Source: Cyanobacteria bacterium CG_2015-22_32_23 (lineage in GTDB: Bacteria; Cyanobacteriota; Cyanobacteriia; Cyanobacteriales; Cyanobacteriaceae). Taken from it: a stretch of 64,000 nt of DNA. The stretch is from positions 1 through 64,000 of the forward strand of contig JAACUG010000074.1 in assembly GCA_009993045.1 (NCBI GenBank). Reading direction: 5' to 3'. Numbering within the stretch: the stretch's first letter is position 1; every line of letters starts with the position of its first letter. The notes beneath the pieces are model-generated. The model was given only the letters and a program-made list of their open reading frames with translations. It had not been told where the DNA came from and searched no databases. This document shows positions 1-64,000 of the stretch, in pieces. Made by a program: the position numbers and the translations under genes.

Positions 1-225
1 TTCTCCTCCTCTTGCTTTAACTAATGGTGAGGAAAAAACTTTATCTTCTCCTCCTCTTGCTTTAACTAATGGTGAGGAAAAAACTTTATCTTCTTCTCCT
101 TTTCCTTTACCTAATAGTGAGGAAAAAACTTTATCTTCTTCTCCTTTTCCTTTACCTAATATTGAGGAAAAAACTTTATCTTCTCCTCTTCTTCCTTTAC
201 CTAATAGTGAGGAAAAAACTTTATC
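1..225 (+). repeat. Five 45-bp in-frame tandem repeats in the TamB-like gene
   Basis: Units lie at 1-45, 46-90, 91-135, 136-180 and 181-225, followed by a partial sixth. Units 1 and 2 are identical and the others differ by a few bases. Each encodes 15 residues ending in EEKTLS. The array probably starts upstream of the window, so the copy number is a minimum. A disordered, charged linker is the likely product. Confidence 0.95.
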
Positions 226-2341
226 TTCTCCTCCTTCTGCTTCTCTAATGAATAAAGAAACAAAACCATTAGCTTCTATTCAAGGGGATGAAAATTCTTT
301 ATTAAATACTTTGACTTTTTTCCGCAAAATAGAGACGCAATTAAAAGAAATCGAAATAAGTAGAATTAATGCTAACTTACCCCCTTTGGAAAATTTACAG
401 GGAAAATTTAGAGGCAGTGTTGATGTGAATGCTTCTGGAAATGAAGGAGTAAAAGCCGAGTTTGATTTCCGAGGAAATAATTGGTTATGGGGAAAATATA
501 CTGGAGATTCTTTACAAGCTACTGGTAATTATAATAACGGTTTATTAACTTTATTACCCGTAAAAATTCAGAGTGATAATAGTATTTTATCTTTAACGGG
601 CACTTTTAAACCTGAAAGAATTTCTGGAGAAGTTAAGCTATCCGATTTTTCTGTTTCTCAACTTAAACAAATAGCTAATTTACCTGATTCTTTAGATATT
701 GAAGGAGTAATTAATGCAAGTATTGCTATTAGTGGTAGTGAAGAAAAACCTTTAGCTAGAGGTAATATCGACATTACTAATTCTAGCATTAACGGTACTA
801 AAATTGATCAAACCACTGCTAGTTTTGGCTTTAGAAACTCTCGTATTGATTTTTTAGCTAATAGTAATTTGACAGAAAATACTCAACCTTTAACTATTAT
901 TGGTAGTTTACCTTTTCAATTATTTCCTAATTCTTTAAAACCTGATAATAATGATTTTAAATTAACCTTAAATTTAACTCAAGATGGTTTTGGTTTACTG
1001 AGTATTTTTTCTGCTAATCAACTTAATTGGCTTGACGGTAAAGGTAATATTAATTTAGACATTCAAGGTAAATATTATCAAGCTAGAAACGAAATTACTG
1101 AGATTGAAACTCAAGGAATTGCTACCTTAGAAAACGGCATTATTGACGGTAAAATTTTAGCGGGTGAATCTATTACTAATATTAATGGAGAAGTTTTATT
1201 TAATTTTTCTCAATTAACTATTCCTAATTTAACAGGTAATTTTAGTGGTGGCAATATTATCATTGCTGGTAATTTACCTTTAATCGAAAATAATTTTTCT
1301 CAGGATGCTTTAAATATTAGTGTTGATAATTTAGCTTTGGATATTAATAATTTATATCAAGGAAATGCAAACGGAATTATCTCTATTTCTAATAGTGCGA
1401 TCGCCCCTGAAATTGGTGGTAAGATTAAATTATATAATGGAGAAATAAAAGTTAAAGAAGATGTAACTAATAAAGAAAATAATAATGAGAATCAAAAAAG
1501 TATTTTAGTGATGCCTAGTATTAATAATTTACAATTAATTTTAGGTGAAAATATTATTATTAGTCAACCACCATTATTAAACTTAAAAGCAGAAGGAAAT
1601 ATTAAAATTAATGGAAACTTAAACAACTTAAAACCAGAAGGAATTATAAGTTTAAACTCAGGGAATCTTAATCTTTTTACCAGTCAGTTAAAACTTGCAA
1701 ATAATTATGATAATATTGCTAAATTTATTCCCGAAAACGGCTTTATACCTTACTTAGACTTACAATTAGAAGGGCGTGTTACAGAAACAAGTCGTTATCA
1801 ATTAGTAGATAATTCCACCCCTAATGAAATTCAAGATATATCTAATTCATCCTTAAATACGGCACAAACAATTAGAATAAAAGCTAATGTAAAAGGTTGG
1901 AGTAATAACTTAACAAATAACATAGAATTAAGTAGTAGTCCCCAAAGAAGTCAAGGTGAAATTATATCTCTTTTAGGGGGAGGATTTTTTAATAATTTTG
2001 CCGAAGGAGATAGTAATATTGGGTTAGCAAATTTAGCTAGTGCAGCAGTTATTGGAAGTGTACAAGGACAGTTACAAAAAGCCTTCGGATTTGATCAATT
2101 AAGGTTATTTCCTACTCAAATACTTAACCCTGAAAAACGTACATCGAGTTTTGCTTTAGGGGGAGAATTAGGTTTAGATATAACAGATAATTTGTCTATT
2201 TCTATTACTAAAATATTGACCAATGAACAAGATCCACAGTATAGTATTAGATATAGGATAAATGATCAAACTATTTTAAGAGGTTCAACGGATTTACAAC
2301 AAGATAGTAGAGGGGTAATAGAATTTCAACATCGTTTTTAA
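2..2341 (+). CDS. TamB-like translocation/assembly protein, 5' partial
   Basis: The frame is open from the first bases of the window, so this is the C-terminal 779 residues of a longer gene. The first 75 residues are five 15-residue repeats rich in Ser, Pro and Glu. After them come long Asn- and Gly-rich beta-type stretches with phrases such as GNINLDIQGKY and NLKAEGNIKINGNL, typical of the AsmA/TamB superfamily. The last roughly 350 residues resemble the DUF490/TamB C-terminal domain and end in an aromatic residue (FQHRF), as in proteins that contact the outer membrane. TamB works with an Omp85 protein in outer-membrane assembly or lipid transport; that role is inferred from family. An ATG at 248 exists, but the open frame before it makes it an unlikely start. 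Confidence 0.8.
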   Translation, partial: SPPLALTNGEEKTLSSPPLALTNGEEKTLSSSPFPLPNSEEKTLSSSPFPLPNIEEKTLSSPLLPLPNSEEKTLSSPPSASLMNKETKPLASIQGDENSLLNTLTFFRKIETQLKEIEISRINANLPPLENLQGKFRGSVDVNASGNEGVKAEFDFRGNNWLWGKYTGDSLQATGNYNNGLLTLLPVKIQSDNSILSLTGTFKPERISGEVKLSDFSVSQLKQIANLPDSLDIEGVINASIAISGSEEKPLARGNIDITNSSINGTKIDQTTASFGFRNSRIDFLANSNLTENTQPLTIIGSLPFQLFPNSLKPDNNDFKLTLNLTQDGFGLLSIFSANQLNWLDGKGNINLDIQGKYYQARNEITEIETQGIATLENGIIDGKILAGESITNINGEVLFNFSQLTIPNLTGNFSGGNIIIAGNLPLIENNFSQDALNISVDNLALDINNLYQGNANGIISISNSAIAPEIGGKIKLYNGEIKVKEDVTNKENNNENQKSILVMPSINNLQLILGENIIISQPPLLNLKAEGNIKINGNLNNLKPEGIISLNSGNLNLFTSQLKLANNYDNIAKFIPENGFIPYLDLQLEGRVTETSRYQLVDNSTPNEIQDISNSSLNTAQTIRIKANVKGWSNNLTNNIELSSSPQRSQGEIISLLGGGFFNNFAEGDSNIGLANLASAAVIGSVQGQLQKAFGFDQLRLFPTQILNPEKRTSSFALGGELGLDITDNLSISITKILTNEQDPQYSIRYRINDQTILRGSTDLQQDSRGVIEFQHRF

Positions 2342-2566
2342 TCAAAGCTATTTCATTTTGATAGAAAAAGATTTGTTTCAGTTTCTTGTTATTAATTGAT
2401 GTTATGCAAAAATAGAATTAATTTTGCCTACTTACTTAACATCTCACTACCAAATCCATTGATTTTTGTCAAACCGTTAAATCTCCATAACTTTTTACTT
2501 CAATCATTTTCATTAAACCTGATACCTGAAACCAATACTGAATACCTAAGTTTTATGACTTATTAA

Positions 2567-3436
2567 TTAGTCTTTAATTACTTCAATAACAATACTTGCT
2601 TGATAATTTTCTCCTTTATCTAAGTAGTTTAATTGTTCTCCTGTGTTAAGGGCATTACGAGGCGCACTCCAAGGCTCAACACAAACGAAATCTTTATCTT
2701 TCAATGTCCAAAATACGAGAGTTGAGAATAAATCACTGTAAGTAATATCTATTTTTAAGTTACGTTTACCATCAGTAAAAGATGCTTTATTACTATCAAT
2801 TTTGGTAAAAGCAATATCTATTTCTGGTAAAGAATAATCTAGTTTTCCATTAAATGGATAAGTTTTATTGGCATTTTTATTATAGTATTCTGTAGCTGGA
2901 ATTTCTAATCTTAATTGACTTTTATCGCCACAAAAAAAGTAAGGATGAAAACCGACAGAAAAGGGTATTTTCCCCTTTGATTTATTAGTGTATAATTGCT
3001 CTATAATGAGCTTATTTCCTGCTAATTTATAGGTAAATTTAAGCTCAAATTCAAAGGGATAAACCTTCAGAGTTTCAGGGTTACTTGTTAAAGATAAAAC
3101 GAGGTTGGCGCTATCATCTGTAGATTGACGAATAACTTGCCAAGGTAAATCTCTAGCAAAACCATGTTGTTTTAAAATATACTCTTTTTCTTGATAGTGG
3201 AAAATATTATCAGGCAAGTTACCACAAATAGGAAATAGTATAGGAATTCCGCCTCTAACACTTAATTGAGGGTTTTTAAATCTTTCTTGATCTAAGTATA
3301 ATATTTTTTGTCCTTGAATTGTCCAATCTGTAATAATTCCCCCTTTTTCTGGTACAATTTCTAACCGAGAATTTGTTTCTAAATCTTTTAATATATAGGT
3401 TAAATAATCTTCTTGTTTGATAGCGATATTAAACAT
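2567..3436 (-). CDS. Aldose 1-epimerase family protein
   Basis: This 289-residue protein matches the galactose mutarotase / glucose-6-phosphate 1-epimerase fold. Visible family marks are GGIPILFPICG near residues 62-72, His at about 91 (KQHGF), His at about 164 (GFHPYF), and Glu at about 254 (CVEPWSAP), which match the catalytic His and Glu positions. It would interconvert alpha and beta anomers of a hexose or hexose phosphate in the cytoplasm; the exact substrate is not visible. It lies 2 bp downstream of the kinase-like gene on the same strand, so the two are probably cotranscribed. Confidence 0.85.
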   Translation of the reverse strand: MFNIAIKQEDYLTYILKDLETNSRLEIVPEKGGIITDWTIQGQKILYLDQERFKNPQLSVRGGIPILFPICGNLPDNIFHYQEKEYILKQHGFARDLPWQVIRQSTDDSANLVLSLTSNPETLKVYPFEFELKFTYKLAGNKLIIEQLYTNKSKGKIPFSVGFHPYFFCGDKSQLRLEIPATEYYNKNANKTYPFNGKLDYSLPEIDIAFTKIDSNKASFTDGKRNLKIDITYSDLFSTLVFWTLKDKDFVCVEPWSAPRNALNTGEQLNYLDKGENYQASIVIEVIKD

Positions 3437-3438
3437 AA

Positions 3439-4125
3439 TTAGAGAGAGAAAAATTGTTGTAAATAATAAATTAAAATTCCACCAAAAACTGGTACAGTCA
3501 AATTATCAATGCCGATATAAGAAATAGTTTCTAAGATAGTAGCAAAAATACCAACTATTAAAGCAATTATCATATTTTCTAGTTGCCAATTATCGGTAAA
3601 AGTTAATACTATTAGGGTTATCAATATACTAACAAAAGTCATAGTTAATGAACCTTCCCAACTTTTTTTATTTCCCCATACTTGATAAGAATTTTTCCCC
3701 CATTTTTTCCCGATTAATGCTGCCATACCATCGCCATAACTCATGATTAAAATTCCCATGACGGTATATTGTTGTTGTCCATTTTCCCAAAATAATCCTG
3801 TTAAAATACCGATACTCATAGCATAAAATAATGTACCTAAACTTTTTCTTCCTACTCCGTTAACGCTAGGTAATATGGGCAAAAAATAAGATACGATGGC
3901 AACAAAAGAAGCTATGATAGAGGCAAAGATAATCATAAAAGTGGGAATATGAAACCACCATGCCAGTAGGATAACGTTACCTGTGCCGATGTGAACAATT
4001 TTACGAGTAAACTCACTATCAACTTTTGTGTAACGACGAGAAAATTCTGCTATTACTAATAAGAGACTAATATAAATAGTAACAATGAGAATAGGCAAAG
4101 AATAGGTAGATAAATCAGTTAACAT
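3439..4125 (-). CDS. Phytol/polyprenol kinase family membrane protein
   Basis: The product has 228 residues with about seven hydrophobic helices. The motif EFTRKIVHIGTGN and the later GDGMAALIGKKWGKN are typical of the CTP-dependent phytol/dolichol kinase family (VTE5, Synechocystis slr1652). The likely role is to phosphorylate phytol released from chlorophyll for tocopherol and phylloquinone synthesis. I chose the ATG at 4125 because a longer frame (start 4224) would overlap ictB by about 110 bp and adds a second hydrophobic stretch. From 4125 the overlap with the upstream gene is 11 bp. Family is well supported; substrate is inferred. Confidence 0.8.
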   Translation of the reverse strand: MLTDLSTYSLPILIVTIYISLLLVIAEFSRRYTKVDSEFTRKIVHIGTGNVILLAWWFHIPTFMIIFASIIASFVAIVSYFLPILPSVNGVGRKSLGTLFYAMSIGILTGLFWENGQQQYTVMGILIMSYGDGMAALIGKKWGKNSYQVWGNKKSWEGSLTMTFVSILITLIVLTFTDNWQLENMIIALIVGIFATILETISYIGIDNLTVPVFGGILIYYLQQFFSL

Positions 4126-5494
4126 GATTCTTGGTAGAGGAATTGAAGACAGGAAAAGAGGCAATAATAGCGACACATAACCACCATAACGTATTAATTT
4201 GAGGACGATACCAAACCGTATCAACTAAACCTTGAGTTGCTAAACCAGCCATTGCGGCTAAAGAAGCAATTACTACCATCGCTTGTAGATTATTTTTCGG
4301 TTTCATATATTTAATAATTCCTATTCCTCGATAAAAAGTTGCAGAAATAACCCCTAGAAAGCTAATAATACCGATAATTCCAGTTTCGAGAGTGATTTCA
4401 AGAAAAATGCAATAAGCGCTTAAAGCGGTGAATTTTGTTTGCATATAGTTAGGGTAAATTTTATTAAAAACTTCATTACCCGGTCCTATTCCAATTAAAG
4501 GTGAATCTTGAAACATTTTAAATGCAGCCGTCCACACATTGATACGAAAATTATTACTACTGTCTCCTCTACCAGAAAAAATACTTAAAATTCTCAACCT
4601 CAAAGTTTCACTAAAAATAGCGCCAACTCCGAGTAAAGCGAAAAAACCACCGATGGCGATGGGTATTAACCATTTACGCCAAAAAGGGGTTAAATATTCA
4701 TTCCACCAAAATTTTAACCCTAATAAAAAAATAATTCCTGTGACAAATAAAGCAATCCATGAGCCACGACTTCCAGTAAAATAAACACAAGAAGTATTAA
4801 TAGCTAAGAGGAAACCAGCGAAGATTTTTTGAGGTAAAGTTTGCCAAAGTATTAAAGCAGCTACGGAAAAAGCCACGGCAGGAATTAAATAACTACCTAA
4901 TAAATTAGGGTTGCCTAAATAGCTATAAACCCTTGTGGCATCAGCTAAAGGAGAAGTTGGATCATTCCATGTTGCAAGAGGCTTTACGCCGAGAAATTGT
5001 TGTCTAATGCCATAACTGCTAACGATTAAGGAAATTAAAAGATAAAATGTTGTAATCCATGAAAGTAATTTAGGATGACGAAAAACCCTCGTAGCTAAGG
5101 CAAAAAAGAGGAGATAAAGGGTAAATTTGATTAATCCTGAAAAGGCTTCGGATTTGAGAGGAGAAAAAGCCGTTGCTACTACAGAAATTAACCAATAAGC
5201 AAAAATCCATAAATGAATGGAAGTGATTTGATTAGTTTTGATTTCAGAAATGGTTAACAATGCCCAAAATATACCACTAGCGAATAAGATTAAACCAATA
5301 AGAGTATTATTGGTAAAAGGTGCAGCAATAATGACTAAGCAAATTAAAATAGTCGCAATAATATCTTGATAACCTAAAAGATAACTACTTGATTGCCAAT
5401 GTGACAATAAACCAATAATTTTCCCAAGGATGCTGGTTTTACGCCAATAGAAAAGAGGTGATTTTGTTTCTTCTGAATATTCTGCTTGAGTCAT
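4115..5494 (-). CDS. ictB: IctB family membrane protein (O-antigen ligase/polymerase superfamily)
   Basis: A 459-residue polytopic protein with about ten membrane segments. The stretch RVYSYLGNPNLLGSYLIP and the later SGRGDSSNNFRINVW are typical of the Wzy/O-antigen ligase-like family. The N-terminal ending in LLGYQD and the overall length match cyanobacterial IctB, first described as involved in inorganic carbon accumulation and later judged more likely a glycan ligase-type enzyme. The real biochemical role is therefore open. The ATG at 5494 is preferred to a TTG 12 bp upstream. It is the first gene of a run ictB, phytol kinase, epimerase. Confidence 0.8.
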   Translation of the reverse strand: MTQAEYSEETKSPLFYWRKTSILGKIIGLLSHWQSSSYLLGYQDIIATILICLVIIAAPFTNNTLIGLILFASGIFWALLTISEIKTNQITSIHLWIFAYWLISVVATAFSPLKSEAFSGLIKFTLYLLFFALATRVFRHPKLLSWITTFYLLISLIVSSYGIRQQFLGVKPLATWNDPTSPLADATRVYSYLGNPNLLGSYLIPAVAFSVAALILWQTLPQKIFAGFLLAINTSCVYFTGSRGSWIALFVTGIIFLLGLKFWWNEYLTPFWRKWLIPIAIGGFFALLGVGAIFSETLRLRILSIFSGRGDSSNNFRINVWTAAFKMFQDSPLIGIGPGNEVFNKIYPNYMQTKFTALSAYCIFLEITLETGIIGIISFLGVISATFYRGIGIIKYMKPKNNLQAMVVIASLAAMAGLATQGLVDTVWYRPQINTLWWLCVAIIASFPVFNSSTKNHVN

Positions 5495-5762
5495 GTTGAA
5501 TGTCAATAATTAAGCATCGTGTGATTACGATAAACCATTAAAACATAAATATCGAAAGGCAACGACATCTTGGCTTAATTTATCATTGTTTGCAAATGAC
5601 TTCAATATTTAAGATGATTGTGCATTTTGCTAACTAGAATTGTTGTAACTTTATAAAAAAAATGCCGTTTTTTATTCCCTTTAATTATGAGTACAAATTA
5701 AGTTATTGCTAACATTTTATCCACATTAGCAACACTTAAATTAAGAGAAAAATTATTGAAAA

Positions 5763-6554
5763 TTATCGAAAATTAGCTAAGAAAGTTTGTCCATCAATAG
5801 TCCCTTGTCCGATAATATTATTAATAGAGTTACGACTACCCAACTCAATATTAAAAAATCCTGTTGCCGAAGCCATACCAGAATTATTGACTTGGATTCT
5901 GATGCTATAAGCATCTTTTTGAGTTTGTTTTCCCTCAAAATTCATCACATTGCCATTTTTTAAACCTAAAGATATTCTGGCTTTTTGTCGATTATCTACA
6001 GTAATAGTGACAAAAGTAATATTTTGAGTTTGACGAGATTGTATATTTAACAACCCCTCACCAGTTTGCTGGATATTCAGACTATTATTATTCCCACCAG
6101 AATTAGAATTGCTGTTATTTTCTCGGAAAAGAAGATTAAAATTTTGTCCATCAAGTCGTCCTTTACCATTTAATAAGGTAATATTATTATTGCGATACTC
6201 TAATAAAATATCTCCTCTGGCATCAGCATTACCCGAATTAGTTAGATTAATTCTTACCTGTTGGGAGTTTTGACGAGTAAATGTACCATCAAAGCGTATA
6301 GTTTGGTTATTATCTAAGATAATAGCTAAATTTGCTCTATTTCCTTTTAAAGTGACAGAAGCAGAATTGACATTTTGAGCTTTTCTATTACCTAATGTAA
6401 ATATACCTTTTCCTTGACTTAATAAATTAATTTGATTATTTTGAGCTAATACTGGATTTTGAAAATGAGGAGAAATAACTCCTAAAGGTGAAAATAATAA
6501 AGTTAAACCGATAAAAATACTAGAATATTTGCTAGTTTTAGATTGTAATTTCAT
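5763..6554 (-). CDS. Secreted protein with two copies of an unknown beta domain
   Basis: 263 residues. A signal peptide of about 38 residues ends near PVLAQNN. The mature part is two similar halves, about residues 45-145 and 162-263, joined by an Asn/Ser/Gly linker. Each half runs from a GKGIF/GEGLL start, through V(T/S)(L/V) strands and an N(S/N)SG(N/M)A turn, to GKGRLDGQNF or GQGTIDGQTF at the end. I do not recognise the family. The duplication and export are seen directly; a role in the periplasm or cell surface is inference. It stands alone between 5507-5762 and 6555-6840, AT-rich gaps with no other gene. Confidence 0.7.
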   Translation of the reverse strand: MKLQSKTSKYSSIFIGLTLLFSPLGVISPHFQNPVLAQNNQINLLSQGKGIFTLGNRKAQNVNSASVTLKGNRANLAIILDNNQTIRFDGTFTRQNSQQVRINLTNSGNADARGDILLEYRNNNITLLNGKGRLDGQNFNLLFRENNSNSNSGGNNNSLNIQQTGEGLLNIQSRQTQNITFVTITVDNRQKARISLGLKNGNVMNFEGKQTQKDAYSIRIQVNNSGMASATGFFNIELGSRNSINNIIGQGTIDGQTFLANFR

Positions 6555-6840
6555 CTTTTAAAAACTTAATGTAATTCTCGAAATAAGTCAACACTAATCT
6601 AACACTTAAATAACCACAAAGATCATTTCTTTCTTATTTTTTAATAAAAATTGATATAAAATTTAAAGATGATCATATTTATCCTAAAAGATTTTAAAAT
6701 AGTTTTTGATTAATAATCCATTTCTCACGAATGATTTAGAATTAGTATAGGTAAGTTAATAAATTAATTATGTTTAATTAGCAGTGATTTATCCGCTATA
6801 AAATATCACCAATAATTTAGGAAGATTATAATTATTAATT

Positions 6841-9318
6841 ATGTTAAAAAAATTTTTAATAACCAGTTTTTGTCTAGGGTTAAATATTTTATTTCCTTTA
6901 TCCATTAAAGCCGCTGAAAAAATTAATTTTGTCTATTCATCACTTATTTTTCCTCTCTCTATTGACTCCTTAGAAAAATTTGCGACTACAGGAGAAATGA
7001 CTCAAGATTTAAAACAATATACCTCATCATTAGACAAAAAAACTTTAGCAGAAATTAGAATTTACCTGAATAAATCTTATAATTTTGAAACCATTACTTT
7101 ATCAAAACTTACTCGCACTTCTCTAGGGGAAGATTTACTTAAACAACTAGGAAAAGTTATTTCTACCCATAAAGATAGAAACGGTTTTTATGCCATTAGA
7201 GGTGCTATTTTAACTACCGCTAATCAAAAGTCTTCTTGGACAATTTTAGATGTTTTACGCTCTTTTCCCACTGATTATATTTATGTTAATTTAGAATTAT
7301 TAGTACAATTAAAAGATGATATTTTTATTTATCAAAGTTATAGAGAAGCCGTAACAAAAGCAATTATTAATCAATCAAATATAGAAAAAGAAAAAGAAGG
7401 TATTTTAAATTTAGAAAATCTCAATAATTTAAGTAAAAAAGGAAAATATAACGTTACAAAAGAAACGATTACTTTAACAAGAGAAGATTTAAGACAGACA
7501 AAACAAGGATTTGTCGGAGAATATAATTTTGAGGTAGATTTTTATTTTCCTAGTGATACTGAAGAAAAAAAGCCTCTTATCTTAATATCTCATGGATTTG
7601 GTTCATTAAGAGAGAATTTCGCCAACTTAGCCGAACATTTAGCCTCTTACGGCTTTATAGTTGCTGTACCTCAACACGTTGGTAGTGACTTACAATATAG
7701 AGAAGAATTGTTAAAAGGTACGTTAAGCAGTGTCTTAAGTCCGATAGAATATATAGCAAGACCTCAAGATTTAAGTTTTATTATCGATAAATTAACATTA
7801 TTAGCCTCACAAGACGAAAAATGGCGAAATAGAGTCGATTTAGACAAAATAGGAGCTATAGGTGACTCTTTAGGTGGTACAACAGTTTTATCTTTAGCAG
7901 GAGCTCCCTTAAATATACCACAACTTAAAGCCGAATGTAGTCAAGATCAGGTGATAGTAAATGCTTCATTAATATTGCAATGTCAAGGGAGTCATTTACC
8001 ACCCGTTGAATATAATTTGCATGATTCAAGAATTAAAGCCGTAATCGCAACTCATCCTCTCATCAGTGGAATTTTTGGATCACAAAGCCTTAGTCAGATT
8101 AAAATACCAATTATGATAACAGGAGGTAGTAATGATATAATTACGCCTGTAGTCATTGAGCAAATTCATCCTTTTATTTGGTTAAAAAGTCCATTTAAAC
8201 ATCTTTTATTTTATCAATCAGGCACTCATTTTAGTTCAACAAAACCAGCGCAAGAATTTACAGCAGATTATTTACCTGAGATTTTAATCGGAAATAATAG
8301 AGATGTTACTAGCAATTATTTTCAAGGGATAGCAGTGGCTTTTATGGAAAAATACTTAAATAATAACCAAGAATTTTTACCCTATCTTACTGCTAGTTTT
8401 GCTGAATTTTCCAAGGGAAAAAACTTACAAATAAATCAAATAACTAACCTTACTCCAGAAAATATTAAACAAATTTATGGTGATAATTTACCCTTAGAAA
8501 TAGTACCACCTTTAGTAGTTTCTTTTCCCTTAGAAGATGATTATAATTCAATAGTAGAAGAAATTAAAAACACTGGTATTTTAAAAGTAGCTTATCCCCA
8601 AAATAATTATCCTTTTGGTTATGTTAATAATCAAGGAAAATGGGGGGGTTTTTGTCAATTTTTAACCAAAGAATTAGCTAGTTATTTAGAAACTCAATTA
8701 GATTTACCTTTTCCCCTTGATATAAAAATTTTTCCTTCTAATATTAATAATCGTTTTAATTTAGTAAAAGAGAATCAAGTCCATTTAGAATGTGGTAGTA
8801 ATATTATCAGAGAAGAAAATAATCAAGTTAGTTTTTCACTACCTTTTTTCGTCACGGGTAATTACTTCTTAATCCCAAAAACTTTGACTAATAAATTTAA
8901 TCCTAATCAATTCCTTGAAAATTTTAAAATAGGAGTTTTAAAAAATACTAATACTGATAATTTTTTACAGAATAAATATCCTAAAACTAAACCCATATAT
9001 TTTGAAGGAATAGAAGGGAAAAAACAAGAAATTGAAGCCTTGAAAAATAATTCTATTGATGCCATTATGGATACTCAAATTTCCTTAGAAAATCAGTTAT
9101 CTTCTCTAAATAATTCTCAAGATTATCAAATAGTGCCAACTCTACCATTAAAATGTGATTACTACGGTTTACTTTTGCCAAAAGGAGATAAACAATGGAT
9201 AGAAACTATTAATAATTTCCTCACTAAAACCTCTTTAACACAACAATATTTTTCTCCTCAAATTCAATCTAATTTAATTAATAATTTCAACTATTGTCTA
9301 AATTTGAATAAAGAATAG
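6841..9318 (+). CDS. Exported DUF1400-type alpha/beta hydrolase fused to a family 3 solute-binding domain
   Basis: 825 residues with an N-terminal signal peptide (about 1-24). Residues about 25-150 resemble the cyanobacterial DUF1400 leader found before esterases. Residues about 190-530 are an alpha/beta hydrolase: SHGFGSLREN as oxyanion region, nucleophile elbow GDSLGGT, an Asp in GGSNDIITP and a His in SGTHFSS. Residues about 575-815 look like a bacterial periplasmic solute-binding family 3 domain, starting GILKVAYPQNNYPFGYVN and containing an IGVLKNTNTDNF segment. The hydrolase is likely an extracytoplasmic esterase or lipase; the second domain may bind an amino-acid-like product. The fusion is read from a single open frame. 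Confidence 0.75.
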   Translation: MLKKFLITSFCLGLNILFPLSIKAAEKINFVYSSLIFPLSIDSLEKFATTGEMTQDLKQYTSSLDKKTLAEIRIYLNKSYNFETITLSKLTRTSLGEDLLKQLGKVISTHKDRNGFYAIRGAILTTANQKSSWTILDVLRSFPTDYIYVNLELLVQLKDDIFIYQSYREAVTKAIINQSNIEKEKEGILNLENLNNLSKKGKYNVTKETITLTREDLRQTKQGFVGEYNFEVDFYFPSDTEEKKPLILISHGFGSLRENFANLAEHLASYGFIVAVPQHVGSDLQYREELLKGTLSSVLSPIEYIARPQDLSFIIDKLTLLASQDEKWRNRVDLDKIGAIGDSLGGTTVLSLAGAPLNIPQLKAECSQDQVIVNASLILQCQGSHLPPVEYNLHDSRIKAVIATHPLISGIFGSQSLSQIKIPIMITGGSNDIITPVVIEQIHPFIWLKSPFKHLLFYQSGTHFSSTKPAQEFTADYLPEILIGNNRDVTSNYFQGIAVAFMEKYLNNNQEFLPYLTASFAEFSKGKNLQINQITNLTPENIKQIYGDNLPLEIVPPLVVSFPLEDDYNSIVEEIKNTGILKVAYPQNNYPFGYVNNQGKWGGFCQFLTKELASYLETQLDLPFPLDIKIFPSNINNRFNLVKENQVHLECGSNIIREENNQVSFSLPFFVTGNYFLIPKTLTNKFNPNQFLENFKIGVLKNTNTDNFLQNKYPKTKPIYFEGIEGKKQEIEALKNNSIDAIMDTQISLENQLSSLNNSQDYQIVPTLPLKCDYYGLLLPKGDKQWIETINNFLTKTSLTQQYFSPQIQSNLINNFNYCLNLNKE

Positions 9319-9350
9319 TTTACTAATTAGCTATAAACTCATTCTTTAAA

Positions 9351-9385
9351 ACCTGACACCTGATACCTGACACCCGATACCTACC
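9351..9385. repeat. Heptanucleotide short tandem repeat (ACCTGAY)
   Basis: About five copies of ACCTGAC/ACCTGAT/ACCCGAT lie between the hydrolase-SBP gene and murB. Shorter relatives occur near 2518-2549 and 33611-33625, and a long one at 26998-27096. These match the class of short tandemly repeated repetitive sequences known in cyanobacteria. Confidence 0.75.
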
Positions 9386-9419
9386 TTCACCAAAACACTA
9401 TGAGGCAACCCCTACTTAA

Positions 9420-10349
9420 TTAAAATTGCCCTAATAATCTTACTTCAGGATGTAATAAGATTGACCATTTTTTCTCAACTTCTTCCTGCACATGATTAAT
9501 TAAAGTAAAAATATCTCTAGCGGTAGCATTATCAGAATTAATAATAAAATTAGCATGACGATGAGAAACCTGCGCCCCCCCAATTTGACAGCCTTTTAAG
9601 CCAATTTGCTCGATTAACCACCCTGCCGCCTTGGGATAAGGATTGCGGAAAACACTGCCACAGCTAGGCTTATCATAGGGTTGAGTATTTTTACGAATTC
9701 TAAAGTTATTAGTAGTAATTTTTAACATTTCTTCCCTTGCCATACCCGATTGTAAGGAGAAACTAGCTTTTAACACTAAGGCTTGTTTATTTTGTAACTT
9801 TGAAGAACGATAAGCATATTCTAAATCAGCCCTAGATAAAATCTCAATACTACCATCTCCATAGGCAACTACGGCATTAACTAAAATATCTCCTATACAG
9901 CCCTTATGAGCCCCAGCATTCATCACCACAGCTCCCCCAACGGTGCCGGGGATACCTACAGCCCAATCCAAGCCTTGCCACCCTTTTTTTGCGGCTTTCC
10001 ATGCTAGTTTAGGTAAAGAATATCCTGCCCCAACGGTTATAGTATTACTTTCTTCATCAATGCTATAGTCTTTGAAATGACGAGTGTTTAAAACTAAACC
10101 TGAAATACCAGTATCACTCACAAGTAAATTAGAACCAGCACCCAAACAAGTAAAGGGAATTTGTTGTTTTTCTATCCACTCAAAAATAGCTTGAATATCG
10201 TCCCATGTTTGTGGCTCAACATACCATTGAGCAATACCCCCCACTCGGTAAGAAGTATATTGAGATAAAGCTACGGAATGATGGATAAGGCATTCACTTC
10301 CTTTTAATGAGATAGGACTTTTTAAAGAGTCTGTTTGTATATTTTTCAT
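9420..10349 (-). CDS. murB: UDP-N-acetylenolpyruvoylglucosamine reductase MurB
   Basis: A 309-residue FAD enzyme that reduces UDP-GlcNAc-enolpyruvate to UDP-MurNAc with NADPH in peptidoglycan synthesis. Visible motifs are GAGSNLLVSD and GIPGTVGGAVVMNAGA for FAD and substrate binding, the catalytic Ser in SCGSVFRNP, and the C-terminal HPEVRLLG with the catalytic Glu. The ATG at 10349 is preceded by GGAGTG about 10 bases upstream, so I prefer it to a GTG 18 bp further up. It follows murC on the same strand, separated by a tandem repeat. Confidence 0.95.
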   Translation of the reverse strand: MKNIQTDSLKSPISLKGSECLIHHSVALSQYTSYRVGGIAQWYVEPQTWDDIQAIFEWIEKQQIPFTCLGAGSNLLVSDTGISGLVLNTRHFKDYSIDEESNTITVGAGYSLPKLAWKAAKKGWQGLDWAVGIPGTVGGAVVMNAGAHKGCIGDILVNAVVAYGDGSIEILSRADLEYAYRSSKLQNKQALVLKASFSLQSGMAREEMLKITTNNFRIRKNTQPYDKPSCGSVFRNPYPKAAGWLIEQIGLKGCQIGGAQVSHRHANFIINSDNATARDIFTLINHVQEEVEKKWSILLHPEVRLLGQF

Positions 10350-10405
10350 AACATTTTCACTCCACACAAATTAACCGAAAAGAAGAAGACTGTTGAGATA
10401 AAATA

Positions 10406-10460
10406 ACTTATTACTTATTACTTATTACTTATTACTTATTACTTATTACTTATTACTTAA
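10406..10460. repeat. Heptanucleotide repeat (TTACTTA) between murC and murB
   Basis: About seven head-to-tail copies of a 7-bp unit fill most of the 112-bp spacer between murC and murB. The region is transcribed as UAAGUAA repeats if the two genes share a message. Such arrays change in copy number readily by slippage. Confidence 0.9.
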
Positions 10461-10461
10461 T

Positions 10462-11910
10462 TTAGGCCGCTTGTGCTAAAGATTCATGATTGAGTTTTAG
10501 CAATTGAGGTATAATCTGATTGAGATTTCCTGCACCTAAAAACAAGGTTAAGTCTTGAGGTTGGATAAAGTCAGCCAAAAATGCTGTCATGGTAGATAAA
10601 TTATCATGATAATAGACTTTGGGATGATATTTTTTAACTGTTTGGGCAAGTTTTTCTCCGTCAATACCAGTAGTGTTAGTTTCTCCAGCACTATAAATAT
10701 TCGTCAAAATCACTACATCTGCTTGAGTAAAACATTGGGCGAATTCTTGTAAAAAAGTAGCTGTGCGACTGTAACGGTGAGGTTGAAAAATAGCCACTAA
10801 TCTTTTGGCTTGATATTGAGGTAATCTTGCCTTAGCTGCTTGTAATGTACAAAAAATTTCTCTAGGATGATGAGCATAATCATCAATTAATGTCGAACCT
10901 TGATAAGTTCCTTTGTACTCAAATCTTCTTTTTGCACCTTCAAATGTACTTAAGGCTTGAGCAATGATATTAAATTCTAAACCTAATTTACGTCCTAGGG
11001 CGATGGCGGCTAAAGCATTACTAATGTTATGATCTCCTGATAATAATAAGGATATATCACCTAATAAATGACCATTTTCCCAAATTTGTGCTTGACTTCC
11101 GTAGGGAGTATGGATGAGATTTTTAGCTATATAATTAGCGTTACTATCAGGGTTTAAACTATAAGTGAGAGTAGCCTTGATATTTTCTTTGATAACGGGG
11201 CAATCAACACAAGCAATAACAGTATTAGATTGAGCAGAAAATTCTTGAAAAATATTAATTAATTGTTCTAAAGATTCATAATGATCAGGATGATCCAATT
11301 CTATATTCGTAATAATACCAAATTCAGGATGATGTTTTACTAAAGATCCGTCAGACTCATCAGCTTCTGCTACTAGATAAGGACTTTTACCTAAACGAGC
11401 ATTACCTTCCCAAGCGGTAACTTCTCCTCCTATAATCACAGTAGGATCTAAACCGCATTCTAATAACATATAAGCAATTAAACTACTCGTGGTAGTTTTA
11501 CCGTGAGTTCCAGCAACGGCAATACTCTGATAATCTTTAATTAAAGCGGCTAATAAATCTGAGCGATGATAAATAGAATAACCTTTATTGACTGCCTCTT
11601 GGTACTCTTTATTGTTATCATGAATAGCCGTAGAACAGATGATCTGAGCTTGACAGTTATTACTTTCTGTGGTATCGTAAGCAAGGGAATCTACCTTAGA
11701 GTTAGTTATTTTGTGGAGATTTTCAGGGATTTGAGTAGTAAAAATTTGTGTGCCAACGGATTCTAAACGTTCCGTTATATGAGTAGTGCGGATGTCAGAT
11801 CCAGAAACGGGAAAGTCTCTTTTGGCTAAAATATAGGCTAATGCAGACATTCCAATACCACCAATGCCGATAAAATGAAACGGCTTTCCGCTTAAATCTA
11901 TTTCTTTCAT
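10462..11910 (-). CDS. murC: UDP-N-acetylmuramate--L-alanine ligase MurC
   Basis: 482 residues. MurC adds L-alanine to UDP-MurNAc using ATP in the cytoplasm. The N-terminal Rossmann motif FIGIGGIGMSALA, the ATP loop VAGTHGKTTTSSL, the central ELDHPDHY and the C-terminal IFQPHRYSRT all fit the family. The start at 11910 is decided by AAGGAG nine bases upstream; an alternative start 24 bp earlier lies before this ribosome site. It leads a murC-murB pair. The gap 11935-12169 upstream is AT-rich and should hold divergent promoters for murC and the TPR gene. Confidence 0.95.
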   Translation of the reverse strand: MKEIDLSGKPFHFIGIGGIGMSALAYILAKRDFPVSGSDIRTTHITERLESVGTQIFTTQIPENLHKITNSKVDSLAYDTTESNNCQAQIICSTAIHDNNKEYQEAVNKGYSIYHRSDLLAALIKDYQSIAVAGTHGKTTTSSLIAYMLLECGLDPTVIIGGEVTAWEGNARLGKSPYLVAEADESDGSLVKHHPEFGIITNIELDHPDHYESLEQLINIFQEFSAQSNTVIACVDCPVIKENIKATLTYSLNPDSNANYIAKNLIHTPYGSQAQIWENGHLLGDISLLLSGDHNISNALAAIALGRKLGLEFNIIAQALSTFEGAKRRFEYKGTYQGSTLIDDYAHHPREIFCTLQAAKARLPQYQAKRLVAIFQPHRYSRTATFLQEFAQCFTQADVVILTNIYSAGETNTTGIDGEKLAQTVKKYHPKVYYHDNLSTMTAFLADFIQPQDLTLFLGAGNLNQIIPQLLKLNHESLAQAA

Positions 11911-12169
11911 TTGTCTATTCTCCTTGCACACCAAATAAAGTAGTAATATAAATTTGTTTTAATGATATACTGATTTTTGTAAATCATACCAGCATTTTTC
12001 GTTTTATTATTTATTTCTCTAGGATTATAAATAAGTTTCTCATCAATGACTAATATTTACTTGATATAACATTAATAAATTTTTATCTAATGACGTATTT
12101 TTGATTAAAAAGTTCCTTTCTTTAATCAGAATACTTAGCATAGTTTTTTTATGGCAAATTGTAAACTTC

Positions 12170-12787
12170 ATGATTGATACCTTGATACTAGAAAGCGATT
12201 TAAGTAAATATGATAAAAGATTAAGAATATCTCCTTTTGATCCTAAAATGTATATTTGTAGAGGAATGATATACTTTAAACTAGGGCGATTGCTTGAATC
12301 ATTGCAAGATTTTAATAAAGCAGAAGAATTAAATCCCCAACTAACTCCTTATCTCTGGCAAAGAGGTATAACTTATTATTATTTAGGCAAATATAGTAAA
12401 GGTGCAAGACAATTTGAGTTAGATTTAAGTGTCAATTCTCAGGATGTAGAAGAAACTCTTTGGTACTATCTTTGTATCGCTCAATTAGAAAATTCCTTAA
12501 CAGCAATGGAATTATTATTTCCGATTAACCATGATTTGCCTTTATTTATGGGTGAGATATATCAACTTTTTGCTGGGAAATTATCTGTAGAAAACCTTTT
12601 ATATTCCCTTAAAACTCAAAATATTCGAGATTTATTTTATCTTAATCTTTATATTGGTTTATATTATGAAGCGCAAAAAGATTCCATAAACTCTTTTTTA
12701 TATATTAATCAGGCTATTAATTATAAAATTGACGATTATATGTGGTATCTTGCCTGTCTTCATAATCAATTGAGACGAAAGTATTAA
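12170..12787 (+). CDS. TPR-repeat protein of unknown function
   Basis: 205 residues from the ATG at 12170. A TTG at 12101 would add 23 mostly hydrophobic residues that could form a membrane anchor, so the start is uncertain. Two tetratricopeptide-like units are clear, RGMIYFKLGRLLESLQDFNKAEELNP and RGITYYYLGKYSKGARQFELDL; the rest is helical with repeated YLxLYIGLYYEA-like patterns. TPR domains mediate protein contacts; the partner is not visible. The gene converges with gltX and has no obvious operon partner. Confidence 0.65.
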   Translation: MIDTLILESDLSKYDKRLRISPFDPKMYICRGMIYFKLGRLLESLQDFNKAEELNPQLTPYLWQRGITYYYLGKYSKGARQFELDLSVNSQDVEETLWYYLCIAQLENSLTAMELLFPINHDLPLFMGEIYQLFAGKLSVENLLYSLKTQNIRDLFYLNLYIGLYYEAQKDSINSFLYINQAINYKIDDYMWYLACLHNQLRRKY

Positions 12788-12865
12788 TTCAAACCAGATA
12801 AAACCATAGAAAGGGAGAAGATTTTATTTTATCCTCCAATTCTACAAAGAAATTTTCAACAAATC

Positions 12866-14305
12866 TTAGTTATTAATGATTAATTTTAAACGAGTTTTAT
12901 CTATGGATTTTTGATTTAATAATAACCATGTTTGTACTAAGTCAGGTCCATGTAATTCTCCTGTTAAACCTACCCTTAAAGATCTCATTACTAAACCTTT
13001 TTTTACTTTTAAATCTTTAGTAATTTGTTTGATAATATCATTGGCTTCTGACAAAGTCAAATCAGATTTTATCCCCTTCATTACTGCTTCTAAAACCTCC
13101 TTAACCCCTTCTTGAGTAAGAAATTCTGTGGCTTCTGGGGAAGAAATAACACTACCCTTCAAAAATAAAGCCGCTTCTTTCACTCCATCGGTAAGACGAG
13201 TTAAACTAGGCGCAATTAAGGCAGTAAGTTGTAATAACCAATCCTTATCTGTATCAATATTAAATTGATAACCTGCTTCCTGCCAATAAGGAATTAATAA
13301 GGATAACAATTCTTCTGAAGATAATTTATGTAAATACTGACTATTTAACCAATCTAACTTATCCCAATCGAATTTTGCTCCAGCTTTATTCACTCTTTCT
13401 AAACTAAACTTCGTCGCAGCTTCAGACAGGGTAAATATTTCTTCCCCATCAGGAGAAGTCCACCCCAATAATGTCATATAATTAACTAATGCTGGGGCAA
13501 TAAATCCCATCTTCCGAAAATCATCAATAGAAGTTACGCCATCTCGTTTAGATAGTTTTTTACCTTCTGAGTTTAAAATTAATGGTGTATGAGCAAATTC
13601 AGGTACTTTTACCCCTAATGCTTGATATAATAATATTTGTTTAGCTGTATTAGCAATATGATCTTCTCCTCGAATCACATGACTAATATTCATCTCAATA
13701 TCATCCACCACTACTGCTAAATTATACAACGGTTGACCAAAGCGATCGCCATCATTTTCGGGGGTGCGTGCAATTACCATATCACCGCCTAAATCACTAC
13801 CTTGCCATGTAACGTTACCTCTAACTAAATCATGCCATACAATTTGTTCATGGTCATCAATTTTAAATCTAATAACAGGTTTTCTGCCTTCACTTTCAAA
13901 TTTAGCGATGTCTTCTAAAGATAGATGACGATGACGATTATCATAACGAGGTGCTTGATTATTAGCTTTTTGAGTTTCTCGCATGGCTTCTAATTCTTCA
14001 GAAGTACAATAACAAGGATAAGCTAAACCCTTATCAAGTAAAGTTTGGATAGCTTGACGGTAAAAATTTAATCTCTGAGTTTGAAAAAATGGCCCTTCAT
14101 CCCAATGCAACCCTAACCAACTCAATCCAGACTTAATATTATCAGTATATTCTGGTTTAGATCTCTCTAAATCTGTATCTTCAACTCTTAAAATAAATGT
14201 ACCTTGATGATGCCTTGCAAACAACCAATTAAATACTGCTGTACGCGCTGTGCCTATATGTAAGTTACCAGTAGGAGATGGTGCTATTCTAACTCTAACG
14301 GACAT
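12866..14305 (-). CDS. gltX: Glutamyl-tRNA synthetase
   Basis: 479 residues, class I synthetase that charges tRNA-Glu, which in cyanobacteria also feeds tetrapyrrole synthesis through glutamyl-tRNA reductase. The HIGH signature appears as [14 protein letters not shown] at residues 8-21 and the KMSKS loop as KLSKRDG. Length and order are normal for the bacterial discriminating type. ATG at 14305 gives the conserved [11 protein letters not shown] start. Single gene; it runs away from the tRNA-Arg gene that follows at 14500. Confidence 0.97.
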
Positions 14306-14499
14306 GATTAATTTGTATAATAATTTCTGTAACCTCTTATTTTATCTTACTTAACCATCAAATAATCTCATTACCCCATGAAAAAAACCAAAAAACATCT
14401 TAAGCATCAAGACTTCATTTCATGAAAAATTAATGTACTATTTTTTACTAAGACTTGCTAAACCAAAAGAAAACAAGTTATAATAATTAAGCGTGTTAT

Positions 14500-14573
14500 G
14501 GGTGCGTAGCTCAGATGGATAGAGCAACTGCCTTCTAAGCAGTCGGCCACAGGTTCGAGTCCTGTCGCACCCG
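14500..14573 (+). tRNA. tRNA-Arg (anticodon UCU)
   Basis: A full cloverleaf can be drawn. The acceptor stem GGGTGCG pairs with CGCACCC (14566-14572) and the discriminator is G. The anticodon stem ACTGC/GCAGT encloses loop CTTCTAA with anticodon TCT at 14534-14536, and the T arm contains GGTTCGAGTCC. The 3' half, from the anticodon loop on, is duplicated at 20655-20697, marking this gene as the insertion site of the element described next. Confidence 0.97.
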
Positions 14574-14574
14574 T
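14532..14574 (+). repeat. Attachment site copy inside tRNA-Arg (attL side)
   Basis: 43 bp identical to 20655-20697. The block begins at the first base of the anticodon loop and ends one base past the discriminator. The preceding base (C versus A) and following base (C versus T) differ, so the borders are sharp. Confidence 0.92.
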
Positions 14575-14635
14575 CTTTTAAAATCAATACTTCTAGCTTT
14601 TTTCTCTACTAATTGTATTTAACATATATAAAAAC

Positions 14636-14724
14636 TGGATCATCTCTGGATCATTTTTTCTAATATTTGTTGTGTTAGTATTTCTGTTTTTTATGAAAGT
14701 ATAAAGTGGATCATTTCTGGATCA
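14636..14724. promoter_or_regulatory. TGGATCA boxes, left end (two pairs)
   Basis: TGGATCA occurs at 14636-14642 and 14647-14653, and again at 14707-14713 and 14718-14724. Within each pair the start-to-start distance is exactly 11 bp, one helical turn. The same box with the same spacing lies next to the other attachment site. Proposed role: arm-type binding sites for the integrase N-terminal domain (inference). Confidence 0.65.
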
Positions 14725-14780
14725 GTTTTAAGACTCTTTTTTAACTGGTTATATTCATCTTTGTAACTAGATCTTCTTTA

Positions 14781-14832
14781 GATCTCTGTTGATCTTGTGG
14801 CCCTCTAAAGGACCGCAAGATCAACAGAGATC
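14781..14832. repeat. Long hairpin (24-bp stem, 4-base loop)
   Basis: Arms 14781-14804 and 14809-14832 pair with a perfect inner run of 17 bp, one G-U pair and one mismatch, and loop CTAA. The stem contains repeated GATC words. No T-run follows on either strand, so it is not a classic intrinsic terminator. Confidence 0.85.
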
Positions 14833-15198
14833 AAAAATAGAACCTAATTAACACGAAATTGACACTACAAAAACCGCAAACTTGTAGATAAACACAATAC
14901 AATTTTGTACACCTTTGTGAACAATTTAGATACGGTTAAAAGCTAACTAATTCAGTTATATGTTTATGTAGGCCCTTAAAGGCCGATATAAGCACAGGCA
15001 ATCAGAAACAAAAAAAGAGTTTGATAATGATTCTCAAAATAATCTGATAATAGTTTTTAATATTCAGTACAAATACAAACAGCTAAGGTCTGAGAATGTA
15101 CTGAACATTATGTTGATTATCAAAAAATTTACTTTAGCCTTGATTCTTGAGTAAAGTGCAACACTTTGCACCATAGAATATGAGGCTTTTTCTAATTT

Positions 15199-18100
15199 TT
15201 ATGAAGAAATTGCTAACTCATAAAGATTTACTAATTCTTTGTCCGATAAGTCAAAAACATTTTTATAAGATCGTTTTATCTGGTTTTCTATGAAAGAATG
15301 TTTTTCACTCATAGAAAAGAATCCTAAATGCTCTAAATACATATTAATTATTTCTATCATATTATTAAAGTCTTTTTCTTTTATATCTGACTCAAAAAAT
15401 TGAACATTATCAACTTCATTTTTTTCTTGACTCACTTTTTTTGATGTTGCCTCCCCTATTTTTGTAAAAGTATTGATTTTATTAGGGTTTTTGCCTCCCA
15501 TGTTGCCTCCCATGTTGCCTCCCTTTTGCCTCCCTTTTGCCTCCCATGTTGCCTCCCCTTTTTGATTTTTACTCTCATTTTTTGCCTCCCCTGACTCATT
15601 TTTTTGATTTTTACTTTCATTTTTTATAAAATCTGGTTCATAATTATTGTTTATATATTGAAAATCAGATTTATTGTTAAATATCAGATCAGTTTTAGAC
15701 TCAGATAAGTCATTTTGAGTTTGTGATGGATTGAAAATTGATTGATTTTTGAGATTAGGGGAGTCAAGATTAGTTGTTAGGGGAGTCAATAGGGGAGTCA
15801 AAGGGGAGTCAATAGGGGAGTCAACATGATTGCCCTCAAACTCTTTATTATCAATAGTTTTAGAATTTTTAGGGGAGTCAGGGGAGTCAAGATCAAATTT
15901 TATCCCAGATAAATATTTTTTTTGATGAATAGTTTTTTCTTTTACTTTTGGGAATAGCTCTAAAATTCTTGTTTTTAAATCTTTACTTAGTTTGACGACA
16001 GGATCTTTTTTGTCATCATCTAACCAAATATTTTTTACCTTTTCGTTTTTGGTTTCAAACTCTAAATAGCCATTATTAAAATACCATTGAATTAATTTGC
16101 TATATATATCGCTAATACTTAACCGATCTGATTCATCACCCGTGAAAATTAATCCTAAGTCATTAGAGAATCTTCTTAGATGATTATTTTCTTCAATGAC
16201 CTCATTAAAGTAACTTTCAGATTGTTGATAATTAATGCCGTTTTGGTAAACATCTCCAAAAGCATCAATCAATAAATTTAATAACGCTGGTGCAACATCA
16301 TTAACCAGAAAGTTTTTATCATGCTTAAATCTTGGATCTGCTTTTAATTCACCTTGTTTTGGGTTCATGGAATAGGTTTTAGTGAAGGGAATTAAGGTCA
16401 GTCGTGATTGAATAGCGAATTGATTACCTTTTAAATCAGGCTTATGGTTAGTATTGAACACAAATAAAGTATTTAACTTAACCTCAAAACCATCTTTTCC
16501 TTTACCTTCAATAAATAATGGATCACCCGTGATTGCTTGTTTAAGAGATTGAATTGAATCAATGTTAATTTCTTTATTTTCACTACTCCAATTAAGTTTA
16601 GGATTAGTGGCAAGTCGAGCTAAATTAAAACCTCTTGATTGTGAAAAATCATTGAGAGAACAGCTTGTTATGCCCTGTTCACCTAAAATTAAACTTATTA
16701 CTTCTCTTACGGTATCTTTTCCGTTGCTACCATCACCAATTAACAAAAGGGCTTTTATTCGGTCCCACATTTCCTTGATTGTTTTGAAACTTAAAATTGT
16801 ACTAAGAGTTTTAACAAATAAACTTTTATACGGTTCATCGATACATTCTAATAATTTATTTGCTGGTTCTTTATTTGCTTTTGGATCATAGTTAACCTGA
16901 CTTTGATAAGTAAAATAAACATCATGAGAGTATTTTCTTAATTCAAATTTTGGCTTATTATTTTCATCTTTTATTAATGCTAAGTAACCATTTTTTAAAG
17001 GTATCCCTTCACAATTAACCTGACTAGGTGAAACTCCAAATAAAGCGTTTACCCATTTAAAAACATTTTCTACACTTGTCGGATTAGCTTTACTTTTCTT
17101 ACCTTTTTCATCAATATAATTAGAACACCAATTAACAATCTGTTTTTTAATAATTACTGTTTCTTTTTCTTCATAGTAATTTCCATTATATTGATATAAA
17201 ACATTATTTAAACTGATCCAATTACCATTAAATAATTCATTAGTTGCAATATTGATCCAAGAATCATTGATGACATTTTCATTGTTTGTAGTATGCTCTT
17301 TAAAGTCTCTTTTTTCACTTGTAACAGTGACTTTACTAGATTGCGATTGATTTGATTTAAACAAATTTGACCATTGACTTTTATTGATTAATCCTAACTC
17401 TATTAATTGATAATAAATAGTACCTAACCCAAAATTACCATTAGTTGATTCAATAATTTGTGACCAATTATAATCATCATCTAAACCGATAATATCACCA
17501 ATATTTAAAGCAATATCTTCTCCATAAAGTTGTTTTATCGCTCCTAATAATTTTCTATAATTATCATAAGTATTACTACCTTTTTGATGAGGTTTTACGA
17601 CATCTTTGATAAAGCTAATAACCTGATAATCAGTAACTTGATGATTATTCATAACTTTTTTAACTTCTTTAGGGATACTGCGAGGGATAATATTTCTTAA
17701 ACTTTCATAAGAGTAAGTATGTAAACAACCGCTAAGAACTTTTGATTTTTTTCCTTGAATTAGATTACCGTTTTCATCTTTTGAGTAGTGAAAATAATCT
17801 GGTAATCTCATTAGTCTTGAAGGATCTTTTACTGCTGGGTCTGATCCGATATAATCAATTAAGTCTTTGATTAATTCTTGCCATTGTTCAATTGGTACGG
17901 GTTCATCAAATACCCAATAATGATGAATGCTTTTACCCCCCGTAAATAGTCGAATAGTTGGAAATGGTAAATTAAATTTAGCTAATATGGTTAATTGTTC
18001 ATCGTAAGATAGGTTGTCAAACTCACAAAATAAGGCTTTTGCGGTTTTAATATCTTTCTTAGAATTACCTTGACCATTAACAACGAAATATACACCATAA

Positions 18101-18261
18101 CCTGATTCTTGTTTAGGTATTTCAGTTATGGGATAAGTTAGAGTAATTTTTTTTGGCGGCTTCTCTTTATCTAAGGGAATAGTTCTAATGAAAACTTTTT
18201 CCCCTTCACCGTACCCAAGACACTCTAAAAAATCGTTAATTTGACTATTTTCTGGTAACAT
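15199..18261 (-). CDS. Primase-helicase, P4/D5-like replication protein
   Basis: 1020 residues. The N-terminal part looks like an archaeo-eukaryotic primase domain: acidic motif in FCEFDN (about residue 78) and the S-x-H motif in TGGKSIHHYW (about 106-115). The middle to C-terminal part is a D5-N region followed by a superfamily 3 helicase: Walker A GDGSNGKDT at about 509-517, then acidic NWSSENKE and sensor-like VFNTNHKP. Residues about 790-940 are low complexity with DSP, LTP, GEA and GGN repeats and overlie two DNA iteron clusters. It likely initiates and unwinds at the element's own origin. The function class is well supported; the origin is inferred. Confidence 0.85.
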   Translation of the reverse strand: MLPENSQINDFLECLGYGEGEKVFIRTIPLDKEKPPKKITLTYPITEIPKQESGYGVYFVVNGQGNSKKDIKTAKALFCEFDNLSYDEQLTILAKFNLPFPTIRLFTGGKSIHHYWVFDEPVPIEQWQELIKDLIDYIGSDPAVKDPSRLMRLPDYFHYSKDENGNLIQGKKSKVLSGCLHTYSYESLRNIIPRSIPKEVKKVMNNHQVTDYQVISFIKDVVKPHQKGSNTYDNYRKLLGAIKQLYGEDIALNIGDIIGLDDDYNWSQIIESTNGNFGLGTIYYQLIELGLINKSQWSNLFKSNQSQSSKVTVTSEKRDFKEHTTNNENVINDSWINIATNELFNGNWISLNNVLYQYNGNYYEEKETVIIKKQIVNWCSNYIDEKGKKSKANPTSVENVFKWVNALFGVSPSQVNCEGIPLKNGYLALIKDENNKPKFELRKYSHDVYFTYQSQVNYDPKANKEPANKLLECIDEPYKSLFVKTLSTILSFKTIKEMWDRIKALLLIGDGSNGKDTVREVISLILGEQGITSCSLNDFSQSRGFNLARLATNPKLNWSSENKEINIDSIQSLKQAITGDPLFIEGKGKDGFEVKLNTLFVFNTNHKPDLKGNQFAIQSRLTLIPFTKTYSMNPKQGELKADPRFKHDKNFLVNDVAPALLNLLIDAFGDVYQNGINYQQSESYFNEVIEENNHLRRFSNDLGLIFTGDESDRLSISDIYSKLIQWYFNNGYLEFETKNEKVKNIWLDDDKKDPVVKLSKDLKTRILELFPKVKEKTIHQKKYLSGIKFDLDSPDSPKNSKTIDNKEFEGNHVDSPIDSPLTPLLTPLTTNLDSPNLKNQSIFNPSQTQNDLSESKTDLIFNNKSDFQYINNNYEPDFIKNESKNQKNESGEAKNESKNQKGEATWEAKGRQKGGNMGGNMGGKNPNKINTFTKIGEATSKKVSQEKNEVDNVQFFESDIKEKDFNNMIEIINMYLEHLGFFSMSEKHSFIENQIKRSYKNVFDLSDKELVNLYELAISS
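15447..15590 (-). repeat. Iteron cluster A (GGGAGGCAA, 8 copies) inside the primase gene
   Basis: On the coding strand, GGGAGGCAA occurs at 15447-15455, 15491-15499, 15503-15511, 15515-15523, 15526-15534, 15537-15545, 15549-15557 and 15582-15590. Six central copies are spaced 11-12 bp. The 9-mer is read in all three frames: GEA/WEA, GRQ and GGN. Preservation of the DNA word irrespective of the encoded residues points to a DNA-level function. Confidence 0.85.
15758..15889 (+). repeat. Iteron cluster B (GGGGAGTCA, 7 copies) inside the primase gene
   Basis: Copies are at 15758-15766, 15780-15788, 15792-15800, 15803-15811, 15815-15823, 15872-15880 and 15881-15889. Four are spaced 11-12 bp. The word GGGAGTCAA differs from the cluster A word GGGAGGCAA by one base and lies in the opposite orientation. 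In the protein it appears as DSP in one frame and LTP in another. Confidence 0.85.
17315..17330. promoter_or_regulatory. Operator-like palindrome within the primase gene
   Basis: TCACTTGTAACAGTGA has arms TCACT and AGTGA six bases apart. It differs by one base from the reverse complement of the two sites upstream of the small-gene pair. It lies about 940 bp inside the primase coding region, so a role as a roadblock or auxiliary operator is only a guess. Confidence 0.45.
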
Positions 18262-18294
18262 AAGATTATCGTTAAATTTGACTATTTTTGATTG

Positions 18295-18355
18295 TTTTTA
18301 CTGCTAGTTACAGTAAAAAAAGGGTTTTTGGTAAGGTGTACCCTAAAAACACCTT
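18295..18355. promoter_or_regulatory. Two hairpins upstream of the primase gene
   Basis: TTTTTACTG (18295-18303) pairs with CAGTAAAAA (18311-18319) across 7 bases, and AAGGTGT (18333-18339) pairs with ACACCTT (18349-18355) across 9. They fill the 168-bp gap between the 113-residue gene and the primase start. The first contains GTTACAGTAA, close to half of the palindromic operator. Reading on the minus strand, the second hairpin is followed about 14 bases later by a T-run, so an attenuator between the small genes and the primase is possible. Confidence 0.5.
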
Positions 18356-18429
18356 TTATTGTTATTTTTAAGTTTATCCTTTCAGGTAATTACTGAAGGG
18401 ATTATTTTTATTATACTGTAGCAACACAT

Positions 18430-18771
18430 TTATTGGTCATTTTTTGATTTATTCATTTTCTCCATTAAAAGTATAAAAATTTCAGGATCTAAAGCATGAC
18501 GTAAAACTATTTTCATTAAGTCTTTATTCATGACAAGATCAGATTTTACTGGGCTTAAACGGCTTGTCCACATATCTTCATTTTGCATTCTTTTTATCAA
18601 ATTTTTCACATCTGGTGAACTTGTTTTTGCATTCCATAAAAAGTCAATTAATATTAATGGTAAAACCTCAGACATTAAAACATTATTTTCTTCACAATAT
18701 TGCCTTAATGCTTTATCTATATTTGGGTGTGCAGTAAATCTTATTATTTTCTTTTTTCTCTTTTCACTCAT
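18430..18771 (-). CDS. Small ribbon-helix-helix-like protein
   Basis: 113 residues, basic N-terminus (MSEKRKKKIIRFTAHPN) giving a possible beta strand, then two helices with ALRQYCEENN and LMSEVLPLILIDFLW, a layout seen in CopG/Arc-type DNA-binding proteins. The C-terminal 50 residues are helical and unrecognised. The ATG directly follows the stop of the 90-residue gene (TAAATG), with GAGG eight bases upstream, so the two are translationally linked. A repressor of the element is a reasonable guess; no close family is recognised. Confidence 0.6.
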   Translation of the reverse strand: MSEKRKKKIIRFTAHPNIDKALRQYCEENNVLMSEVLPLILIDFLWNAKTSSPDVKNLIKRMQNEDMWTSRLSPVKSDLVMNKDLMKIVLRHALDPEIFILLMEKMNKSKNDQ

Positions 18772-19044
18772 TTAATTATCCTCATTTATTAATTGTTTAA
18801 TATCTTTGATTAAGTTATTAGCATACTTAACCTTATAACCAGATTCTTGATTATTAATTTTATTTACTATTTCTTTAAGTTTCTCTGTAACAAGTGAATC
18901 ATTAGGTTTAATTCCTAAATCTAATTGATAAGCATAAGCTAAGATTTCATCTTCAAATGTCTCAGGTATTCTGATTAATTTTGTTGGGGTATTTTGCCAT
19001 TTACTCTTAAATGGTTTTAGGTTATCTAAGTTGTTTTTGTGCAT
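18772..19044 (-). CDS. Small protein with cyanobacterial RIPE-motif N-terminus, probable DNA binder
   Basis: 90 residues. The segment TPTKLIRIPETFEDEILAYA resembles the strand-helix start of ribbon-helix-helix proteins common in cyanobacterial accessory genes; the C-terminal half is lysine-rich and helical. It is first in a two-gene unit with the 113-residue protein. Two palindromic sites lie 13 and 80 bp upstream of its ATG, and a near-copy lies inside the gene, which would fit autoregulation. Function inferred from motif and context only. Confidence 0.6.
   Translation of the reverse strand: MHKNNLDNLKPFKSKWQNTPTKLIRIPETFEDEILAYAYQLDLGIKPNDSLVTEKLKEIVNKINNQESGYKVKYANNLIKDIKQLINEDN
18882..18897. 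promoter_or_regulatory. Operator-like site inside the 90-residue gene
   Basis: TCTCTGTAACAAGTGA matches the upstream operators at 15 of 16 positions. It encodes part of DSLVTEK, so coincidence with coding sequence is possible. Confidence 0.4.
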
Positions 19045-19056
19045 GGATGCAATAAC

Positions 19057-19072
19057 TCACTGTAACAAGTGA
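19057..19072. promoter_or_regulatory. Palindromic operator, promoter-proximal copy
   Basis: TCACTGTAACAAGTGA, with arms TCACT and AGTGA, begins 13 bp upstream of the ATG of the 90-residue gene. An identical 16-mer lies 67 bp further up. Position over the likely promoter or 5' leader suggests repressor binding. Confidence 0.6.
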
Positions 19073-19123
19073 ACTTTAACTATTGTTGACGATTAGATTA
19101 TAACATACTTAATAGCTCTTTTT

Positions 19124-19139
19124 TCACTGTAACAAGTGA
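19124..19139. promoter_or_regulatory. Palindromic operator, promoter-distal copy
   Basis: Exact second copy of TCACTGTAACAAGTGA. The 67-bp centre-to-centre distance between the two copies would suit looping or cooperative binding. Confidence 0.6.
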
Positions 19140-19198
19140 GATTAAGGTATTATGTTTACTTTGTAAGTTTAAATCATAGAATTATTGGTATTATTAAC

Positions 19199-19261
19199 TC
19201 TCAAGATATATACGTTTATTTGCGTTGTTTACGTTATAGTCTTTGTGATTATATCTTGAGA
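19199..19261. repeat. 12-bp inverted repeat downstream of the integrase gene
   Basis: TCTCAAGATATA (19199-19210) and TATATCTTGAGA (19250-19261) are perfect reverse complements 39 bp apart. They lie between the integrase stop and the operators of the small genes. The loop contains two TTACGTT/TACGTTT-like words. It may be a transcription boundary or a protein-binding site. Confidence 0.6.
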
Positions 19262-19317
19262 TAATTAAAGAGCAAATAAGCCCTTTTAAAGTATCTTAAA
19301 ATGAATGTTTGTTTTTC

Positions 19318-20493
19318 TTAAAATAATTCTGGTAATTCTAAACTTTCATCTACTGCTAAATAATTTCTGATCAGAGTTGGTACTGAATTACCAACAATAT
19401 TAGCTATAGTTTGTAAATCAGCTTTACCCGATCTGCATAGGTGAGTAGTATAGCAATGTCGAATATCATAAAAAGTTAAATATTCTTTAACTAAACCATC
19501 ATTGATTAAATGATTCAGTATTTTTTTCCAAATTCTTTTTGAAAAATTATGAGTATCAAGATAATCACCATTTAAGTTAGGAAAAATCAGTTTAGAATGT
19601 CTTTTTGGAATTTCTTTTAATAATTCATAGAGTTGTTTATTAACTGGAAATAAACGACAATAAACACCATTTTTAGTACCTTCTTTTAACTCATTATCAG
19701 TGTATCTTTTGTCAAATTTAATCCACATTTTTCCATTATTATCAATAATATCATTCCATGTTAACGCTATTGCTTCACTAGGACGACAACCCGTTAAAAA
19801 TCTAAAAGCAACAAAATAATAATAAAAACTATGGGAGTTAATACCACTATATTTACTTAGATAAGTATCATTTTTAAATGCTGATAATATCGCTTTAACT
19901 TCTTCTTTATTAAATGATTTAATTTGTTTATGTTTTTTTACATTTAAGTCATAAATAATGTTAGGTAAATAATTTTGTCCTTTGAATTTACCGTGTTTTA
20001 TTGACATATTAATACCAGCACTGAGACTTTTTAATATTTTTTCAACTCTTGATAAAGCATAATTTTCTTTAAGTAATTCTACAAAATCAGCAACATTTTC
20101 TACTGGAATAAAATTATCTAATAATTTATCTATAGGATACCAAGTTACTTGTTTAGTTTTTAAAGAAATATGTTGTTTGTTTTTTTTATAATATTCCCAT
20201 AGTTCTTTAAGGGTAATTTGTGTTAAATCAGGGTTAATCGGAATAACTTTTTTTTGATAATTTAACTTATATTTTTCTTTTGTTTCATCATAGCGATCAT
20301 AAAGATAAATATCATTATGAATTTCCGTCGCTTTAGCAATAGCAATATTTTGATTTTCAGAATCAAAGTAATTTAAAGGATAACTAATAAATTGACGTTG
20401 TCCTTGATAAGTATAAATTAAACGAATTAAACCGCTTCTATTCTGAATAGTAATTTTTATTCCAGAAGGTCTGTAACTTTTCTCAGGTATCAT
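19318..20493 (-). CDS. Tyrosine recombinase (integrase)
   Basis: 391 residues. The N-terminal 80 residues (GLIRLIYTYQGQRQFISYP followed by AKATEIHNDIYLYD) resemble the Min27-type arm-DNA-binding domain. A core-binding domain follows, then the catalytic domain: first Arg in TGCRPSEAIALTW, His-x-x-Arg region as DIRHCYTTHL, and nucleophile Tyr in RNYLAV. The position often held by His/Trp before the Tyr is Asn (IVGNSVP), as in some cyanobacterial relatives. It sits beside the attachment site and its upstream region overlaps the TGGATCA boxes, so it may regulate itself. Role: site-specific integration at tRNA-Arg. Confidence 0.92.
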   Translation of the reverse strand: MIPEKSYRPSGIKITIQNRSGLIRLIYTYQGQRQFISYPLNYFDSENQNIAIAKATEIHNDIYLYDRYDETKEKYKLNYQKKVIPINPDLTQITLKELWEYYKKNKQHISLKTKQVTWYPIDKLLDNFIPVENVADFVELLKENYALSRVEKILKSLSAGINMSIKHGKFKGQNYLPNIIYDLNVKKHKQIKSFNKEEVKAILSAFKNDTYLSKYSGINSHSFYYYFVAFRFLTGCRPSEAIALTWNDIIDNNGKMWIKFDKRYTDNELKEGTKNGVYCRLFPVNKQLYELLKEIPKRHSKLIFPNLNGDYLDTHNFSKRIWKKILNHLINDGLVKEYLTFYDIRHCYTTHLCRSGKADLQTIANIVGNSVPTLIRNYLAVDESLELPELF

Positions 20494-20540
20494 TAAAAAA
20501 AAGTGATATAAGATGATATTAATTGAAATATTTAGAAAAG

Positions 20541-20580
20541 TGGATCAAATATGGATCAAAATTAGATCATAATTGGATCA
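20541..20580. promoter_or_regulatory. TGGATCA boxes, right end (four at 11-bp pitch)
   Basis: TGGATCA at 20541-20547, 20552-20558 and 20574-20580, with a variant TAGATCA at 20563-20569. All four starts are exactly 11 bp apart. The array lies between the integrase start and attR. It mirrors the paired boxes at the left end and so probably binds the integrase or an excisionase. Confidence 0.7.
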
Positions 20581-20654
20581 TTTTTTATCAACTTGAATAG
20601 CCAAAATAAACTTATAACGTTGATATTTTCTAATAAATTAATTATATCACCTTA

Positions 20655-20697
20655 CTTCTAAGCAGTCGGCCACAGGTTCGAGTCCTGTCGCACCCGT
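20655..20697 (+). repeat. Attachment site copy, tRNA 3' fragment (attR side)
   Basis: 43-bp duplicate of the tRNA-Arg 3' half from the anticodon loop to one base past the discriminator. It lacks the 5' half and cannot form a tRNA. The gap 20494-20808 otherwise contains the TGGATCA boxes and the dapA upstream region. Confidence 0.92.
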
Positions 20698-20808
20698 TGA
20701 TAGTAATAAATATCAAGTTATTTTTGCCCTAGTAAAATGTCGTTTTACGATATAATAATCTAAATTATGGGCAATGTCCCTACTTTAACCTTCCGTTGAT
20801 AGACAATA

Positions 20809-21702
20809 ATGAGTGATTATATTTTTGGTAGAGTTTTAACCGCAATGGTAACACCTTTTAACGAGGACTTAACTGTTAATTATGGTGTCGCTGAAAAATT
20901 AGCTGATCATTTGGTTAATAATGGTAGTGACGGTTTAGTTATTTGTGGCACTACTGGTGAATCTCCTACCCTCGAAAGTGAGGAAAAATATGAGTTACTG
21001 AAAGTTGTTAAAAAAGCCGTCGGTCATCGTGGTAAAGTTCTTATGGGTACAGGCTCAAATTCTACCGCTAAAGCCATCAAAGATACTCAGAAAGCCAGTA
21101 AAATCGGTATTGATGGTAGTTTGCAAGTTGTCCCTTATTATAATAAACCACCTCAAGAAGGATTATATCAACACTTTAGAGCCATCGCTCAATCTTGTTC
21201 GGATGTACCCATAATGTTGTATAATATACCGGGAAGGACAGGAAAAAACTTAGAAGCCCAAACCACTGCAAAATTAGCTCAAGATTTAGATAATATAGTC
21301 GCCATCAAAGAAGCTAGTGCAGATTTAGAACAAAGTGCTAAAATAAGAATGTTTGCACCTTCAGATTTTTTGATTTATTCAGGAGAAGACTTTTTAACCC
21401 TACCGATGATGAGTGTAGGAAGTGTTGGAGTTGTCAGTGTTGCTAGTCATTTAGTCGGCAACCAAATGCAAAAAATGATTAGAGGTTACGAAAAAGGTGA
21501 TAACATTTTAGCTCAAGAAATTCAACAAAAATTGTATAGTTTATTTAAAGTTTTGTTTTGTAATACTAATCCCGTTCCAGTCAAGTTTGCCCTTCAATTA
21601 ATAGGTTGGGATGTTGGTAATGTCAGATTACCTTTAACTTCTTTGCCAATAAACCAGCAACAAGAAGTAGAGAAAGTTTTAAAAGATTTGAGCTTATTAT
21701 AA
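20809..21702 (+). CDS. dapA: 4-hydroxy-tetrahydrodipicolinate synthase
   Basis: 297 residues. Condenses pyruvate with aspartate semialdehyde in lysine and diaminopimelate synthesis. Family marks are [11 protein letters not shown], the Tyr motif [13 protein letters not shown], the Schiff-base Lys in VAIKEAS, and [18 protein letters not shown] at 20809 gives a normal-length protein. It precedes rnj on the same strand at 279 bp, a neighbourhood seen in other cyanobacteria. It is the first host gene beyond the integrated element. Confidence 0.96.
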
Positions 21703-21981
21703 ATAGTAAATATCATTAAATTAATACTATTTTAAAGTCAGATAACAAGTTTTTTTCATTAAATGAAAGAGATAAAATAAATTGTTTTTTTGAGGAGGGA
21801 ATAACTAATGTTTTTTACATAGAACATTTTGTAGTAAAAGCTTTAGTCTTTGAATTTTATAATGGCAATTTAAGTTTATTTTTACTATATTCTTAAACTT
21901 AAAAAGCTCTAAAAGACTAAGTGCAAGAATTAATTTTAGTTTTTAATCACATTTATTTATCAAGAAAAGGAAACATCAAAT
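21703..21981 (+). other. Leader region of rnj with a four-codon mini-ORF
   Basis: 279 bp without a normal gene. At 21792-21799 lies a strong ribosome site GAGGAGGG, followed eight bases later by ATG (21808) and a frame of four codons (M F F T) ending at TAG 21822. The remainder is AT-rich. It could be a leader peptide or a chance match. Confidence 0.4.
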
Positions 21982-23859
21982 ATGTATAAAGTTCAAGCAA
22001 GAAAAAGAAAAACTACAGCCCCTGAAAAACCTGTGGTAATCCTTCCATCAAGAAATAATAAGCCGTTATTAAAAGTTATTCCTCTCGGTGGTTTGCATGA
22101 AATAGGTAAAAATACTTGTGTTTATGAGTATGAAGACGAAATTATTTTAGTGGATGCGGGTATTGGTTTTCCTACGGATGGAATGCACGGTATTAATGTT
22201 GTTTTACCTGATATGACTTATTTGAAGGAAAATCAACAAAAAATAAAAGCTATGATTGTAACTCATGGTCATGAAGATCATGTGGGAGGTATTCCCTATC
22301 ACCTCAAACAAATTGACACCCCCATAATTTATGGTCCTCGTTTAGCTATGGCTCTTTTGCGTGATAAACTAGAGGAATCTGGATTACATGAGCGTACCAT
22401 CATTAAAACAGTTTCTCCCCGTGAAGTTGTCAAAATAGGAAAACATTTTAAAGTTGAGTTTATTCGTAATACCCATTCTATCGCCGATAGTTTTACCCTG
22501 GCAATTCATACCCCCATCGGTGTTTTAATTCATACAGGAGATTATAAAATTGATCATACTCCAGTAGATGGAGAATATTTCGATTTACACCGTTTAGCTC
22601 AATTAGGGGAAGAAGGCATCTTATGTTTATTAGGAGATTCCACTAATTCTGAAGTACCCGGTTTTACACCCTCAGAAAGAGCAGTTTATCCCGGATTAGA
22701 AAAGGTTTTCAACCAAGCATCAGGGCGTTTAATGGTAACAACTTTTTCTACTTCTGTACATCGGGTTAATATGTTACTAGAGTTAGCGATGGAATATAAT
22801 CGTAAAGTAGGCGTAGTGGGACGTTCGATGTTAAACGTGATCGCTCATGCTCGTAACTTAGGATATATCAAAGTACCTGATAATTTATTTGTGCCTTTAC
22901 GCAATTTAAGCGGTTTACCAGAAAATGAGGTATTAATTCTTTGCACTGGCTCTCAGGGTGAAAAATTCGCCGCTATGACAAGAATATCTAAGGGCGAACA
23001 TCGGCAGGTAAAAATTCGTCAAGGTGATACCATTATCTTTTCTGCTAGTCCGATTCCGGGTAATACTATTGCGGTAGTTAATACTATAGATCGTTTAATG
23101 ATGCAAGGAGCAAACGTAGTTTATGGGAAACAAGCAGGAGTTCATGTTTCTGGTCATGGTTGTCAAGAAGATCAAAAATTAATGTTATCCCTTGCTAAAC
23201 CTAAGTTTTTTGTACCAGTACACGGTGAGCATAGAATGTTAGTACAACACTCGAAAACTGCTCAAAGTGTTGGTATTCCCCCAGAAAATATCGTGATTAT
23301 TCAAAATGGTGACACCATTGAATTAACGGCAGATAGTATCGGTAAAGGAAATAAAGTGCCTTCGGGTATTCAATTAGTTGATACTGCTGGGGTAGTTCAT
23401 GATAGTGTCATGGAAGAGCGTCAACAGTTAGCTGAAGATGGTGTTATTACTATTGCGGCTAGTATTGATAATCAAGGGCGTTTATTAAGTCAACCACAAA
23501 TTAATTTGCGTGGTGTGGTATGCCAAATTGAAATAGCTTCCCTTGAGCGGATGATTATTCGTACTATTGATAAAACGATTACAGATCGGGTCAAAAGTAG
23601 TTTACTATTAAATGGTCATGATGATGTTAATTGGACCAGTATCCGCATTGATGTTGAAACAAATTTAGGACGATTAATTCAACGAGAATTAAATAGCGAA
23701 CCTTTAGTTATCTTTATGCTACAGTTACAGGAAAATACTCCTAAAACTATGGGTGATAATGGTAACGGGAATATTACTGAAGTTATGACTCCGAAAGAAG
23801 AGGAAGAAATAGATTCTAAATTTACTCGTCGTCGTCGTAAAACCACTGTTTCTGTTTAA
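21982..23859 (+). CDS. rnj: Ribonuclease J
   Basis: 625 residues. A metallo-beta-lactamase/beta-CASP RNase that degrades and processes RNA with endo- and 5'-exonuclease activity. The zinc motif THGHEDHVGG is at about residues 93-102; LHTGDYKID-like VLIHTGDYKID and the beta-CASP GSQGEKFAAM and VHVSGHG follow. The ends are specific to the cyanobacterial form: a basic N-terminal extension (about 30 residues) and a tail ending in RRRRK. AAAGGAAAC upstream may serve as ribosome site. The tandem hairpin repeat after the stop could help terminate it. Confidence 0.95.
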   Translation: MYKVQARKRKTTAPEKPVVILPSRNNKPLLKVIPLGGLHEIGKNTCVYEYEDEIILVDAGIGFPTDGMHGINVVLPDMTYLKENQQKIKAMIVTHGHEDHVGGIPYHLKQIDTPIIYGPRLAMALLRDKLEESGLHERTIIKTVSPREVVKIGKHFKVEFIRNTHSIADSFTLAIHTPIGVLIHTGDYKIDHTPVDGEYFDLHRLAQLGEEGILCLLGDSTNSEVPGFTPSERAVYPGLEKVFNQASGRLMVTTFSTSVHRVNMLLELAMEYNRKVGVVGRSMLNVIAHARNLGYIKVPDNLFVPLRNLSGLPENEVLILCTGSQGEKFAAMTRISKGEHRQVKIRQGDTIIFSASPIPGNTIAVVNTIDRLMMQGANVVYGKQAGVHVSGHGCQEDQKLMLSLAKPKFFVPVHGEHRMLVQHSKTAQSVGIPPENIVIIQNGDTIELTADSIGKGNKVPSGIQLVDTAGVVHDSVMEERQQLAEDGVITIAASIDNQGRLLSQPQINLRGVVCQIEIASLERMIIRTIDKTITDRVKSSLLLNGHDDVNWTSIRIDVETNLGRLIQRELNSEPLVIFMLQLQENTPKTMGDNGNGNITEVMTPKEEEEIDSKFTRRRRKTTVSV

Positions 23860-23881
23860 TCTTTTAACTCCAATTCTGAAA

Positions 23882-23997
23882 GCCTCCTAACCTCGCAATT
23901 CTAGAAAATTGAATGAGAAGAAGCCCCTAACCCCCAATTCTGGGGGAATTGAATGAGAAGAAGCTCCCTAACCCCCAATTCTGGGGGAATTTTTATC
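23882..23997. repeat. Three tandem 40-bp palindromic repeats after rnj
   Basis: Units begin at 23882, 23923 and 23963. The second and third contain the palindrome CCCCCAATTCTGGGGG preceded by CCTAA, and the first is a decayed copy. The third hairpin is followed by AATTTTT and could act as a terminator on the plus strand. Single copies of the same sequence occur at 54131-54160 and, inverted and decayed, at 55967-55995. Confidence 0.85.
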
Positions 23998-24116
23998 CTG
24001 AAAAAAGTTGTTTAAAAATAACCCTCATTTGTCAATTTTGACAATAAGTCTCTTGATTATTTTTGCCAGAATATGAGAGCATTAACAATATAATCTTGAA
24101 AGAGTGTTTAAGTAAG

Positions 24117-25136
24117 ATGAGTGATGTAATTACCCTTAAAAATTTACAAAAAAGTTACGGTCAAGTAAAAGCTCTGAAAAATATCTCTTTTTCCGTCAAA
24201 ACTGGCGAAATTTTTGGTTTATTAGGACCAAATGGAGCAGGAAAGACTACCACTATCCGATGCTTAACTACCCTTGCTCAACCTGACTCTGGAGAGATTT
24301 TAGTTGGTGGTGTATCCGCTATCACTCAACCCAAACAAGTTCGCCAAAAGTTGGGTTATGTGGCTCAAGAGGTTGCTATTGATAAGGTTTTAACGGGGAG
24401 AGAGTTATTAAATTTACAAGCCTCTCTCTATCATCTACCTCTGTCTCTGGCAAAAAAAAGAATTGATCAATTATTGAATTTATTAGGCTTACAAGAATAT
24501 AGCGATCGCCAAACAGGCACTTATTCAGGGGGTATTCGTAAACGTCTTGATTTAGCAGCAGGATTGCTTCATCAACCCCAAGTGTTAGTATTAGATGAGC
24601 CTTCTGTGGGTTTAGACATCGAAAGTCGCACCATCGTCTGGGATTTTTTGCGTCAACTTAAATTAGCTGGTACAACAGTATTAATTACCAGTCATTATTT
24701 AGAAGAAATAGACGCATTAGCAGATAGATTAGCTATTATTGATCAAGGTGAAGTTATTGCCGAAGGTAGTCCTTCTTCTTTAAAAGATCGTTTAGGTGGC
24801 GATCGCATTACCTTAAAAATTAGGGAATTTGCGAACTTTGAAGAAGCACAAAAAGCAAAAGAAAAATTATCATCATTGTCTTTTGTGGAAAAAATTATCA
24901 TTAATCAAACTCAAGGCAATTCATTAAACCTAATTGTTACCCCAAAAAGTAATCCTATTAGTAAAATAGAACAAACTCTCATAGAAAATGATTTACCGAT
25001 GTTTAGTATCAGTCAATCTCGCCCTAGTTTAGACGATGTTTATTTAGCCGCAACAGGAAAAACCTTGATTGATGCCGAAATAGAAGCCTCTAATAATCGA
25101 GATTTGAAAGCAGAAAAAAAACAAGCGATGAAATAA
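24117..25136 (+). CDS. ABC-2 exporter ATP-binding protein (DrrA type)
   Basis: 339 residues from the ATG at 24117; a TTG at 24063 would add 18 residues outside the family core. Walker A GPNGAGKTTTIR, signature YSGGIRKRLDLAAG and Walker B VLVLDEPSVGLD are clear, followed by ITSHYLEEID. The C-terminal 100 residues match the extension seen in daunorubicin-type exporters. It pairs with the ABC-2 permease 99 bp downstream. A red algal plastid counterpart of the permease is Ycf38, but the transported compound is unknown. Confidence 0.9.
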   Translation: MSDVITLKNLQKSYGQVKALKNISFSVKTGEIFGLLGPNGAGKTTTIRCLTTLAQPDSGEILVGGVSAITQPKQVRQKLGYVAQEVAIDKVLTGRELLNLQASLYHLPLSLAKKRIDQLLNLLGLQEYSDRQTGTYSGGIRKRLDLAAGLLHQPQVLVLDEPSVGLDIESRTIVWDFLRQLKLAGTTVLITSHYLEEIDALADRLAIIDQGEVIAEGSPSSLKDRLGGDRITLKIREFANFEEAQKAKEKLSSLSFVEKIIINQTQGNSLNLIVTPKSNPISKIEQTLIENDLPMFSISQSRPSLDDVYLAATGKTLIDAEIEASNNRDLKAEKKQAMK

Positions 25137-25235
25137 TTAGGAATGAGTAATTAGGAATTGAAATAATTTCTTTTTTTCCACTCTTAGAAGATTAAAATTA
25201 AACTTATTTATATTTTTTATTAAACAGAAATAATT

Positions 25236-26126
25236 ATGACTCAAAGTATTTCCCCTAACCAATTTACAGAAATTTTATCTCCTAATTTAGATACTCAAAT
25301 AGAGGTAAAAAATAGTATTTTTAGGGACTTTTTACAAGAAACTTTAGCACTAACAAAACGTTTATTTATTCAGTTAAAACGTCGCCCGTCAAGTCTTATA
25401 GCTGGAGTTATTCAGCCTTTTATGTGGTTAATTTTATTTGGTGCTTTATTTTTTAATGCTCCTGAAAATTTATTTGAAAATAACATAACCTACGGACAAT
25501 TTTTAGCACCCGGTATTATTATTTTTACCGCTTTTTCTGGGGCTTTAAATGCTGGTTTACCCATCATGTTTGATCGAGAATTTGGCTTTTTAAATAGACT
25601 ATTAGTAGCACCTCTCGCCTCTCGTTTTTCCATCGTGGCAGCTTCCACTATTTATATTATCACCCTCAGTTTTATTCAAACCGCCGTTATCATCATTGCT
25701 AGTGCTTTTATTGGTGCTGGTTTACCTCATCTTTTGGGATTAGGTGCGATCGCTTTAATAGTATTTTTGATCGTATTAGGAGTAACAGGGCTTAGTCTCG
25801 GTTTTGCCTTTGCTTTACCTGGGCATATTGAATTATTAGCTGTTATTTTCGTAATCAATTTACCTTTATTATTTGCGAGTACGGCGTTAGCACCTTTGTC
25901 ATTCATGGCAGGATGGTTACAAATTATTGCCAGTTTAAACCCCTTAACTTATGCCATCGAGCCCATACGCTATATTTATCAAAATAGTGATTGGAGTTTC
26001 GCTAGTGTCGTAATGAATACCCCTTGGGGTAATTTTAATTTTGTCACGGTTTTATGTTTATTACTCGCTTTTGATGTAGTAATTTTATTATCAATTAAGC
26101 CTTTATTAAGTCGTCGTTTTGCTTAA
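25236..26126 (+). CDS. ABC-2 type exporter permease
   Basis: 296 residues with about six membrane segments after a 45-residue cytoplasmic start. The ABC-2 signature is seen in FLNRLLVAPLASRFSIV and the closing LNPLTYAIEPIRYIY. It forms a probable half-transporter pair with the preceding ATPase and would export a lipid, drug or polysaccharide precursor; the substrate cannot be read from sequence. No further gene follows in the operon. Confidence 0.9.
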   Translation: MTQSISPNQFTEILSPNLDTQIEVKNSIFRDFLQETLALTKRLFIQLKRRPSSLIAGVIQPFMWLILFGALFFNAPENLFENNITYGQFLAPGIIIFTAFSGALNAGLPIMFDREFGFLNRLLVAPLASRFSIVAASTIYIITLSFIQTAVIIIASAFIGAGLPHLLGLGAIALIVFLIVLGVTGLSLGFAFALPGHIELLAVIFVINLPLLFASTALAPLSFMAGWLQIIASLNPLTYAIEPIRYIYQNSDWSFASVVMNTPWGNFNFVTVLCLLLAFDVVILLSIKPLLSRRFA

Positions 26127-26492
26127 AAAAATCATCCAAAATATCTTGATTTTCTCTTTAAAAAATAAGGGTGGTATCACCTACAAGAAAGATGTAAGTG
26201 CATAAAAATACTGATTTTCAAAAAATTGATGATAATAAAATGAGTAAAAAACAAAAAAAGGAAACAAATAAAATTAATATTCAGTCAAATATATAGTAAT
26301 CCTATTATGTGAGGTTTTAGCTGTCTATATTTATTTAAAATTAACCAATGATTTAAAGATTGCTATAAATTAAAGCATTTAGCAATTATATATTTTAAAA
26401 TTAATAAGAATAACTAAAAATCTTTGTTGCCTCTTCCTCTTACCTTTTACCTTTTCCCTACTTACTTATTAATAACTTAGAGAGATAAATCG
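26127..26492. other. Intergenic region, no gene seen
   Basis: 366 bp, strongly AT-rich. It contains a small palindrome GGTGGTATCACC near 26171 and a pyrimidine-rich stretch (26421-26460) before the small secreted-protein gene. No open frame longer than about 20 codons looks real. Confidence 0.5.
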
Positions 26493-26825
26493 ATGAAAAA
26501 TATCACTAATTCAAAAATTGTAGCTAGTATAATAATTAGCTTGAGTTTAATTACCATAACTCATAACTGTGTTAACGCTCAAACCATTAAAAATGGGCAA
26601 CCGCAACCTTTTCAAAGTAACGAAAAAAATCCTTTTTATGGAGACGGTATTAACCCCATGGATTTAATTCACAACGCCAATTTTTTTAATAGTCGTAATG
26701 GTGCGGATTTCGCTGAAGATACTAACCAGAACATTAACTCCGCTGCCGAAGATTTCAAACAACAACAGCAACAAAGAATGATAGAAATGCAAAAACAGAA
26801 AGAATCAACGGAAATAAATAATTAA
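26493..26825 (+). CDS. Small secreted protein of unknown function
   Basis: 110 residues with a signal peptide of about 29 residues (hydrophobic IVASIIISLSLITITH, cleavage near VNAQT). The mature 80 residues are polar and end in Gln-rich FKQQQQQRMIEMQKQKE, with FYGDGINPMDLIHNANF in the middle. I recognise no family. An intrinsic terminator follows 14 bp after the stop, supporting a separate transcription unit. Confidence 0.65.
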   Translation: MKNITNSKIVASIIISLSLITITHNCVNAQTIKNGQPQPFQSNEKNPFYGDGINPMDLIHNANFFNSRNGADFAEDTNQNINSAAEDFKQQQQQRMIEMQKQKESTEINN

Positions 26826-26838
26826 TTGTGCGCCTAAA

Positions 26839-26862
26839 TCCCCTACTTTGGGGACTTTTTTT
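26839..26862 (+). terminator. Intrinsic terminator after the small secreted-protein gene
   Basis: Stem TCCCC/GGGGA (26839-26843 and 26850-26854) with a six-base loop, followed by CTTTTTTTT. Confidence 0.8.
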
Positions 26863-26997
26863 TGTTTATAGGATAAAAGTGCTTTACAATAAAAGGTTGA
26901 TTAAGTTTAGCATTCAGCTATTAGAATTGAATAATTAAAAGTATTAGAAAACTTTGCTGAAAATATAGACAAATGATTTAGGAATAGGATGTATCTA

Positions 26998-27096
26998 AAA
27001 CCCGAAACCCGAAGCCTAAAACCTAAAACCTAAAACCTAAAACCTAAAACCTAAAACCTAAAACCTAAAACCTAAAACCTGAAACCTGAAACCTGA
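26998..27096. repeat. Long heptanucleotide repeat abutting the cysS start
   Basis: About fourteen copies of a 7-bp unit, AAACCTA in the centre with AAACCCG and AAACCTG variants at the edges. The array ends only three bases before the cysS ATG, so it forms the whole immediate leader and holds no Shine-Dalgarno sequence. Confidence 0.92.
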
Positions 27097-27099
27097 AAA

Positions 27100-28542
27100 A
27101 TGAATTTAACTTTATACAACACCCTCACTAATCAAGAAGAAATTTTTATCCCCGTTAATCCCCCTAAAGTTAATATGTATTGTTGCGGTATCACTGCTTA
27201 TGATTATTGTCATTTAGGTCATGCAAGAACTTGCATTGTTTGGGATGTGGTAAGATCTTATTTGATTTGGAGAGGTTACGAAGTTAAATATATTCAAAAT
27301 TTTACAGATATTGACGATAAGATTCTTAATCGTGCCAAAAATGAAAATACCACTATGGAGGCCATTTCTGAGCGCTTTATTCAGGCTTATTTTGAGGATA
27401 TGCAACGACTAAATGTTAAACCTGCTGACGCTTATCCTCGTGCGACTCATGCCCTCGATGGCATCAAAAAATTAATTTGGGAATTAGAGCAAAAAGGTTA
27501 TGCTTATGAAACTCAAGGTGATGTTTATTATTCTGTGAGTAAGTTTAAAGATTATGGTAAGTTATCAGGGCGAAAATTAGAAGATTTACAAACTGGTGCT
27601 AGTGGTAGAGTTAATCAAAGTGAAGCGGTGAAACAAGAATCTTTTGATTTTGCTTTGTGGAAATCCGCTAAACCTGATGAGCCTAGTTTTGATTCTCCTT
27701 GGGGAAAAGGGCGCCCGGGTTGGCATATCGAATGTTCAGCCATGGTGAGGGATATGTTAGGGGAAACTATTGATATTCACATGGGGGGAAATGACTTGAT
27801 TTTTCCTCACCATGAAAACGAAATTGCTCAATCGGAAGCCGTTACGGGTAAACCTTTAGCCCGTTATTGGTTACATAATGGTATGGTGAAAGTTGACGGG
27901 GAAAAAATGTCTAAATCTCTCGGAAATTTCGTTACTATTCGGGATTTATTGGCAAAATATGACCCCATGGCCATTCGTTTATTTATCCTTCAAGCTAATT
28001 ATCGTAAGCCCCTTGATTTCACTGATGAGGCTTTAAAAGCTGTAACTAATGGTTGGCATACTTTAGCAGAAGGCTTACTTTTTGGAGTTAAGTATAGAGA
28101 AATACTAAATTGGACAGAGAAAGCCAATCTTAGTTTTATTAAATCAGTTCAAGATCACTTCTGTCAAGCCGTTGATCATGATTTTAATTTTGCCGCAGGT
28201 TTAGCTATCCTCTTTGAATTAGCAAAGGATTTACGCAAGGAGGGGAATTTATTAACCCATGAGGGCAAAACCAGTCAATCTAGTCAGGAATTAGGAGATA
28301 AATGGCATACTTTAGTGAATTTAGCTCAAATTTTAGGTTTGGAAGCTCATTCTAACGAAATTGAAAATATTTCTAATGTTATTACTGAGTCAGAAATTGA
28401 GGTTTTAATTCAACAAAGGTTAGATGCTCGTCAGGCTAAAAACTATCAGGAAGGCGATCGCATCCGTGATTTGTTAAAGGACAAAGGAGTTACTTTGATT
28501 GATGCTTCTGGAGGTATCACCAAATGGCATTGGAATAATTGA
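27100..28542 (+). CDS. cysS: Cysteinyl-tRNA synthetase
   Basis: 480 residues, class I enzyme. Visible are YCCGITAYDYCHLGHART with the HIGH box and first zinc Cys, GWHIECSAM with the zinc-binding Cys, HHENEIAQSEA, and the KMSKS loop KMSKSLGNF. Length is normal. The ATG at 27100 gives the conserved LTLYNTLT start. The leader consists of a heptamer repeat, which may make expression sensitive to repeat number (inference). Confidence 0.96.
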   Translation: MNLTLYNTLTNQEEIFIPVNPPKVNMYCCGITAYDYCHLGHARTCIVWDVVRSYLIWRGYEVKYIQNFTDIDDKILNRAKNENTTMEAISERFIQAYFEDMQRLNVKPADAYPRATHALDGIKKLIWELEQKGYAYETQGDVYYSVSKFKDYGKLSGRKLEDLQTGASGRVNQSEAVKQESFDFALWKSAKPDEPSFDSPWGKGRPGWHIECSAMVRDMLGETIDIHMGGNDLIFPHHENEIAQSEAVTGKPLARYWLHNGMVKVDGEKMSKSLGNFVTIRDLLAKYDPMAIRLFILQANYRKPLDFTDEALKAVTNGWHTLAEGLLFGVKYREILNWTEKANLSFIKSVQDHFCQAVDHDFNFAAGLAILFELAKDLRKEGNLLTHEGKTSQSSQELGDKWHTLVNLAQILGLEAHSNEIENISNVITESEIEVLIQQRLDARQAKNYQEGDRIRDLLKDKGVTLIDASGGITKWHWNN

Positions 28543-28736
28543 TGATAGTGACTGTCTTACCTAATAGATCAAATATTGTATTGTTAACCACATAATTTAT
28601 AATGAGAATAACGGCTAAGTAAGTATTGTTAATATTTGATATTATTTAGCTGTTTTATTTATTAATTATTAAACAAAAAGCTAATATTTATTATTGATTA
28701 TTAGTAATAGAACGTCACTATTCCCTATGATAAACC

Positions 28737-31700
28737 ATGAAAAGTAAGACAAACTTTGTTGATCTTTCATTATTTGTTCTCATTATTTTAGCGTACTTAG
28801 GTAACTATTTAAAATTACCTTTATTTTTTGGTGTTGATTTTATTTTTGGCTCAATTTTTGTGTGGTTAGTTACTTATTTTTATGGAAGTTTATGGGGGGT
28901 AGTAACAGGTTTTCTTAGTAGTATTTGTACTTGGTTTTTGTGGGGGCATCCTTATGCCATAATTGTTTATACTCTTGAGACAATTTTTGTTAGTTATTTT
29001 TGGCGTAGAAAAAGTCAAAATTTAGTTTTAATTAATATTCTTTACTGGTTATTTATTGGTACTCCTCTTGTTAGTTTTATTTACTTAAATATTTTAAAAG
29101 TTTCGGTATTAGGGGTAACTTTAATTATTTTAAAACAATCAATAAATAGTCTTTTTAACGTTATAATTGCTAGTCTGATTATTAATTATATTCCGATACA
29201 AAAAATTATAAAAAAAGAACAAAAAAAAATAGTATTATCTTTTCAGGAAAATTTATTTAATCTATTTATAAGTTTTATTTTAATTACGACTCTTACTATT
29301 ACTATTTTTAATAGTTATCATCAAATTAATGAAATTGATAAACAAATTGTTAGAGAATTAAATAATAAAACAGAACAGTTATACAAAACTTTTATTAGTT
29401 GGTATAATGTTCATCTAAAAGCGATGGCGGAAATAGCTTCTATCACAGATAAGAATATTTTAGAACATCAATTAGTAACGACTACTAATATCTTTAATGA
29501 TTTTCAGGAATTATTTATCACCAATAAAGAAGGAATTATTATTGCTAGTTATCCGAATCAAAATCAACTAGGGAAATCAATTATTGATTTACATTCTCAT
29601 AGTTTAAATGAGTTTCAGATAGTCAAAGAAAGTAAAAAACCTATTTTAACAAATATTCATCAAGAGAACCTTAAACAAGAAAGTCATGTAGGTTTTATTT
29701 ATCCTATTACTGATAATAATAATCAATGGAATGGTTTTGTTTATGGTGGTTTTTCTAGTAAACAAATTAGTAATTTTCTTAATTTAGATAATATTGAAAA
29801 AAATACAGATGTCTTTATTTTAGATAATAAAAATCAAATCATTGCTAGTAATAATTTAACCGCTAATCAAAATGATATTGACTCTAATGATCATGAGATA
29901 CGCCCGTTACAAGCTAATATTTATCAATGGCTACCTATTCAAGCAGGAATGCCTATTATGTCGAGATGGAGTAAATCATTTTATGTTCAAAAATTAGCTA
30001 TTAATGATGTTTCTTGGTCAATTTTCGTTAAGATTAAAACTGAACCTTTTATTCATCAATTACAATCAGAATATATTAATTCTTTAGGTATTCTTTATCT
30101 TACTATTATTATTGCTTTTTTCTTAGCCTATCGAGTTAGTCGAAAATTGGTTAAACCTTTAGATAAGTTAAAAAATATTACCAGTCATTTATCCGATGAA
30201 ATTATCGAAAATGAAAGTTTTCTTTGGGAAAAAACTAATATCAAGGAATTAGAAATATTAGCAGAAAATTATTATTTAATGATTCAAACTCTACACAATA
30301 AATTTGTTGAATTAGAAGATTCACGCAAAAATTTAATGGTAAAAGTGGAAGAAAGAACGAAACAATTAATTTTAAAGACAAAAAAATTAGAAGAGGAAAT
30401 AGAGAACAAAAAAGTAATTGAAAATTCGTTACGGGAAACAGAGGCACGTTATGATTTGGCGGTTTCGGGTACTAATGATGGTATTTGGGATTGGGATTTA
30501 AACACTAATAAAGTTTATTATTCTCCAGCGTGGATGCGCATTATTGGTTATGAAGATAATCCTTTGCCAGATAATATTGATAGTTGGTTACATCAAATTC
30601 ATGAGGATGATTTAGAACAAAATTTACAGGATATTAACTTATCAGCTTTTAATCCAGGGCAACTATATCAAAATATACATCGTTTAAAACATAAAAATGG
30701 TGAATATATTTGGGTTTTAGCTAAGGGTAAACGAGACAGTGATGCTCAAAAACAAGCATCTCGTTTAGTAGGTACAATTACTGATATAACCAAAACTATA
30801 AAAGTAGAGCAAGAGTTACAACTAGCAAAAGAACAAGCAGAAGCAGCTAATCGGGCTAAAAGTGAGTTTTTGGCGACTATGAGTCACGAAATACGAACTC
30901 CCATGAATGCGGTTATTGGCATGACAGGATTATTATTAGATACTAATCTTGATAGTGAACAAAGAGAGTTTGCTGAAATTATCCGTACTAGCGGTGATAA
31001 TCTCTTAACTATTATTAATGATATTCTCGATTTTTCTAAAATAGAATCTGGAAAGTTAGAGTTAGAATCTCAACCTTTTTCCATTAATACGGTGGTAGAA
31101 GAATGTTTCGATTTATTAGCACCTAAAGCGATAAGTAAGAATATCGAATTGATTTATTTTATCGCCCAAGAAATTCCTTTTAGTATCAATGGTGATGTCA
31201 CTCGTTTACGGCAAATTTTGGTTAATTTAGTTAATAATGCCATTAAATTTACTAAAAGTGGTGAAATTGTTTTATCTGTAGGAGTTTATCGTACTGTTAT
31301 TATTAATAATCATGTTACTGAATATGAATTAATCTTTACGGTGAAAGATACGGGAATCGGTATTCCTGCCAGTCGTATGGATAAATTATTTAAGGCTTTT
31401 TCTCAAGTGGATGCTTCTACTACTCGCAACTATGGCGGTACAGGGTTAGGATTAGCTATCTGTAAGCGGTTAGTGACAATGATGAAGGGTACTATATGGG
31501 TAGAAAGTAAAGGTAATTTAGCAGGGGAAATTCCTCCTGACTGGCAAATTTCTTCTAAAATTGAAGACAAAGGTTCAATGTTCTGTTTTACGGTTAAAAC
31601 TCAAGTTTCTAATTTTTCTTTAGCTAATAATTCTCCTCATCGTCAGGTTTTAAGTGGCAAAAAAGTATTAATTGTGGATGATAATGACACCAATCGCCAA

Positions 31701-32894
31701 GTATTAATGATTCAGTGTCATAACTTAGGCATGGAAACCATTGTTACTTCTTCGGGAAAAGAAGCATTATCCATGCTTAAAAATCAGCAACCCCTTGATT
31801 TAGCTATTTTAGATATGCAAATGCCTTCTATGGATGGTGTTAGTTTAGGTAAACAAATTCGTTTATTATCTGAGTATCAAAATTTACCGTTGATTTTATT
31901 GAGTTCTATTGGTAATCTGGAAATACAAAATTCTGTGAAAGAAGTTAATTGGTGGGCAACTTTGAGCAAACCTATTAAACAGTCTCAATTATCAGATATT
32001 TTAGTCAAAATTTGTCAAAAACAAAATCATTATCAAAAATCTTTTACTTCGGTTTTACCTTCTTCTACTTTTGAGAATATTGCTAATATCGCACCTTTAA
32101 AAATTCTCATCGCTGAAGATAATGTTATCAATCAAAAAGTTATTACTAATATTCTTAAGCGTTTAGGTTATCGTGCTGATGTGGTTGCTGATGGCTTGGA
32201 AGTGTTAGAGACTCTTCGTCGTCAATGTTACGATCTTATTCTTATGGATGTACAAATGCCCGAAATGGATGGTTTAACTGCCACTCGTCATATTCGCACT
32301 TTTTGGAATACTCCTAATAATAATTTTTATGGTAATCCTCCTTATATTATTGCCATGACGGCTAATGCTAGAGAAGGCGATCGCCAAATTTGTTTAGCGG
32401 CAGGAATGGATGATTATTTATCAAAACCAGTGAGAGTGGAAAGTTTAGTACAAAAATTAAAAAATTTGAAAAAAAGTAACTCAGTTTCAGACATAATGAA
32501 TAATATACAAATAGAACCGAAATCAGAGAAAATAATGACTTCATTAGACTCAAAAGTGATTACACAATTAAGGGAAATGATAGGGGAGGAAGAATTTGAA
32601 GAGGTTTTCGCCGATTTAATGAATGCTTATTTAGAAGACACTCCAAAATTAATACAAGGTTTAGTTAATGGGTTAAAAAATGAAGATAGACAGGAAATTA
32701 AAATAAATGCTCACACCCTAAAATCTAGTAGTGAAAGTTTAGGGGCGATGAAATTATCTCAATTATCAAAAGAAGTAGAACATTGTATGATTAAAGGGAA
32801 TCTGAAAAAACCCACTATTTTAATCCCTCAAATTTTAGAAGAATATAACAAAGTTGAGAATTTAATGCGTCAAGAATTAAGTAAATTAAATTAA
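28737..32894 (+). CDS. Hybrid sensor histidine kinase with two receivers and HPt
   Basis: 1385 residues. About five membrane helices occupy residues 1-155. A sixth near 175-195 leads to an extracytoplasmic Cache-like sensor (about 200-440), closed by a helix near 450. HAMP-like and coiled regions follow, then PAS (about 570-690) and HisKA with phospho-accepting His717 in MSHEIRTPMN. HATPase follows (GTGIGIP-like DTGIGIP and GGTGLGLA). Two receivers carry Asp1026 (ILDMQMP) and Asp1171 (LMDVQMPEMDG), and an HPt domain has His1326 (NAHTLKSSS). A complete phosphorelay in one chain; the signal and output partner are unknown. Its stop overlaps the converging gene by 4 bp. Confidence 0.92.
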   Translation: MKSKTNFVDLSLFVLIILAYLGNYLKLPLFFGVDFIFGSIFVWLVTYFYGSLWGVVTGFLSSICTWFLWGHPYAIIVYTLETIFVSYFWRRKSQNLVLINILYWLFIGTPLVSFIYLNILKVSVLGVTLIILKQSINSLFNVIIASLIINYIPIQKIIKKEQKKIVLSFQENLFNLFISFILITTLTITIFNSYHQINEIDKQIVRELNNKTEQLYKTFISWYNVHLKAMAEIASITDKNILEHQLVTTTNIFNDFQELFITNKEGIIIASYPNQNQLGKSIIDLHSHSLNEFQIVKESKKPILTNIHQENLKQESHVGFIYPITDNNNQWNGFVYGGFSSKQISNFLNLDNIEKNTDVFILDNKNQIIASNNLTANQNDIDSNDHEIRPLQANIYQWLPIQAGMPIMSRWSKSFYVQKLAINDVSWSIFVKIKTEPFIHQLQSEYINSLGILYLTIIIAFFLAYRVSRKLVKPLDKLKNITSHLSDEIIENESFLWEKTNIKELEILAENYYLMIQTLHNKFVELEDSRKNLMVKVEERTKQLILKTKKLEEEIENKKVIENSLRETEARYDLAVSGTNDGIWDWDLNTNKVYYSPAWMRIIGYEDNPLPDNIDSWLHQIHEDDLEQNLQDINLSAFNPGQLYQNIHRLKHKNGEYIWVLAKGKRDSDAQKQASRLVGTITDITKTIKVEQELQLAKEQAEAANRAKSEFLATMSHEIRTPMNAVIGMTGLLLDTNLDSEQREFAEIIRTSGDNLLTIINDILDFSKIESGKLELESQPFSINTVVEECFDLLAPKAISKNIELIYFIAQEIPFSINGDVTRLRQILVNLVNNAIKFTKSGEIVLSVGVYRTVIINNHVTEYELIFTVKDTGIGIPASRMDKLFKAFSQVDASTTRNYGGTGLGLAICKRLVTMMKGTIWVESKGNLAGEIPPDWQISSKIEDKGSMFCFTVKTQVSNFSLANNSPHRQVLSGKKVLIVDDNDTNRQVLMIQCHNLGMETIVTSSGKEALSMLKNQQPLDLAILDMQMPSMDGVSLGKQIRLLSEYQNLPLILLSSIGNLEIQNSVKEVNWWATLSKPIKQSQLSDILVKICQKQNHYQKSFTSVLPSSTFENIANIAPLKILIAEDNVINQKVITNILKRLGYRADVVADGLEVLETLRRQCYDLILMDVQMPEMDGLTATRHIRTFWNTPNNNFYGNPPYIIAMTANAREGDRQICLAAGMDDYLSKPVRVESLVQKLKNLKKSNSVSDIMNNIQIEPKSEKIMTSLDSKVITQLREMIGEEEFEEVFADLMNAYLEDTPKLIQGLVNGLKNEDRQEIKINAHTLKSSSESLGAMKLSQLSKEVEHCMIKGNLKKPTILIPQILEEYNKVENLMRQELSKLN

Positions 32895-33478
32895 GGATTA
32901 ACCATAGTTTTCAACCATTGATTATTTTCCATAAGCTCATAAATACATCGATTTTGAGGATTTCCTTTCAATTCTAAATGATCAACTTTTTGTGGATTTA
33001 ATAATAATAAACAAAAATTAGATATAGGCTTTTTTTCTTCTATTTCATTAATAATTATTGCTGGATTTTCTGTTAATAATTCTCTCGGATTTGCCCAGTA
33101 AAACTGCTCTTTTGCGTTTATACTTAATTTTTCCCATACTTTTTCACGCTCAGATAATAAATTTTTATCTTGACAAATTTCCGTAATTAATGTTATTTTT
33201 CCCTTGATTCTAAATTGTTCTCTTGTTTTAGCAAAATACCAACAAATTTCACTAGAAGAATTATTAGTTAAATGAGTAAATTTTTCACTGCGAATATCAG
33301 TAATAATTTTTACCTGATTACTATTATCTAAAAAACCTCTAAAAACTACCATTCTATTAGTAGGAAAACCATCCTCACTTATGGTTGCTAAAGAAAAATA
33401 ACGACTAAATATTTGTGATCGATTACGATGTAATGCTCTTTGTAACAACGTTCTCCAAGGTGCTAAAATTTCAGACAT
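32891..33478 (-). CDS. FMN-binding pyridoxamine 5'-phosphate oxidase-like protein (Alr4036 type)
   Basis: 195 residues. FSLATISEDGFPTNRMVVFRGF at about 27-48 and EICWYFAKTREQFRIKGKI at about 88-106 fit the split-barrel flavin-binding family represented by Nostoc Alr4036. Closely related proteins bind FMN; enzymatic activity on pyridoxamine phosphate is not established for this subgroup. ATG at 33478. It converges with the hybrid kinase gene with a 4-bp overlap. Confidence 0.8.
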   Translation of the reverse strand: MSEILAPWRTLLQRALHRNRSQIFSRYFSLATISEDGFPTNRMVVFRGFLDNSNQVKIITDIRSEKFTHLTNNSSSEICWYFAKTREQFRIKGKITLITEICQDKNLLSEREKVWEKLSINAKEQFYWANPRELLTENPAIIINEIEEKKPISNFCLLLLNPQKVDHLELKGNPQNRCIYELMENNQWLKTMVNP

Positions 33479-33631
33479 AAATAGAGTTTACTGAATAAAT
33501 AGAAAATCTTTTCAAATAAAGTATTGATAATTAAAAATATAGCAATTTTAAGTCATTGGTGAATAATCAAGATTAAAAAATAAATCTGTAAATTTTACTA
33601 TACCGTCAAAAACCTGATACCTAAAACTCAT

Positions 33632-33763
33632 ATCTTGCACCCCATGACTAGGGGGAGTAATGAGTAAGAAGTAATGAGTAATGAGTTTCAGAATTGATAC
33701 TAACCGCTATAAAATTGATTACCTCACTTTAGAGTATTAAGTATTTTTGTTCTGGTGCAAGAT
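33632..33763. mobile_element. MITE-like element, copy 1
   Basis: Terminal inverted repeats ATCTTGCACC (33632-33641) and GGTGCAAGAT (33754-33763) enclose AT-rich DNA with GAGTAATGAGTAA repeats. The same internal motifs and a CTTGCAC terminus occur in the element at 43601-43704. No transposase is present. It accounts for part of the 449-bp gap 33479-33927; the rest is AT-rich upstream sequence of the GH57 gene. Confidence 0.6.
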
Positions 33764-33927
33764 CTCAGTAAAAGAAATATTAAGTTTTCTAAATAAAGGT
33801 AAAATAATATTAAATTAAGTTATAAAAAATAAGAAAAAATGTTCATTAAATGTAAGGTAAAATAAGGCACAAAAGAGAACAAAAAATTAAAAAATCTCTT
33901 AAGTTATTCCCTCACAAAAAAATATTT

Positions 33928-35388
33928 ATGATTGCCACAACAGAATCAAAAACCTTTGTCTTATTTCCTCCTATCAGTGGTAATGAAGCAAAAATATCAG
34001 CTTTAGTTAACAATAATAACCAAGTATATTTACCTAAAACTAATCTCAAATTAGAACACATAAAATCTGGATTTGCCTGTGCTTTACATATGCACCAACC
34101 CACCATTCCAGCAGGAGAAAATGGAGCGTTAATCTGTAATTTACAGCAGATGTTTAATAATCAAGGTGACGGTGATAACCATAACGCTAGTGTTTTTGCT
34201 TGGTGTTATAGTCGTATGGGTGAATTTATCCCTCAATTAGTTGCTGATGGTTGTAACCCTCGCATCATGTTAGATTATTCGGGCAATTTACTCTGGGGTT
34301 TACAGCAAATGGAGCGTAATGATGTTATTGATAATCTCAAAACCATTACTTGCCATCGCCAATATCAGCCTTATGTAGAGTGGTTAGGTACAATGTGGTC
34401 TCACGCCGTCGCACCTTCAACTCCAATTCCCGATTTAAAATTACAAATTCAAGCATGGCAACATCATTTTGCTTCTATTTTCGGTGAAGAAGCCTTATCA
34501 CGGGTAAAAGGTTTTTCTCCTCCTGAAATGCACCTTCCTAACCATCCTGACACTTTTTATGAATATGTTAAAGCGCTTAAAGATTGCGGTTATCGTTGGT
34601 TATTAGTTCAAGAACATACCGTTGAAAATATCGATGGTTCAGGGCTAGATCATAGACAAAAATATATACCTAATCGTTTAGTGGCCAAAAATTCCAGAGG
34701 AGAAGTTATTAGTATTACAGCTTTAATTAAAACTCAGGGCTCAGATACAAAATTAGTGGCACAAATGCAACCTTATCATGAAGCGAAAACTTTAGGCAAA
34801 CAAGACATTAAAGGTGTTTCTATTCCTTCTTGTGTTAGTCAAATTGCTGACGGTGAAAACGGTGGCGTGATGATGAATGAGTTTCCTCGTGGTTTTCAAC
34901 CTTTATGGTATGATCTTAAAAATGGTAGCGATGTCGTGGGCTTTAATGGTACAGAATATCTTGAGTTAGTGGAAGCTAACGGCATTCACCCTGAAGATTA
35001 TCCTATATGTCAACCAGTGGGGCAACATAAAATTTGGGCAAAAGTTGGCTATAATATCACTCCTGCTACGGTAGAAAGTGCCATCGCCGATCTTAATCAA
35101 AATGATCATCAATTCCACATGGATGGCGCATCATGGACAAATGATTTAAGCTGGGTAAAAGGTTATGAAAATGTCCTTGAGCCGATGAATAAATTAAGTG
35201 CTATGTTTCATCAAAAATATGATCGTTTAGTAGCAGAAGATCCCACTGTAACACAAAGAGCAGATTATCAAGAAGCCTTACTTTATAATTTATTATTACA
35301 AACAAGCTGTTTCCGTTATTGGGGACAAGGAATATGGACAGATTACGCCCGTGAGTTATACCGTCGGGGGGAAGAACTTTGTAAATAA
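33928..35388 (+). CDS. Glycoside hydrolase family 57-like protein
   Basis: 486 residues. CALHMHQPTIPAG near residue 52 carries the HxHQP-type motif of GH57, followed by RIMLDYSGNLLWGLQQ and, further on, KGFSPPEMHLPNHPDTFYEYVKALKDCGYRWLLVQEHTVE, where the acidic and His residues of the barrel are expected. Relatives act on alpha-glucans (amylase, branching or pullulan-type), but the specific activity of this cyanobacterial subgroup is not certain. The first 45 residues are not part of the core. Possible link to glycogen metabolism is inferred. Confidence 0.8.
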   Translation: MIATTESKTFVLFPPISGNEAKISALVNNNNQVYLPKTNLKLEHIKSGFACALHMHQPTIPAGENGALICNLQQMFNNQGDGDNHNASVFAWCYSRMGEFIPQLVADGCNPRIMLDYSGNLLWGLQQMERNDVIDNLKTITCHRQYQPYVEWLGTMWSHAVAPSTPIPDLKLQIQAWQHHFASIFGEEALSRVKGFSPPEMHLPNHPDTFYEYVKALKDCGYRWLLVQEHTVENIDGSGLDHRQKYIPNRLVAKNSRGEVISITALIKTQGSDTKLVAQMQPYHEAKTLGKQDIKGVSIPSCVSQIADGENGGVMMNEFPRGFQPLWYDLKNGSDVVGFNGTEYLELVEANGIHPEDYPICQPVGQHKIWAKVGYNITPATVESAIADLNQNDHQFHMDGASWTNDLSWVKGYENVLEPMNKLSAMFHQKYDRLVAEDPTVTQRADYQEALLYNLLLQTSCFRYWGQGIWTDYARELYRRGEELCK

Positions 35389-35424
35389 TTTATAACACAA
35401 AAAGCTATATATTTCTAAAAAGAA

Positions 35425-36015
35425 TTAACCTTTCCAAATAATCTCATCTTTTAAATCTTCCTCATCCATAGTGATTTTTTCATGAATAGTCAAATCATAG
35501 TAACTGTTGTGGGTTGTTACTTGAGATTGAGTGGAAAGAATAGTTTTTTCATGGTTTTCGACAATTGTAGCTCTTTTAGAATTTATAGTAGTTTTGTCAA
35601 GATATTGAATCGCATTTGTATCAATACCTTCTGGAGCAAAATGTGTAAGAAAAAAAGTCAAAGTTTCTTGTTTAATATATCCTTTTAAAACTGCTAAAGA
35701 GCCGAATTTTATCCCTAATTGTTCTTGCTCATCAAGGATTGCTTTTATATCTTTTTCTTTCAATAATCCAGCTTCAATAAAATAATAACCCATTCGTTGT
35801 TTTTTGTCATCACAAGCTAATTGTTTGATCTTTTCCGCAAAAAAATCCGCCGTTTGTTGATCAATCCAACCATGAAGGGCGAGAATTTCTCCTAATTTTA
35901 AATGAGTATAAATACTTTGTTCAATCAATGCCACATGAATTTGGCCACTATTAATTAATCCAGCTTCTTCTAAAATTTCTCCTACAGGTTTTTTGATTAA
36001 GATATGTTTTGACAT
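35425..36015 (-). CDS. Protein with two MshEN/GspE-N-like repeats
   Basis: 196 residues. Two related segments, about 10-65 (VGEILEEAGLINSGQIHVALIEQ...LGEILALHGWIDQQTADFF) and 75-130 (MGYYFIEAGLLKEKDIKAILDEQ...FGSLAVLKGYIKQETLTFF), resemble the N-terminal domain of type II secretion/type IV pilus ATPases, which in MshE binds cyclic di-GMP. No ATPase domain follows; the C-terminal 65 residues are polar and acidic. It may be a stand-alone second-messenger sensor or a pilus accessory protein; this is inference. Confidence 0.6.
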   Translation of the reverse strand: MSKHILIKKPVGEILEEAGLINSGQIHVALIEQSIYTHLKLGEILALHGWIDQQTADFFAEKIKQLACDDKKQRMGYYFIEAGLLKEKDIKAILDEQEQLGIKFGSLAVLKGYIKQETLTFFLTHFAPEGIDTNAIQYLDKTTINSKRATIVENHEKTILSTQSQVTTHNSYYDLTIHEKITMDEEDLKDEIIWKG

Positions 36016-36335
36016 AATTATTTGTTTTAAAATATTAGTGTAAAAATTTGATTTCTTAAAAATATATTAATTAATTTATATATTATTACATTTTTTTAAA
36101 ACTTAAATTAAAGTTAACAATTTGATAAAAATAACCGAAATTAATTGTTATAAATCGAAAATTTAGTTTAATAAACTTAATAATTGAAAAATAAATATTC
36201 AGAAGATTTAGGTTGACAAAAACCTGTGATTATCTAATTTACAGACTATAATTAAGAAAAGACTATTTATTATCAGGAACTTTTAAAATTTTTATCAGTC
36301 AACAAAATTAAGTATTTTCATATATTTTGATTATC
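36016..36335. other. Divergent intergenic region
   Basis: 320 bp, AT-rich with many homopolymer A and T runs, between the MshEN-like gene (minus) and the M48 protease gene (plus). It should hold both promoters; no repeat or short gene stands out. Confidence 0.5.
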
Positions 36336-37166
36336 GTGATTAATATAAAACATAAATTATTAAATTTAATCCTTTTCTTTACTATTACTTTTAGTTTGAT
36401 ATTGGGTAATGCCAATATTACTCAGGCTATTCCTTGGCAAGAATTGATTTTAAGAGGAATTCAAGTCATTCAAATTAGTAATATTAGTGATGAACAAGAA
36501 GTTGAATTTGGCGCTCAAATACGGCAACAATTAATTGCTCAAAGAAAAGTTAAATTATATCAAAATCGAGATTTATCTAATTATATTAATCAAATAGGAC
36601 AAAGATTAGTTTCTGTTAGTAGTAGATCTGATTTACCTTATACTTTTCAGGTGGTAAATAATCCTGAAATTAATGCTTTTGCCACCATGGGGGGTTTTAT
36701 TTACTTAAATACAGGTTTAATTAAAAAAGCCTCTAATGAAGCAGAATTAGCTAGTGTGATGGCCCATGAAATTGGTCATGTGGTAGCTCGTCACTCTCAA
36801 AAACAAATGCGACAACAAGCGGTAACTCAGGGGTTATTAAGTGCTGCTGGATTAGATAAAACTAAAGCGGTACAATTAGGCGTTGCTTTAGCCTTAGATT
36901 TACCCTATAGCCGTAAAGACGAGTATGAAGCGGATGACTTGGGTTTACAAATATTATATGATGCTGGTTACGCCCCTGGAGCTATGGTTAATTTCATGAC
37001 AAAATTAGGACAATTAGGAGGTAAAACACCTACTTTACTTAGTACTCATCCTAATGGTGGCGATCGCGCAGTAGCTTTGGCTCAAAAAATTCCTCGTAAT
37101 ATAGCTTTTAAAGGAGACGGTTTAAACGAACAGGAATATAGATATAATATTCGAGCATTAAGATAA
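36336..37166 (+). CDS. M48 family zinc metalloprotease, exported
   Basis: About 276 residues. An N-terminal hydrophobic stretch (LNLILFFTITFSLILGNANITQA) acts as signal peptide or anchor. The zinc site HEIGH is in MAHEIGHVVARHSQKQ, with the third ligand Glu in RKDEYEADDLG, as in BepA/Oma1-type proteases that survey envelope proteins. No ATG precedes the conserved region; GTG at 36336 or TTG at 36327 must serve as start, and I list GTG. Single gene, followed closely by the convergent radical SAM gene. Confidence 0.85.
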   Translation: MINIKHKLLNLILFFTITFSLILGNANITQAIPWQELILRGIQVIQISNISDEQEVEFGAQIRQQLIAQRKVKLYQNRDLSNYINQIGQRLVSVSSRSDLPYTFQVVNNPEINAFATMGGFIYLNTGLIKKASNEAELASVMAHEIGHVVARHSQKQMRQQAVTQGLLSAAGLDKTKAVQLGVALALDLPYSRKDEYEADDLGLQILYDAGYAPGAMVNFMTKLGQLGGKTPTLLSTHPNGGDRAVALAQKIPRNIAFKGDGLNEQEYRYNIRALR

Positions 37167-37220
37167 GAATTTTTTAAATTTAGTCAAATAGAGTGGGCAA
37201 TGCCCACATAAATCAATAAG

Positions 37221-38777
37221 TTAACAGGTTATTAAGGATTTTTGATCTTGACTTAAATATTCTTTTAACTGTGTTTCAATTTGAACTTTAACAATTTCCC
37301 GATATTCCATAAAATGTTCATTATGGGCGCAAAGAGTTAAATAATGTTCCCATACTGCAGGATTATGTTTGATAATACTAAAAAGATGATGCCAAAATTT
37401 CCAACGGGTATCTCGCTTTATGCCTTGTCGCCATACTACAATTGCTAATGCCTTAAGATCTACTAAACTAGGTAACTTAGCAGGAGGTTGAGCTTTAGGA
37501 GCACCTAATTTCAAAAAACAATGATATATACGATCTAGGTAAGCATGGGGATCATATAACCGCCAAAATGCGTCCACATACTCGTTAGCGATGTCTTCCA
37601 CAGGGCGAGTTGGCACAAAATTCATTAATGTTGTTTGGTTAATATTACCATCTTTTCCTTCCCGTAATCGTCCTTCTTTTTCTAAACGATGCCATAACGC
37701 AGTATTAGGTAAGGCTTGAAGCATCGCAAATGTTGTGGTAGGTATGCCTACTTGTTCCGCAAATCTGACTATGCGATCGCCAGCACCTTTTTTCTCACCG
37801 TCAAAACCGATAATAAAACCAGCCATAGGGCGTAATCCTATACGAATAATTTTATCAACAGCATCAGCAAGAGAACTACGAGTATTTTGGAATTTTTTAG
37901 TAAGCTGTAAACTATCCTCATCGGGGGTTTCAATGCCTAAAAATACCGCATCAAAATAACAATCTACCATTAACTGCATCAATTCATCATCGTCAGCTAA
38001 ATCCACAGAAGCCTCGGTATTGAAGCGAAAAGGATATTGTTTTTCTTGTTGCCATATTTTTAAGGCTTTTAACAATAATTTGACGTTGCGTTTATTACCG
38101 ATAAAATTATCATCCACCATAAAAACACTTCGCCGCCAACCTAACTCATAAAGATAATCTAACTCTTTGAGTAATTGTTGAGGGGTTTTTGTTCTAGGTT
38201 TTCGTCCATAAAGTACAATAATATCGCAAAATTCACACTGAAATGGACATCCACGAGAAAATTGTACCGACATAGAATCATAAGCATCAAATTCCAATAA
38301 ATCGAAACGAGGTACAGGAGTAATAGTCACGTCAGGTTTTTCGGTGGTACGGAAAATACCAGATTTTTCTCCCTTCTCGATGGCTTCCACAAACATTGGT
38401 AAGGTGATTTCACCCTCGTCTAAAATTAAGAAATCCACTCCAGCTTCTTGGGGTTCGTGAGGTACAGAAGTAGGGTAAGGACCACCTACAGCCACTAATT
38501 TTCCTCTTTTTTTAGCCTCTTTTATTTGACTGAGTAAGTCATCTTTTTGAACAATCATTGCTGACATAATTACCACATCCGCCCAAGCCCATTCTGCTTC
38601 ACTTACAGGGCGTATATTACGATCAACTAACTTAAATTCCCACTCTTGGGGTAAAATTGAGGCTACCGTAATCAATCCTAATGGCGGTAATAATACTTTG
38701 CGATTAACTAATTCTAAAATTTTGTCATAAGACCAAAAAGTAGGCGGAAAGATGGGATAAATTAATAAAGCGCGCAT
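37221..38777 (-). CDS. B12-binding radical SAM protein (DUF4070 type)
   Basis: 518 residues. The N-terminal 150 residues form a B12-binding-like domain (LLPPLGLITVAS, GGPYPTSVPHE, LDEGE). The radical SAM core begins at SRGCPFQCEFCDI, giving the CxxxCxxC cluster site, and a DUF4070-like C-terminal part follows. The family includes the hopanoid C-2 methylase HpnP and many uncharacterised cyanobacterial enzymes. With hpnH about 7 kb away a hopanoid substrate is possible, but the sequence alone does not decide it. Confidence 0.85.
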   Translation of the reverse strand: MRALLIYPIFPPTFWSYDKILELVNRKVLLPPLGLITVASILPQEWEFKLVDRNIRPVSEAEWAWADVVIMSAMIVQKDDLLSQIKEAKKRGKLVAVGGPYPTSVPHEPQEAGVDFLILDEGEITLPMFVEAIEKGEKSGIFRTTEKPDVTITPVPRFDLLEFDAYDSMSVQFSRGCPFQCEFCDIIVLYGRKPRTKTPQQLLKELDYLYELGWRRSVFMVDDNFIGNKRNVKLLLKALKIWQQEKQYPFRFNTEASVDLADDDELMQLMVDCYFDAVFLGIETPDEDSLQLTKKFQNTRSSLADAVDKIIRIGLRPMAGFIIGFDGEKKGAGDRIVRFAEQVGIPTTTFAMLQALPNTALWHRLEKEGRLREGKDGNINQTTLMNFVPTRPVEDIANEYVDAFWRLYDPHAYLDRIYHCFLKLGAPKAQPPAKLPSLVDLKALAIVVWRQGIKRDTRWKFWHHLFSIIKHNPAVWEHYLTLCAHNEHFMEYREIVKVQIETQLKEYLSQDQKSLITC

Positions 38778-39012
38778 ATATAAACTAATGATTAGATTCA
38801 GTTATTACCATTAACTTTAACCTAAATTTTAAAAAAGTTAAACTTCTCTTTTGTCTTAAGTAATAATATATATTATTTAAGTTAATTTCAATCATACTTA
38901 GGTATTGTATTATTTTAATTGATAGATTAAAGTAAGAAAATATCAAGTTCAAATCAGGGTAAATTCAATGATTAATATCTAGTTCTTTAGGACAAAAAAT
39001 ATCTAAAAAATC

Positions 39013-39933
39013 ATGGTAAAAATAGTATATATAGATTTAGAATTTAAAGATAAAAAAATAGGTGAAAAAATTTATAAACAACCCACAGAAATTGGATATG
39101 CTTGGTTTAGTAATAAAAAACATCTCAATTTTAAACATTATCAATTTGACTATAATGAAAAACCCGAATTAGTATTAAAACTTTTAAAAGAAGTAATAGA
39201 AGAAGCTAAAAATAAGTATAATTTTGATACTTTAATCTTTTGGGATAATCGTCAAGATATAAAAATTATAGCAGAGGCAAAAGTAGATTTATCTAAATTC
39301 AAAATAGAAGATATACAAGAAGATATAGCAAATTTAACTAATAATAATCGTTTATCCTTAGAAGTAATTAATAAATTATTTAATCTTCCTCAACAGTTAG
39401 AAAATGAGCTTAAACATTTATCAGAAGAAGAGAAAAAACTACTTAAATTACATACAGCTTTAGGAGATTCAACGAGAATCGCTATCATACATAAAAATTT
39501 TAAAGAAAATCAAAATAAATTTATTAATCAAATTAAAACTATTCAAAAAATATCAGATTCATCTCCTAAAAATTCTAAAGTAATTAAGACAAAAAGTTCT
39601 GAAAAATCTGTTGATTTAAAAATAAAACAAGCATTATTGAAAAAAAGTATTTTACAAAATATTCCGTTAAAAATAGAACAAATTAAAGGTATAAAAGAAG
39701 GAATATTATTATTATTAGGTATCGAAACATTATCAGAAGAAGAAAGGCAATTAGAGGAACAAATATTAAAAGAACATAAATATTATCAGTTAGTTAAAAC
39801 ATTACAAGAAAAAAACTATGATGTGAGAGGATTTACTGGAGAATTATTGAAAATTAATAGATTTCTTAAGATAAATTTTGATCTAACTATTAAAGATTTA
39901 TATGATAGTTATAGTAAAAAAAGTGATAACTAA
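39013..39933 (+). CDS. DnaQ-like (DEDDh) exonuclease domain protein, divergent
   Basis: 306 residues, Lys-rich. The first 165 residues follow the DEDDh plan: motif I D8-x-E10 (VYIDLEF), motif II near D78/D82 (FWDNRQDIKII), and motif III H147-x4-D152 (LHTALGDSTRIAII). The C-terminal 140 residues are helical, with lysine-rich linker about 185-205, and unrecognised. The match is by motif spacing rather than by strong overall similarity. It converges with a DndD-like ATPase gene 207 bp away, so a nuclease partner in one system is possible but not shown. Confidence 0.5.
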   Translation: MVKIVYIDLEFKDKKIGEKIYKQPTEIGYAWFSNKKHLNFKHYQFDYNEKPELVLKLLKEVIEEAKNKYNFDTLIFWDNRQDIKIIAEAKVDLSKFKIEDIQEDIANLTNNNRLSLEVINKLFNLPQQLENELKHLSEEEKKLLKLHTALGDSTRIAIIHKNFKENQNKFINQIKTIQKISDSSPKNSKVIKTKSSEKSVDLKIKQALLKKSILQNIPLKIEQIKGIKEGILLLLGIETLSEEERQLEEQILKEHKYYQLVKTLQEKNYDVRGFTGELLKINRFLKINFDLTIKDLYDSYSKKSDN

Positions 39934-40140
39934 ATATTTTGATGGCAAAAACCGAATTAGACTAATTTATCATAAGTTGTAAAATTTAATAAAATCTTGA
40001 TATTGTAATTAGTTAAGGGAAATAATCTTTTCGTAATTATTCTTCTATAAAAATCCTAAATTATCGGTATATAATTAAAATTTTAAAAATAAATCTCTAA
40101 ATATTATTTTATCTAAAAACTGAAGACTAAAAATCATAAA

Positions 40141-42204
40141 TTAAATATTAACTTCCATTATTTCTGTATATTCAAATTGATTATCACTTCTTTTTACTAA
40201 AGGATATTCAATGCCATTTAAAGTGATAGAATCTTCTTGACAATCTTCTTTTGGAGAAAGATAAACTAAGACATATTGTTTATTAATATAAGGATTCATT
40301 TCGGTTTCTACTTCATTTCGCCATTGAGTTTTTGTGACTAAAACAACTAATTGATTTGCTAATTTAGGAATACATTTAGCCACTTGACGGCGATAAATTT
40401 CGTCTAAACTACCAAAAGGAGAATCCATAATTATCGGAAACTTACTTGAATCTAAACCCACTAAATTATTTTCTTTTGACCATTGTCGAACCATATCAAT
40501 AATAGCACCAATAAAAGATAAACTTAAAATTTGATTTTCTCCTGTTGATGCGGCAACAGATAAAGCAATTCCAGAGGTATTTTCGATTAAATTTAATTCA
40601 TAATTTTGATTTAAACGAGGTTGATAAGGAGTAAAAGAGATAGATTTGAAAATTTCTTGTAAACGTTTTTCTAAAGCTAATCTAAATTGAATTTCCATTC
40701 TTTTTTGAATTTCCATAATACACTTAATAGATTCTTCAGTGGCTTCTATTCTTCTTATTATTAAAGCGTGTTTTTCTGCTTTTATTTCTTGTTTTTTAAT
40801 TTGTTTTTCTATATTAATTAAATCTTCTTGGATATTGTCTAATTGTAAATTTACTTCTCCTTCATTTAAAGTTAATTGACGAATATGTTGATCTATATTA
40901 TCTAATTTTTTTTGCATTTCTTGAATATTTAGATCTGGATATTGTCTTAATTGTTCGTTAATATTATCTAATTGATTTTCAATATTTGCTAACTGAATAC
41001 GCCAGTCATTAATATTTTGTTGATATTGATTTATTTCTATCCAAAATTGTTCAACTAATGATTGAATATTACTACTTTGAGCTTCTAACCTTATAGCTGC
41101 TTCTTCAATATCACTATTTCCAGCTTTATTCATCCATTTTTTTACTTGTAAATAAGGTTCATTTTCTGGATGCAATTCTGTACCACAAATACACTTATTC
41201 CTATTTAATAATTCTTCTACAAATTGTTTTTTTATGCCACTTGGTAATTCTCCTTTTTCTCTCAACTCTTCAATGATAACGTTAAATTCTTCCATAGTTG
41301 AAGATAAAAAAGTTAAATAACTCCTCGTCGAAATTTCTTTTTTTATGGCTTGTTGAGTAGTAATTAAATTTTTTCTAATTTCCTTTTCTTCTATTAATAA
41401 TCTTTGTTTTAATTCTTGTATTTTTTCTATTCCACTCATGGCTAACATTTGATTAGAAAGAGTTTGTTTATCTAATTCTAATTGTTCTAATCTTTGAGAA
41501 ATTAAGTTACTTTCTGTCTTTAATTTTATAGTTAAATCTTCTTGATTTTGTTGTTGTTTAACTAAATTTTTAACTTTTATATCCCCTAACAAATTTAATT
41601 CTTCTGTTAAAGTTTTTTGAGCATTTTTAAGGTGAATTACTGCTCTTTCTAAAACTTTTACCCCAATTAATTCTTTAGTATCTTCTGCAATTTTATGTCT
41701 TTCTTCTACTCGAAAAAGATGATCAATATGTTCACCATCAAAGAAAAAATATTGATGTAAACTTTTAGGTAGTATTTTCTCAATTATATCAGAAGGTTGT
41801 TCCATAGGATGTTGCCATTTTCCATCATCTCCTGCTACCATCATAAATAATTGTGTTTGATTAATTTCTATTTTATTCTCTTTATTTCGACTGCCAAAAC
41901 ATTTTCTTTTTAACTGATATGATTTATAGTCATGATCAAAAATAATTTCTGCAAAACACTCTACCCCTACGCCAAATTCTACCTCATTAATTGCTCTTTT
42001 ATTGATCAATAAACTAGGAGAGGCAAAAGCCGCCGTAAATCTTTCATAAAATACCCAAGTAAATGCGTTAAGAATTGTGGTTTTTCCTGCCCCATTATTA
42101 CCATGAATAATAGTGGTATTTTTTTCTCCTCCAGCGAAGTTAATTATCGGTGTTTTACCATAAAATTGTCTAAAATTAAAAAGCTGTAAACTGTTAATTT
42201 TCAT
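40141..42204 (-). CDS. DndD/Rad50-like coiled-coil ATPase
   Basis: 687 residues. Walker A is GNNGAGKTTILNAF at about residues 35-48, with the DndD-family phrases FFFDGEHIDHLF and ELIGVKVLERAVIHLKNA. Long coiled coils (about 190-320 and 370-540) flank a hook-like CICGTEL at about 335. The ABC signature region is near LSLSFIGAIIDMVR and Walker B/D-loop is FPIIMDSPFGSLDE. DndD acts in phosphorothioate DNA modification systems, but no dndB, dndC or dndE is present here, so it is a stand-alone relative. It overlaps the upstream small gene by ATGA, implying translational coupling. Confidence 0.8.
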   Translation of the reverse strand: MKINSLQLFNFRQFYGKTPIINFAGGEKNTTIIHGNNGAGKTTILNAFTWVFYERFTAAFASPSLLINKRAINEVEFGVGVECFAEIIFDHDYKSYQLKRKCFGSRNKENKIEINQTQLFMMVAGDDGKWQHPMEQPSDIIEKILPKSLHQYFFFDGEHIDHLFRVEERHKIAEDTKELIGVKVLERAVIHLKNAQKTLTEELNLLGDIKVKNLVKQQQNQEDLTIKLKTESNLISQRLEQLELDKQTLSNQMLAMSGIEKIQELKQRLLIEEKEIRKNLITTQQAIKKEISTRSYLTFLSSTMEEFNVIIEELREKGELPSGIKKQFVEELLNRNKCICGTELHPENEPYLQVKKWMNKAGNSDIEEAAIRLEAQSSNIQSLVEQFWIEINQYQQNINDWRIQLANIENQLDNINEQLRQYPDLNIQEMQKKLDNIDQHIRQLTLNEGEVNLQLDNIQEDLINIEKQIKKQEIKAEKHALIIRRIEATEESIKCIMEIQKRMEIQFRLALEKRLQEIFKSISFTPYQPRLNQNYELNLIENTSGIALSVAASTGENQILSLSFIGAIIDMVRQWSKENNLVGLDSSKFPIIMDSPFGSLDEIYRRQVAKCIPKLANQLVVLVTKTQWRNEVETEMNPYINKQYVLVYLSPKEDCQEDSITLNGIEYPLVKRSDNQFEYTEIMEVNI

Positions 42205-42380
42205 TGTATATTTTCTTTGATTATTTTTAAAATATCATCATTAATATAGCGCAGATTTTTTTGTGATAATTTATCTTTTTCTAATTGTAAAACTTGCTCT
42301 ACAATTGCTTTAATTTCTGGCTTTACATTCCTAATAGGTTCGGTAATTTTATCTAAATTATAATAACTATTATTAATCAT
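42201..42380 (-). CDS. Small protein coupled to the DndD-like ATPase
   Basis: 59 residues from the ATG at 42380 (MINNSYYNL...); a TTG 15 bp upstream is an alternative. It is helical with KPEIKAIVEQVLQLEKDKLSQKN, and its stop overlaps the ATPase start by 4 bp. No family recognised. Tight coupling suggests a subunit or regulator of the ATPase, perhaps comparable to small middle components in ABC-ATPase-based conflict systems (inference). Confidence 0.6.
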   Translation of the reverse strand: MINNSYYNLDKITEPIRNVKPEIKAIVEQVLQLEKDKLSQKNLRYINDDILKIIKENIQ

Positions 42381-42498
42381 GATATTTATTCTCAATAAAG
42401 AAGTTTAACTGTCAAATATTCTGATCAAATTAATAAAATTTAAGATTTTTTTTCTCCTATAATTAAATAAAGTAAAAAAGATTAGGGATTGATTATTT

Positions 42499-43416
42499 AT
42501 GGTTATCATGGAAGATAAACGTCAAAAAGTTCGTCAAGTACTTATTATTACCTTAATATTAAATATTATTGTTTTAGCATTAAAAGCCGTAGTTGGAATC
42601 ATGACAGGTTCTTTAAGTTTACAAGCTGACGCTTTACATAGTGTAACAGATAGTGCCAATAATGTCTTAGGTTTAGTAACTAATCAACTTTCTTCTCCTA
42701 TTCCTGATAGAGATCATCCTTACGGCCATCACAAATTTGAAGCAATTGGCGCTTTAGGTATCGCTGCATTTTTAGGTATTGCTTGTTTTGAAATTTTTAC
42801 TAGCGCTTTAAATAGAATTATTTTTGGCGGTGATCCTGTTAAAATTAATGGACCAGAATTATGGGTTTTAATCCTTATTTTAGGTATTAATATTTTTGTC
42901 GCTTTTTATGAGCGAAAAGTGGGGCAAAAATTAGGCAGTAATATTTTAATTGCAGATGCAACTCATACCATGAGTGATGTTTGGGTAACAATATCTGTAT
43001 TGCTTGGTTTAATTGCTGTTTGGCAATCAGAAAATTGGAATCTTCCTTGGCTACAATCTCTTGATTATTTATTAGCTTTTCCTGTGGCTATTTTGGTATT
43101 AAAAAGCGGTTGGGAAGTGTTAAAAAGTAACCTACCTTGGTTAGTGGATGAAATGGCCATCGCCCCTGAATTAATTCATGAAGTAGTAATGCAAGTACAA
43201 GGAGTAATTAACTGTCATCATATCGCATCCAGAGGATTATTAGGGCGACAAGTATTTATAGAAATGCACTTAATTGTTGATACTGAAAATGTCAAAACTG
43301 CCCATGATATAACAGAAGAAGTTGAGGTTAAATTAGAGGAAAAATTTGCTCCTGTAAGAATTTTAATTCATGTTGAACCTTTAGATTATCAATCTCCACA
43401 GATAAGCTATGAATAA
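42499..43416 (+). CDS. Cation diffusion facilitator family transporter
   Basis: 305 residues with about five or six membrane helices in the first 205 residues and a cytoplasmic C-terminal domain. Metal-site motifs are SLQADALHSVTDSANN and IADATHTMSDVWVT, with the linking DHPYGHHKFEAIG typical of CDF proteins. It exports divalent metals such as zinc, iron or manganese by proton exchange; specificity is not clear. ATG at 42499 has AGGGA upstream; another ATG is at 42508. It is divergent from the DndD-like pair. Confidence 0.9.
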   Translation: MVIMEDKRQKVRQVLIITLILNIIVLALKAVVGIMTGSLSLQADALHSVTDSANNVLGLVTNQLSSPIPDRDHPYGHHKFEAIGALGIAAFLGIACFEIFTSALNRIIFGGDPVKINGPELWVLILILGINIFVAFYERKVGQKLGSNILIADATHTMSDVWVTISVLLGLIAVWQSENWNLPWLQSLDYLLAFPVAILVLKSGWEVLKSNLPWLVDEMAIAPELIHEVVMQVQGVINCHHIASRGLLGRQVFIEMHLIVDTENVKTAHDITEEVEVKLEEKFAPVRILIHVEPLDYQSPQISYE

Positions 43417-43600
43417 TAAGCCATGATTTAAGATTGCCCTATTCCTATTATTTATGAAACTAAGATCTTCCATCAGATCAAAAATACTTAATAACCAAAA
43501 GTCAAAAAACCAATGTGAGTATAGTTTTAGTCAATTTTAATCCCTTTGCCCTTTGTGCTATTACAGTTAATGGAAATAGGCTAAAAATAATTAACCATAA

Positions 43601-43704
43601 TAGACTTCTTGCACAAGTCGAGTAATGAGTAAGGAGTAATGAGTTAACAAATCAACACTTTTCACCTTAAAATAGATTTTACTTTTTATTTTGCAAGAGG
43701 TCTA
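43601..43704. mobile_element. MITE-like element, copy 2, next to ruvX
   Basis: 104 bp with terminal inverted repeats GACTTCTTGCA and TGCAAGAGGTC (10 of 11 match), flanked by TA on both sides as for IS630/Tc1-mariner-type insertions. The interior has GAGTAATGAGTAA repeats shared with 33632-33763. It ends 4 bp before the ruvX ATG. Confidence 0.75.
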
Positions 43705-43708
43705 ATTA

Positions 43709-44125
43709 ATGAAAAGAGTAGCAGTATTAGGATTAGATGTCGGCTTAAGAAGAGTTGGAGTAGCAGGTTGTGACGGTTTAGGATTGTTAGCTACAGAGTT
43801 AACTACCGTTACTCGTACTTCTTTTAAAAATGATGTAGAAGTTTTCCGTCAAATAGTCAACGAAAGAGAAGCCACTTTATTAGTAGTAGGAATGCCTTAC
43901 ACTATGAATGGAGAAATGGGATTTCAGGCTAAACAGGTGATGAAATATGCCAAAAGATTAAGTAACGCTTTAGGTTTACCCTTAGATTTTGTTGATGAAA
44001 GACTTACTTCTATTGAAGCAGAAGAGCAACTTCGAGAGAGTAAAAAATTTTCTCACTATAATAAAGGCTTAATCGATAAACGAGCAGCCGCTATAATTTT
44101 ACAACAATGGTTAGATGATAATTAA
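43709..44125 (+). CDS. ruvX: Putative pre-16S rRNA nuclease / Holliday junction resolvase YqgF
   Basis: 138 residues. RNase H-like fold with VLGLDVGLRRVGVAGCD at the start, VVGMPYTMNG in the middle and FVDERLTSIEAE, then IDKRAAAIILQQWL at the end, all family signatures. In E. coli YqgF matures the 5' end of 16S rRNA. The MITE-like element fills the upstream region up to 4 bp before the ATG, so the leader, and probably the promoter, come from or lie beyond it. Confidence 0.93.
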   Translation: MKRVAVLGLDVGLRRVGVAGCDGLGLLATELTTVTRTSFKNDVEVFRQIVNEREATLLVVGMPYTMNGEMGFQAKQVMKYAKRLSNALGLPLDFVDERLTSIEAEEQLRESKKFSHYNKGLIDKRAAAIILQQWLDDN

Positions 44126-44273
44126 CAAAAAATAATTACACTCTATTTCAATTTTTTACTAATCAATAAATTGAGTATGAGAGAAATATTCTGAGAAAAA
44201 TGTAACAAAAGGTGATTTATCAGGTAGAATCAAGACGAAATTGTGACAAAAGTTTATATTAAAAGGATTAAAA

Positions 44274-44280
44274 AAGGAGG
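44274..44280 (+). promoter_or_regulatory. Shine-Dalgarno sequence deciding the murA start
   Basis: AAGGAGG, a full match to the anti-Shine-Dalgarno sequence. It stands 5 bases before ATT (44286) and 8 before ATA (44289). No ATG, GTG, TTG or CTG is in frame nearby. Confidence 0.8.
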
Positions 44281-44285
44281 ACAAA

Positions 44286-45620
44286 ATTATAAATACTTCT
44301 ACAGAAACTCTCATATCTAATAACATCATTTCTAACTCCACTCCTCAACCAGCATTAGAAATTATTGGCAGACATTCCCTCAACGGTGAAGTAAAAATAA
44401 GTGGTGCGAAAAACTCCGCTTTAGCTATCATGGCGGGTACATTACTTTGTGGTGATGATTGTCGTTTATCTAATATGCCCTGCCTTGCAGATATTAATAC
44501 TATGGGGCAAGTTTTAGCCTCCCTTGGGGTTAAAATCAAAAAAACGGGTTCAACTTGGGAATTTAATCCCCGTGATTTAAAGGCAGTAAAAGCTCCCTAT
44601 GATTTAGTATCTCAATTACGAGCTAGTTTCTTTGTCATTGGTCCTATTTTAACCCGATTAGGTGTAGCACAAGTTCCTTTGCCCGGCGGTTGTGCTATCG
44701 GTTCACGTCCTGTAGAGCTTCATGTAAGAGGATTACAGGCTATGGGAGCAAATGTAATTATAGAACATGGTGTAGTTAATGCTTCCGTAAAAGGTAGTAG
44801 TGGGCGTTTGAAAGGAGCAAATATTTTCCTTGATTATCCCAGTGTTGGCGCTACAGAAACCATCATTATGGCGGCTACCCTCGCCGAAGGTGAAACTGTC
44901 ATAAAAAATGCCGCTAAAGAGCCAGAAATTGTTGATTTAGCTAACTTCTGTAATAGTATGGGCGCAAAAATTACTGGAGCTGGTACGGACACTATTATAA
45001 TTCAAGGTGTTTCACGATTACACAGTACTGATTATGAAATTATACCTGATCGCATTGAAGCGGGTACTTTCCTTGTCGCTGGAGCTATTACTCATTCAGA
45101 AATTTTAGTTACCTCGATCAATTATGATCACCTTATTCCCGCTATTGCCAAATTAGAGGAAATTGGTTGTCGAGTATTAAGAGAAGATGAAACTACCTTA
45201 CGCACAATTCCGGGTTCATTGAAAGCTAGTGACGTTGAAACTTTACCACATCCAGGTTTTCCCACAGATATGCAAGCACAATTTATGGCACTTTTAACCA
45301 TTAGTGAGGGTAATAGTTTAGTTACCGAAACCGTGTTTGAAAATCGCTTACGTCATGTAGCTGAATTGAAACGACTAGGAGCTAATATTAAAGTTAAAGG
45401 TAATTCTGCCCTTGTTTGCGGTGTGCCGATGTTATCAGGTGCGCCTGTTATGGCAACGGATTTGAGAGCTTCTGCCGCCCTTGTCATCGCAGGTTTAGCG
45501 GCTGATGGTAAAACTATCGTACAAGGTTTACAACATCTTGATCGTGGTTATGAAAATTTAGAGCAAAAATTACAAGGTTTAGGCGCAAAAATTCAACGAC
45601 TTCAAGATTATCAACCCTAA
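44286..45620 (+). CDS. murA: UDP-N-acetylglucosamine 1-carboxyvinyltransferase MurA, non-canonical start
   Basis: About 444 residues. MurA transfers enolpyruvate from PEP to UDP-GlcNAc in the first committed step of peptidoglycan synthesis. The conserved start [20 protein letters not shown] contains the catalytic Lys-Asn pair and lies upstream of the first in-frame ATG (44430). The loop Cys is likely in [16 protein letters not shown], and PTDMQAQ is present. The frame is open from 44247, but every candidate start is ATT, ATA or ATC. A perfect AAGGAGG favours AUU at 44286, or AUA at 44289. A start at 44430 would remove the catalytic Lys. Confidence 0.9.
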
Positions 45621-45855
45621 TTTTACCTAAATGAACCATAAAATTATTGATTGGTTAAGAGAGGAGATAGAAGACAGGAGAAAGGAGAAAGGAAATAGTA
45701 GTAAGAATTGACTAAAAATCTTAATTTAATTAATTTTTTCAAAATATTTACTAAACTTAATACTAATTCTTTGCTTTAATTCCTCCCTTTAATTCCTCCA
45801 ATCACTTATTTTTAAAAGTTTCTTAATTATTCATTATTAATTATTCATTATTAAC

Positions 45856-46869
45856 ATGGCAGTACAATTACAACAGGCGATGGCCGTCGGAACATATATA
45901 TTAAAGCAAAAATTACAAGGGAAAAAACGTTTTCCGTTAGTGTTAATGTTAGAACCATTATTTAGGTGTAATTTAGCTTGTCCGGGTTGTGGTAAAATTC
46001 AACATCCCCTCGAAATTCTTAAACAATATTTAAGCCCTGAAGATTGCTTTAAAGCAGTAGAAGAATGCGGTGCTCCCGTTGTTTCCATCCCCGGAGGTGA
46101 ACCTTTATTACACCCACAAATGGACGAAATTGTCAAGGGTTTAGTAGCAAGAAATAAATTCATTTATCTATGTACAAACGGTATTTTATTAGAAGAAAAA
46201 TTACACTTATTTGAACCTTCCCCTTACCTAACTTTTAGTGTACATCTTGACGGTTTAAAAGACACCCATGATCATTGTGTTAACCGTGAAGGAGTTTTTG
46301 ATACAGCCGTTAAAGCCATTAAAACCGCCAAAGCTCAAGGATTTCGAGTAACTACCAATACCACTGTATTTGAAGGGACAAATCCTCAAGAAATGCAAGA
46401 ATTTTTCGATTTTCTGGAAACCCTTAATACCGATGGAATGATGATTTCCCCTGGTTATAGTTATGATTGGGCTCCAGATCAAGAACACTTCTTAAAACGA
46501 GAGCAAACAAAAGAATTATTCAGAGAAATCCTAAATCCTTGGAAAAATAACCAGAAAAACTGGAATTTTAACCATAATCCTCTGTTTTTAGACTTTTTAA
46601 TGGGACAAAAAGATTATGAATGTACTCCGTGGGGAAGTCCTAGTTATAGCGTTTTAGGATGGCAAAAACCTTGTTATCTGCTCAATGAAGGCTATTATCA
46701 AAGTTATCAAGAATTATTAGATAACACTGATTGGGATAATTACGGTCAAAAAAGTGGTAATCCTAAATGTGCTGATTGTATGGTACATTGTGGTTATGAA
46801 CCTACGGCGGCTATGGATGCTTTAAAAATACAAAATACTGGTAGAGCAATTACTAGCTTATTTCGTTAA
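45856..46869 (+). CDS. hpnH: Adenosyl-hopene transferase HpnH (radical SAM)
   Basis: 337 residues. The radical SAM cluster site is CNLACPGC at about residues 38-45, followed by [11 protein letters not shown] and YLCTNGILL. The C-terminal region has [14 protein letters not shown], as in HpnH, which adds a 5'-deoxyadenosyl group to diploptene to give adenosylhopane for extended hopanoids. Its presence implies hopanoid synthesis in the host, though squalene-hopene cyclase is outside the window. The upstream 235 bp contain A/T repeats (ATTATTCATTATTA) and no gene. Confidence 0.9.
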
Positions 46870-47116
46870 TAAAAAGTCAAATTTTTTAGATAGTTTTCTA
46901 AACTAGGATTTAAAAATTGATAATAATAAAGGTTAAAAAGATTGAAAATAACTTAGAATTATGATAATTAATTTTTTTGAGCATTATCTATTAAATCTAA
47001 ATCCTTAATTTTTATTAGATTTTTACTTCTCTATTCCTTGACTTTTTTTTGATAGAAATCAGAGATTGTCAATCAGCATATACAATTATGGTAAAAGCAT
47101 AAGTATAGTAATAATT

Positions 47117-47482
47117 ATGAGTACAGTGTTGCTTGTCGAAGATAGTCTATCGACGAGAAAAATGATTAGTGAGTTATTAATAAAACAAGGATTAAAAGTA
47201 GAGGTGGCCGTTGACGGAGTTGAAGCATTAGAAATATTACCAACCATTAGTCCAGATCTTGTGGTATTAGATATAGTTATGCCTAAAATGAACGGTTATG
47301 AAGTTTGTCGTAATATTAAATCCAATCCAAAAACAAAAAATGTACCAGTGTTAATTTGTTCTTCAAAAGGAGAAGATTTTGATCGCTATTGGGGTATGAA
47401 ACAAGGAGCTGATGCTTATATTGCAAAACCTTTTCAACCAAAAGAACTAATTGCTACCATTAAACAATTGTTGAAAAGATAA
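47117..47482 (+). CDS. CheY-like response regulator of the pilus chemotaxis cluster
   Basis: 121 residues: a single receiver domain. Acidic pair ED in LLVEDSLSTRK, phospho-acceptor Asp in LVVLDIVMPKMNG, and Lys in YIAKPFQPKEL. ATG at 47117 gives a standard receiver; an upstream start would add 17 unrelated residues. Followed by cheW-like, pilJ-like and mlaE genes, the order of Synechocystis slr1042-slr1045, so it is the PilH/Slr1042 counterpart. It likely controls type IV pilus motility. Confidence 0.88.
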   Translation: MSTVLLVEDSLSTRKMISELLIKQGLKVEVAVDGVEALEILPTISPDLVVLDIVMPKMNGYEVCRNIKSNPKTKNVPVLICSSKGEDFDRYWGMKQGADAYIAKPFQPKELIATIKQLLKR

Positions 47483-47714
47483 AGTTAAAATAAATAGGTA
47501 AGTAAATTTATGGAATGATCAGATTAAGTGATAATGAAAGAGTATTTTTGGATCAAGATCAGAAATTTATATTTTTGTTGGGGAAAATTCCTTTATTATT
47601 TATCTTAGTGACATTTTAAATAGTGTCAAAAAATATTGAAAATTTAGTCATGATCTTTCTTTCTTTAATAATTAATTATGCTCACCAAAAATCAATCATA
47701 CAGTAAAAGAGAAA

Positions 47715-48248
47715 ATGGCTGAGAATCAAAACTATTCAGAATCAATGAATAATGCTCAAATTCCTCTAGCCTTAGAAGCTCAAGGAGTAGAAGCCCCTGA
47801 AGGTGAGCTACATCTACTTTTTGTTTTGCCTTCAGGAGATGAGTTTGCTCTACCTGCGGCGGGGATCAGAGAGGTAATGCAACAAGAACCTGAAAGAATT
47901 ACGCCTATTCCCAATGCTTCTCCTTTACTATTAGGCACAATTAATCTTCGAGGAGAAATTATTTGGGTAGCTGACTTAGGGCAGTTTTTGGGTTATCCTA
48001 ATATGTTAAATACGGACAAAACAGAAATACCTGTTATTGCCATAGAAGAACAAGAAACCATTTTAGCATTAGCGGTAGAAAGTTTAGGGGCTATGCAGTG
48101 GTTAGACGTGGATACCTTACAAATACCTCAAAATGTACCTGATCATATTGCACCTTATGTTCAAGGAGAATGGGTAAATGAAAAAAATCACTATGTGAGA
48201 CTTTTAGATCAAATTGCTATTCTTCGCTCTGCTCGTTGGGTAGCATAA
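47715..48248 (+). CDS. CheW-like coupling protein (PilI type)
   Basis: 177 residues. A CheW domain from about 33 to 175 with EFALPAAGIREVM, PNASPLLLGTINLRGEIIWVADLG and the closing LDQIAILRSARW. The first 30 residues are a polar leader. It links the PilJ-type receptor to a CheA/PilL kinase, which is not in this window. It lies between the response regulator (232 bp upstream) and the receptor gene (60 bp downstream), probably in one operon. Confidence 0.88.
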   Translation: MAENQNYSESMNNAQIPLALEAQGVEAPEGELHLLFVLPSGDEFALPAAGIREVMQQEPERITPIPNASPLLLGTINLRGEIIWVADLGQFLGYPNMLNTDKTEIPVIAIEEQETILALAVESLGAMQWLDVDTLQIPQNVPDHIAPYVQGEWVNEKNHYVRLLDQIAILRSARWVA

Positions 48249-48308
48249 ACTAGATAAATAAATCACCAACATTAAATAAAGAATTTAGCAATTGACGGAG
48301 AAGACAAA

Positions 48309-51023
48309 ATGGCATCAGAAACCGATTATCAACAAAGATTTGGACAAGCTCAAACAGCTTATCTTGAAGGTGATTTAGAAACCGCTAGTCGTATTACTGA
48401 AGCAGTTATAGAAGATTACCCTAACGAACCTAGTCTTTTATTACTCAAAGGTCATATTTGTTTACGTCAAGAAAAATATGATATTGCTAAAGCTACCTAT
48501 AAAACAGTCCTTGAATTAACAGATCATCAAGATTTGGTTAGTATAGCTCATCAAGGTTTAACACAAATAGAAGAAGAAGAACAATTAGAAGATTTTTATC
48601 CCTCGGAAGTAGAAGAGCCCATTTTTGAGGATGATATAGAAGAAATCGATGATGATGAACCAAATGATAATTGGACCAGTAGCATTCAATTTGATACTAT
48701 TGATTGGGATGCCGATGATTTAGAAGAAGAAGAAATAGAAGATCCCACTTTACAACAAAATACTCCTTTTAATAAAGATTTTTCCAATACCCCACCGAAA
48801 CAAAAATCTTCTTCCTCAGAAAAAGAACATATATTTGATCAACCTTTATTTGCTGATGATGACGAGGAGGATGATCATACCGCCGCAAGTATGGGTGATA
48901 ATTACAAAAAACCTAGTAATCATAATTCTAATGTACCGCCTATGTCTGATGACTTATTGGCTATGAATTTTGATGATTCTGATTTTAATTATGATGATTC
49001 TGATTTTAATGATGATGGAATGCAAGACAGTGGTACTCCGACTTTTGTAGTGTCATCAGAAGAACCACATTTTAGTGATTTTGAGCAAATGTTAACAGGG
49101 GGTGCTAATCTTCTTGGTGATTTTGATGAAGATTTTGGAGATTACAGTTCAGAGTTACAACCTTTAACTTCGACAACTCAAGTACCTTCGTCTTTCAAAA
49201 CGGAATTGAGTCATGAGGATGATCCTTTGGTATCTGAAGGGGAAGATAATTTCTTTTTTGCCCCTGATGATTTAGACGATATTCCTGATATTGATGCTGA
49301 CGAGTTACCTGTATCTAGTATCTTTACAAAAGAACAACGACAAGAGAAAATTTTTCCGAATGTCATTGATGTTGATGATAGTGTTTTTGATAATGATTTT
49401 GATAATGAAATTACTGGTAGTTTTAGTTTTGATACCGATAAATTAAATATTGATATGGAAGAGGATGATATTAGTGTTTCATCTTCTCTATCAGATATAT
49501 CCACAGCTCCTTCTTCCTTAAATGCGCCTCCAGAGGTAGAAATTCCTCAAGGAAGTCTGGCTAAATATTTTGATTTGCCTTTATTTAGAAAACAATTAAT
49601 TCATGGTGGAATAACTGGTTTAATTACGTTTTTAGTGGTATTCACTGTGAGTGGTTTTCAAGGTAAAACTACCGCTACAAAATCTGGAGAAAATAAGCCC
49701 AATGGAAAAACGGAAACAGTTGTTAACCCTTCGGGGGGACTTCCTTTTGCTCAAAAATTCTTTTTAAGTTTAATGGCAGGTATAGCAGGAGGGGGTACAA
49801 CGGCAGGTATGGGTTATTTAATGACAAATCATATGAAACGTTATATTAATGATTTACAAAATCAATTTGAGTCGGTTTATCAAGGTGATTATGGAGTTAG
49901 AGCAACGGTTTATTCTCAAGATGAATTTGGTACTTTAGCCGCAGGATTTAACCAAATGGCGAAAATGATCAATACTACTACCACAGAAGCAAGAAAACGG
50001 GCGGAAGAAACCGAAAGAGCGAGGGAAGATTTACAACGTCAAGTTATTCGCCTTCTTGATGACGTGGAAGGAGCAGCAAGGGGAGATTTAACGGTACAAG
50101 CGGAAGTAACGGCGGACGTTTTAGGGGCAGTGGCCGATGCTTTTAACTTAACGATTACCAACTTACGGAAAATTGTTAAACAAGTAAAACAGGCGGCTGT
50201 TCAGGTAAACAAAGCTAGTACAGATAGTGAACTATTCGCTCGAAATCAGTCTAGTGATGCCTTGAGAATGGCGGAGGAGTTGGCAGTAACTCTTAATTCT
50301 GTACAAATGATGACGGACTCCATTCAAAGGGTTGCAGAAAACGCTAGGGAAGCGGAAGAAGTTGCTCGTTCTTCTAGTGTTACAGCTCTTAAAGGTGGAG
50401 ATGCGGTAGAAAGAACTGTAGCAGGTATTTTACAAATTAGGGAGACGGTATCAGAAACTACTCGTAAAGTAAAACGATTAGCGGAAGCATCTCAACAAAT
50501 TTCTACCATTGTGGCAGTTATCTCTCAAATTTCTTCTCGTACTAACCTTCTGGCGTTAAATGCTTCGATTCAGGCGGCACGGGCAGGAGAAGCTGGTAGA
50601 GGTTTTGCTATCGTTGCGGATGAAGTTCGACAGTTAGCAGATCGTTCGGCTAAATCTTTACAAGAAATTGAGCAAATCGTATTACAAATTCAAACGGAAA
50701 CAGGATCGGTAATGACGGCTATGGAAGAAGGTATCCAGCAAGTACGAGATGTTACGGAAAGATCAGAACAGGCAAAACGAAGCCTCGAAGATATTATTCA
50801 AGTATCGAATCGTATTGATGCTTTAGTACGCTCTATTACCGCCGATACTGATGAACAAAGAGAAAACTCCAGAGGGGTAGCCAAAGTAATGCAGGCCGTT
50901 GAATTAACCGCTCAAGCTACTTCTCAAGAATCTCAACGGGTTGCAGGTTCGTTACAGAATCTGGTGGGTATTGCAAAAGATCTCATTTCTTCGGTAGAAC
51001 GTTTTAAAGTAGAAGGGAAATAA
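48309..51023 (+). CDS. PilJ-type methyl-accepting chemotaxis protein with TPR and acidic N-terminus
   Basis: 904 residues. Residues about 8-85 form TPR units, and about 90-400 are very acidic and disordered (many DDxDF motifs). Two membrane helices lie near 430-448 and 484-507, separated by only about 35 residues. HAMP units follow (about 508-565 and 580-635), then the signalling domain with hairpin tip ISSRTNLLALNASIQAARAGEAGRGF. Because most of the N-terminal half is cytoplasmic, sensing is probably internal or through partners rather than a large periplasmic domain. GGAG eight bases upstream supports the ATG. Counterpart of Synechocystis Slr1044. Confidence 0.9.
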   Translation: MASETDYQQRFGQAQTAYLEGDLETASRITEAVIEDYPNEPSLLLLKGHICLRQEKYDIAKATYKTVLELTDHQDLVSIAHQGLTQIEEEEQLEDFYPSEVEEPIFEDDIEEIDDDEPNDNWTSSIQFDTIDWDADDLEEEEIEDPTLQQNTPFNKDFSNTPPKQKSSSSEKEHIFDQPLFADDDEEDDHTAASMGDNYKKPSNHNSNVPPMSDDLLAMNFDDSDFNYDDSDFNDDGMQDSGTPTFVVSSEEPHFSDFEQMLTGGANLLGDFDEDFGDYSSELQPLTSTTQVPSSFKTELSHEDDPLVSEGEDNFFFAPDDLDDIPDIDADELPVSSIFTKEQRQEKIFPNVIDVDDSVFDNDFDNEITGSFSFDTDKLNIDMEEDDISVSSSLSDISTAPSSLNAPPEVEIPQGSLAKYFDLPLFRKQLIHGGITGLITFLVVFTVSGFQGKTTATKSGENKPNGKTETVVNPSGGLPFAQKFFLSLMAGIAGGGTTAGMGYLMTNHMKRYINDLQNQFESVYQGDYGVRATVYSQDEFGTLAAGFNQMAKMINTTTTEARKRAEETERAREDLQRQVIRLLDDVEGAARGDLTVQAEVTADVLGAVADAFNLTITNLRKIVKQVKQAAVQVNKASTDSELFARNQSSDALRMAEELAVTLNSVQMMTDSIQRVAENAREAEEVARSSSVTALKGGDAVERTVAGILQIRETVSETTRKVKRLAEASQQISTIVAVISQISSRTNLLALNASIQAARAGEAGRGFAIVADEVRQLADRSAKSLQEIEQIVLQIQTETGSVMTAMEEGIQQVRDVTERSEQAKRSLEDIIQVSNRIDALVRSITADTDEQRENSRGVAKVMQAVELTAQATSQESQRVAGSLQNLVGIAKDLISSVERFKVEGK

Positions 51024-51101
51024 TTAATTAACAATTAACAATCTTTGATGAATTATGAATTATGAATTAATTACTCCTATTCTCCTATTCTCCTATTTAA
51101 A

Positions 51102-51866
51102 GTGAATAAAGTATTTGAAAGGTTACTATCAGGGTTATTTTTAACAGGACAAATTTTAGTACATATCTTACAAGCTAAAATCTATCGTCTCAATAGCTTA
51201 GAGCAAATGGCTTTTGTCGGACCAGCATCATTACCCATTGCTTTAATTACTTCAGCATCTGTGGGTATGGTATTTACTATTCAAGTGGCTAGAGAATTTA
51301 TCTATTTTGGTGCAACTAGCGCTGTGGGAGGTGTATTAGCGATCGCCTTAACCCGTGAATTAGCCCCAGTTTTAACGGCGGTGGTATTAGCAGGAAGGGT
51401 GGGAAGTGCTTTCGCTGCGGAAATTGGCACGATGAAAGTAACAGAACAAATTGACGCTTTATATATCTTAAAAACTGATCCTATTGACTATTTAGTCACT
51501 CCCAGAGTCATTGCTTGTGCTTTAATGTTACCTGTTTTAAGCATTCTCTCATTATCCGTAGGTATGGCGGCTGGTTTAATAATTTCTGATTCTCTTTATG
51601 ATATTTCTAGTTCGATTTTTCTCGATTCTGTCAAAAATTTTCTTAAAACTTGGGATATTGTTGTTTGTGTAATTAAGTCCATGGTTTTTGGTGCTTTAAT
51701 TGCTATTATCGGCTGTAATTGGGGTTTAACTACCACAGGTGGTGCTAAAGGTGTGGGGCGATCGACTACTGAAGCGGTGGTGATTTCTTTGATTGCTATT
51801 TTTGTGACGAATTTTTTTTTATCGTGGTTAATGTTTCAAGGTACAGGAAGTGCGGTGATTGAATAA
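51102..51866 (+). CDS. MlaE family lipid ABC transporter permease
   Basis: 254 residues with about five membrane helices. The family motif AGRVGSAFAAEIGTMKVTEQIDAL is at about 100-123. MlaE permeases move phospholipids between inner and outer membranes; the cyanobacterial member Slr1045 lies downstream of the pilus receptor in Synechocystis, as here. The start is GTG at 51102 with no clear ribosome site; TCTCCTATT repeats precede it. The ATPase and MCE partner genes are elsewhere. Confidence 0.9.
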   Translation: MNKVFERLLSGLFLTGQILVHILQAKIYRLNSLEQMAFVGPASLPIALITSASVGMVFTIQVAREFIYFGATSAVGGVLAIALTRELAPVLTAVVLAGRVGSAFAAEIGTMKVTEQIDALYILKTDPIDYLVTPRVIACALMLPVLSILSLSVGMAAGLIISDSLYDISSSIFLDSVKNFLKTWDIVVCVIKSMVFGALIAIIGCNWGLTTTGGAKGVGRSTTEAVVISLIAIFVTNFFLSWLMFQGTGSAVIE

Positions 51867-52018
51867 TGAATAATGGGGGGTTGTTTCATAGTATGTTGAT
51901 GAAGGTAGGCAATAAGCAAGTTTCTAAAACAATTTTGAGACACGGAGGAACATGGAAAGGAGATGATTTTCAAGAATGTTTACAGACAATGTATAATAAT
52001 CGTCAGTTCAATTATTGA
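51866..52018 (+). CDS. Small protein overlapping the mlaE stop
   Basis: 50 residues. Its ATG overlaps the mlaE stop by one base (TAATG), favouring coupled translation. The C-terminal half contains ILRHGGTWKGDDFQECLQTMY, similar to a short motif I have met in small cyanobacterial accessory proteins, so this may be a shortened remnant rather than an intact gene. No function assigned. Confidence 0.4.
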   Translation: MNNGGLFHSMLMKVGNKQVSKTILRHGGTWKGDDFQECLQTMYNNRQFNY

Positions 52019-52031
52019 AGTTTAGTAGTTT

Positions 52032-52703
52032 ATGTCTAATGAAAATCACCAAAATCTAAGTTCTGTAGACGTAGTTAAGGAGACTTTGGAGAAAATAGGA
52101 GATGTCTATTTTCCATTATTGATTATTAACTTACCTGATTTAGTTTTTAGTTTGATTGAGGGCTTTTCAGAAGTTTCTTACTTATTAGTCATTTCAGTTA
52201 TACTTTCTTTATGGTACACAGCGACTGGATATATTTACTATCATAAAGTATTAAACGAGCAAAATATAACGATTGGAAGAGCATTTAAAGCTAGTTTATC
52301 AAAAATTGGCAATGTATTGATTGCAATAATTATTATTTCGTTAATTGTCTTTATAGGGTTCTTGTTATTTATTATTCCAGGTATATATATTGCAAATCGT
52401 TTATATTTAACGTTATATGTGATTGTCATAGAAAATTGTTCTGTCATTCAAGGAATTAAACGTTCATGGGAGTTAACCAAAGGACACAGTCGTTTTATTT
52501 TCCTTACATTAGGACAGGTAATAGGTATCCCTATTTTGATTGTTTGGATAGTCTTCCTTATTATTTTTAGAGATGTAGAAACAGTGGAAAATATTACTAA
52601 TCTATTGGGTTCAGTTATTAGGTATTTATGGAGTCCTATATTATTTGTTAGTATTACACTTGTTTATAATCGCTTGATTGCTAGTTATAAGTCAGCTAAA
52701 TAA
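52032..52703 (+). CDS. Membrane protein resembling the GDPD membrane domain
   Basis: 223 residues with about five or six membrane helices. The segment VIENCSVIQGIKRSWELTKGHSRFIF is typical of the membrane domain found N-terminal to some glycerophosphodiester phosphodiesterases and in many stand-alone proteins. No catalytic domain is attached. Role unknown. It begins 13 bp after the small 50-residue frame. Confidence 0.6.
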   Translation: MSNENHQNLSSVDVVKETLEKIGDVYFPLLIINLPDLVFSLIEGFSEVSYLLVISVILSLWYTATGYIYYHKVLNEQNITIGRAFKASLSKIGNVLIAIIIISLIVFIGFLLFIIPGIYIANRLYLTLYVIVIENCSVIQGIKRSWELTKGHSRFIFLTLGQVIGIPILIVWIVFLIIFRDVETVENITNLLGSVIRYLWSPILFVSITLVYNRLIASYKSAK

Positions 52704-52765
52704 GGAAGAAAAGCAAGAAAAGAGGACAAAATAAACCTATACTATGGGGATGAAAGTGGATTTAG

Positions 52766-52966
52766 TTTACTACTATACTTACCTTAACCTTATGGGTAGC
52801 AGAAAGGGATAAATTGGAAGTAGAAAGTAGTATTACTACAATATTAAATGTATTAGGATTTATGAATAATAATAAATTAGAAAGTTATATATTTGAATGC
52901 ACAATTAACGGTGACATTATTGTAGCATTAGAGTTTCATGAAGAATGCTTAGATTCACCAGAGTGA
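52766..52966 (+). pseudogene. Degraded open frame of unknown family
   Basis: An open stretch with the readable sequence LTLWVAERDKLEVESS and YIFECTINGDIIVALEFHEEC but no good start codon (TTG at 52814 only). A preceding fragment in another frame (GDESGFSLLLYL, about 52746-52781) appears to join it through a frameshift. It probably represents a decayed small gene. The rest of the 412-bp gap 52704-53115 shows nothing clear. Confidence 0.3.
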
Positions 52967-53115
52967 AAATTATGGGAAAAATAAAAAAAGTGGGAAAAGA
53001 AAGGCTTAAAAATATTCTTTTTACCCTCATTTCTGGAGATTTTTACTGATGGAAAAAGTCACGATTGATAGATAATTGATAGTTAGTTCAAAATTTTATT
53101 TAAAAATAGTTTATT

Positions 53116-54051
53116 ATGCGTATTCTGATCATGGGAGGCACTCGTTTTATCGGTGTTTCTCTTACTAAAGTTTTAGTGGCTCAAGGTCATGAAGTTGTTT
53201 TGTTTAATCGTGGCAACAAACCTTGTCCCGTTGACGGTGTTACTCAAATTCACTGCGATCGCCAAGATATAACTCAACTAAAGGATAAGTTAAAAGGGGA
53301 AAATTTTGATGCTATTTTCGATAATAATGGGCGAGAATTGAAGGATACTCAGCCGTTGGTAGAATTATTTAAAGATAAAATCTCTCAGTTTATTTATGTT
53401 AGTTCAGCAGGGGTTTATTTACCATCAGAACAAATGCCCCACCGTGAAGATGATGCTCTTGATCCACAAAGTCGTCACAAGGGTAAATATGAAACGGAGG
53501 AATATCTCAAAAATCAGGCTATTCCTTTTACTTCTATTCGCCCTGTTTATATTTATGGTTCGGGGAATTATAATGATTTAGAAGCGTGGTTTTTCGATCG
53601 TTTAGTGCGTAATTTACCTATTTTAATCCCTAATGGTGGTTTACATATTACTCAATTTGGTCATGTGTCAGATTTAGCTATGGCTATGAGTAAGGTTTTA
53701 GGTAATAGTAACGCCATCGGACAAATTTATAACGTTTCTGGCGATCGCTATGTTACCTTTAAAGGGTTAGCTTTAGCTTGTGGAGAAGCAATGGGGAAAA
53801 AACCAGAAGAAATTGAGATAAAATATTATGATCCTGCTAAACTTAATTTAGGTAAAAGAAAACCATTTCCTATTAGAATGCAACACTTTTTTACAGATAT
53901 TTCTAAAGCTCAAAAAGAGTTAAATTGGCAACCTAAATATGATTTAGTTTCAGGATTAAAAGAGTCTTTTGAAAATGATTATTTACCATCAGGTAGAGAC
54001 AAAATGGAGCTAGATTTTTCTCTTGATCAAGAAATTTTAAGTCAAATCTAA
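53116..54051 (+). CDS. NAD-dependent epimerase-like protein (CSP41 type, atypical SDR)
   Basis: 311 residues. N-terminal Rossmann motif MGGTRFIGVSLTKVL, later FIYVSSAGVY and SIRPVYIYGSGNYND, then VSGDRYVTFKGLA. The sequence resembles the cyanobacterial relatives of plastid CSP41b, RNA-binding proteins derived from epimerases. The canonical YxxxK motif is replaced by KGKYETE, so enzymatic activity is doubtful. A role in RNA stability is family-based inference. Confidence 0.75.
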   Translation: MRILIMGGTRFIGVSLTKVLVAQGHEVVLFNRGNKPCPVDGVTQIHCDRQDITQLKDKLKGENFDAIFDNNGRELKDTQPLVELFKDKISQFIYVSSAGVYLPSEQMPHREDDALDPQSRHKGKYETEEYLKNQAIPFTSIRPVYIYGSGNYNDLEAWFFDRLVRNLPILIPNGGLHITQFGHVSDLAMAMSKVLGNSNAIGQIYNVSGDRYVTFKGLALACGEAMGKKPEEIEIKYYDPAKLNLGKRKPFPIRMQHFFTDISKAQKELNWQPKYDLVSGLKESFENDYLPSGRDKMELDFSLDQEILSQI

Positions 54052-54130
54052 GTAGGGTAGATAATGGTCATAATTTATGTTTTTTTGTACCTTTATAAAA
54101 GAAGATTTATATAGAAATAATATTTTCTCC

Positions 54131-54160
54131 GCCCCCTAACCCCCAATTCTGGGGGATTTC
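54131..54160. repeat. Dispersed palindromic repeat (CCCCCAATTCTGGGGG)
   Basis: Single copy of the unit found in tandem after rnj. It lies between the CSP41-like gene and nadE and could form a hairpin in either transcript. Confidence 0.8.
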
Positions 54161-54254
54161 AATGGCTTTTCTCCCTAAACTTGCGGATTAAAAATGCAAA
54201 AGCGTAAGTTTTATATAGATACTTTTTTAAGTCAAATTTTACTAAATTATAACT

Positions 54255-55946
54255 ATGAAAATAGCGATTGCTCAACTAAATCCTACCATAGGAGATATAG
54301 AAAATAACGCAAAAAAAATTAAACAACAAGCAATATTAGCTAATAAAGAAGGGGCAAAATTACTATTAACTCCTGAATTATCTATTTGTGGTTATCCTCC
54401 TAGGGATTTACTTTTAAATCATAGTTTTATTCATACCATAGAAAAAAAATTACAGCAATTAGCTTTAGAAATTCCTCCAGAAATTTGTGTTTTAATCGGC
54501 ACAATAACTTTTAATTCTCTTGCCCAAAAAGAAGGAAAAAAACCCCTTTATAATAGTGTGGTTTTAATTAATAATGGTAAGATTCAAAAAACTTATCATA
54601 AAAGACTTTTACCTACTTATGATGTTTTTGAAGAAGATCGTTATTTTAGTGCAGGAAATAAGGTTAATTATTTTACTTTAAATGATGTCAAAATAGGGGT
54701 AACAATTTGTGAAGATTTATGGAATGATGAGCAATTTTGGGGTAAAAAAAGTTATGGGATTAACCCCATTCAAGAATTAGTTAATGAGAATATAGATTTA
54801 ATTATTAACTTGTCTGCTTCTCCTTATATTGTGGGAAAACAAAAAGTAAGAGAAGCGATGTTAAAACATCTTGTTACTAAATATAAAAAACCGATTATTT
54901 ATGTCAATCAAGTAGGTGGAAATGATGACTTAATTTTTGATGGTTTTAGTTGTGCTATTAATAACAAAGAGGAAATAATTACTAGATGTCAACCTTATCA
55001 AGAAGATTTAGCTTATCTAAATTTTGAAACAAATAATCATGATTTAACATCTAATTATATTCATAACTTAATTACTTCAGAAGAAGAAGAAATATATCAA
55101 GCCTTAGTTTTAGGAGTAAAAGATTATGCTCAAAAATGTGGTTTTAGTCAAGCAATTTTAGGTTTAAGTGGTGGCATTGATTCTGCTTTAGTGGCAACTA
55201 TCGCCGTTTCTGCTTTAGGGAAAGATAATGTTTTTGCTGTTTTAATGCCTTCTCCTTACAGTTCGCAACATTCTATTATTGATGCTGAAAAATTAGTTAA
55301 TAATTTAGGTATAAAAAGCGAAAAAATAGCCATTCAAGAAGCAATGAATAGTTTTGATTTATTGTTAAATCCCTTGTTTAAAAATACAGATTTTGGCATT
55401 GCAGAAGAAAATTTGCAGTCAAGAATTAGAGGCACTTTATTAATGGCGATCGCCAATAAATTTGGTCATTTATTATTATCAACGGGGAATAAATCAGAGA
55501 TGGCGGTGGGATATTGCACTCTTTATGGTGATATGAATGGAGGATTAGCGGTTATTGGAGATGTGCCGAAAACAAAAGTATTTAATATTTGTAAATGGAT
55601 TAATAGAAAGGAAGAAATAATCCCGAATAATATTATTATAAAACCCCCAAGTGCAGAATTAAAACCTAATCAAAAAGATGAAGATTCATTGCCACCTTAT
55701 CATATTTTAGATGACATTTTAGAACGTTATATAACTCAACATGAATCCATTAATGATATTGAAAAAGTCGGGCATAATTTAGAAACTATTAAAAAAGTAA
55801 TAAAATTAGTTAATCGTGCCGAGTTTAAACGAAAACAAGCTCCTCCTGTACTTAAAATAACAGATCGCGCATTTGGTACGGGTTGGAAAATGCCTATTGC
55901 CTATCGCTTAAATATAGAAAATAATCTCTATAGTAATCCTATTTGA
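54255..55946 (+). CDS. nadE: Glutamine-dependent NAD+ synthetase
   Basis: 563 residues. N-terminal nitrilase-type glutaminase (about 1-260) with catalytic Cys in VTICEDLWND and Glu in LLLTPELSICGYPPRD. C-terminal synthetase (about 280-555) with the ATP-pyrophosphate loop LGLSGGIDSALVATIA and STGNKSEMAVGYCTLYGDM. It amidates nicotinic acid adenine dinucleotide to NAD+. Length and domain order are normal. Single gene. Confidence 0.96.
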   Translation: MKIAIAQLNPTIGDIENNAKKIKQQAILANKEGAKLLLTPELSICGYPPRDLLLNHSFIHTIEKKLQQLALEIPPEICVLIGTITFNSLAQKEGKKPLYNSVVLINNGKIQKTYHKRLLPTYDVFEEDRYFSAGNKVNYFTLNDVKIGVTICEDLWNDEQFWGKKSYGINPIQELVNENIDLIINLSASPYIVGKQKVREAMLKHLVTKYKKPIIYVNQVGGNDDLIFDGFSCAINNKEEIITRCQPYQEDLAYLNFETNNHDLTSNYIHNLITSEEEEIYQALVLGVKDYAQKCGFSQAILGLSGGIDSALVATIAVSALGKDNVFAVLMPSPYSSQHSIIDAEKLVNNLGIKSEKIAIQEAMNSFDLLLNPLFKNTDFGIAEENLQSRIRGTLLMAIANKFGHLLLSTGNKSEMAVGYCTLYGDMNGGLAVIGDVPKTKVFNICKWINRKEEIIPNNIIIKPPSAELKPNQKDEDSLPPYHILDDILERYITQHESINDIEKVGHNLETIKKVIKLVNRAEFKRKQAPPVLKITDRAFGTGWKMPIAYRLNIENNLYSNPI

Positions 55947-55966
55947 GTTGTAAGAAAATAATAGTT

Positions 55967-55995
55967 AATTCCCCCAAAATTGGAGGTTAGGAGGC
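55967..55995. repeat. Decayed, inverted copy of the palindromic repeat
   Basis: Read on the minus strand it gives GCCTCCTAACCTCCAATTTT and then GGGGGAATT, clearly related to the units after rnj but with one arm changed. Confidence 0.65.
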
Positions 55996-56029
55996 AAAAA
56001 TTCTCACAAATAATTTACTCTTATACTAA

Positions 56030-56458
56030 TTATCTATCTCCTATGGATAAAATATGATTAGCACCAAAAATAGCTTCATAATGACGATAAAATTTTAATT
56101 CAATAATATTATAAAAAGGATCTTGCAAAAAGAAGGTTTTATGTTCGGTTAATTCATTTTTAAACCTTAATTTCGGTGTTTGATATAACTCTAAATTATG
56201 ATAATTGCATCTTGTTAATAAAGTATCCCAATCAGATTCATTGGTAAAAATTAAACCAAAATGACGAGGATAAATATTAGCTGGAGGTGTTAAATTTTCT
56301 TTGGTAATATGTCCCACTAATTGATGTCCATAAAAATCAAAAATAACAGCGTGTTGATTTTCTCTACCTATTTTTGAACCTAAAATATTACTATAAAAAA
56401 TTTTTGCTTTCTCAATACTATTAATAGGAATTGCTAAATGAAAAATAACTTTATCCAT
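56030..56458 (-). CDS. VOC superfamily (glyoxalase/dioxygenase-like) protein
   Basis: 142 residues. Start FHLAIPINSIEKAKIFYSNILG carries the first metal-ligand-type His of the VOC fold, and a second half with FFLQDPFYNIIELKFY carries the Glu. The protein may be a lyase, dioxygenase or resistance protein; substrate unknown. ATG at 56458 preferred over TTG six bases upstream. It is divergent from the DmeF-like gene. Confidence 0.75.
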   Translation of the reverse strand: MDKVIFHLAIPINSIEKAKIFYSNILGSKIGRENQHAVIFDFYGHQLVGHITKENLTPPANIYPRHFGLIFTNESDWDTLLTRCNYHNLELYQTPKLRFKNELTEHKTFFLQDPFYNIIELKFYRHYEAIFGANHILSIGDR

Positions 56459-56614
56459 AATCAAACTAAATATTTTTTTACTAATAATTTATAGTTAATA
56501 ACTATAAATACTATAATAAACTAATTAAAAAACTTTCAATTGACCTAAAAAATTTTGACTTTGAGTTTTAACTTTTTTTGGCAAAACAATAAGAGAAAAT
56601 TAATCAAAAAAAAT

Positions 56615-57541
56615 ATGCACTACCATAACCTAGAAAAATGGCAACATTCTCATAATTTTGTCATAGAAGATCAACATCAAAGCGAAAAAAAGACTTTAAT
56701 TGTCTTGGGAATTACTTTTATTACCATGATAGCCGAAATTATTGCTGGAACTACTTTTGGTTCAATGGCATTATTGGCGGATGGTTGGCATATGGCAACT
56801 CATGTGGGTGCTTTTAGTATTACTGTATTAACCTATCGTTATGCTCGTATTAATGCCTATAATCCTAAATATACTTTTGGCACGGGAAAAGTTACTGTTT
56901 TAGGCGGTTTTGCTAGTGCGATCGCATTATCCGTAATTGCTTTAATTACTGGTATTGAGTCAATAATTCGTTTGTTTCAACCCCAAGAAATACAGTTTAA
57001 TCAAGCAATTTATGTGGCTATTTTAGGGTTAATCGTCAATATTGCCAGTGCTTTTTTATTACAAGAACATCACCACCATGACCATGAGCATTCTCATCAT
57101 CACCATGATCATAACCTTCAAGCAGCATATTTTCACGTTTTAGCCGATGCTTTAACCTCGGTATTAGCAATTATTGCCTTATTAAGTGCCAGAGAATGGG
57201 GTTGGCTTTGGATGGATTCTGTCATGGGATTAGTGGCTACCCTCGTTATTGGTAAATGGGCATGGGGTTTAATTGGTGAAACATCGACTATGTTACTTGA
57301 CGGCACTGTCAATCAAAAAACCAAACTAGAAATTGCTAATATTATTGAATCAGATGCTGATAATCGCATTGTAGATTTACATTTTTGGAATATCAGTGAA
57401 AACTATTTCTCGGCGACAATTTCCCTTGTGACTTATAATCCACAACCCCCTGAATATTATAAAAATTTACTCAAAAATATACCTAATTTATCTCATATTT
57501 TGATTGAAGTAAATCTTTGTGATGATGAAAACTGTCAATAA
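56615..57541 (+). CDS. DmeF-like cobalt/nickel CDF transporter
   Basis: 308 residues from the ATG at 56615, which gives MHYHNLEKWQHSHNF; an earlier ATG at 56555 would add 20 residues. Six membrane helices, metal-site motifs LLADGWHMATH and HVLADALTSVL, and a His-rich loop with HHHHDHEHSHHHH between helices four and five. The N-terminal SHNF...SEKKT pattern matches the DmeF group that exports Co2+ and Ni2+. Regulator not visible nearby. Confidence 0.8.
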   Translation: MHYHNLEKWQHSHNFVIEDQHQSEKKTLIVLGITFITMIAEIIAGTTFGSMALLADGWHMATHVGAFSITVLTYRYARINAYNPKYTFGTGKVTVLGGFASAIALSVIALITGIESIIRLFQPQEIQFNQAIYVAILGLIVNIASAFLLQEHHHHDHEHSHHHHDHNLQAAYFHVLADALTSVLAIIALLSAREWGWLWMDSVMGLVATLVIGKWAWGLIGETSTMLLDGTVNQKTKLEIANIIESDADNRIVDLHFWNISENYFSATISLVTYNPQPPEYYKNLLKNIPNLSHILIEVNLCDDENCQ

Positions 57542-57565
57542 GTAAAGGGTAAATTTCTATCTACT

Positions 57566-57644
57566 ATCTCCCCGTTTCCTTTTATCTCCCATCTCCCCCC
57601 GTTTCCTTTTATCTCCCATCTCCCCCCGTTTCCTTTTATCTCCT
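57566..57644. repeat. Three 27-bp tandem repeats before the ABC permease
   Basis: Units 57566-57590 (two bases shorter), 57591-57617 and 57618-57644, pyrimidine-rich (ATCTCCCCCCGTTTCC then TTTTATCTCCC). Transcribed from the plus strand this is a C/U-rich leader; on the other strand the units contain GGGAGAT words. Confidence 0.9.
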
Positions 57645-57765
57645 ATCCTTATGTAAGATTTTATAGTTTACTGAGTTAGATAAATCAGAGGATCTATTTT
57701 TGATAACTAAACAGTATAATTTCTAGGGATATAATTCTCCTCAGTGTAATCTTTATCACATTTTT

Positions 57766-59487
57766 ATGAAAACTTTTCCTACTCCTGAAACATTACGAAG
57801 ATTTCCTTTCGGATTGGCGGATATAGTTGTCATTCTCGGTACATTAGTTCTGTTAGCCATTATCGCAAAATTAGGGCAGGGAACTTTAGTTACATTCCGT
57901 CCTCCTGACGTATTGCCAACCGTGGATCTTGGTGTAGAAAACTTGGTTTATTATACTGGTAGATCAACTTTAAGGATGTTTATTGCTCTATTTTGTTCTA
58001 CCGTCTTTACTTTAGTCTATGGGTATATTGCGGCTAATAGTGTTAAAGCGGAAAGAATCATGATTCCTCTGCTTGACATTCTACAATCTGTACCAGTTTT
58101 AGGTTTTTTGTCTATCACCGTTACAGGTTTTATTGCTTTATTCCCGGGTAGTTTATTAGGATTAGAAGCCGCATCTATTTTCGCTATTTTTACTAGCCAA
58201 GTCTGGAATATGACTTTTTCTTTTTATCAATCTTTAAAAACTGTCCCCAAAGAATTACAAGAAGCTGCTGTTTTATATCAATTATCGGGTTGGCAAAAAT
58301 TTGTCAAACTAGAAGTGCCTTCTGCTACTATTGGATTACTGTGGAACGCTATGATGAGTTTTGGTGGGGGTTGGTTTTTTGTGACAGCTAGTGAGGCTAT
58401 TAGTGTTTTAAATCAAGAATACACTTTACCAGGTATCGGTTCTTATCTAGCTATGGCTATCACTCAAGAAAATATGATGGCATTGGGAGAGGCATTAGTA
58501 GCCATGACTATAATGATTATTCTAGTAGATCAATTCTTTTGGCGACCATTAATTGCTTGGTCAGATAAATTTCGATTGGAACAGAGTGCATCGGTAAATG
58601 TAATAGAATCATGGGTTTATGACATTTTAACTACCGCTAGAATTCCCACCTTAGTAGCACAAAGTCTAACTCCTTTCAGTGATAGAGTTAATGAAATTTT
58701 ATCGGCATTGAGTAAACCTTCAAAACAAGACAAAAAAACTGTTTCGAGTAACAGTGAAACTATTTATAACATCACCTTATGGTTAATTCTCGGTATTTTA
58801 ATCGCCTTAATTTTACACTTTATTATCTCCACCGTTGGCATAGGAGAAATTTTCCGAGTGTTAGGATTAGGATTTTTAACATTACTCAGAGTAACATTTT
58901 TACTTATTTTTGCTACCTTAATTTGGACTCCCATAGGAGTAGCCATCGGCTTTAATCCTAAATTAGCCAATTTTTTACAACCCGTAGTTCAATTTTTAGC
59001 CTCTTTTCCTGCTAACTTTATTTTTCCTTTTGCCACTTTATTTTTTATCCGTTTTAACATCAGTCTTGGTTGGGGTAGTATTTTATTAATGGCTTTAGGC
59101 GCACAATGGTATATTCTTTTTAACTCCATCGCTGGCGCTCAAAGTATTCCCACAGATTTAAGAGAAATGTCTCAAGATATAGGCTTAAAAGGGTGGCAAC
59201 GATGGCAAAAATTGATTATCCCTGGTATTTTTTCTGCTTGGGTGACAGGAGGAGTTACCGCTAGTGGTGGTGCTTGGAATGCTAGTATTATAGCCGAAGT
59301 AGTTAGTTGGGGATCAAATACCTTAGTTGCAGAAGGATTAGGCTCATATATTACCAAAGCTACAGAAATGGGAGATTGGCCTCGTATTGCTTTAGGTATA
59401 GCTATCATGAGTTTATTTGTGGTAGGTATAAATCGTTTATTTTGGCGCAAACTCTATCAATTGGCTGAAGAAAAATATCATTTATAA
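57766..59487 (+). CDS. ABC transporter permease, two fused NrtB/SsuC-like domains
   Basis: 573 residues with two permease domains (about 60-260 and 360-560), each with an EAA-type loop: LKTVPKELQEAAVLYQLSGWQKF and AQSIPTDLREMSQDIGLKGWQRW. One chain thus supplies both halves of the membrane channel of an importer of the nitrate/sulfonate/bicarbonate class. The ATPase gene follows after 55 bp. No solute-binding protein gene is adjacent, so the substrate is open. Confidence 0.88.
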   Translation: MKTFPTPETLRRFPFGLADIVVILGTLVLLAIIAKLGQGTLVTFRPPDVLPTVDLGVENLVYYTGRSTLRMFIALFCSTVFTLVYGYIAANSVKAERIMIPLLDILQSVPVLGFLSITVTGFIALFPGSLLGLEAASIFAIFTSQVWNMTFSFYQSLKTVPKELQEAAVLYQLSGWQKFVKLEVPSATIGLLWNAMMSFGGGWFFVTASEAISVLNQEYTLPGIGSYLAMAITQENMMALGEALVAMTIMIILVDQFFWRPLIAWSDKFRLEQSASVNVIESWVYDILTTARIPTLVAQSLTPFSDRVNEILSALSKPSKQDKKTVSSNSETIYNITLWLILGILIALILHFIISTVGIGEIFRVLGLGFLTLLRVTFLLIFATLIWTPIGVAIGFNPKLANFLQPVVQFLASFPANFIFPFATLFFIRFNISLGWGSILLMALGAQWYILFNSIAGAQSIPTDLREMSQDIGLKGWQRWQKLIIPGIFSAWVTGGVTASGGAWNASIIAEVVSWGSNTLVAEGLGSYITKATEMGDWPRIALGIAIMSLFVVGINRLFWRKLYQLAEEKYHL

Positions 59488-59542
59488 AAATCAATAGTTA
59501 AGAAGCATATCATTTATTATTATCTATTATTATCTCAAAATT

Positions 59543-60871
59543 ATGACACAAACTGAAACTCTTATTAGTGTAGAAAAAGTCTCGAAAAGTTTTCCCTTAC
59601 CCGATGGCAAAGGAGAATTTACTGTTTTAAAAGACATTAATTTAACCATCAATTCTGGCGAAGTTGTCGCATTATTAGGGCGTAGTGGTAGCGGTAAAAG
59701 TACTTTATTGAGAATCATGGCTGGATTAATTCCTCCGAGTCAGGGTAGAGTTTTAAGTAACGGTGTGCCTTTAAATGGTTCAAATTCTGATGTCGCCATG
59801 GTATTTCAGAGTTTTGCTCTTTTACCTTGGTTAACAGTTCAAGAAAATGTAGAATTAGGATTAGAAGCACAAGGAGTTAAACGGGCAGAAAGAGGAAGAA
59901 AAGCCCTCAAAGCCATTGATTTAGTCGGTTTAGATGGTTTTGAAAGTGCTTACCCTAAAGAGTTATCAGGAGGCATGAAACAAAGGGTTGGTTTTGCTAG
60001 AGCTTTTGTTTTGCAACCTCAAGTATTATTTATGGATGAGCCGTTTAGTGCCTTAGATGTATTGACTTCGGAAAACCTACGGGGTGAAATTGATGATCTT
60101 TGGAATGCCCAAACTTTTCCTTCTCAAAGTATTTTAATCGTAACTCATAACATTGAAGAAGCAGTATTTTTAGCTGATAGAATCATTATTCTAGGCTCTA
60201 ATCCTGGTATCATTAGGGGAGATGTCAAAGTAGATTTACCAAGATCGCGCGATCGCAATAGTGAAGAATTTAAAGACTTGGTTAACTATATCTATACTGC
60301 CATGACTAATCCTCAAATTGAAGTCATGGATCAAAAAACCATAACAAGTGACACTACAAGCAGTATAACGGAATCTCCCTATACTTATCCGTTACCCCAT
60401 GTCAGAGTAGGAGGAATTAGTGGTTTATTAGAACTCATTGTAGAACAAAAAGACGGCATTGATGATATTCCGATCTTAGCAGAACGTTTACAATTAGCTG
60501 TAGATGATTTATTACCTATTCTCGATGGCGCTGTTTTATTAGGTTTTGCTGAAGTAGCCGACGGTGATATTAAACTTACTGATATAGGGGAAGATTTCGC
60601 TACCACCACGATTTTACGCAGTAAAGATATTTTCCGACAACAAGTTTTAAAAAGAGTGCCAATTTTCAATAGTATTCTACAAACTTTACGAGAAAAACGC
60701 AATGGTTCAATGAGAGCAGATTTTTTCCTTGATTTATGGGATGATTACTTCCCAAAAGCAGAAGCTGAACGTCAGTTTGCGACAGCTATAGATTGGGGAC
60801 GTTATGGGGAATTATTCGAGTATGATGCTAGTGAAGAGCGTCTTTATCTTTCTGAATTACAAACTCAATAA
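59543..60871 (+). CDS. ABC transporter ATPase with AAA-associated C-terminal domain
   Basis: 442 residues. Walker [13 protein letters not shown], signature [14 protein letters not shown] and Walker [13 protein letters not shown] in the first 240 residues. The last 150 (about 290-435) match the AAA-associated domain attached to a subgroup of nitrate/sulfonate-type ATPases and include winged-helix-like [26 protein letters not shown]. The domain may sense substrate or nucleotide. It overlaps the end of uvrB by 15 bp on the opposite strand. Confidence 0.88.
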
Positions 60872-62848
60872 CTTCGAGCGTAAATTTTTAATTTTATCCC
60901 GATATTCAGCCGCTTTTTCAAACTCTAAGTTTTTAGCGGCTTTTTGCATTTCTTCTTCAAATTGTTTAATTAAATTAGGTATTTTATCTAAAGTTATTTC
61001 TTCCAAATGCGTAGAAACTTCTTCTAATTCCTGTTGATTTAATTTTCTTGATATATCTAAATATTCTAAAATGGAGTTACCAGATTTTTTGATAATAGAT
61101 TGAGGAATAATGTTATTTTCTTGATTATATTTAAGCTGAATTTCTCGACGACGATTAGTTTCATTGATGGCTTTTTCCATACTTTGAGTGAAGTTATCAG
61201 CGTATAAAATTGCTTGTCCATTTACATGACGTGCTGCCCTTCCCATGGTCTGAATTAATGATTTTTCGGATCTTAAAAAACCCTCTTTATCTGCATCTAA
61301 AATAATGACTAAAGATACCTCTGGTAAGTCTAAACCTTCCCTTAATAAATTTACTCCAATTAAGACATCAAAATCTCCTGCTCTTAATCCTTGTAAAATT
61401 TCAATTCTTTCAATAGATTGAATCTCTGAATGTAAATATTGTACATTTATCCCTCGTTCTTGTAAATATTCCGTCAAATCTTCTGACATTCGCTTCGTTA
61501 AAGTAGTAATTAAAACTCTTTCTTTTTTACTAATTCTCTCTTTTATTTCCGAAAATAAGTCATCTATTTGTCCCTCGCTAGGTCTTACAAAAACTTGAGG
61601 ATCTAAAATGCCTGTAGGGCGAATAATTTGCTCAAAAATTTGATTATTTGATTGCTCAAGTTCCCAATTACTAGGAGTAGCTGAAACGAAAATACATTGC
61701 TTAACTTTTTGCCAAAATTCATCGGCTTTTAAAGGGCGATTATCCGCCGCACTAGGTAAACGAAAACCATGATCAATTAACACTTTTTTCCTTGCTTGAT
61801 CTCCGTTATACATTCCTCTAATTTGTGGTACAGTTACATGGGATTCATCTACTACTAAAAGCCAATCTTCAGGGAAATAATCCACTAAACAATCGGGAGA
61901 TTCTCCTGTTTTTCTTCCTGTTAAATGACGAGAATAATTTTCGACACCGTTACAATATCCTACCTCTTTTAACATTTCTAAATCATAGTTAGTTTTTTGT
62001 TTTAATCTTTGTGCTTCCACTAATTTTCCTTGTTTTTCAAACTCTATTAATCTTTCTTCTAATTCTTCTTTAATATCGGCGATCGCTTGTTCTACCCGTT
62101 CCTGTGGTGTTACAAAATGCTTGGCAGGATAGATATTAATCTGCTCTAATTCTTGTAATAATTGACCAGTAACAGGGTCTAAAAGAGAAATTGCTTCAAT
62201 TTCATCTCCAAAAAATTCGACTCGTATAACTCGATCTTCATAGGCTGGGACAACTTCTAAGACATCTCCTTTGATTCTAAAAGTAGCACGACGCAAGTCA
62301 ACATCATTGCGAGTATATTGGACATTAACTAAATCTCGAAGGAGTTGACGAGGATCATATTCTTGGTTAAGGTGTAAAGGAATAGAGGCTTTGAGATATT
62401 CAACGGGCATTCCCAAACCGTAAATACAACTAATAGAAGCCACCACAATAACATCTTTTCTTTCAAATAAAGATCTTGTGGCAGAATGTCTTAACATATC
62501 AATCTCATCATTAATAGATGAACTTTTCTCGATGTAAGTATCGGTAACAGCGATATATGCTTCGGGTTGGTAATAGTCGTAATAACTAACGAAATATTCC
62601 ACCGCATTATGAGGAAAAAATTGCCTTAATTCATTACAAAGTTGAGCCGCAAGGGTTTTATTATGGGCTAATACTAAAGTTGGTTTTTGATGGTTTGCAA
62701 TAGTACAAGCAATAGTATAAGTTTTTCCCGTACCCGTTGCACCTAGTAAAGTTTGAAAACGATTACCCCATTGCAATGATTTTACCATAGATGCAATGGC
62801 GTTTGGTTGATCTCCCGTAGGTTTAAAAGGTGCGTGTAAGGTAAACAT
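60857..62848 (-). CDS. uvrB: UvrABC system protein B
   Basis: 663 residues, nucleotide excision repair helicase-like subunit that verifies damage and loads UvrC. Walker [13 protein letters not shown] near 38-49, the damage-contacting beta-hairpin [11 protein letters not shown], Walker B-like LVVDESHV, motif [12 protein letters not shown] and the C-terminal UVR domain ([21 protein letters not shown]) are all seen. Normal length. Confidence 0.97.
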
Positions 62849-62895
62849 GAATTAGGAATTTTCCTACAAATAATTTTTTTTGCGTTAATTACTAA

Positions 62896-64000
62896 CTACT
62901 TTAAACTTTCTTGAGAGGAGAGATGAGAGTTTTTTTTATTTCGATTAGTATTTATGGAAGAAGCATCAAATTTTGGCAAAGTAAAATGGAATTTACTCCC
63001 CAGATTTTTCCCCTCAGATTGAGCCCAGATTTTGCCTCCCCAATTTTTAACGATTTGCCGACAAATAGCTAATCCTAACCCTGTACCTCCAGCAGATCTT
63101 CTTAACGCGCCTTCTTCCTGATAAAATCGATCAAATACTTGATCTAGTTTTTCAGGCTCAATACCTCTACCATTATCTGCGATGGTGATTTGTAAAGTAT
63201 CTTCATCTATTTCTTGTACTTGTATAGTAACTTGTCCGCTACCGTCAGTAAATTTACAAGCATTATCTAATAATTTAGTTAAAACCTCTACTAACCATTC
63301 TCCATCAGCTTGTACTAAAGGTAATTCATCTATTACTAAGTTTTTAATAGTCGGTATTACACTTTGATCTTGACGAGAACGAATATGAGATAATGATAAA
63401 TCGATACATTCTTCTAAGGATAAAGGTTCGCAATTCCATTCTACAGTACCCCCTTCTAATTGAGAAAGAGTGAGAAAATCTTGTACCAATTTACGCATTC
63501 TCTCCGCATCATGTAAAGCCGTAGTTAACATGACTTGACGTAACTCTTCCGACATTTCAGGCTCATTAGCCAAACTTTCTAAACATACTTGAATTGTTGA
63601 TAAAGGAGTTCGTAATTCATGACCTGTAATAGCTACTAAATTTGAACGAGTACGATCTAATGCTTCTAATTGTTCGTTAAGATTTTCTAAATTAGCGTAA
63701 GATTCTGCTTGAATTAAAGCAACACCTACTTGAGTGGCAATGGCATCTACTAAAGCAATATCTTCAGGTTTCCAAGTTATGGGAATAGCGTCACAATGGT
63801 GTAATTCCATCATTCCTAACAATTTTCCTTGATAGAGTATCGGCACCATTAACCAAGAAATAATCGAACAACTGGTAATCAATTTTGATAAAGCTGAAGA
63901 ATGATCTTGAATACGAGAATCAATAGTTACATCATCAATACTAATAGACTCTCTCACGTCTAAAACTTCTTGAAATAAAGGGTTATTTTTTAAAGGCCAA
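62896..64000 (-). CDS. GAF-domain sensor histidine kinase, 5' partial
   Basis: The frame is open to the end of the window (upstream residues NPLFQEVLD before a GTG at 63957), so the N-terminus is missing. A GAF domain ends near LVDAIATQVGVALIQAE. HisKA follows with His in ITGHELRTPLSTIQ, then HATPase with NACKF, DNGRGI and GGTGLGLAICRQI. Typical of cyanobacterial soluble GAF kinases. The signal and response regulator partner are unknown. Confidence 0.9.
   Translation of the reverse strand, partial: WPLKNNPLFQEVLDVRESISIDDVTIDSRIQDHSSALSKLITSCSIISWLMVPILYQGKLLGMMELHHCDAIPITWKPEDIALVDAIATQVGVALIQAESYANLENLNEQLEALDRTRSNLVAITGHELRTPLSTIQVCLESLANEPEMSEELRQVMLTTALHDAERMRKLVQDFLTLSQLEGGTVEWNCEPLSLEECIDLSLSHIRSRQDQSVIPTIKNLVIDELPLVQADGEWLVEVLTKLLDNACKFTDGSGQVTIQVQEIDEDTLQITIADNGRGIEPEKLDQVFDRFYQEEGALRRSAGGTGLGLAICRQIVKNWGGKIWAQSEGKNLGSKFHFTLPKFDASSINTNRNKKNSHLSSQESLK

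Follow-up and report, generated by a model that had tools for sequence, protein, structure and literature searches.

A probable SaPI-type replication origin of inverted iterons within the initiator gene of a small cyanobacterial integrative element

Why should a primase-helicase gene carry, in its own 3´ part, two clusters of almost the same 9-bp word in opposite orientations? The question arises from rep, a gene in a cyanobacterial contig of which we analysed the first 64,000 nucleotides (hereafter the window). We suggest that positions 15447-15890 are in all likelihood the replication origin of a 6.1-kb integrative, plasmid-like element, or at least the core of that origin to which the initiator binds, and that they would be read by the wHTH domain of the Rep protein itself. 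A first-pass annotation made from the letters of this DNA had already proposed an origin within the initiator gene. Comparison with relatives strongly supports the proposal, since the clusters keep fixed places while their element-specific words change in concert; phage relatives carry the same clusters just outside the gene, as SaPI/PICI origins do.

The element, its Rep protein and the iteron clusters

Besides rep, the element contains only an integrase gene and two small ORFs; exact 43-bp repeats of tRNA-Arg sequence flank it (Table 1). An Rfam scan returned tRNA only. A 45-bp tandem repeat array (5 copies, 94% match) occupies positions 1-277 of the window. Pairs of operator-like 14-16-mers, spaced by exactly 67 bp, lie upstream of the small-ORF/rep operon in all four elements that were compared.

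Rep is composed, in this order, of an N-terminal primase region, an SF3 (D5-like) helicase, a wHTH domain, a disordered linker encoded by the putative origin, and a C-terminal tail. Its match to DUF5906 lies above the cut-off of that family; against the P4 family phage/plasmid primase model TIGR01613 it scores 95.9 bits, below the curated cut-off of 108.7. For helicase plus wHTH, the nearest solved relative is the SaPI5 primase-helicase, both by profile (7ola, E 2.3e-17) and by predicted fold (7om0, Z 24.9, rmsd 5.1, 386 aligned). Rep is an SF3 helicase with a C-terminal wHTH homologous to SaPI Rep. In place of the P4-like satellites named in the first-pass annotation, SaPI5 is the better reference. 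The rep stop lies 693 nt past the wHTH codons, and the clusters are inside the frame; the linker that they encode is predicted to be disordered (AF2, pLDDT below 40).

Both clusters are present as first described. Cluster A consists of eight copies of GGGAGGCAA in minus orientation, cluster B of seven GGGAGTCAA-type words in plus orientation, six of them exact and the seventh with one mismatch (GGGAGTCAG, about 15872). The reported pitch of 11-12 bp holds in the dense parts, and the words indeed fall in all three frames in cluster A and in two in cluster B. Shuffled sequence would lead one to expect 0.45 copies of GGGAGKCAA; the window has 15, of which 14 are at 15447-15890, and paired copies are absent from the rest of the 3.27-Mb genome. 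A single GTGAGTCAA just outside cluster A, missed at first reading, equals the word of relatives. The encoded protein is no explanation for the words, because their number exceeds that in every synonymous-codon shuffle that preserves the protein (0/100 reach it). The most AT-rich 100 bp of the whole rep gene (83%) begin at 15599, within the spacer between the clusters.

Table 1. Features of the integrated element; positions refer to the window unless a locus is named
Feature	Position	Strand	Basis or remark
tRNA-Arg(TCT), integration site	14499..14575	+	
att copy within 3´ part of tRNA	14532-14574		
TGGATCA pairs, likely integrase arm sites	14637..14725	+	partner set 20536-20581
rep, 1020 aa	15199..18261	-	ORF; DUF5906 E 2e-14; SaPI5 profile; fold
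C-terminal tail codons beyond the putative origin	15202..15426	-	
Residual ancestral-type word GTGAGTCAA, single	15427..15435 (about)	-	
Iteron cluster A, 8 x GGGAGGCAA	15447..15590	-	orientation opposite to B
AT-rich spacer, candidate melting region	15591..15757	.	78% AT
Iteron cluster B, 7 x GGGAGTCA(A)	15758..15890	+	starts 5 nt past wHTH codons
wHTH domain, about aa 693-789, likely iteron reader	15895..16185	-	AF2 pLDDT about 90; predicted recognition helix aa 759-769, wing about 774-785
113-aa ORF, RHH-like by eye, probable regulator	18430..18771	-	homologue on plasmid f, 80% identical
90-aa ORF, probable operon regulator	18772..19044	-	90% identical in G004
Operator-like TCACTTGTTACAGTGA, copy 1	19057..19072	-	upstream of operon
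Operator-like TCACTTGTTACAGTGA, copy 2	19124..19139	-	67 bp from copy 1
Operator-like pairs in the elements compared	19057/19124; L040 9956/10023; L060 1949/2016; L061 2515/2582		
Tyrosine integrase	19318..20493	-	PF00589 E 1e-16
Second att copy	20655..20697	+	exact 43-bp repeat of 3´ part of tRNA

Fixed places and changing words among relatives

A relative from the same genus (G004), whose Rep protein is 79% identical, contains the same two inverted clusters in the same places. Its word is GTGAGTCAA, that of the window GGGAG[GT]CAA, and all well-aligned words are altered in concert: 7/7 words of cluster B and 4/4 well-aligned words of cluster A share one single-base difference, at an identical position of the word, and the A words differ at a second position as well. 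For eleven independent identical changes we obtain p of about 6e-14, a rough value that takes the background difference rate outside the words as 0.19. The word of the window looks derived, because the T-form is kept by the small plasmid e (see below), by L041 and by the one residual copy in the window. Tandem expansion cannot account for cluster B, because each of its copies retains its own flanks. A second concerted replacement is found in a Nostoc plasmid group, where about 10 equivalent positions are occupied by one of three words, CCGCACCA, CCGACCCA or CGCCCCA. In the wHTH, window and G004 differ at residue 764 of the predicted recognition helix (T/P), at residues 777-780 of the wing (TIHQ/CPQG) and at others too.

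Two complete plasmids of Cyanobacterium aponinum, e and f (L060 and L061; 4586 and 4363 bp), co-reside in one strain and consist of a rep-type gene, two small ORFs and little else. Their iteron clusters lie inside the rep gene; plasmid e has one extra single word copy at 2373, outside it. The helicases of the two are mostly 80-100% identical and the tails 85%, while identity falls from 65 to 35% in the wHTH and to about 17% in the iteron linker, and the words are GTGAGTCWA vs TTTGGGTAT. The wHTH and the iteron linker diverge together. Apart from this divergence, the N-terminal primase parts of the two proteins are dissimilar on near-identical helicases, which amounts to a domain swap.

The wider family was collected with an alignment as query, as the single window protein returned no relatives. 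Rep relatives are cyanobacterial; after dereplication at 85% there were 69 of them, in which iterons were sought by exact 8-mer scan. Most have a word that is their own or specific to a close group, present in both orientations straight past the wHTH codons. Among relatives with a long tail, inverted iterons lie within 600 nt past the wHTH codons in 38/55, and the exact 8-mer scan found none in the other 17/55; control windows from helicase-coding sequence gave 0/138. The first-pass annotation had reasoned that repeats kept as DNA while the encoded residues change argue for DNA binding. The same pattern is found among relatives, most of which have DNA repeats: these persist in constant positions although the peptide that they encode varies, and no relative was seen that keeps the protein repeat by other codons.

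Most of the cyanobacterial plasmid and genome relatives have a frame that continues through the clusters. Among phage relatives the wHTH instead marks the end of the frame, and the clusters come after the stop, for example in L187 (near what looks like a terminase gene) and, clearly, in cyanophage Pan4. Clusters lie just past the stop in 70/80 viral loci, a set not dereplicated that would reduce to about a dozen families; many downstream-type loci, in which the best 8-mer has an additional copy inside the last wHTH codons, were counted separately as straddling. Measured from the wHTH end, the first iteron has a median position of +11 nt in both the in-gene and the downstream group, and the last iteron of +284 vs +287 nt, whereas the stop codon is at +573 vs -3 nt. 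Among streptococcal satellites, taken as positive control, the arrangement was clear in 1/4 (Javan634, from +2 past the stop) and weak or absent in the other three. Word similarity tracks the wHTH more than the helicase: given the helicase, partial Mantel r between word and wHTH is 0.31 (0/2000 permutations), against 0.12 between word and helicase given the wHTH, in tests that correct for shared ancestry only in part.

Some relatives show further arrangements. L042 (7281-9974) resembles the window element in its type of primase part, its integrase and its small ORFs. Its helicase differs and is VapE-like by eye, and nevertheless the 3´ part of the gene contains clusters of a word peculiar to L042 (AGGTTGGTA). 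In L128, L161 and L175 (Microcoleus/Tychonema group) a further family of repeats, TGTAGACA, occurs in either orientation 50-400 bp past the rep stop, in addition to in-gene iterons. L045 has a second inverted set (GTTGAAGC) just past the rep stop (9236-9556) besides its in-gene GTGAAGCA set, possibly a duplicated origin.

Other readings of the clusters

The clusters could instead be where a small RHH-like protein binds, as a centromere-like partition site or as an operator, comparable to ParR on its 11-bp repeats. The pitch of 11-12 bp would suit such a site, small RHH-like ORFs lie directly upstream of rep, and several of the larger relatives adjoin parM. We nevertheless regard it as quite unlikely. 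The 113-aa protein is nearer to that of plasmid f (80%), where the iterons differ, than to that of G004 (61%), where they are similar; as its similarity does not track the word, we rejected it as iteron reader. Further, the operator-like pairs are identical in window and G004, and again in plasmids e and f, though the iterons differ within both pairs, and phage relatives retain the clusters beside the wHTH. An RHH fold predicted for the 113-aa protein from its single sequence (pLDDT 58) was too low for use.

A second possibility is that the true origin is a stem-loop 3´ of the gene, as in pRN1 (PMC4234260), with the intragenic words serving in copy control or as accessory sites for the initiator. 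Between the rep stop and the tRNA there is an inverted repeat (14772-14841, arms of 33 nt) that could be part of an origin, and plasmid f (L061 1793-1826) and L042 (10056-10089) have palindromes at the corresponding place. Such an inverted repeat was not found in G004 or plasmid e, however, while the clusters are present in all of them, and we give this reading very little chance.

A hairpin in the mRNA between the clusters is possible in principle, yet each A:B pairing in the window contains a mismatch (GGGAGGCAA with TTGACTCCC) that is absent in G004, and in phages the clusters are so arranged outside the gene. Finally, a minisatellite or a protein-level low-complexity expansion devoid of DNA function, which the partly tandem copies and the disordered linker might suggest, can be all but dismissed, as it fits neither the codon shuffles, nor the two orientations and several frames, nor the concerted changes at conserved positions in relatives, nor the clusters that phages carry outside the gene.

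Proposed mechanism and comparison with known replicons

We return to the clusters as an origin read by Rep. In this element, and in many cyanobacterial plasmids too, replication very probably starts inside the initiator gene. Because Rep is homologous to SaPI Rep, it is expected to bind both clusters, to melt the spacer and to prime. In such a model, the wHTH would bind the 9-10 bp iterons of both inverted clusters and SF3 helicase hexamers would assemble on each side of the spacer. The AT-rich spacer would then be melted by the Rep helicase and primed by the N-terminal primase. The putative origin lies at the SaPI/PICI place, straight past the wHTH codons, and we infer that the reading frame was extended across it and not the reverse. 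Because the frame extends across it, the origin would also be translated, as a disordered linker before the C-terminal tail. Joint change of iteron words and wHTH would give each element its own specificity.

It is conceivable, if not yet probable, that this holds for a family of cyanobacterial plasmids and islands spanning the phylum. The initiator frame would have been extended over a SaPI-type origin, which would be transcribed and translated as part of the initiator; wHTH and iterons would form one cassette, whose concerted rewriting yields novel replicons compatible with one another, and initiation may be regulated by the very expression that runs through the origin. For this widespread, uncharacterised class our analysis provides a predicted origin and its likely reader, usable for vectors and for predicting plasmid compatibility. 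The natural pairs (window and G004, plasmids e and f) and the Nostoc group make a multi-site shift of iteron-initiator specificity directly testable.

Intragenic iteron origins (lambdoid phages, PMC7466680), SaPI-type origins in PICIs and the pRN1 stem-loop origin 3´ of rep are known. We did not find a read-through SaPI-type origin in cyanobacterial plasmids with concerted iteron rewriting in the open-access literature, and the combination of intragenic and SaPI-type across cyanobacteria appears undescribed. In lambdoid phages one iteron set lies beside an AT tract, and O is not known to be a helicase; in P4, the iterons are outside alpha, at ori1-crr, and ori2 is inside alpha and is not known to have iterons. 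The element shares with the lambdoid ori the placement of iterons and AT-rich stretch within the initiator gene, and differs by having two inverted sets within a primase-helicase gene; extra iterons in gene O add residues to the protein (PMC7466680). It shares with P4 alpha a primase-helicase whose wHTH binds origin repeats (PMC4234260), here by prediction. Plasmid pRN1 (orf56/orf904) likewise has a small repressor gene and a primase-helicase-wHTH gene with the origin at its 3´ end, but that origin is a stem-loop outside the gene, without iterons (PMC4234260). CyRepA and CyRepX are also cyanobacterial plasmid replication proteins; the accessible text on them gives a different helicase class, DEXDc, and describes no iterons (PMC10079941, PMC10899382).

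The closest parallel is the SaPI/PICI replicon, which has the SF3 helicase with wHTH, two iteron sets flanking an AT-rich stretch right past the wHTH codons, and element-specific words (PMC6092414). The C-terminal domain of SaPI Rep recognises iterons that lie directly 3´ of the gene (PMC7581432), and the protein apparently acts as two hexamers (PMC7581432; PMC6092414). There are two differences. Firstly, the SaPI origin is 3´ of rep and outside it, as in our phage relatives, whereas here it would be inside the frame. Secondly, PICIs are defined by about 15 kb, by induction through phages and by interference or terS genes, whereas we deal with 6-kb integrative or free plasmids, the present one of 6.1 kb with four genes, none recognisable for phage parasitism. 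In 2018 the two-iteron-set origin was described as common to PICIs and to no other known bacterial replicon (PMC6092414); our comparison would extend it beyond PICIs to plasmids and phages.

Follow-up and report, generated by a model that had tools for sequence, protein, structure and literature searches.

A 64,000-nucleotide stretch of DNA from Cyanobacteria bacterium CG_2015-22_32_23 (contig JAACUG010000074.1; hereafter the window) carries several copies of the palindrome TCACT-N6-AGTGA around two small genes and a replication gene, which raises the question of which protein reads these sites and what they control. The copies lie between 43-bp direct repeats, one of them in a tRNA-Arg gene; these repeats and the integrase gene identify a tRNA-integrated mobile element in which int, p90, p113, and rep are the only supported genes (Table 1). 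A relative in genome G011 has 45-bp repeats at tRNA-Val. The N part of rep, which we take to be PrimPol-like from its motifs, has no Pfam match, and an Rfam search of the sequence returned nothing above threshold except tRNA. The order p90-p113-rep, with operators at the predicted promoter, can be seen in plasmids as well as in integrated relatives, and the same control region is also carried by free circular plasmids of 4–6 kb. In G009, p90 is inverted and two operators lie between the divergent p90 and p113-rep. Searches of a genome-contig collection found neither a p90 relative nor a double-operator match; relatives are present in other collections, and these blanks therefore carry little weight.

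Table 1. Features of the element and its predicted control sites (window coordinates)
Feature	Position	Strand	Remarks
att repeat 1	14532–14574	+	43 identical bases, within the 3' part of tRNA-Arg(tct) (14499–14575)
Replication gene (rep)	15199–18261	-	Presumed PrimPol-like N part and D5_N/DUF5906 helicase part
Operator O4	17315–17330	+	Within rep, where its two modules join; encodes KVTVTSE
Three-hairpin leader	18262–18429	-	p113 to rep; contains the proposed half-site
p113, second small protein	18430–18771	-	Gene at the same position in pAL20118e (L106) matches RHH_1 (PF01402)
p90, 90-residue predicted repressor	18772–19044	-	Family unassigned in Pfam, NCBIfam, PHROG, and PDB
Operator O3	18882–18897	-	One mismatch; within the p90 reading frame, encodes SLVTE
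Operator O2 (proximal)	19057–19072	-	Exact TCACT-N6-AGTGA; 5' leader, immediately before the p90 start codon
Extended -10 (predicted)	19097–19105	-	TGTTATAAT; 25 bases past the O1 core
Operator O1 (distal)	19124–19139	-	Exact TCACT-N6-AGTGA; TCACTTGTTACAGTGA in gene orientation
Tyrosine integrase gene	19318–20493	-	PF00589
att repeat 2	20655–20697	+	Same 43 bases as repeat 1; far border of the ~6.1-kb element

An earlier reading of this DNA from its sequence only had proposed exact copies at O1 and O2 and one-mismatch copies at O3 and O4. All four positions are correct, but O4 matches TCACT-N6-AGTGA exactly, on the opposite strand, and differs from the full 16-mer by one central base. With up to one mismatch, the palindrome arms occur five times in the window against 1.51 expected, and 2 of 100 shuffles also reach five; one more exact match is present in the organism's own genome beyond the element. 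The arms by themselves are weak evidence, near chance in the window, and the analysis was therefore moved to the full 16-mer. With up to three mismatches, four such sites are found in 7 kb, compared with 0.1 in shuffles. A search of 195 Cyanobacteriales genomes gave 24 occurrences of TCACTTGTNACAGTGA, of which 17 are in four genomes, all within the window's element and three relatives and none elsewhere in the same genomes. The remaining seven are single occurrences in seven different genomes, and a reversed control pattern scored 0 in each genome among those listed. The full 16-mer, TCACTTGTTACAGTGA, is a strong marker of the element. The same reading had also counted GTTACAGTAA, near 18303, as an operator half-site upstream of the primase. 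This was rejected because the sequence is part of an arm of the hairpin TTTACTG...CAGTAAA, which relatives retain through paired changes from T-A to C-G.

Operators are found at the same four places as in the window in G004, G011, and both G009 copies, namely on either side of an extended -10 sequence, within the p90 gene, and at the rep domain junction. The spacing in the window, G004, and G011 is 67 bases between O1 and O2 and 174–175 between O2 and O3. The extended -10 lies 23–25 bases from the distal core in each of the eight replicons examined from groups A and B, the window among them, and its TG is present in seven of the eight. A promoter scan returned no sigma-70 pair where one would be expected, and the conserved extended -10 came from the comparison of relatives. 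A promoter had been anticipated near 19045–19200, and this predicted element, kept in relatives between the two upstream copies, agrees with that expectation.

Comparison of replicons suggests that the operator is probably read by the first small protein, p90, and not by its neighbor p113. Two operator types were seen, TCACTTGTTACAGTGA in the window and AATCGGAGTGTACAAAT in pAL20118f. The p113 of pAL20118f (L105) is 81% identical to that of the window, yet both p90 and the operator are different, whereas in pAL20115c (L103) p113 is only 21% identical, p90 is 74% identical, and the operator is unchanged. The two rep modules occur in all four combinations among the replicons compared, and the rep operator site, found in six of eight replicons, is always of the type of the resident p90; it was not found in L103 or L104 within four mismatches or in L058 within five. 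Operator type tracks p90, then, and neither p113 nor either rep module. Homologs of p90 followed by unrelated genes also retain matched cores, which, like the association of the core with p90 residue 23 described below, argues against p113 reading the palindromes with p90 as passenger or co-factor. That arrangement would fit the finding that the gene at the p113 place in L106 encodes a recognized RHH_1 protein and p90 does not, but the operator follows p90 when p113 is swapped between replicons; p113 was rejected as the reader on this ground, and we regard its role as such as very improbable. The idea that a small element-borne repressor reads the palindrome stands, with p90 as the likely candidate. 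The p90 proteins of L056 and L058 are 67% identical but have different operators, so the operator cannot be predicted from how similar two p90 proteins are overall.

The ribbon-helix-helix label given to the small proteins fared less well. For p90 it comes from a short sequence pattern and was confirmed by neither profile nor fold searches, although the p113-place gene of pAL20118e does encode an RHH_1 protein. The RHH profile did not match p90 of the window, the 62 homolog cores gave a single weak match to RHH_1 (E 0.087), and profile searches placed p90 in no known DNA-binding family. A single-sequence AF2 model of p90 has helices at residues 28–42, 50–65, and 72–88 with residues 18–27 non-helical, but it is poor (pLDDT 62), and a Foldseek search with it gave no fold match. 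The p113 model is also poor (pLDDT 59), and profile comparison of the two proteins gave no assignment.

Within p90, residue 23 appears to accompany the type of operator core. Among 104 homologs, Ala23 occurs with the core TGTACA in 20 cases versus 2, and other residues occur with TGTNACA in 32 versus 2; neither core was found upstream in 46 of the 104, and six rows are mixed or contrary to this rule. Loci fetched once the idea had arisen gave 14:2 and 21:2, respectively. A scan of all columns in 47 representatives ranked residue 23 first (z 12.8; next 8.0). After correction for the tree there were three supported independent pairs, about two in the same direction and none opposite, and the sign test was non-significant; the putative rule stands on few independent switches. 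The p90 segment TKLIRIP resembles the beta-strand QFNLRWP of Arc from phage P22, and residue 23 would therefore match the place of Arc N11.

The copy inside the p90 reading frame tracks each homolog's own operator, which is new. Across 39 representatives, codons 18–40 matched their own operator at 0.676, compared with 0.566 for the operators of others (permutation p 5e-5), and the flanking controls gave p 0.74 for codons 0–18 and p 0.16 for codons 40+; in new loci only, the codon 40+ control was borderline (p 0.044). The matching also holds within core class and among representatives of <55% identity. These permutation tests are free of any cut-off, whereas the cut-off of 0.74 for embedded sites was set post hoc, after the codon-shuffle results. 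The intragenic copies might instead be a by-product with no operator role, arising from a conserved peptide (SLVT) or from copies spread by recombination, with the rep copy merely marking a point of module exchange. The position of that copy at the junction of swapped modules is consistent with this, as are codon shuffles with the protein fixed, in which the embedded site was significantly better in only 13 of 54 cases (p 0.06 for the window). However, the encoded peptide varies along with the operator (SLVT, SIVT, STVT, RSVQ, DNVH, DVSH), own-pair matching exceeds permutation, and the rep copy is of the type of the resident p90 and not of the module, so that a by-product seems unlikely. We see about an even chance that p90 represents a cyanobacterial repressor family in which each member holds its own operator in its own frame, within the loop that follows helix 1, with site and specificity co-evolving, one presumed recognition-strand residue switching half-site spacing (TGTACA/TGTNACA), and dispersed operators serving as a distance-coupled brake on replication. 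If operator site and protein specificity evolve together in this way, the loop amino acids would be passengers of the DNA sequence. A search of open-licence literature returned no precedent of a repressor gene with an operator inside it, which does not imply absence from print.

Taken with the conserved predicted promoter, these sites suggest, with a probability of roughly 70%, that the palindromes are p90 operators for autorepression of a plasmid-like p90-p113-rep operon. A p90 dimer would bind two half-sites, ACA(A)GTGA, facing across the TGTNACA core and would repress the extended -10 promoter that O1 and O2 flank, thereby limiting the levels of p90, p113, and rep. O3 and O4 would most likely be auxiliary operators that strengthen repression, either by forming loops with O1/O2 or as a roadblock to RNA polymerase; the sites fit both mechanisms alike. 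What the computation shows is the sites, their conservation, and the way they track p90; binding, dimerization, repression, looping or roadblock, and copy control are inferred from these. The occurrence of the control region on free 4–6-kb circular plasmids points to control of copy number or maintenance, in this case of a plasmid-like element able to reside in a tRNA gene. Control by a small repressor over its own operon, replication gene included, through an element-wide operator thus finds support, as the sequence-only reading had it, but the lysogeny-like switch it proposed is not supported. Between the att repeats, neither a second regulator acting in opposition nor a gene for phage structure was seen, and none of int, p90, p113, and rep belongs to a phage structural family. 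A phage or viral home for the element is likewise unsupported: viral contigs yielded 25 exact 16-mers, one per contig, and no p90 relative.

The spread of copies over 1.8 kb, one of them within rep, and the further copies in pGM3709_11 that lie distant from p90, past its large ORF, would also be compatible with a partition or handcuffing array. Here p90 would bridge operators within one plasmid or between sister plasmids, blocking replication or segregating copies, and autorepression would be secondary. Direct control of copy number by a plasmid antitoxin is known for PrpA (PMC7848731). Against such an array, no partner ATPase lies between p90 and rep, two sites closely flank the promoter, and the rep site is absent from two of the eight replicons; it is a doubtful account of the dispersed sites, and autorepression by p90 is preferred.

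CopG of pMV158 is an RHH autorepressor of the copG-repB operon. Like p90, it is encoded by the first gene in an operon with a replication gene, and its operator overlaps the promoter; unlike CopG, p90 is unmatched by RHH_1 and has operators also within the p90 and rep genes, and the pMV158 rep is a rolling-circle initiator whereas that of the element is a primase-helicase. Compared with the Arc/Mnt-type RHH repressors of phage P22, p90 lacks a profile match, is longer, and has a variable linker that bears the operator. Auxiliary operators within coding sequence are familiar from lacZ (lac O2) and galE (gal OI), but those lie within the target gene, whereas here a copy lies also within the repressor's own gene and is tracked family-wide. 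Among mobile elements of cyanobacteria, Arc_1/Arc_2, located upstream of cas12k, and the MerR-type CvkR, which binds AnnACATnATGTnnT, are likewise small repressors of CAST transposons with palindromic sites, with no coding-region site named for them in the part of the source consulted (PMC9938897). The pSYSA ssr7036/asRNA1/CyRepA1 locus also has a small gene immediately upstream of a primase-helicase rep, but its copy number is governed by RNase E and an antisense RNA (PMC9978351). By eye, Ssr7036 lacks the p90 motif, and it was rejected as a p90 relative; upstream of ssr7036 there is no TGTNACA core.

It appears that a small cyanobacterial mobile element is shut down by its own repressor, with targets at the promoter, in the repressor gene, and in the replication gene, and that these operator copies change together in related elements. 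If true, this would provide a natural series of repressor-operator pairs, carried on swappable plasmid modules by tens of diverged lineages, whose specificity would be readable from sequence. It would also be an example of a repressor gene whose coding sequence includes the gene's own operator and evolves along with it, and would supply repressors and replicons for cyanobacterial vectors, a setting in which few such parts are characterized.

The window is of cyanobacterial origin and carries a ~6.1-kb element bounded by 43-bp repeats, whose genes, all on the minus strand, encode a tyrosine integrase, p90 (90 aa), p113 (113 aa) and a 1020-aa replication protein (rep) with D5_N/DUF5906. The sequence-only reading had described a repeated palindrome here as an element-wide operator of a lysogeny-like switch; the observation was partly confirmed, and the interpretation is partly supported. 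The two exact TCACT-N6-AGTGA sites upstream of p90 (O1 and O2) and the one-mismatch site within it (O3) stood as described, whereas the site within rep (O4), previously listed with one mismatch, is exact. The arms alone barely exceed chance, the window count being reached in 2 of 100 shuffles; the full operator unit, TCACTTGTTACAGTGA in gene orientation, is well above it (4 sites in 7 kb versus 0.1 in shuffles). Across 195 Cyanobacteriales genomes, TCACTTGTNACAGTGA was found 24 times: the window's genome accounts for 3, G004 and G011 for 4 each and G009 for 6, every one of these within elements, and the remaining 7 are single matches in 7 further genomes. The reversed control pattern gave 0 matches in every genome listed. 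Repeated TGGATCA units near both element ends are possibly arm-type integrase sites, and an inverted repeat downstream of rep (33-base arms, 85% complementary, 4-base gap), a strong hairpin, is perhaps a two-way terminator.

Positions of features in the window and in related loci
Feature	Sequence	Position	Remark
First 43-bp repeat	window	14532-14574	within tRNA-Arg(tct)
Second 43-bp repeat	window	20655-20697	
TGGATCA units	window	14614-14742, 20541-20598	
Inverted repeat	window	14772-14841	
11-12 bp tandem repeats	window	15486-15573, 15745-15902	C-terminal part of replication gene
O4	window	17315	
Three hairpins	window	18262-18429	minus strand
O3	window	18882	
O2	window	19057	
O1	window	19124	
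Tandem element pair	L057 (G009:C21)	1-11500	
Extra CACTTGTNACAAGTG-type palindromes	L107 (pGM3709_11)	3572, 3851, 4333	past its large ORF, not near p90

Two operator groups could be compared: A (TCACTTGTTACAGTGA; window, G004, G011, G009 and pAL20115c/118c) and B (AATCGGAGTGTACAAATA; the second G011 locus L058, pAL20118f (L105) and pAL20118e (L106)). All four operator places recur in G004, G011 and both tandem G009 copies, O1 being the distal promoter site and O2 the proximal one, immediately 5' of the p90 start; O3 of G009 has two mismatches to the window consensus. O1-O2 and O2-O3 spacings are 67 and 174-175 bases in the window, G004 and G011, and 59 and 184 in G009. All 8 group A and B replicons, window included, have a predicted extended -10 (TGnTATAAT) 23-25 bases past the distal core, and 7 of the 8 carry the TG. 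G009 has p90 in inverted orientation, with both operators between the divergent p90 and p113-rep, where TATAAT additionally faces p113. The near-identical G009 copies are spaced 5721 bp apart, and three att copies lie at tRNA-Val.

Among 54 homologs with an upstream core and a short gene, 24 contained an operator copy within the reading frame at ≥0.74 identity, starting 23-32 codons past residue 22, right after the first helix, in 23 of the 24. The encoded peptides vary with the operator (SLVT, SIVT, STVT, SPVT, DCVT, RSVQ, DNVH and DVSH). In a cut-free comparison of 39 representatives, codons 18-40 matched their own operator better than permuted pairs (0.676 versus 0.566, sd 0.013; p 5e-5), as opposed to the control codons 0-18 (p 0.74) and 40+ (p 0.16). 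Own-operator matching was also significant within core classes (p 5e-5), in 23 representatives below 55% identity (p 1e-4) and in 28 new loci (p 5e-5), where the control codons 40+ were borderline at p 0.044. Protein-fixed codon shuffles were significant in only 13 of 54 genes (window p 0.06), because the amino acids already determine most of the embedded site. The S, L and T codons of SLVT are invariant in five group A genes, against a background of 9 invariant among 33 conserved degenerate columns, and the sole V codon change, GTA in G009, is also found in both G009 upstream operators.

Homologs were sought with query A1, which matched in 112 of 388 genomes; regions were taken for part of the listed matches (20, then 80), giving 104 homologs after removal of 2 duplicates. 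Residue 23, in the presumed recognition strand, predicts the operator core. Ala23 homologs (n = 28) had TGTACA in 20, TGTNACA in 2, both in 1 and none in 5; the other 76 had 2, 32, 1 and 41, respectively (Fisher p 6e-11, relatedness ignored). Restricting the count to the 81 loci collected once this hypothesis had been formed gave TGTACA 14 versus TGTNACA 2 for Ala23 (1 both, 5 none) and 2 versus 21 for other residues (36 none). Residue 23 ranked top in a column scan of 47 representatives (z 12.8; runner-up 8.0). The tree requires seven core changes, of which supported branches force at least 4; with residue 23 masked, residue and core are concordant in ~2 of 3 supported independent pairs and opposite in none, and with only three pairs significance is out of reach.

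The operator type follows p90 rather than p113. The p113 of L105 (pAL20118f) is 81% identical to that of the window, yet its operator is B, whereas L103 p113 is 21% identical, yet its operator is A; the corresponding p90 identities are 50% and 74%. One pair complicates this picture: the p90 proteins of L056 and L058 share 67% identity, yet their operators differ. In rep, two N and two C modules are combined as a mosaic: an N module that we take, from motifs, to be PrimPol-like (window, L055, L056, L106) or another that matches Toprim weakly (L057, L103, L105), and DUF5906 (window, L055, L105, L106) or VapE (L056, L057, L103) as C module. An O4-type site lies at the module junction in 6 of 8 replicons, always of the resident p90's type; none was found within 4 mismatches in L103/L104 (one rep) or within 5 in L058. 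Three hairpins between p113 and rep are kept in the L055, L056, L057 and L105 equivalents, with 6 pairs altered on both sides; their loops may pair GGGT with ACCC, and they could be an origin or leader control of rep. Elsewhere, p90-like genes directly precede KilA-N (3), Phage_pRha (1) or Bro-N (1) genes (L176, L186, L224, L183, L226), perhaps antirepressor partners, and several equal-scoring copies per chromosome (G278:C1, G291:C1) suggest a multicopy mobile element.

Relatives of p90 occur on 4-6 kb Cyanobacterium aponinum plasmids and pGM3709_11, and pAL20118c and pAL20115c keep the p90-p113-rep order; on this basis, control of plasmid maintenance is more probable than the lysogeny switch proposed earlier. 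The favoured mechanism is autorepression of p90-p113-rep, aided by auxiliary operators inside genes: p90 would bind the operators as a dimer and repress the operon, the intragenic copies acting by looping or roadblock, which may provide copy control of a plasmid-like element. The TKxIRxP motif of p90 is presumably an Arc-like strand pattern; profile and structure searches gave no support for p90 as the ribbon-helix-helix protein earlier proposed, and its family placement is weak. Background is available in papers on CvkR/Arc regulators (PMC9938897), pSYSA copy control (PMC9978351), CyRepA (PMC10079941) and PrpA (PMC7848731). A literature search of open-licence papers found no report of intragenic operators in repressor genes. 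With an operator embedded in the p90 gene and co-varying with those upstream, the finding is more interesting than first stated.
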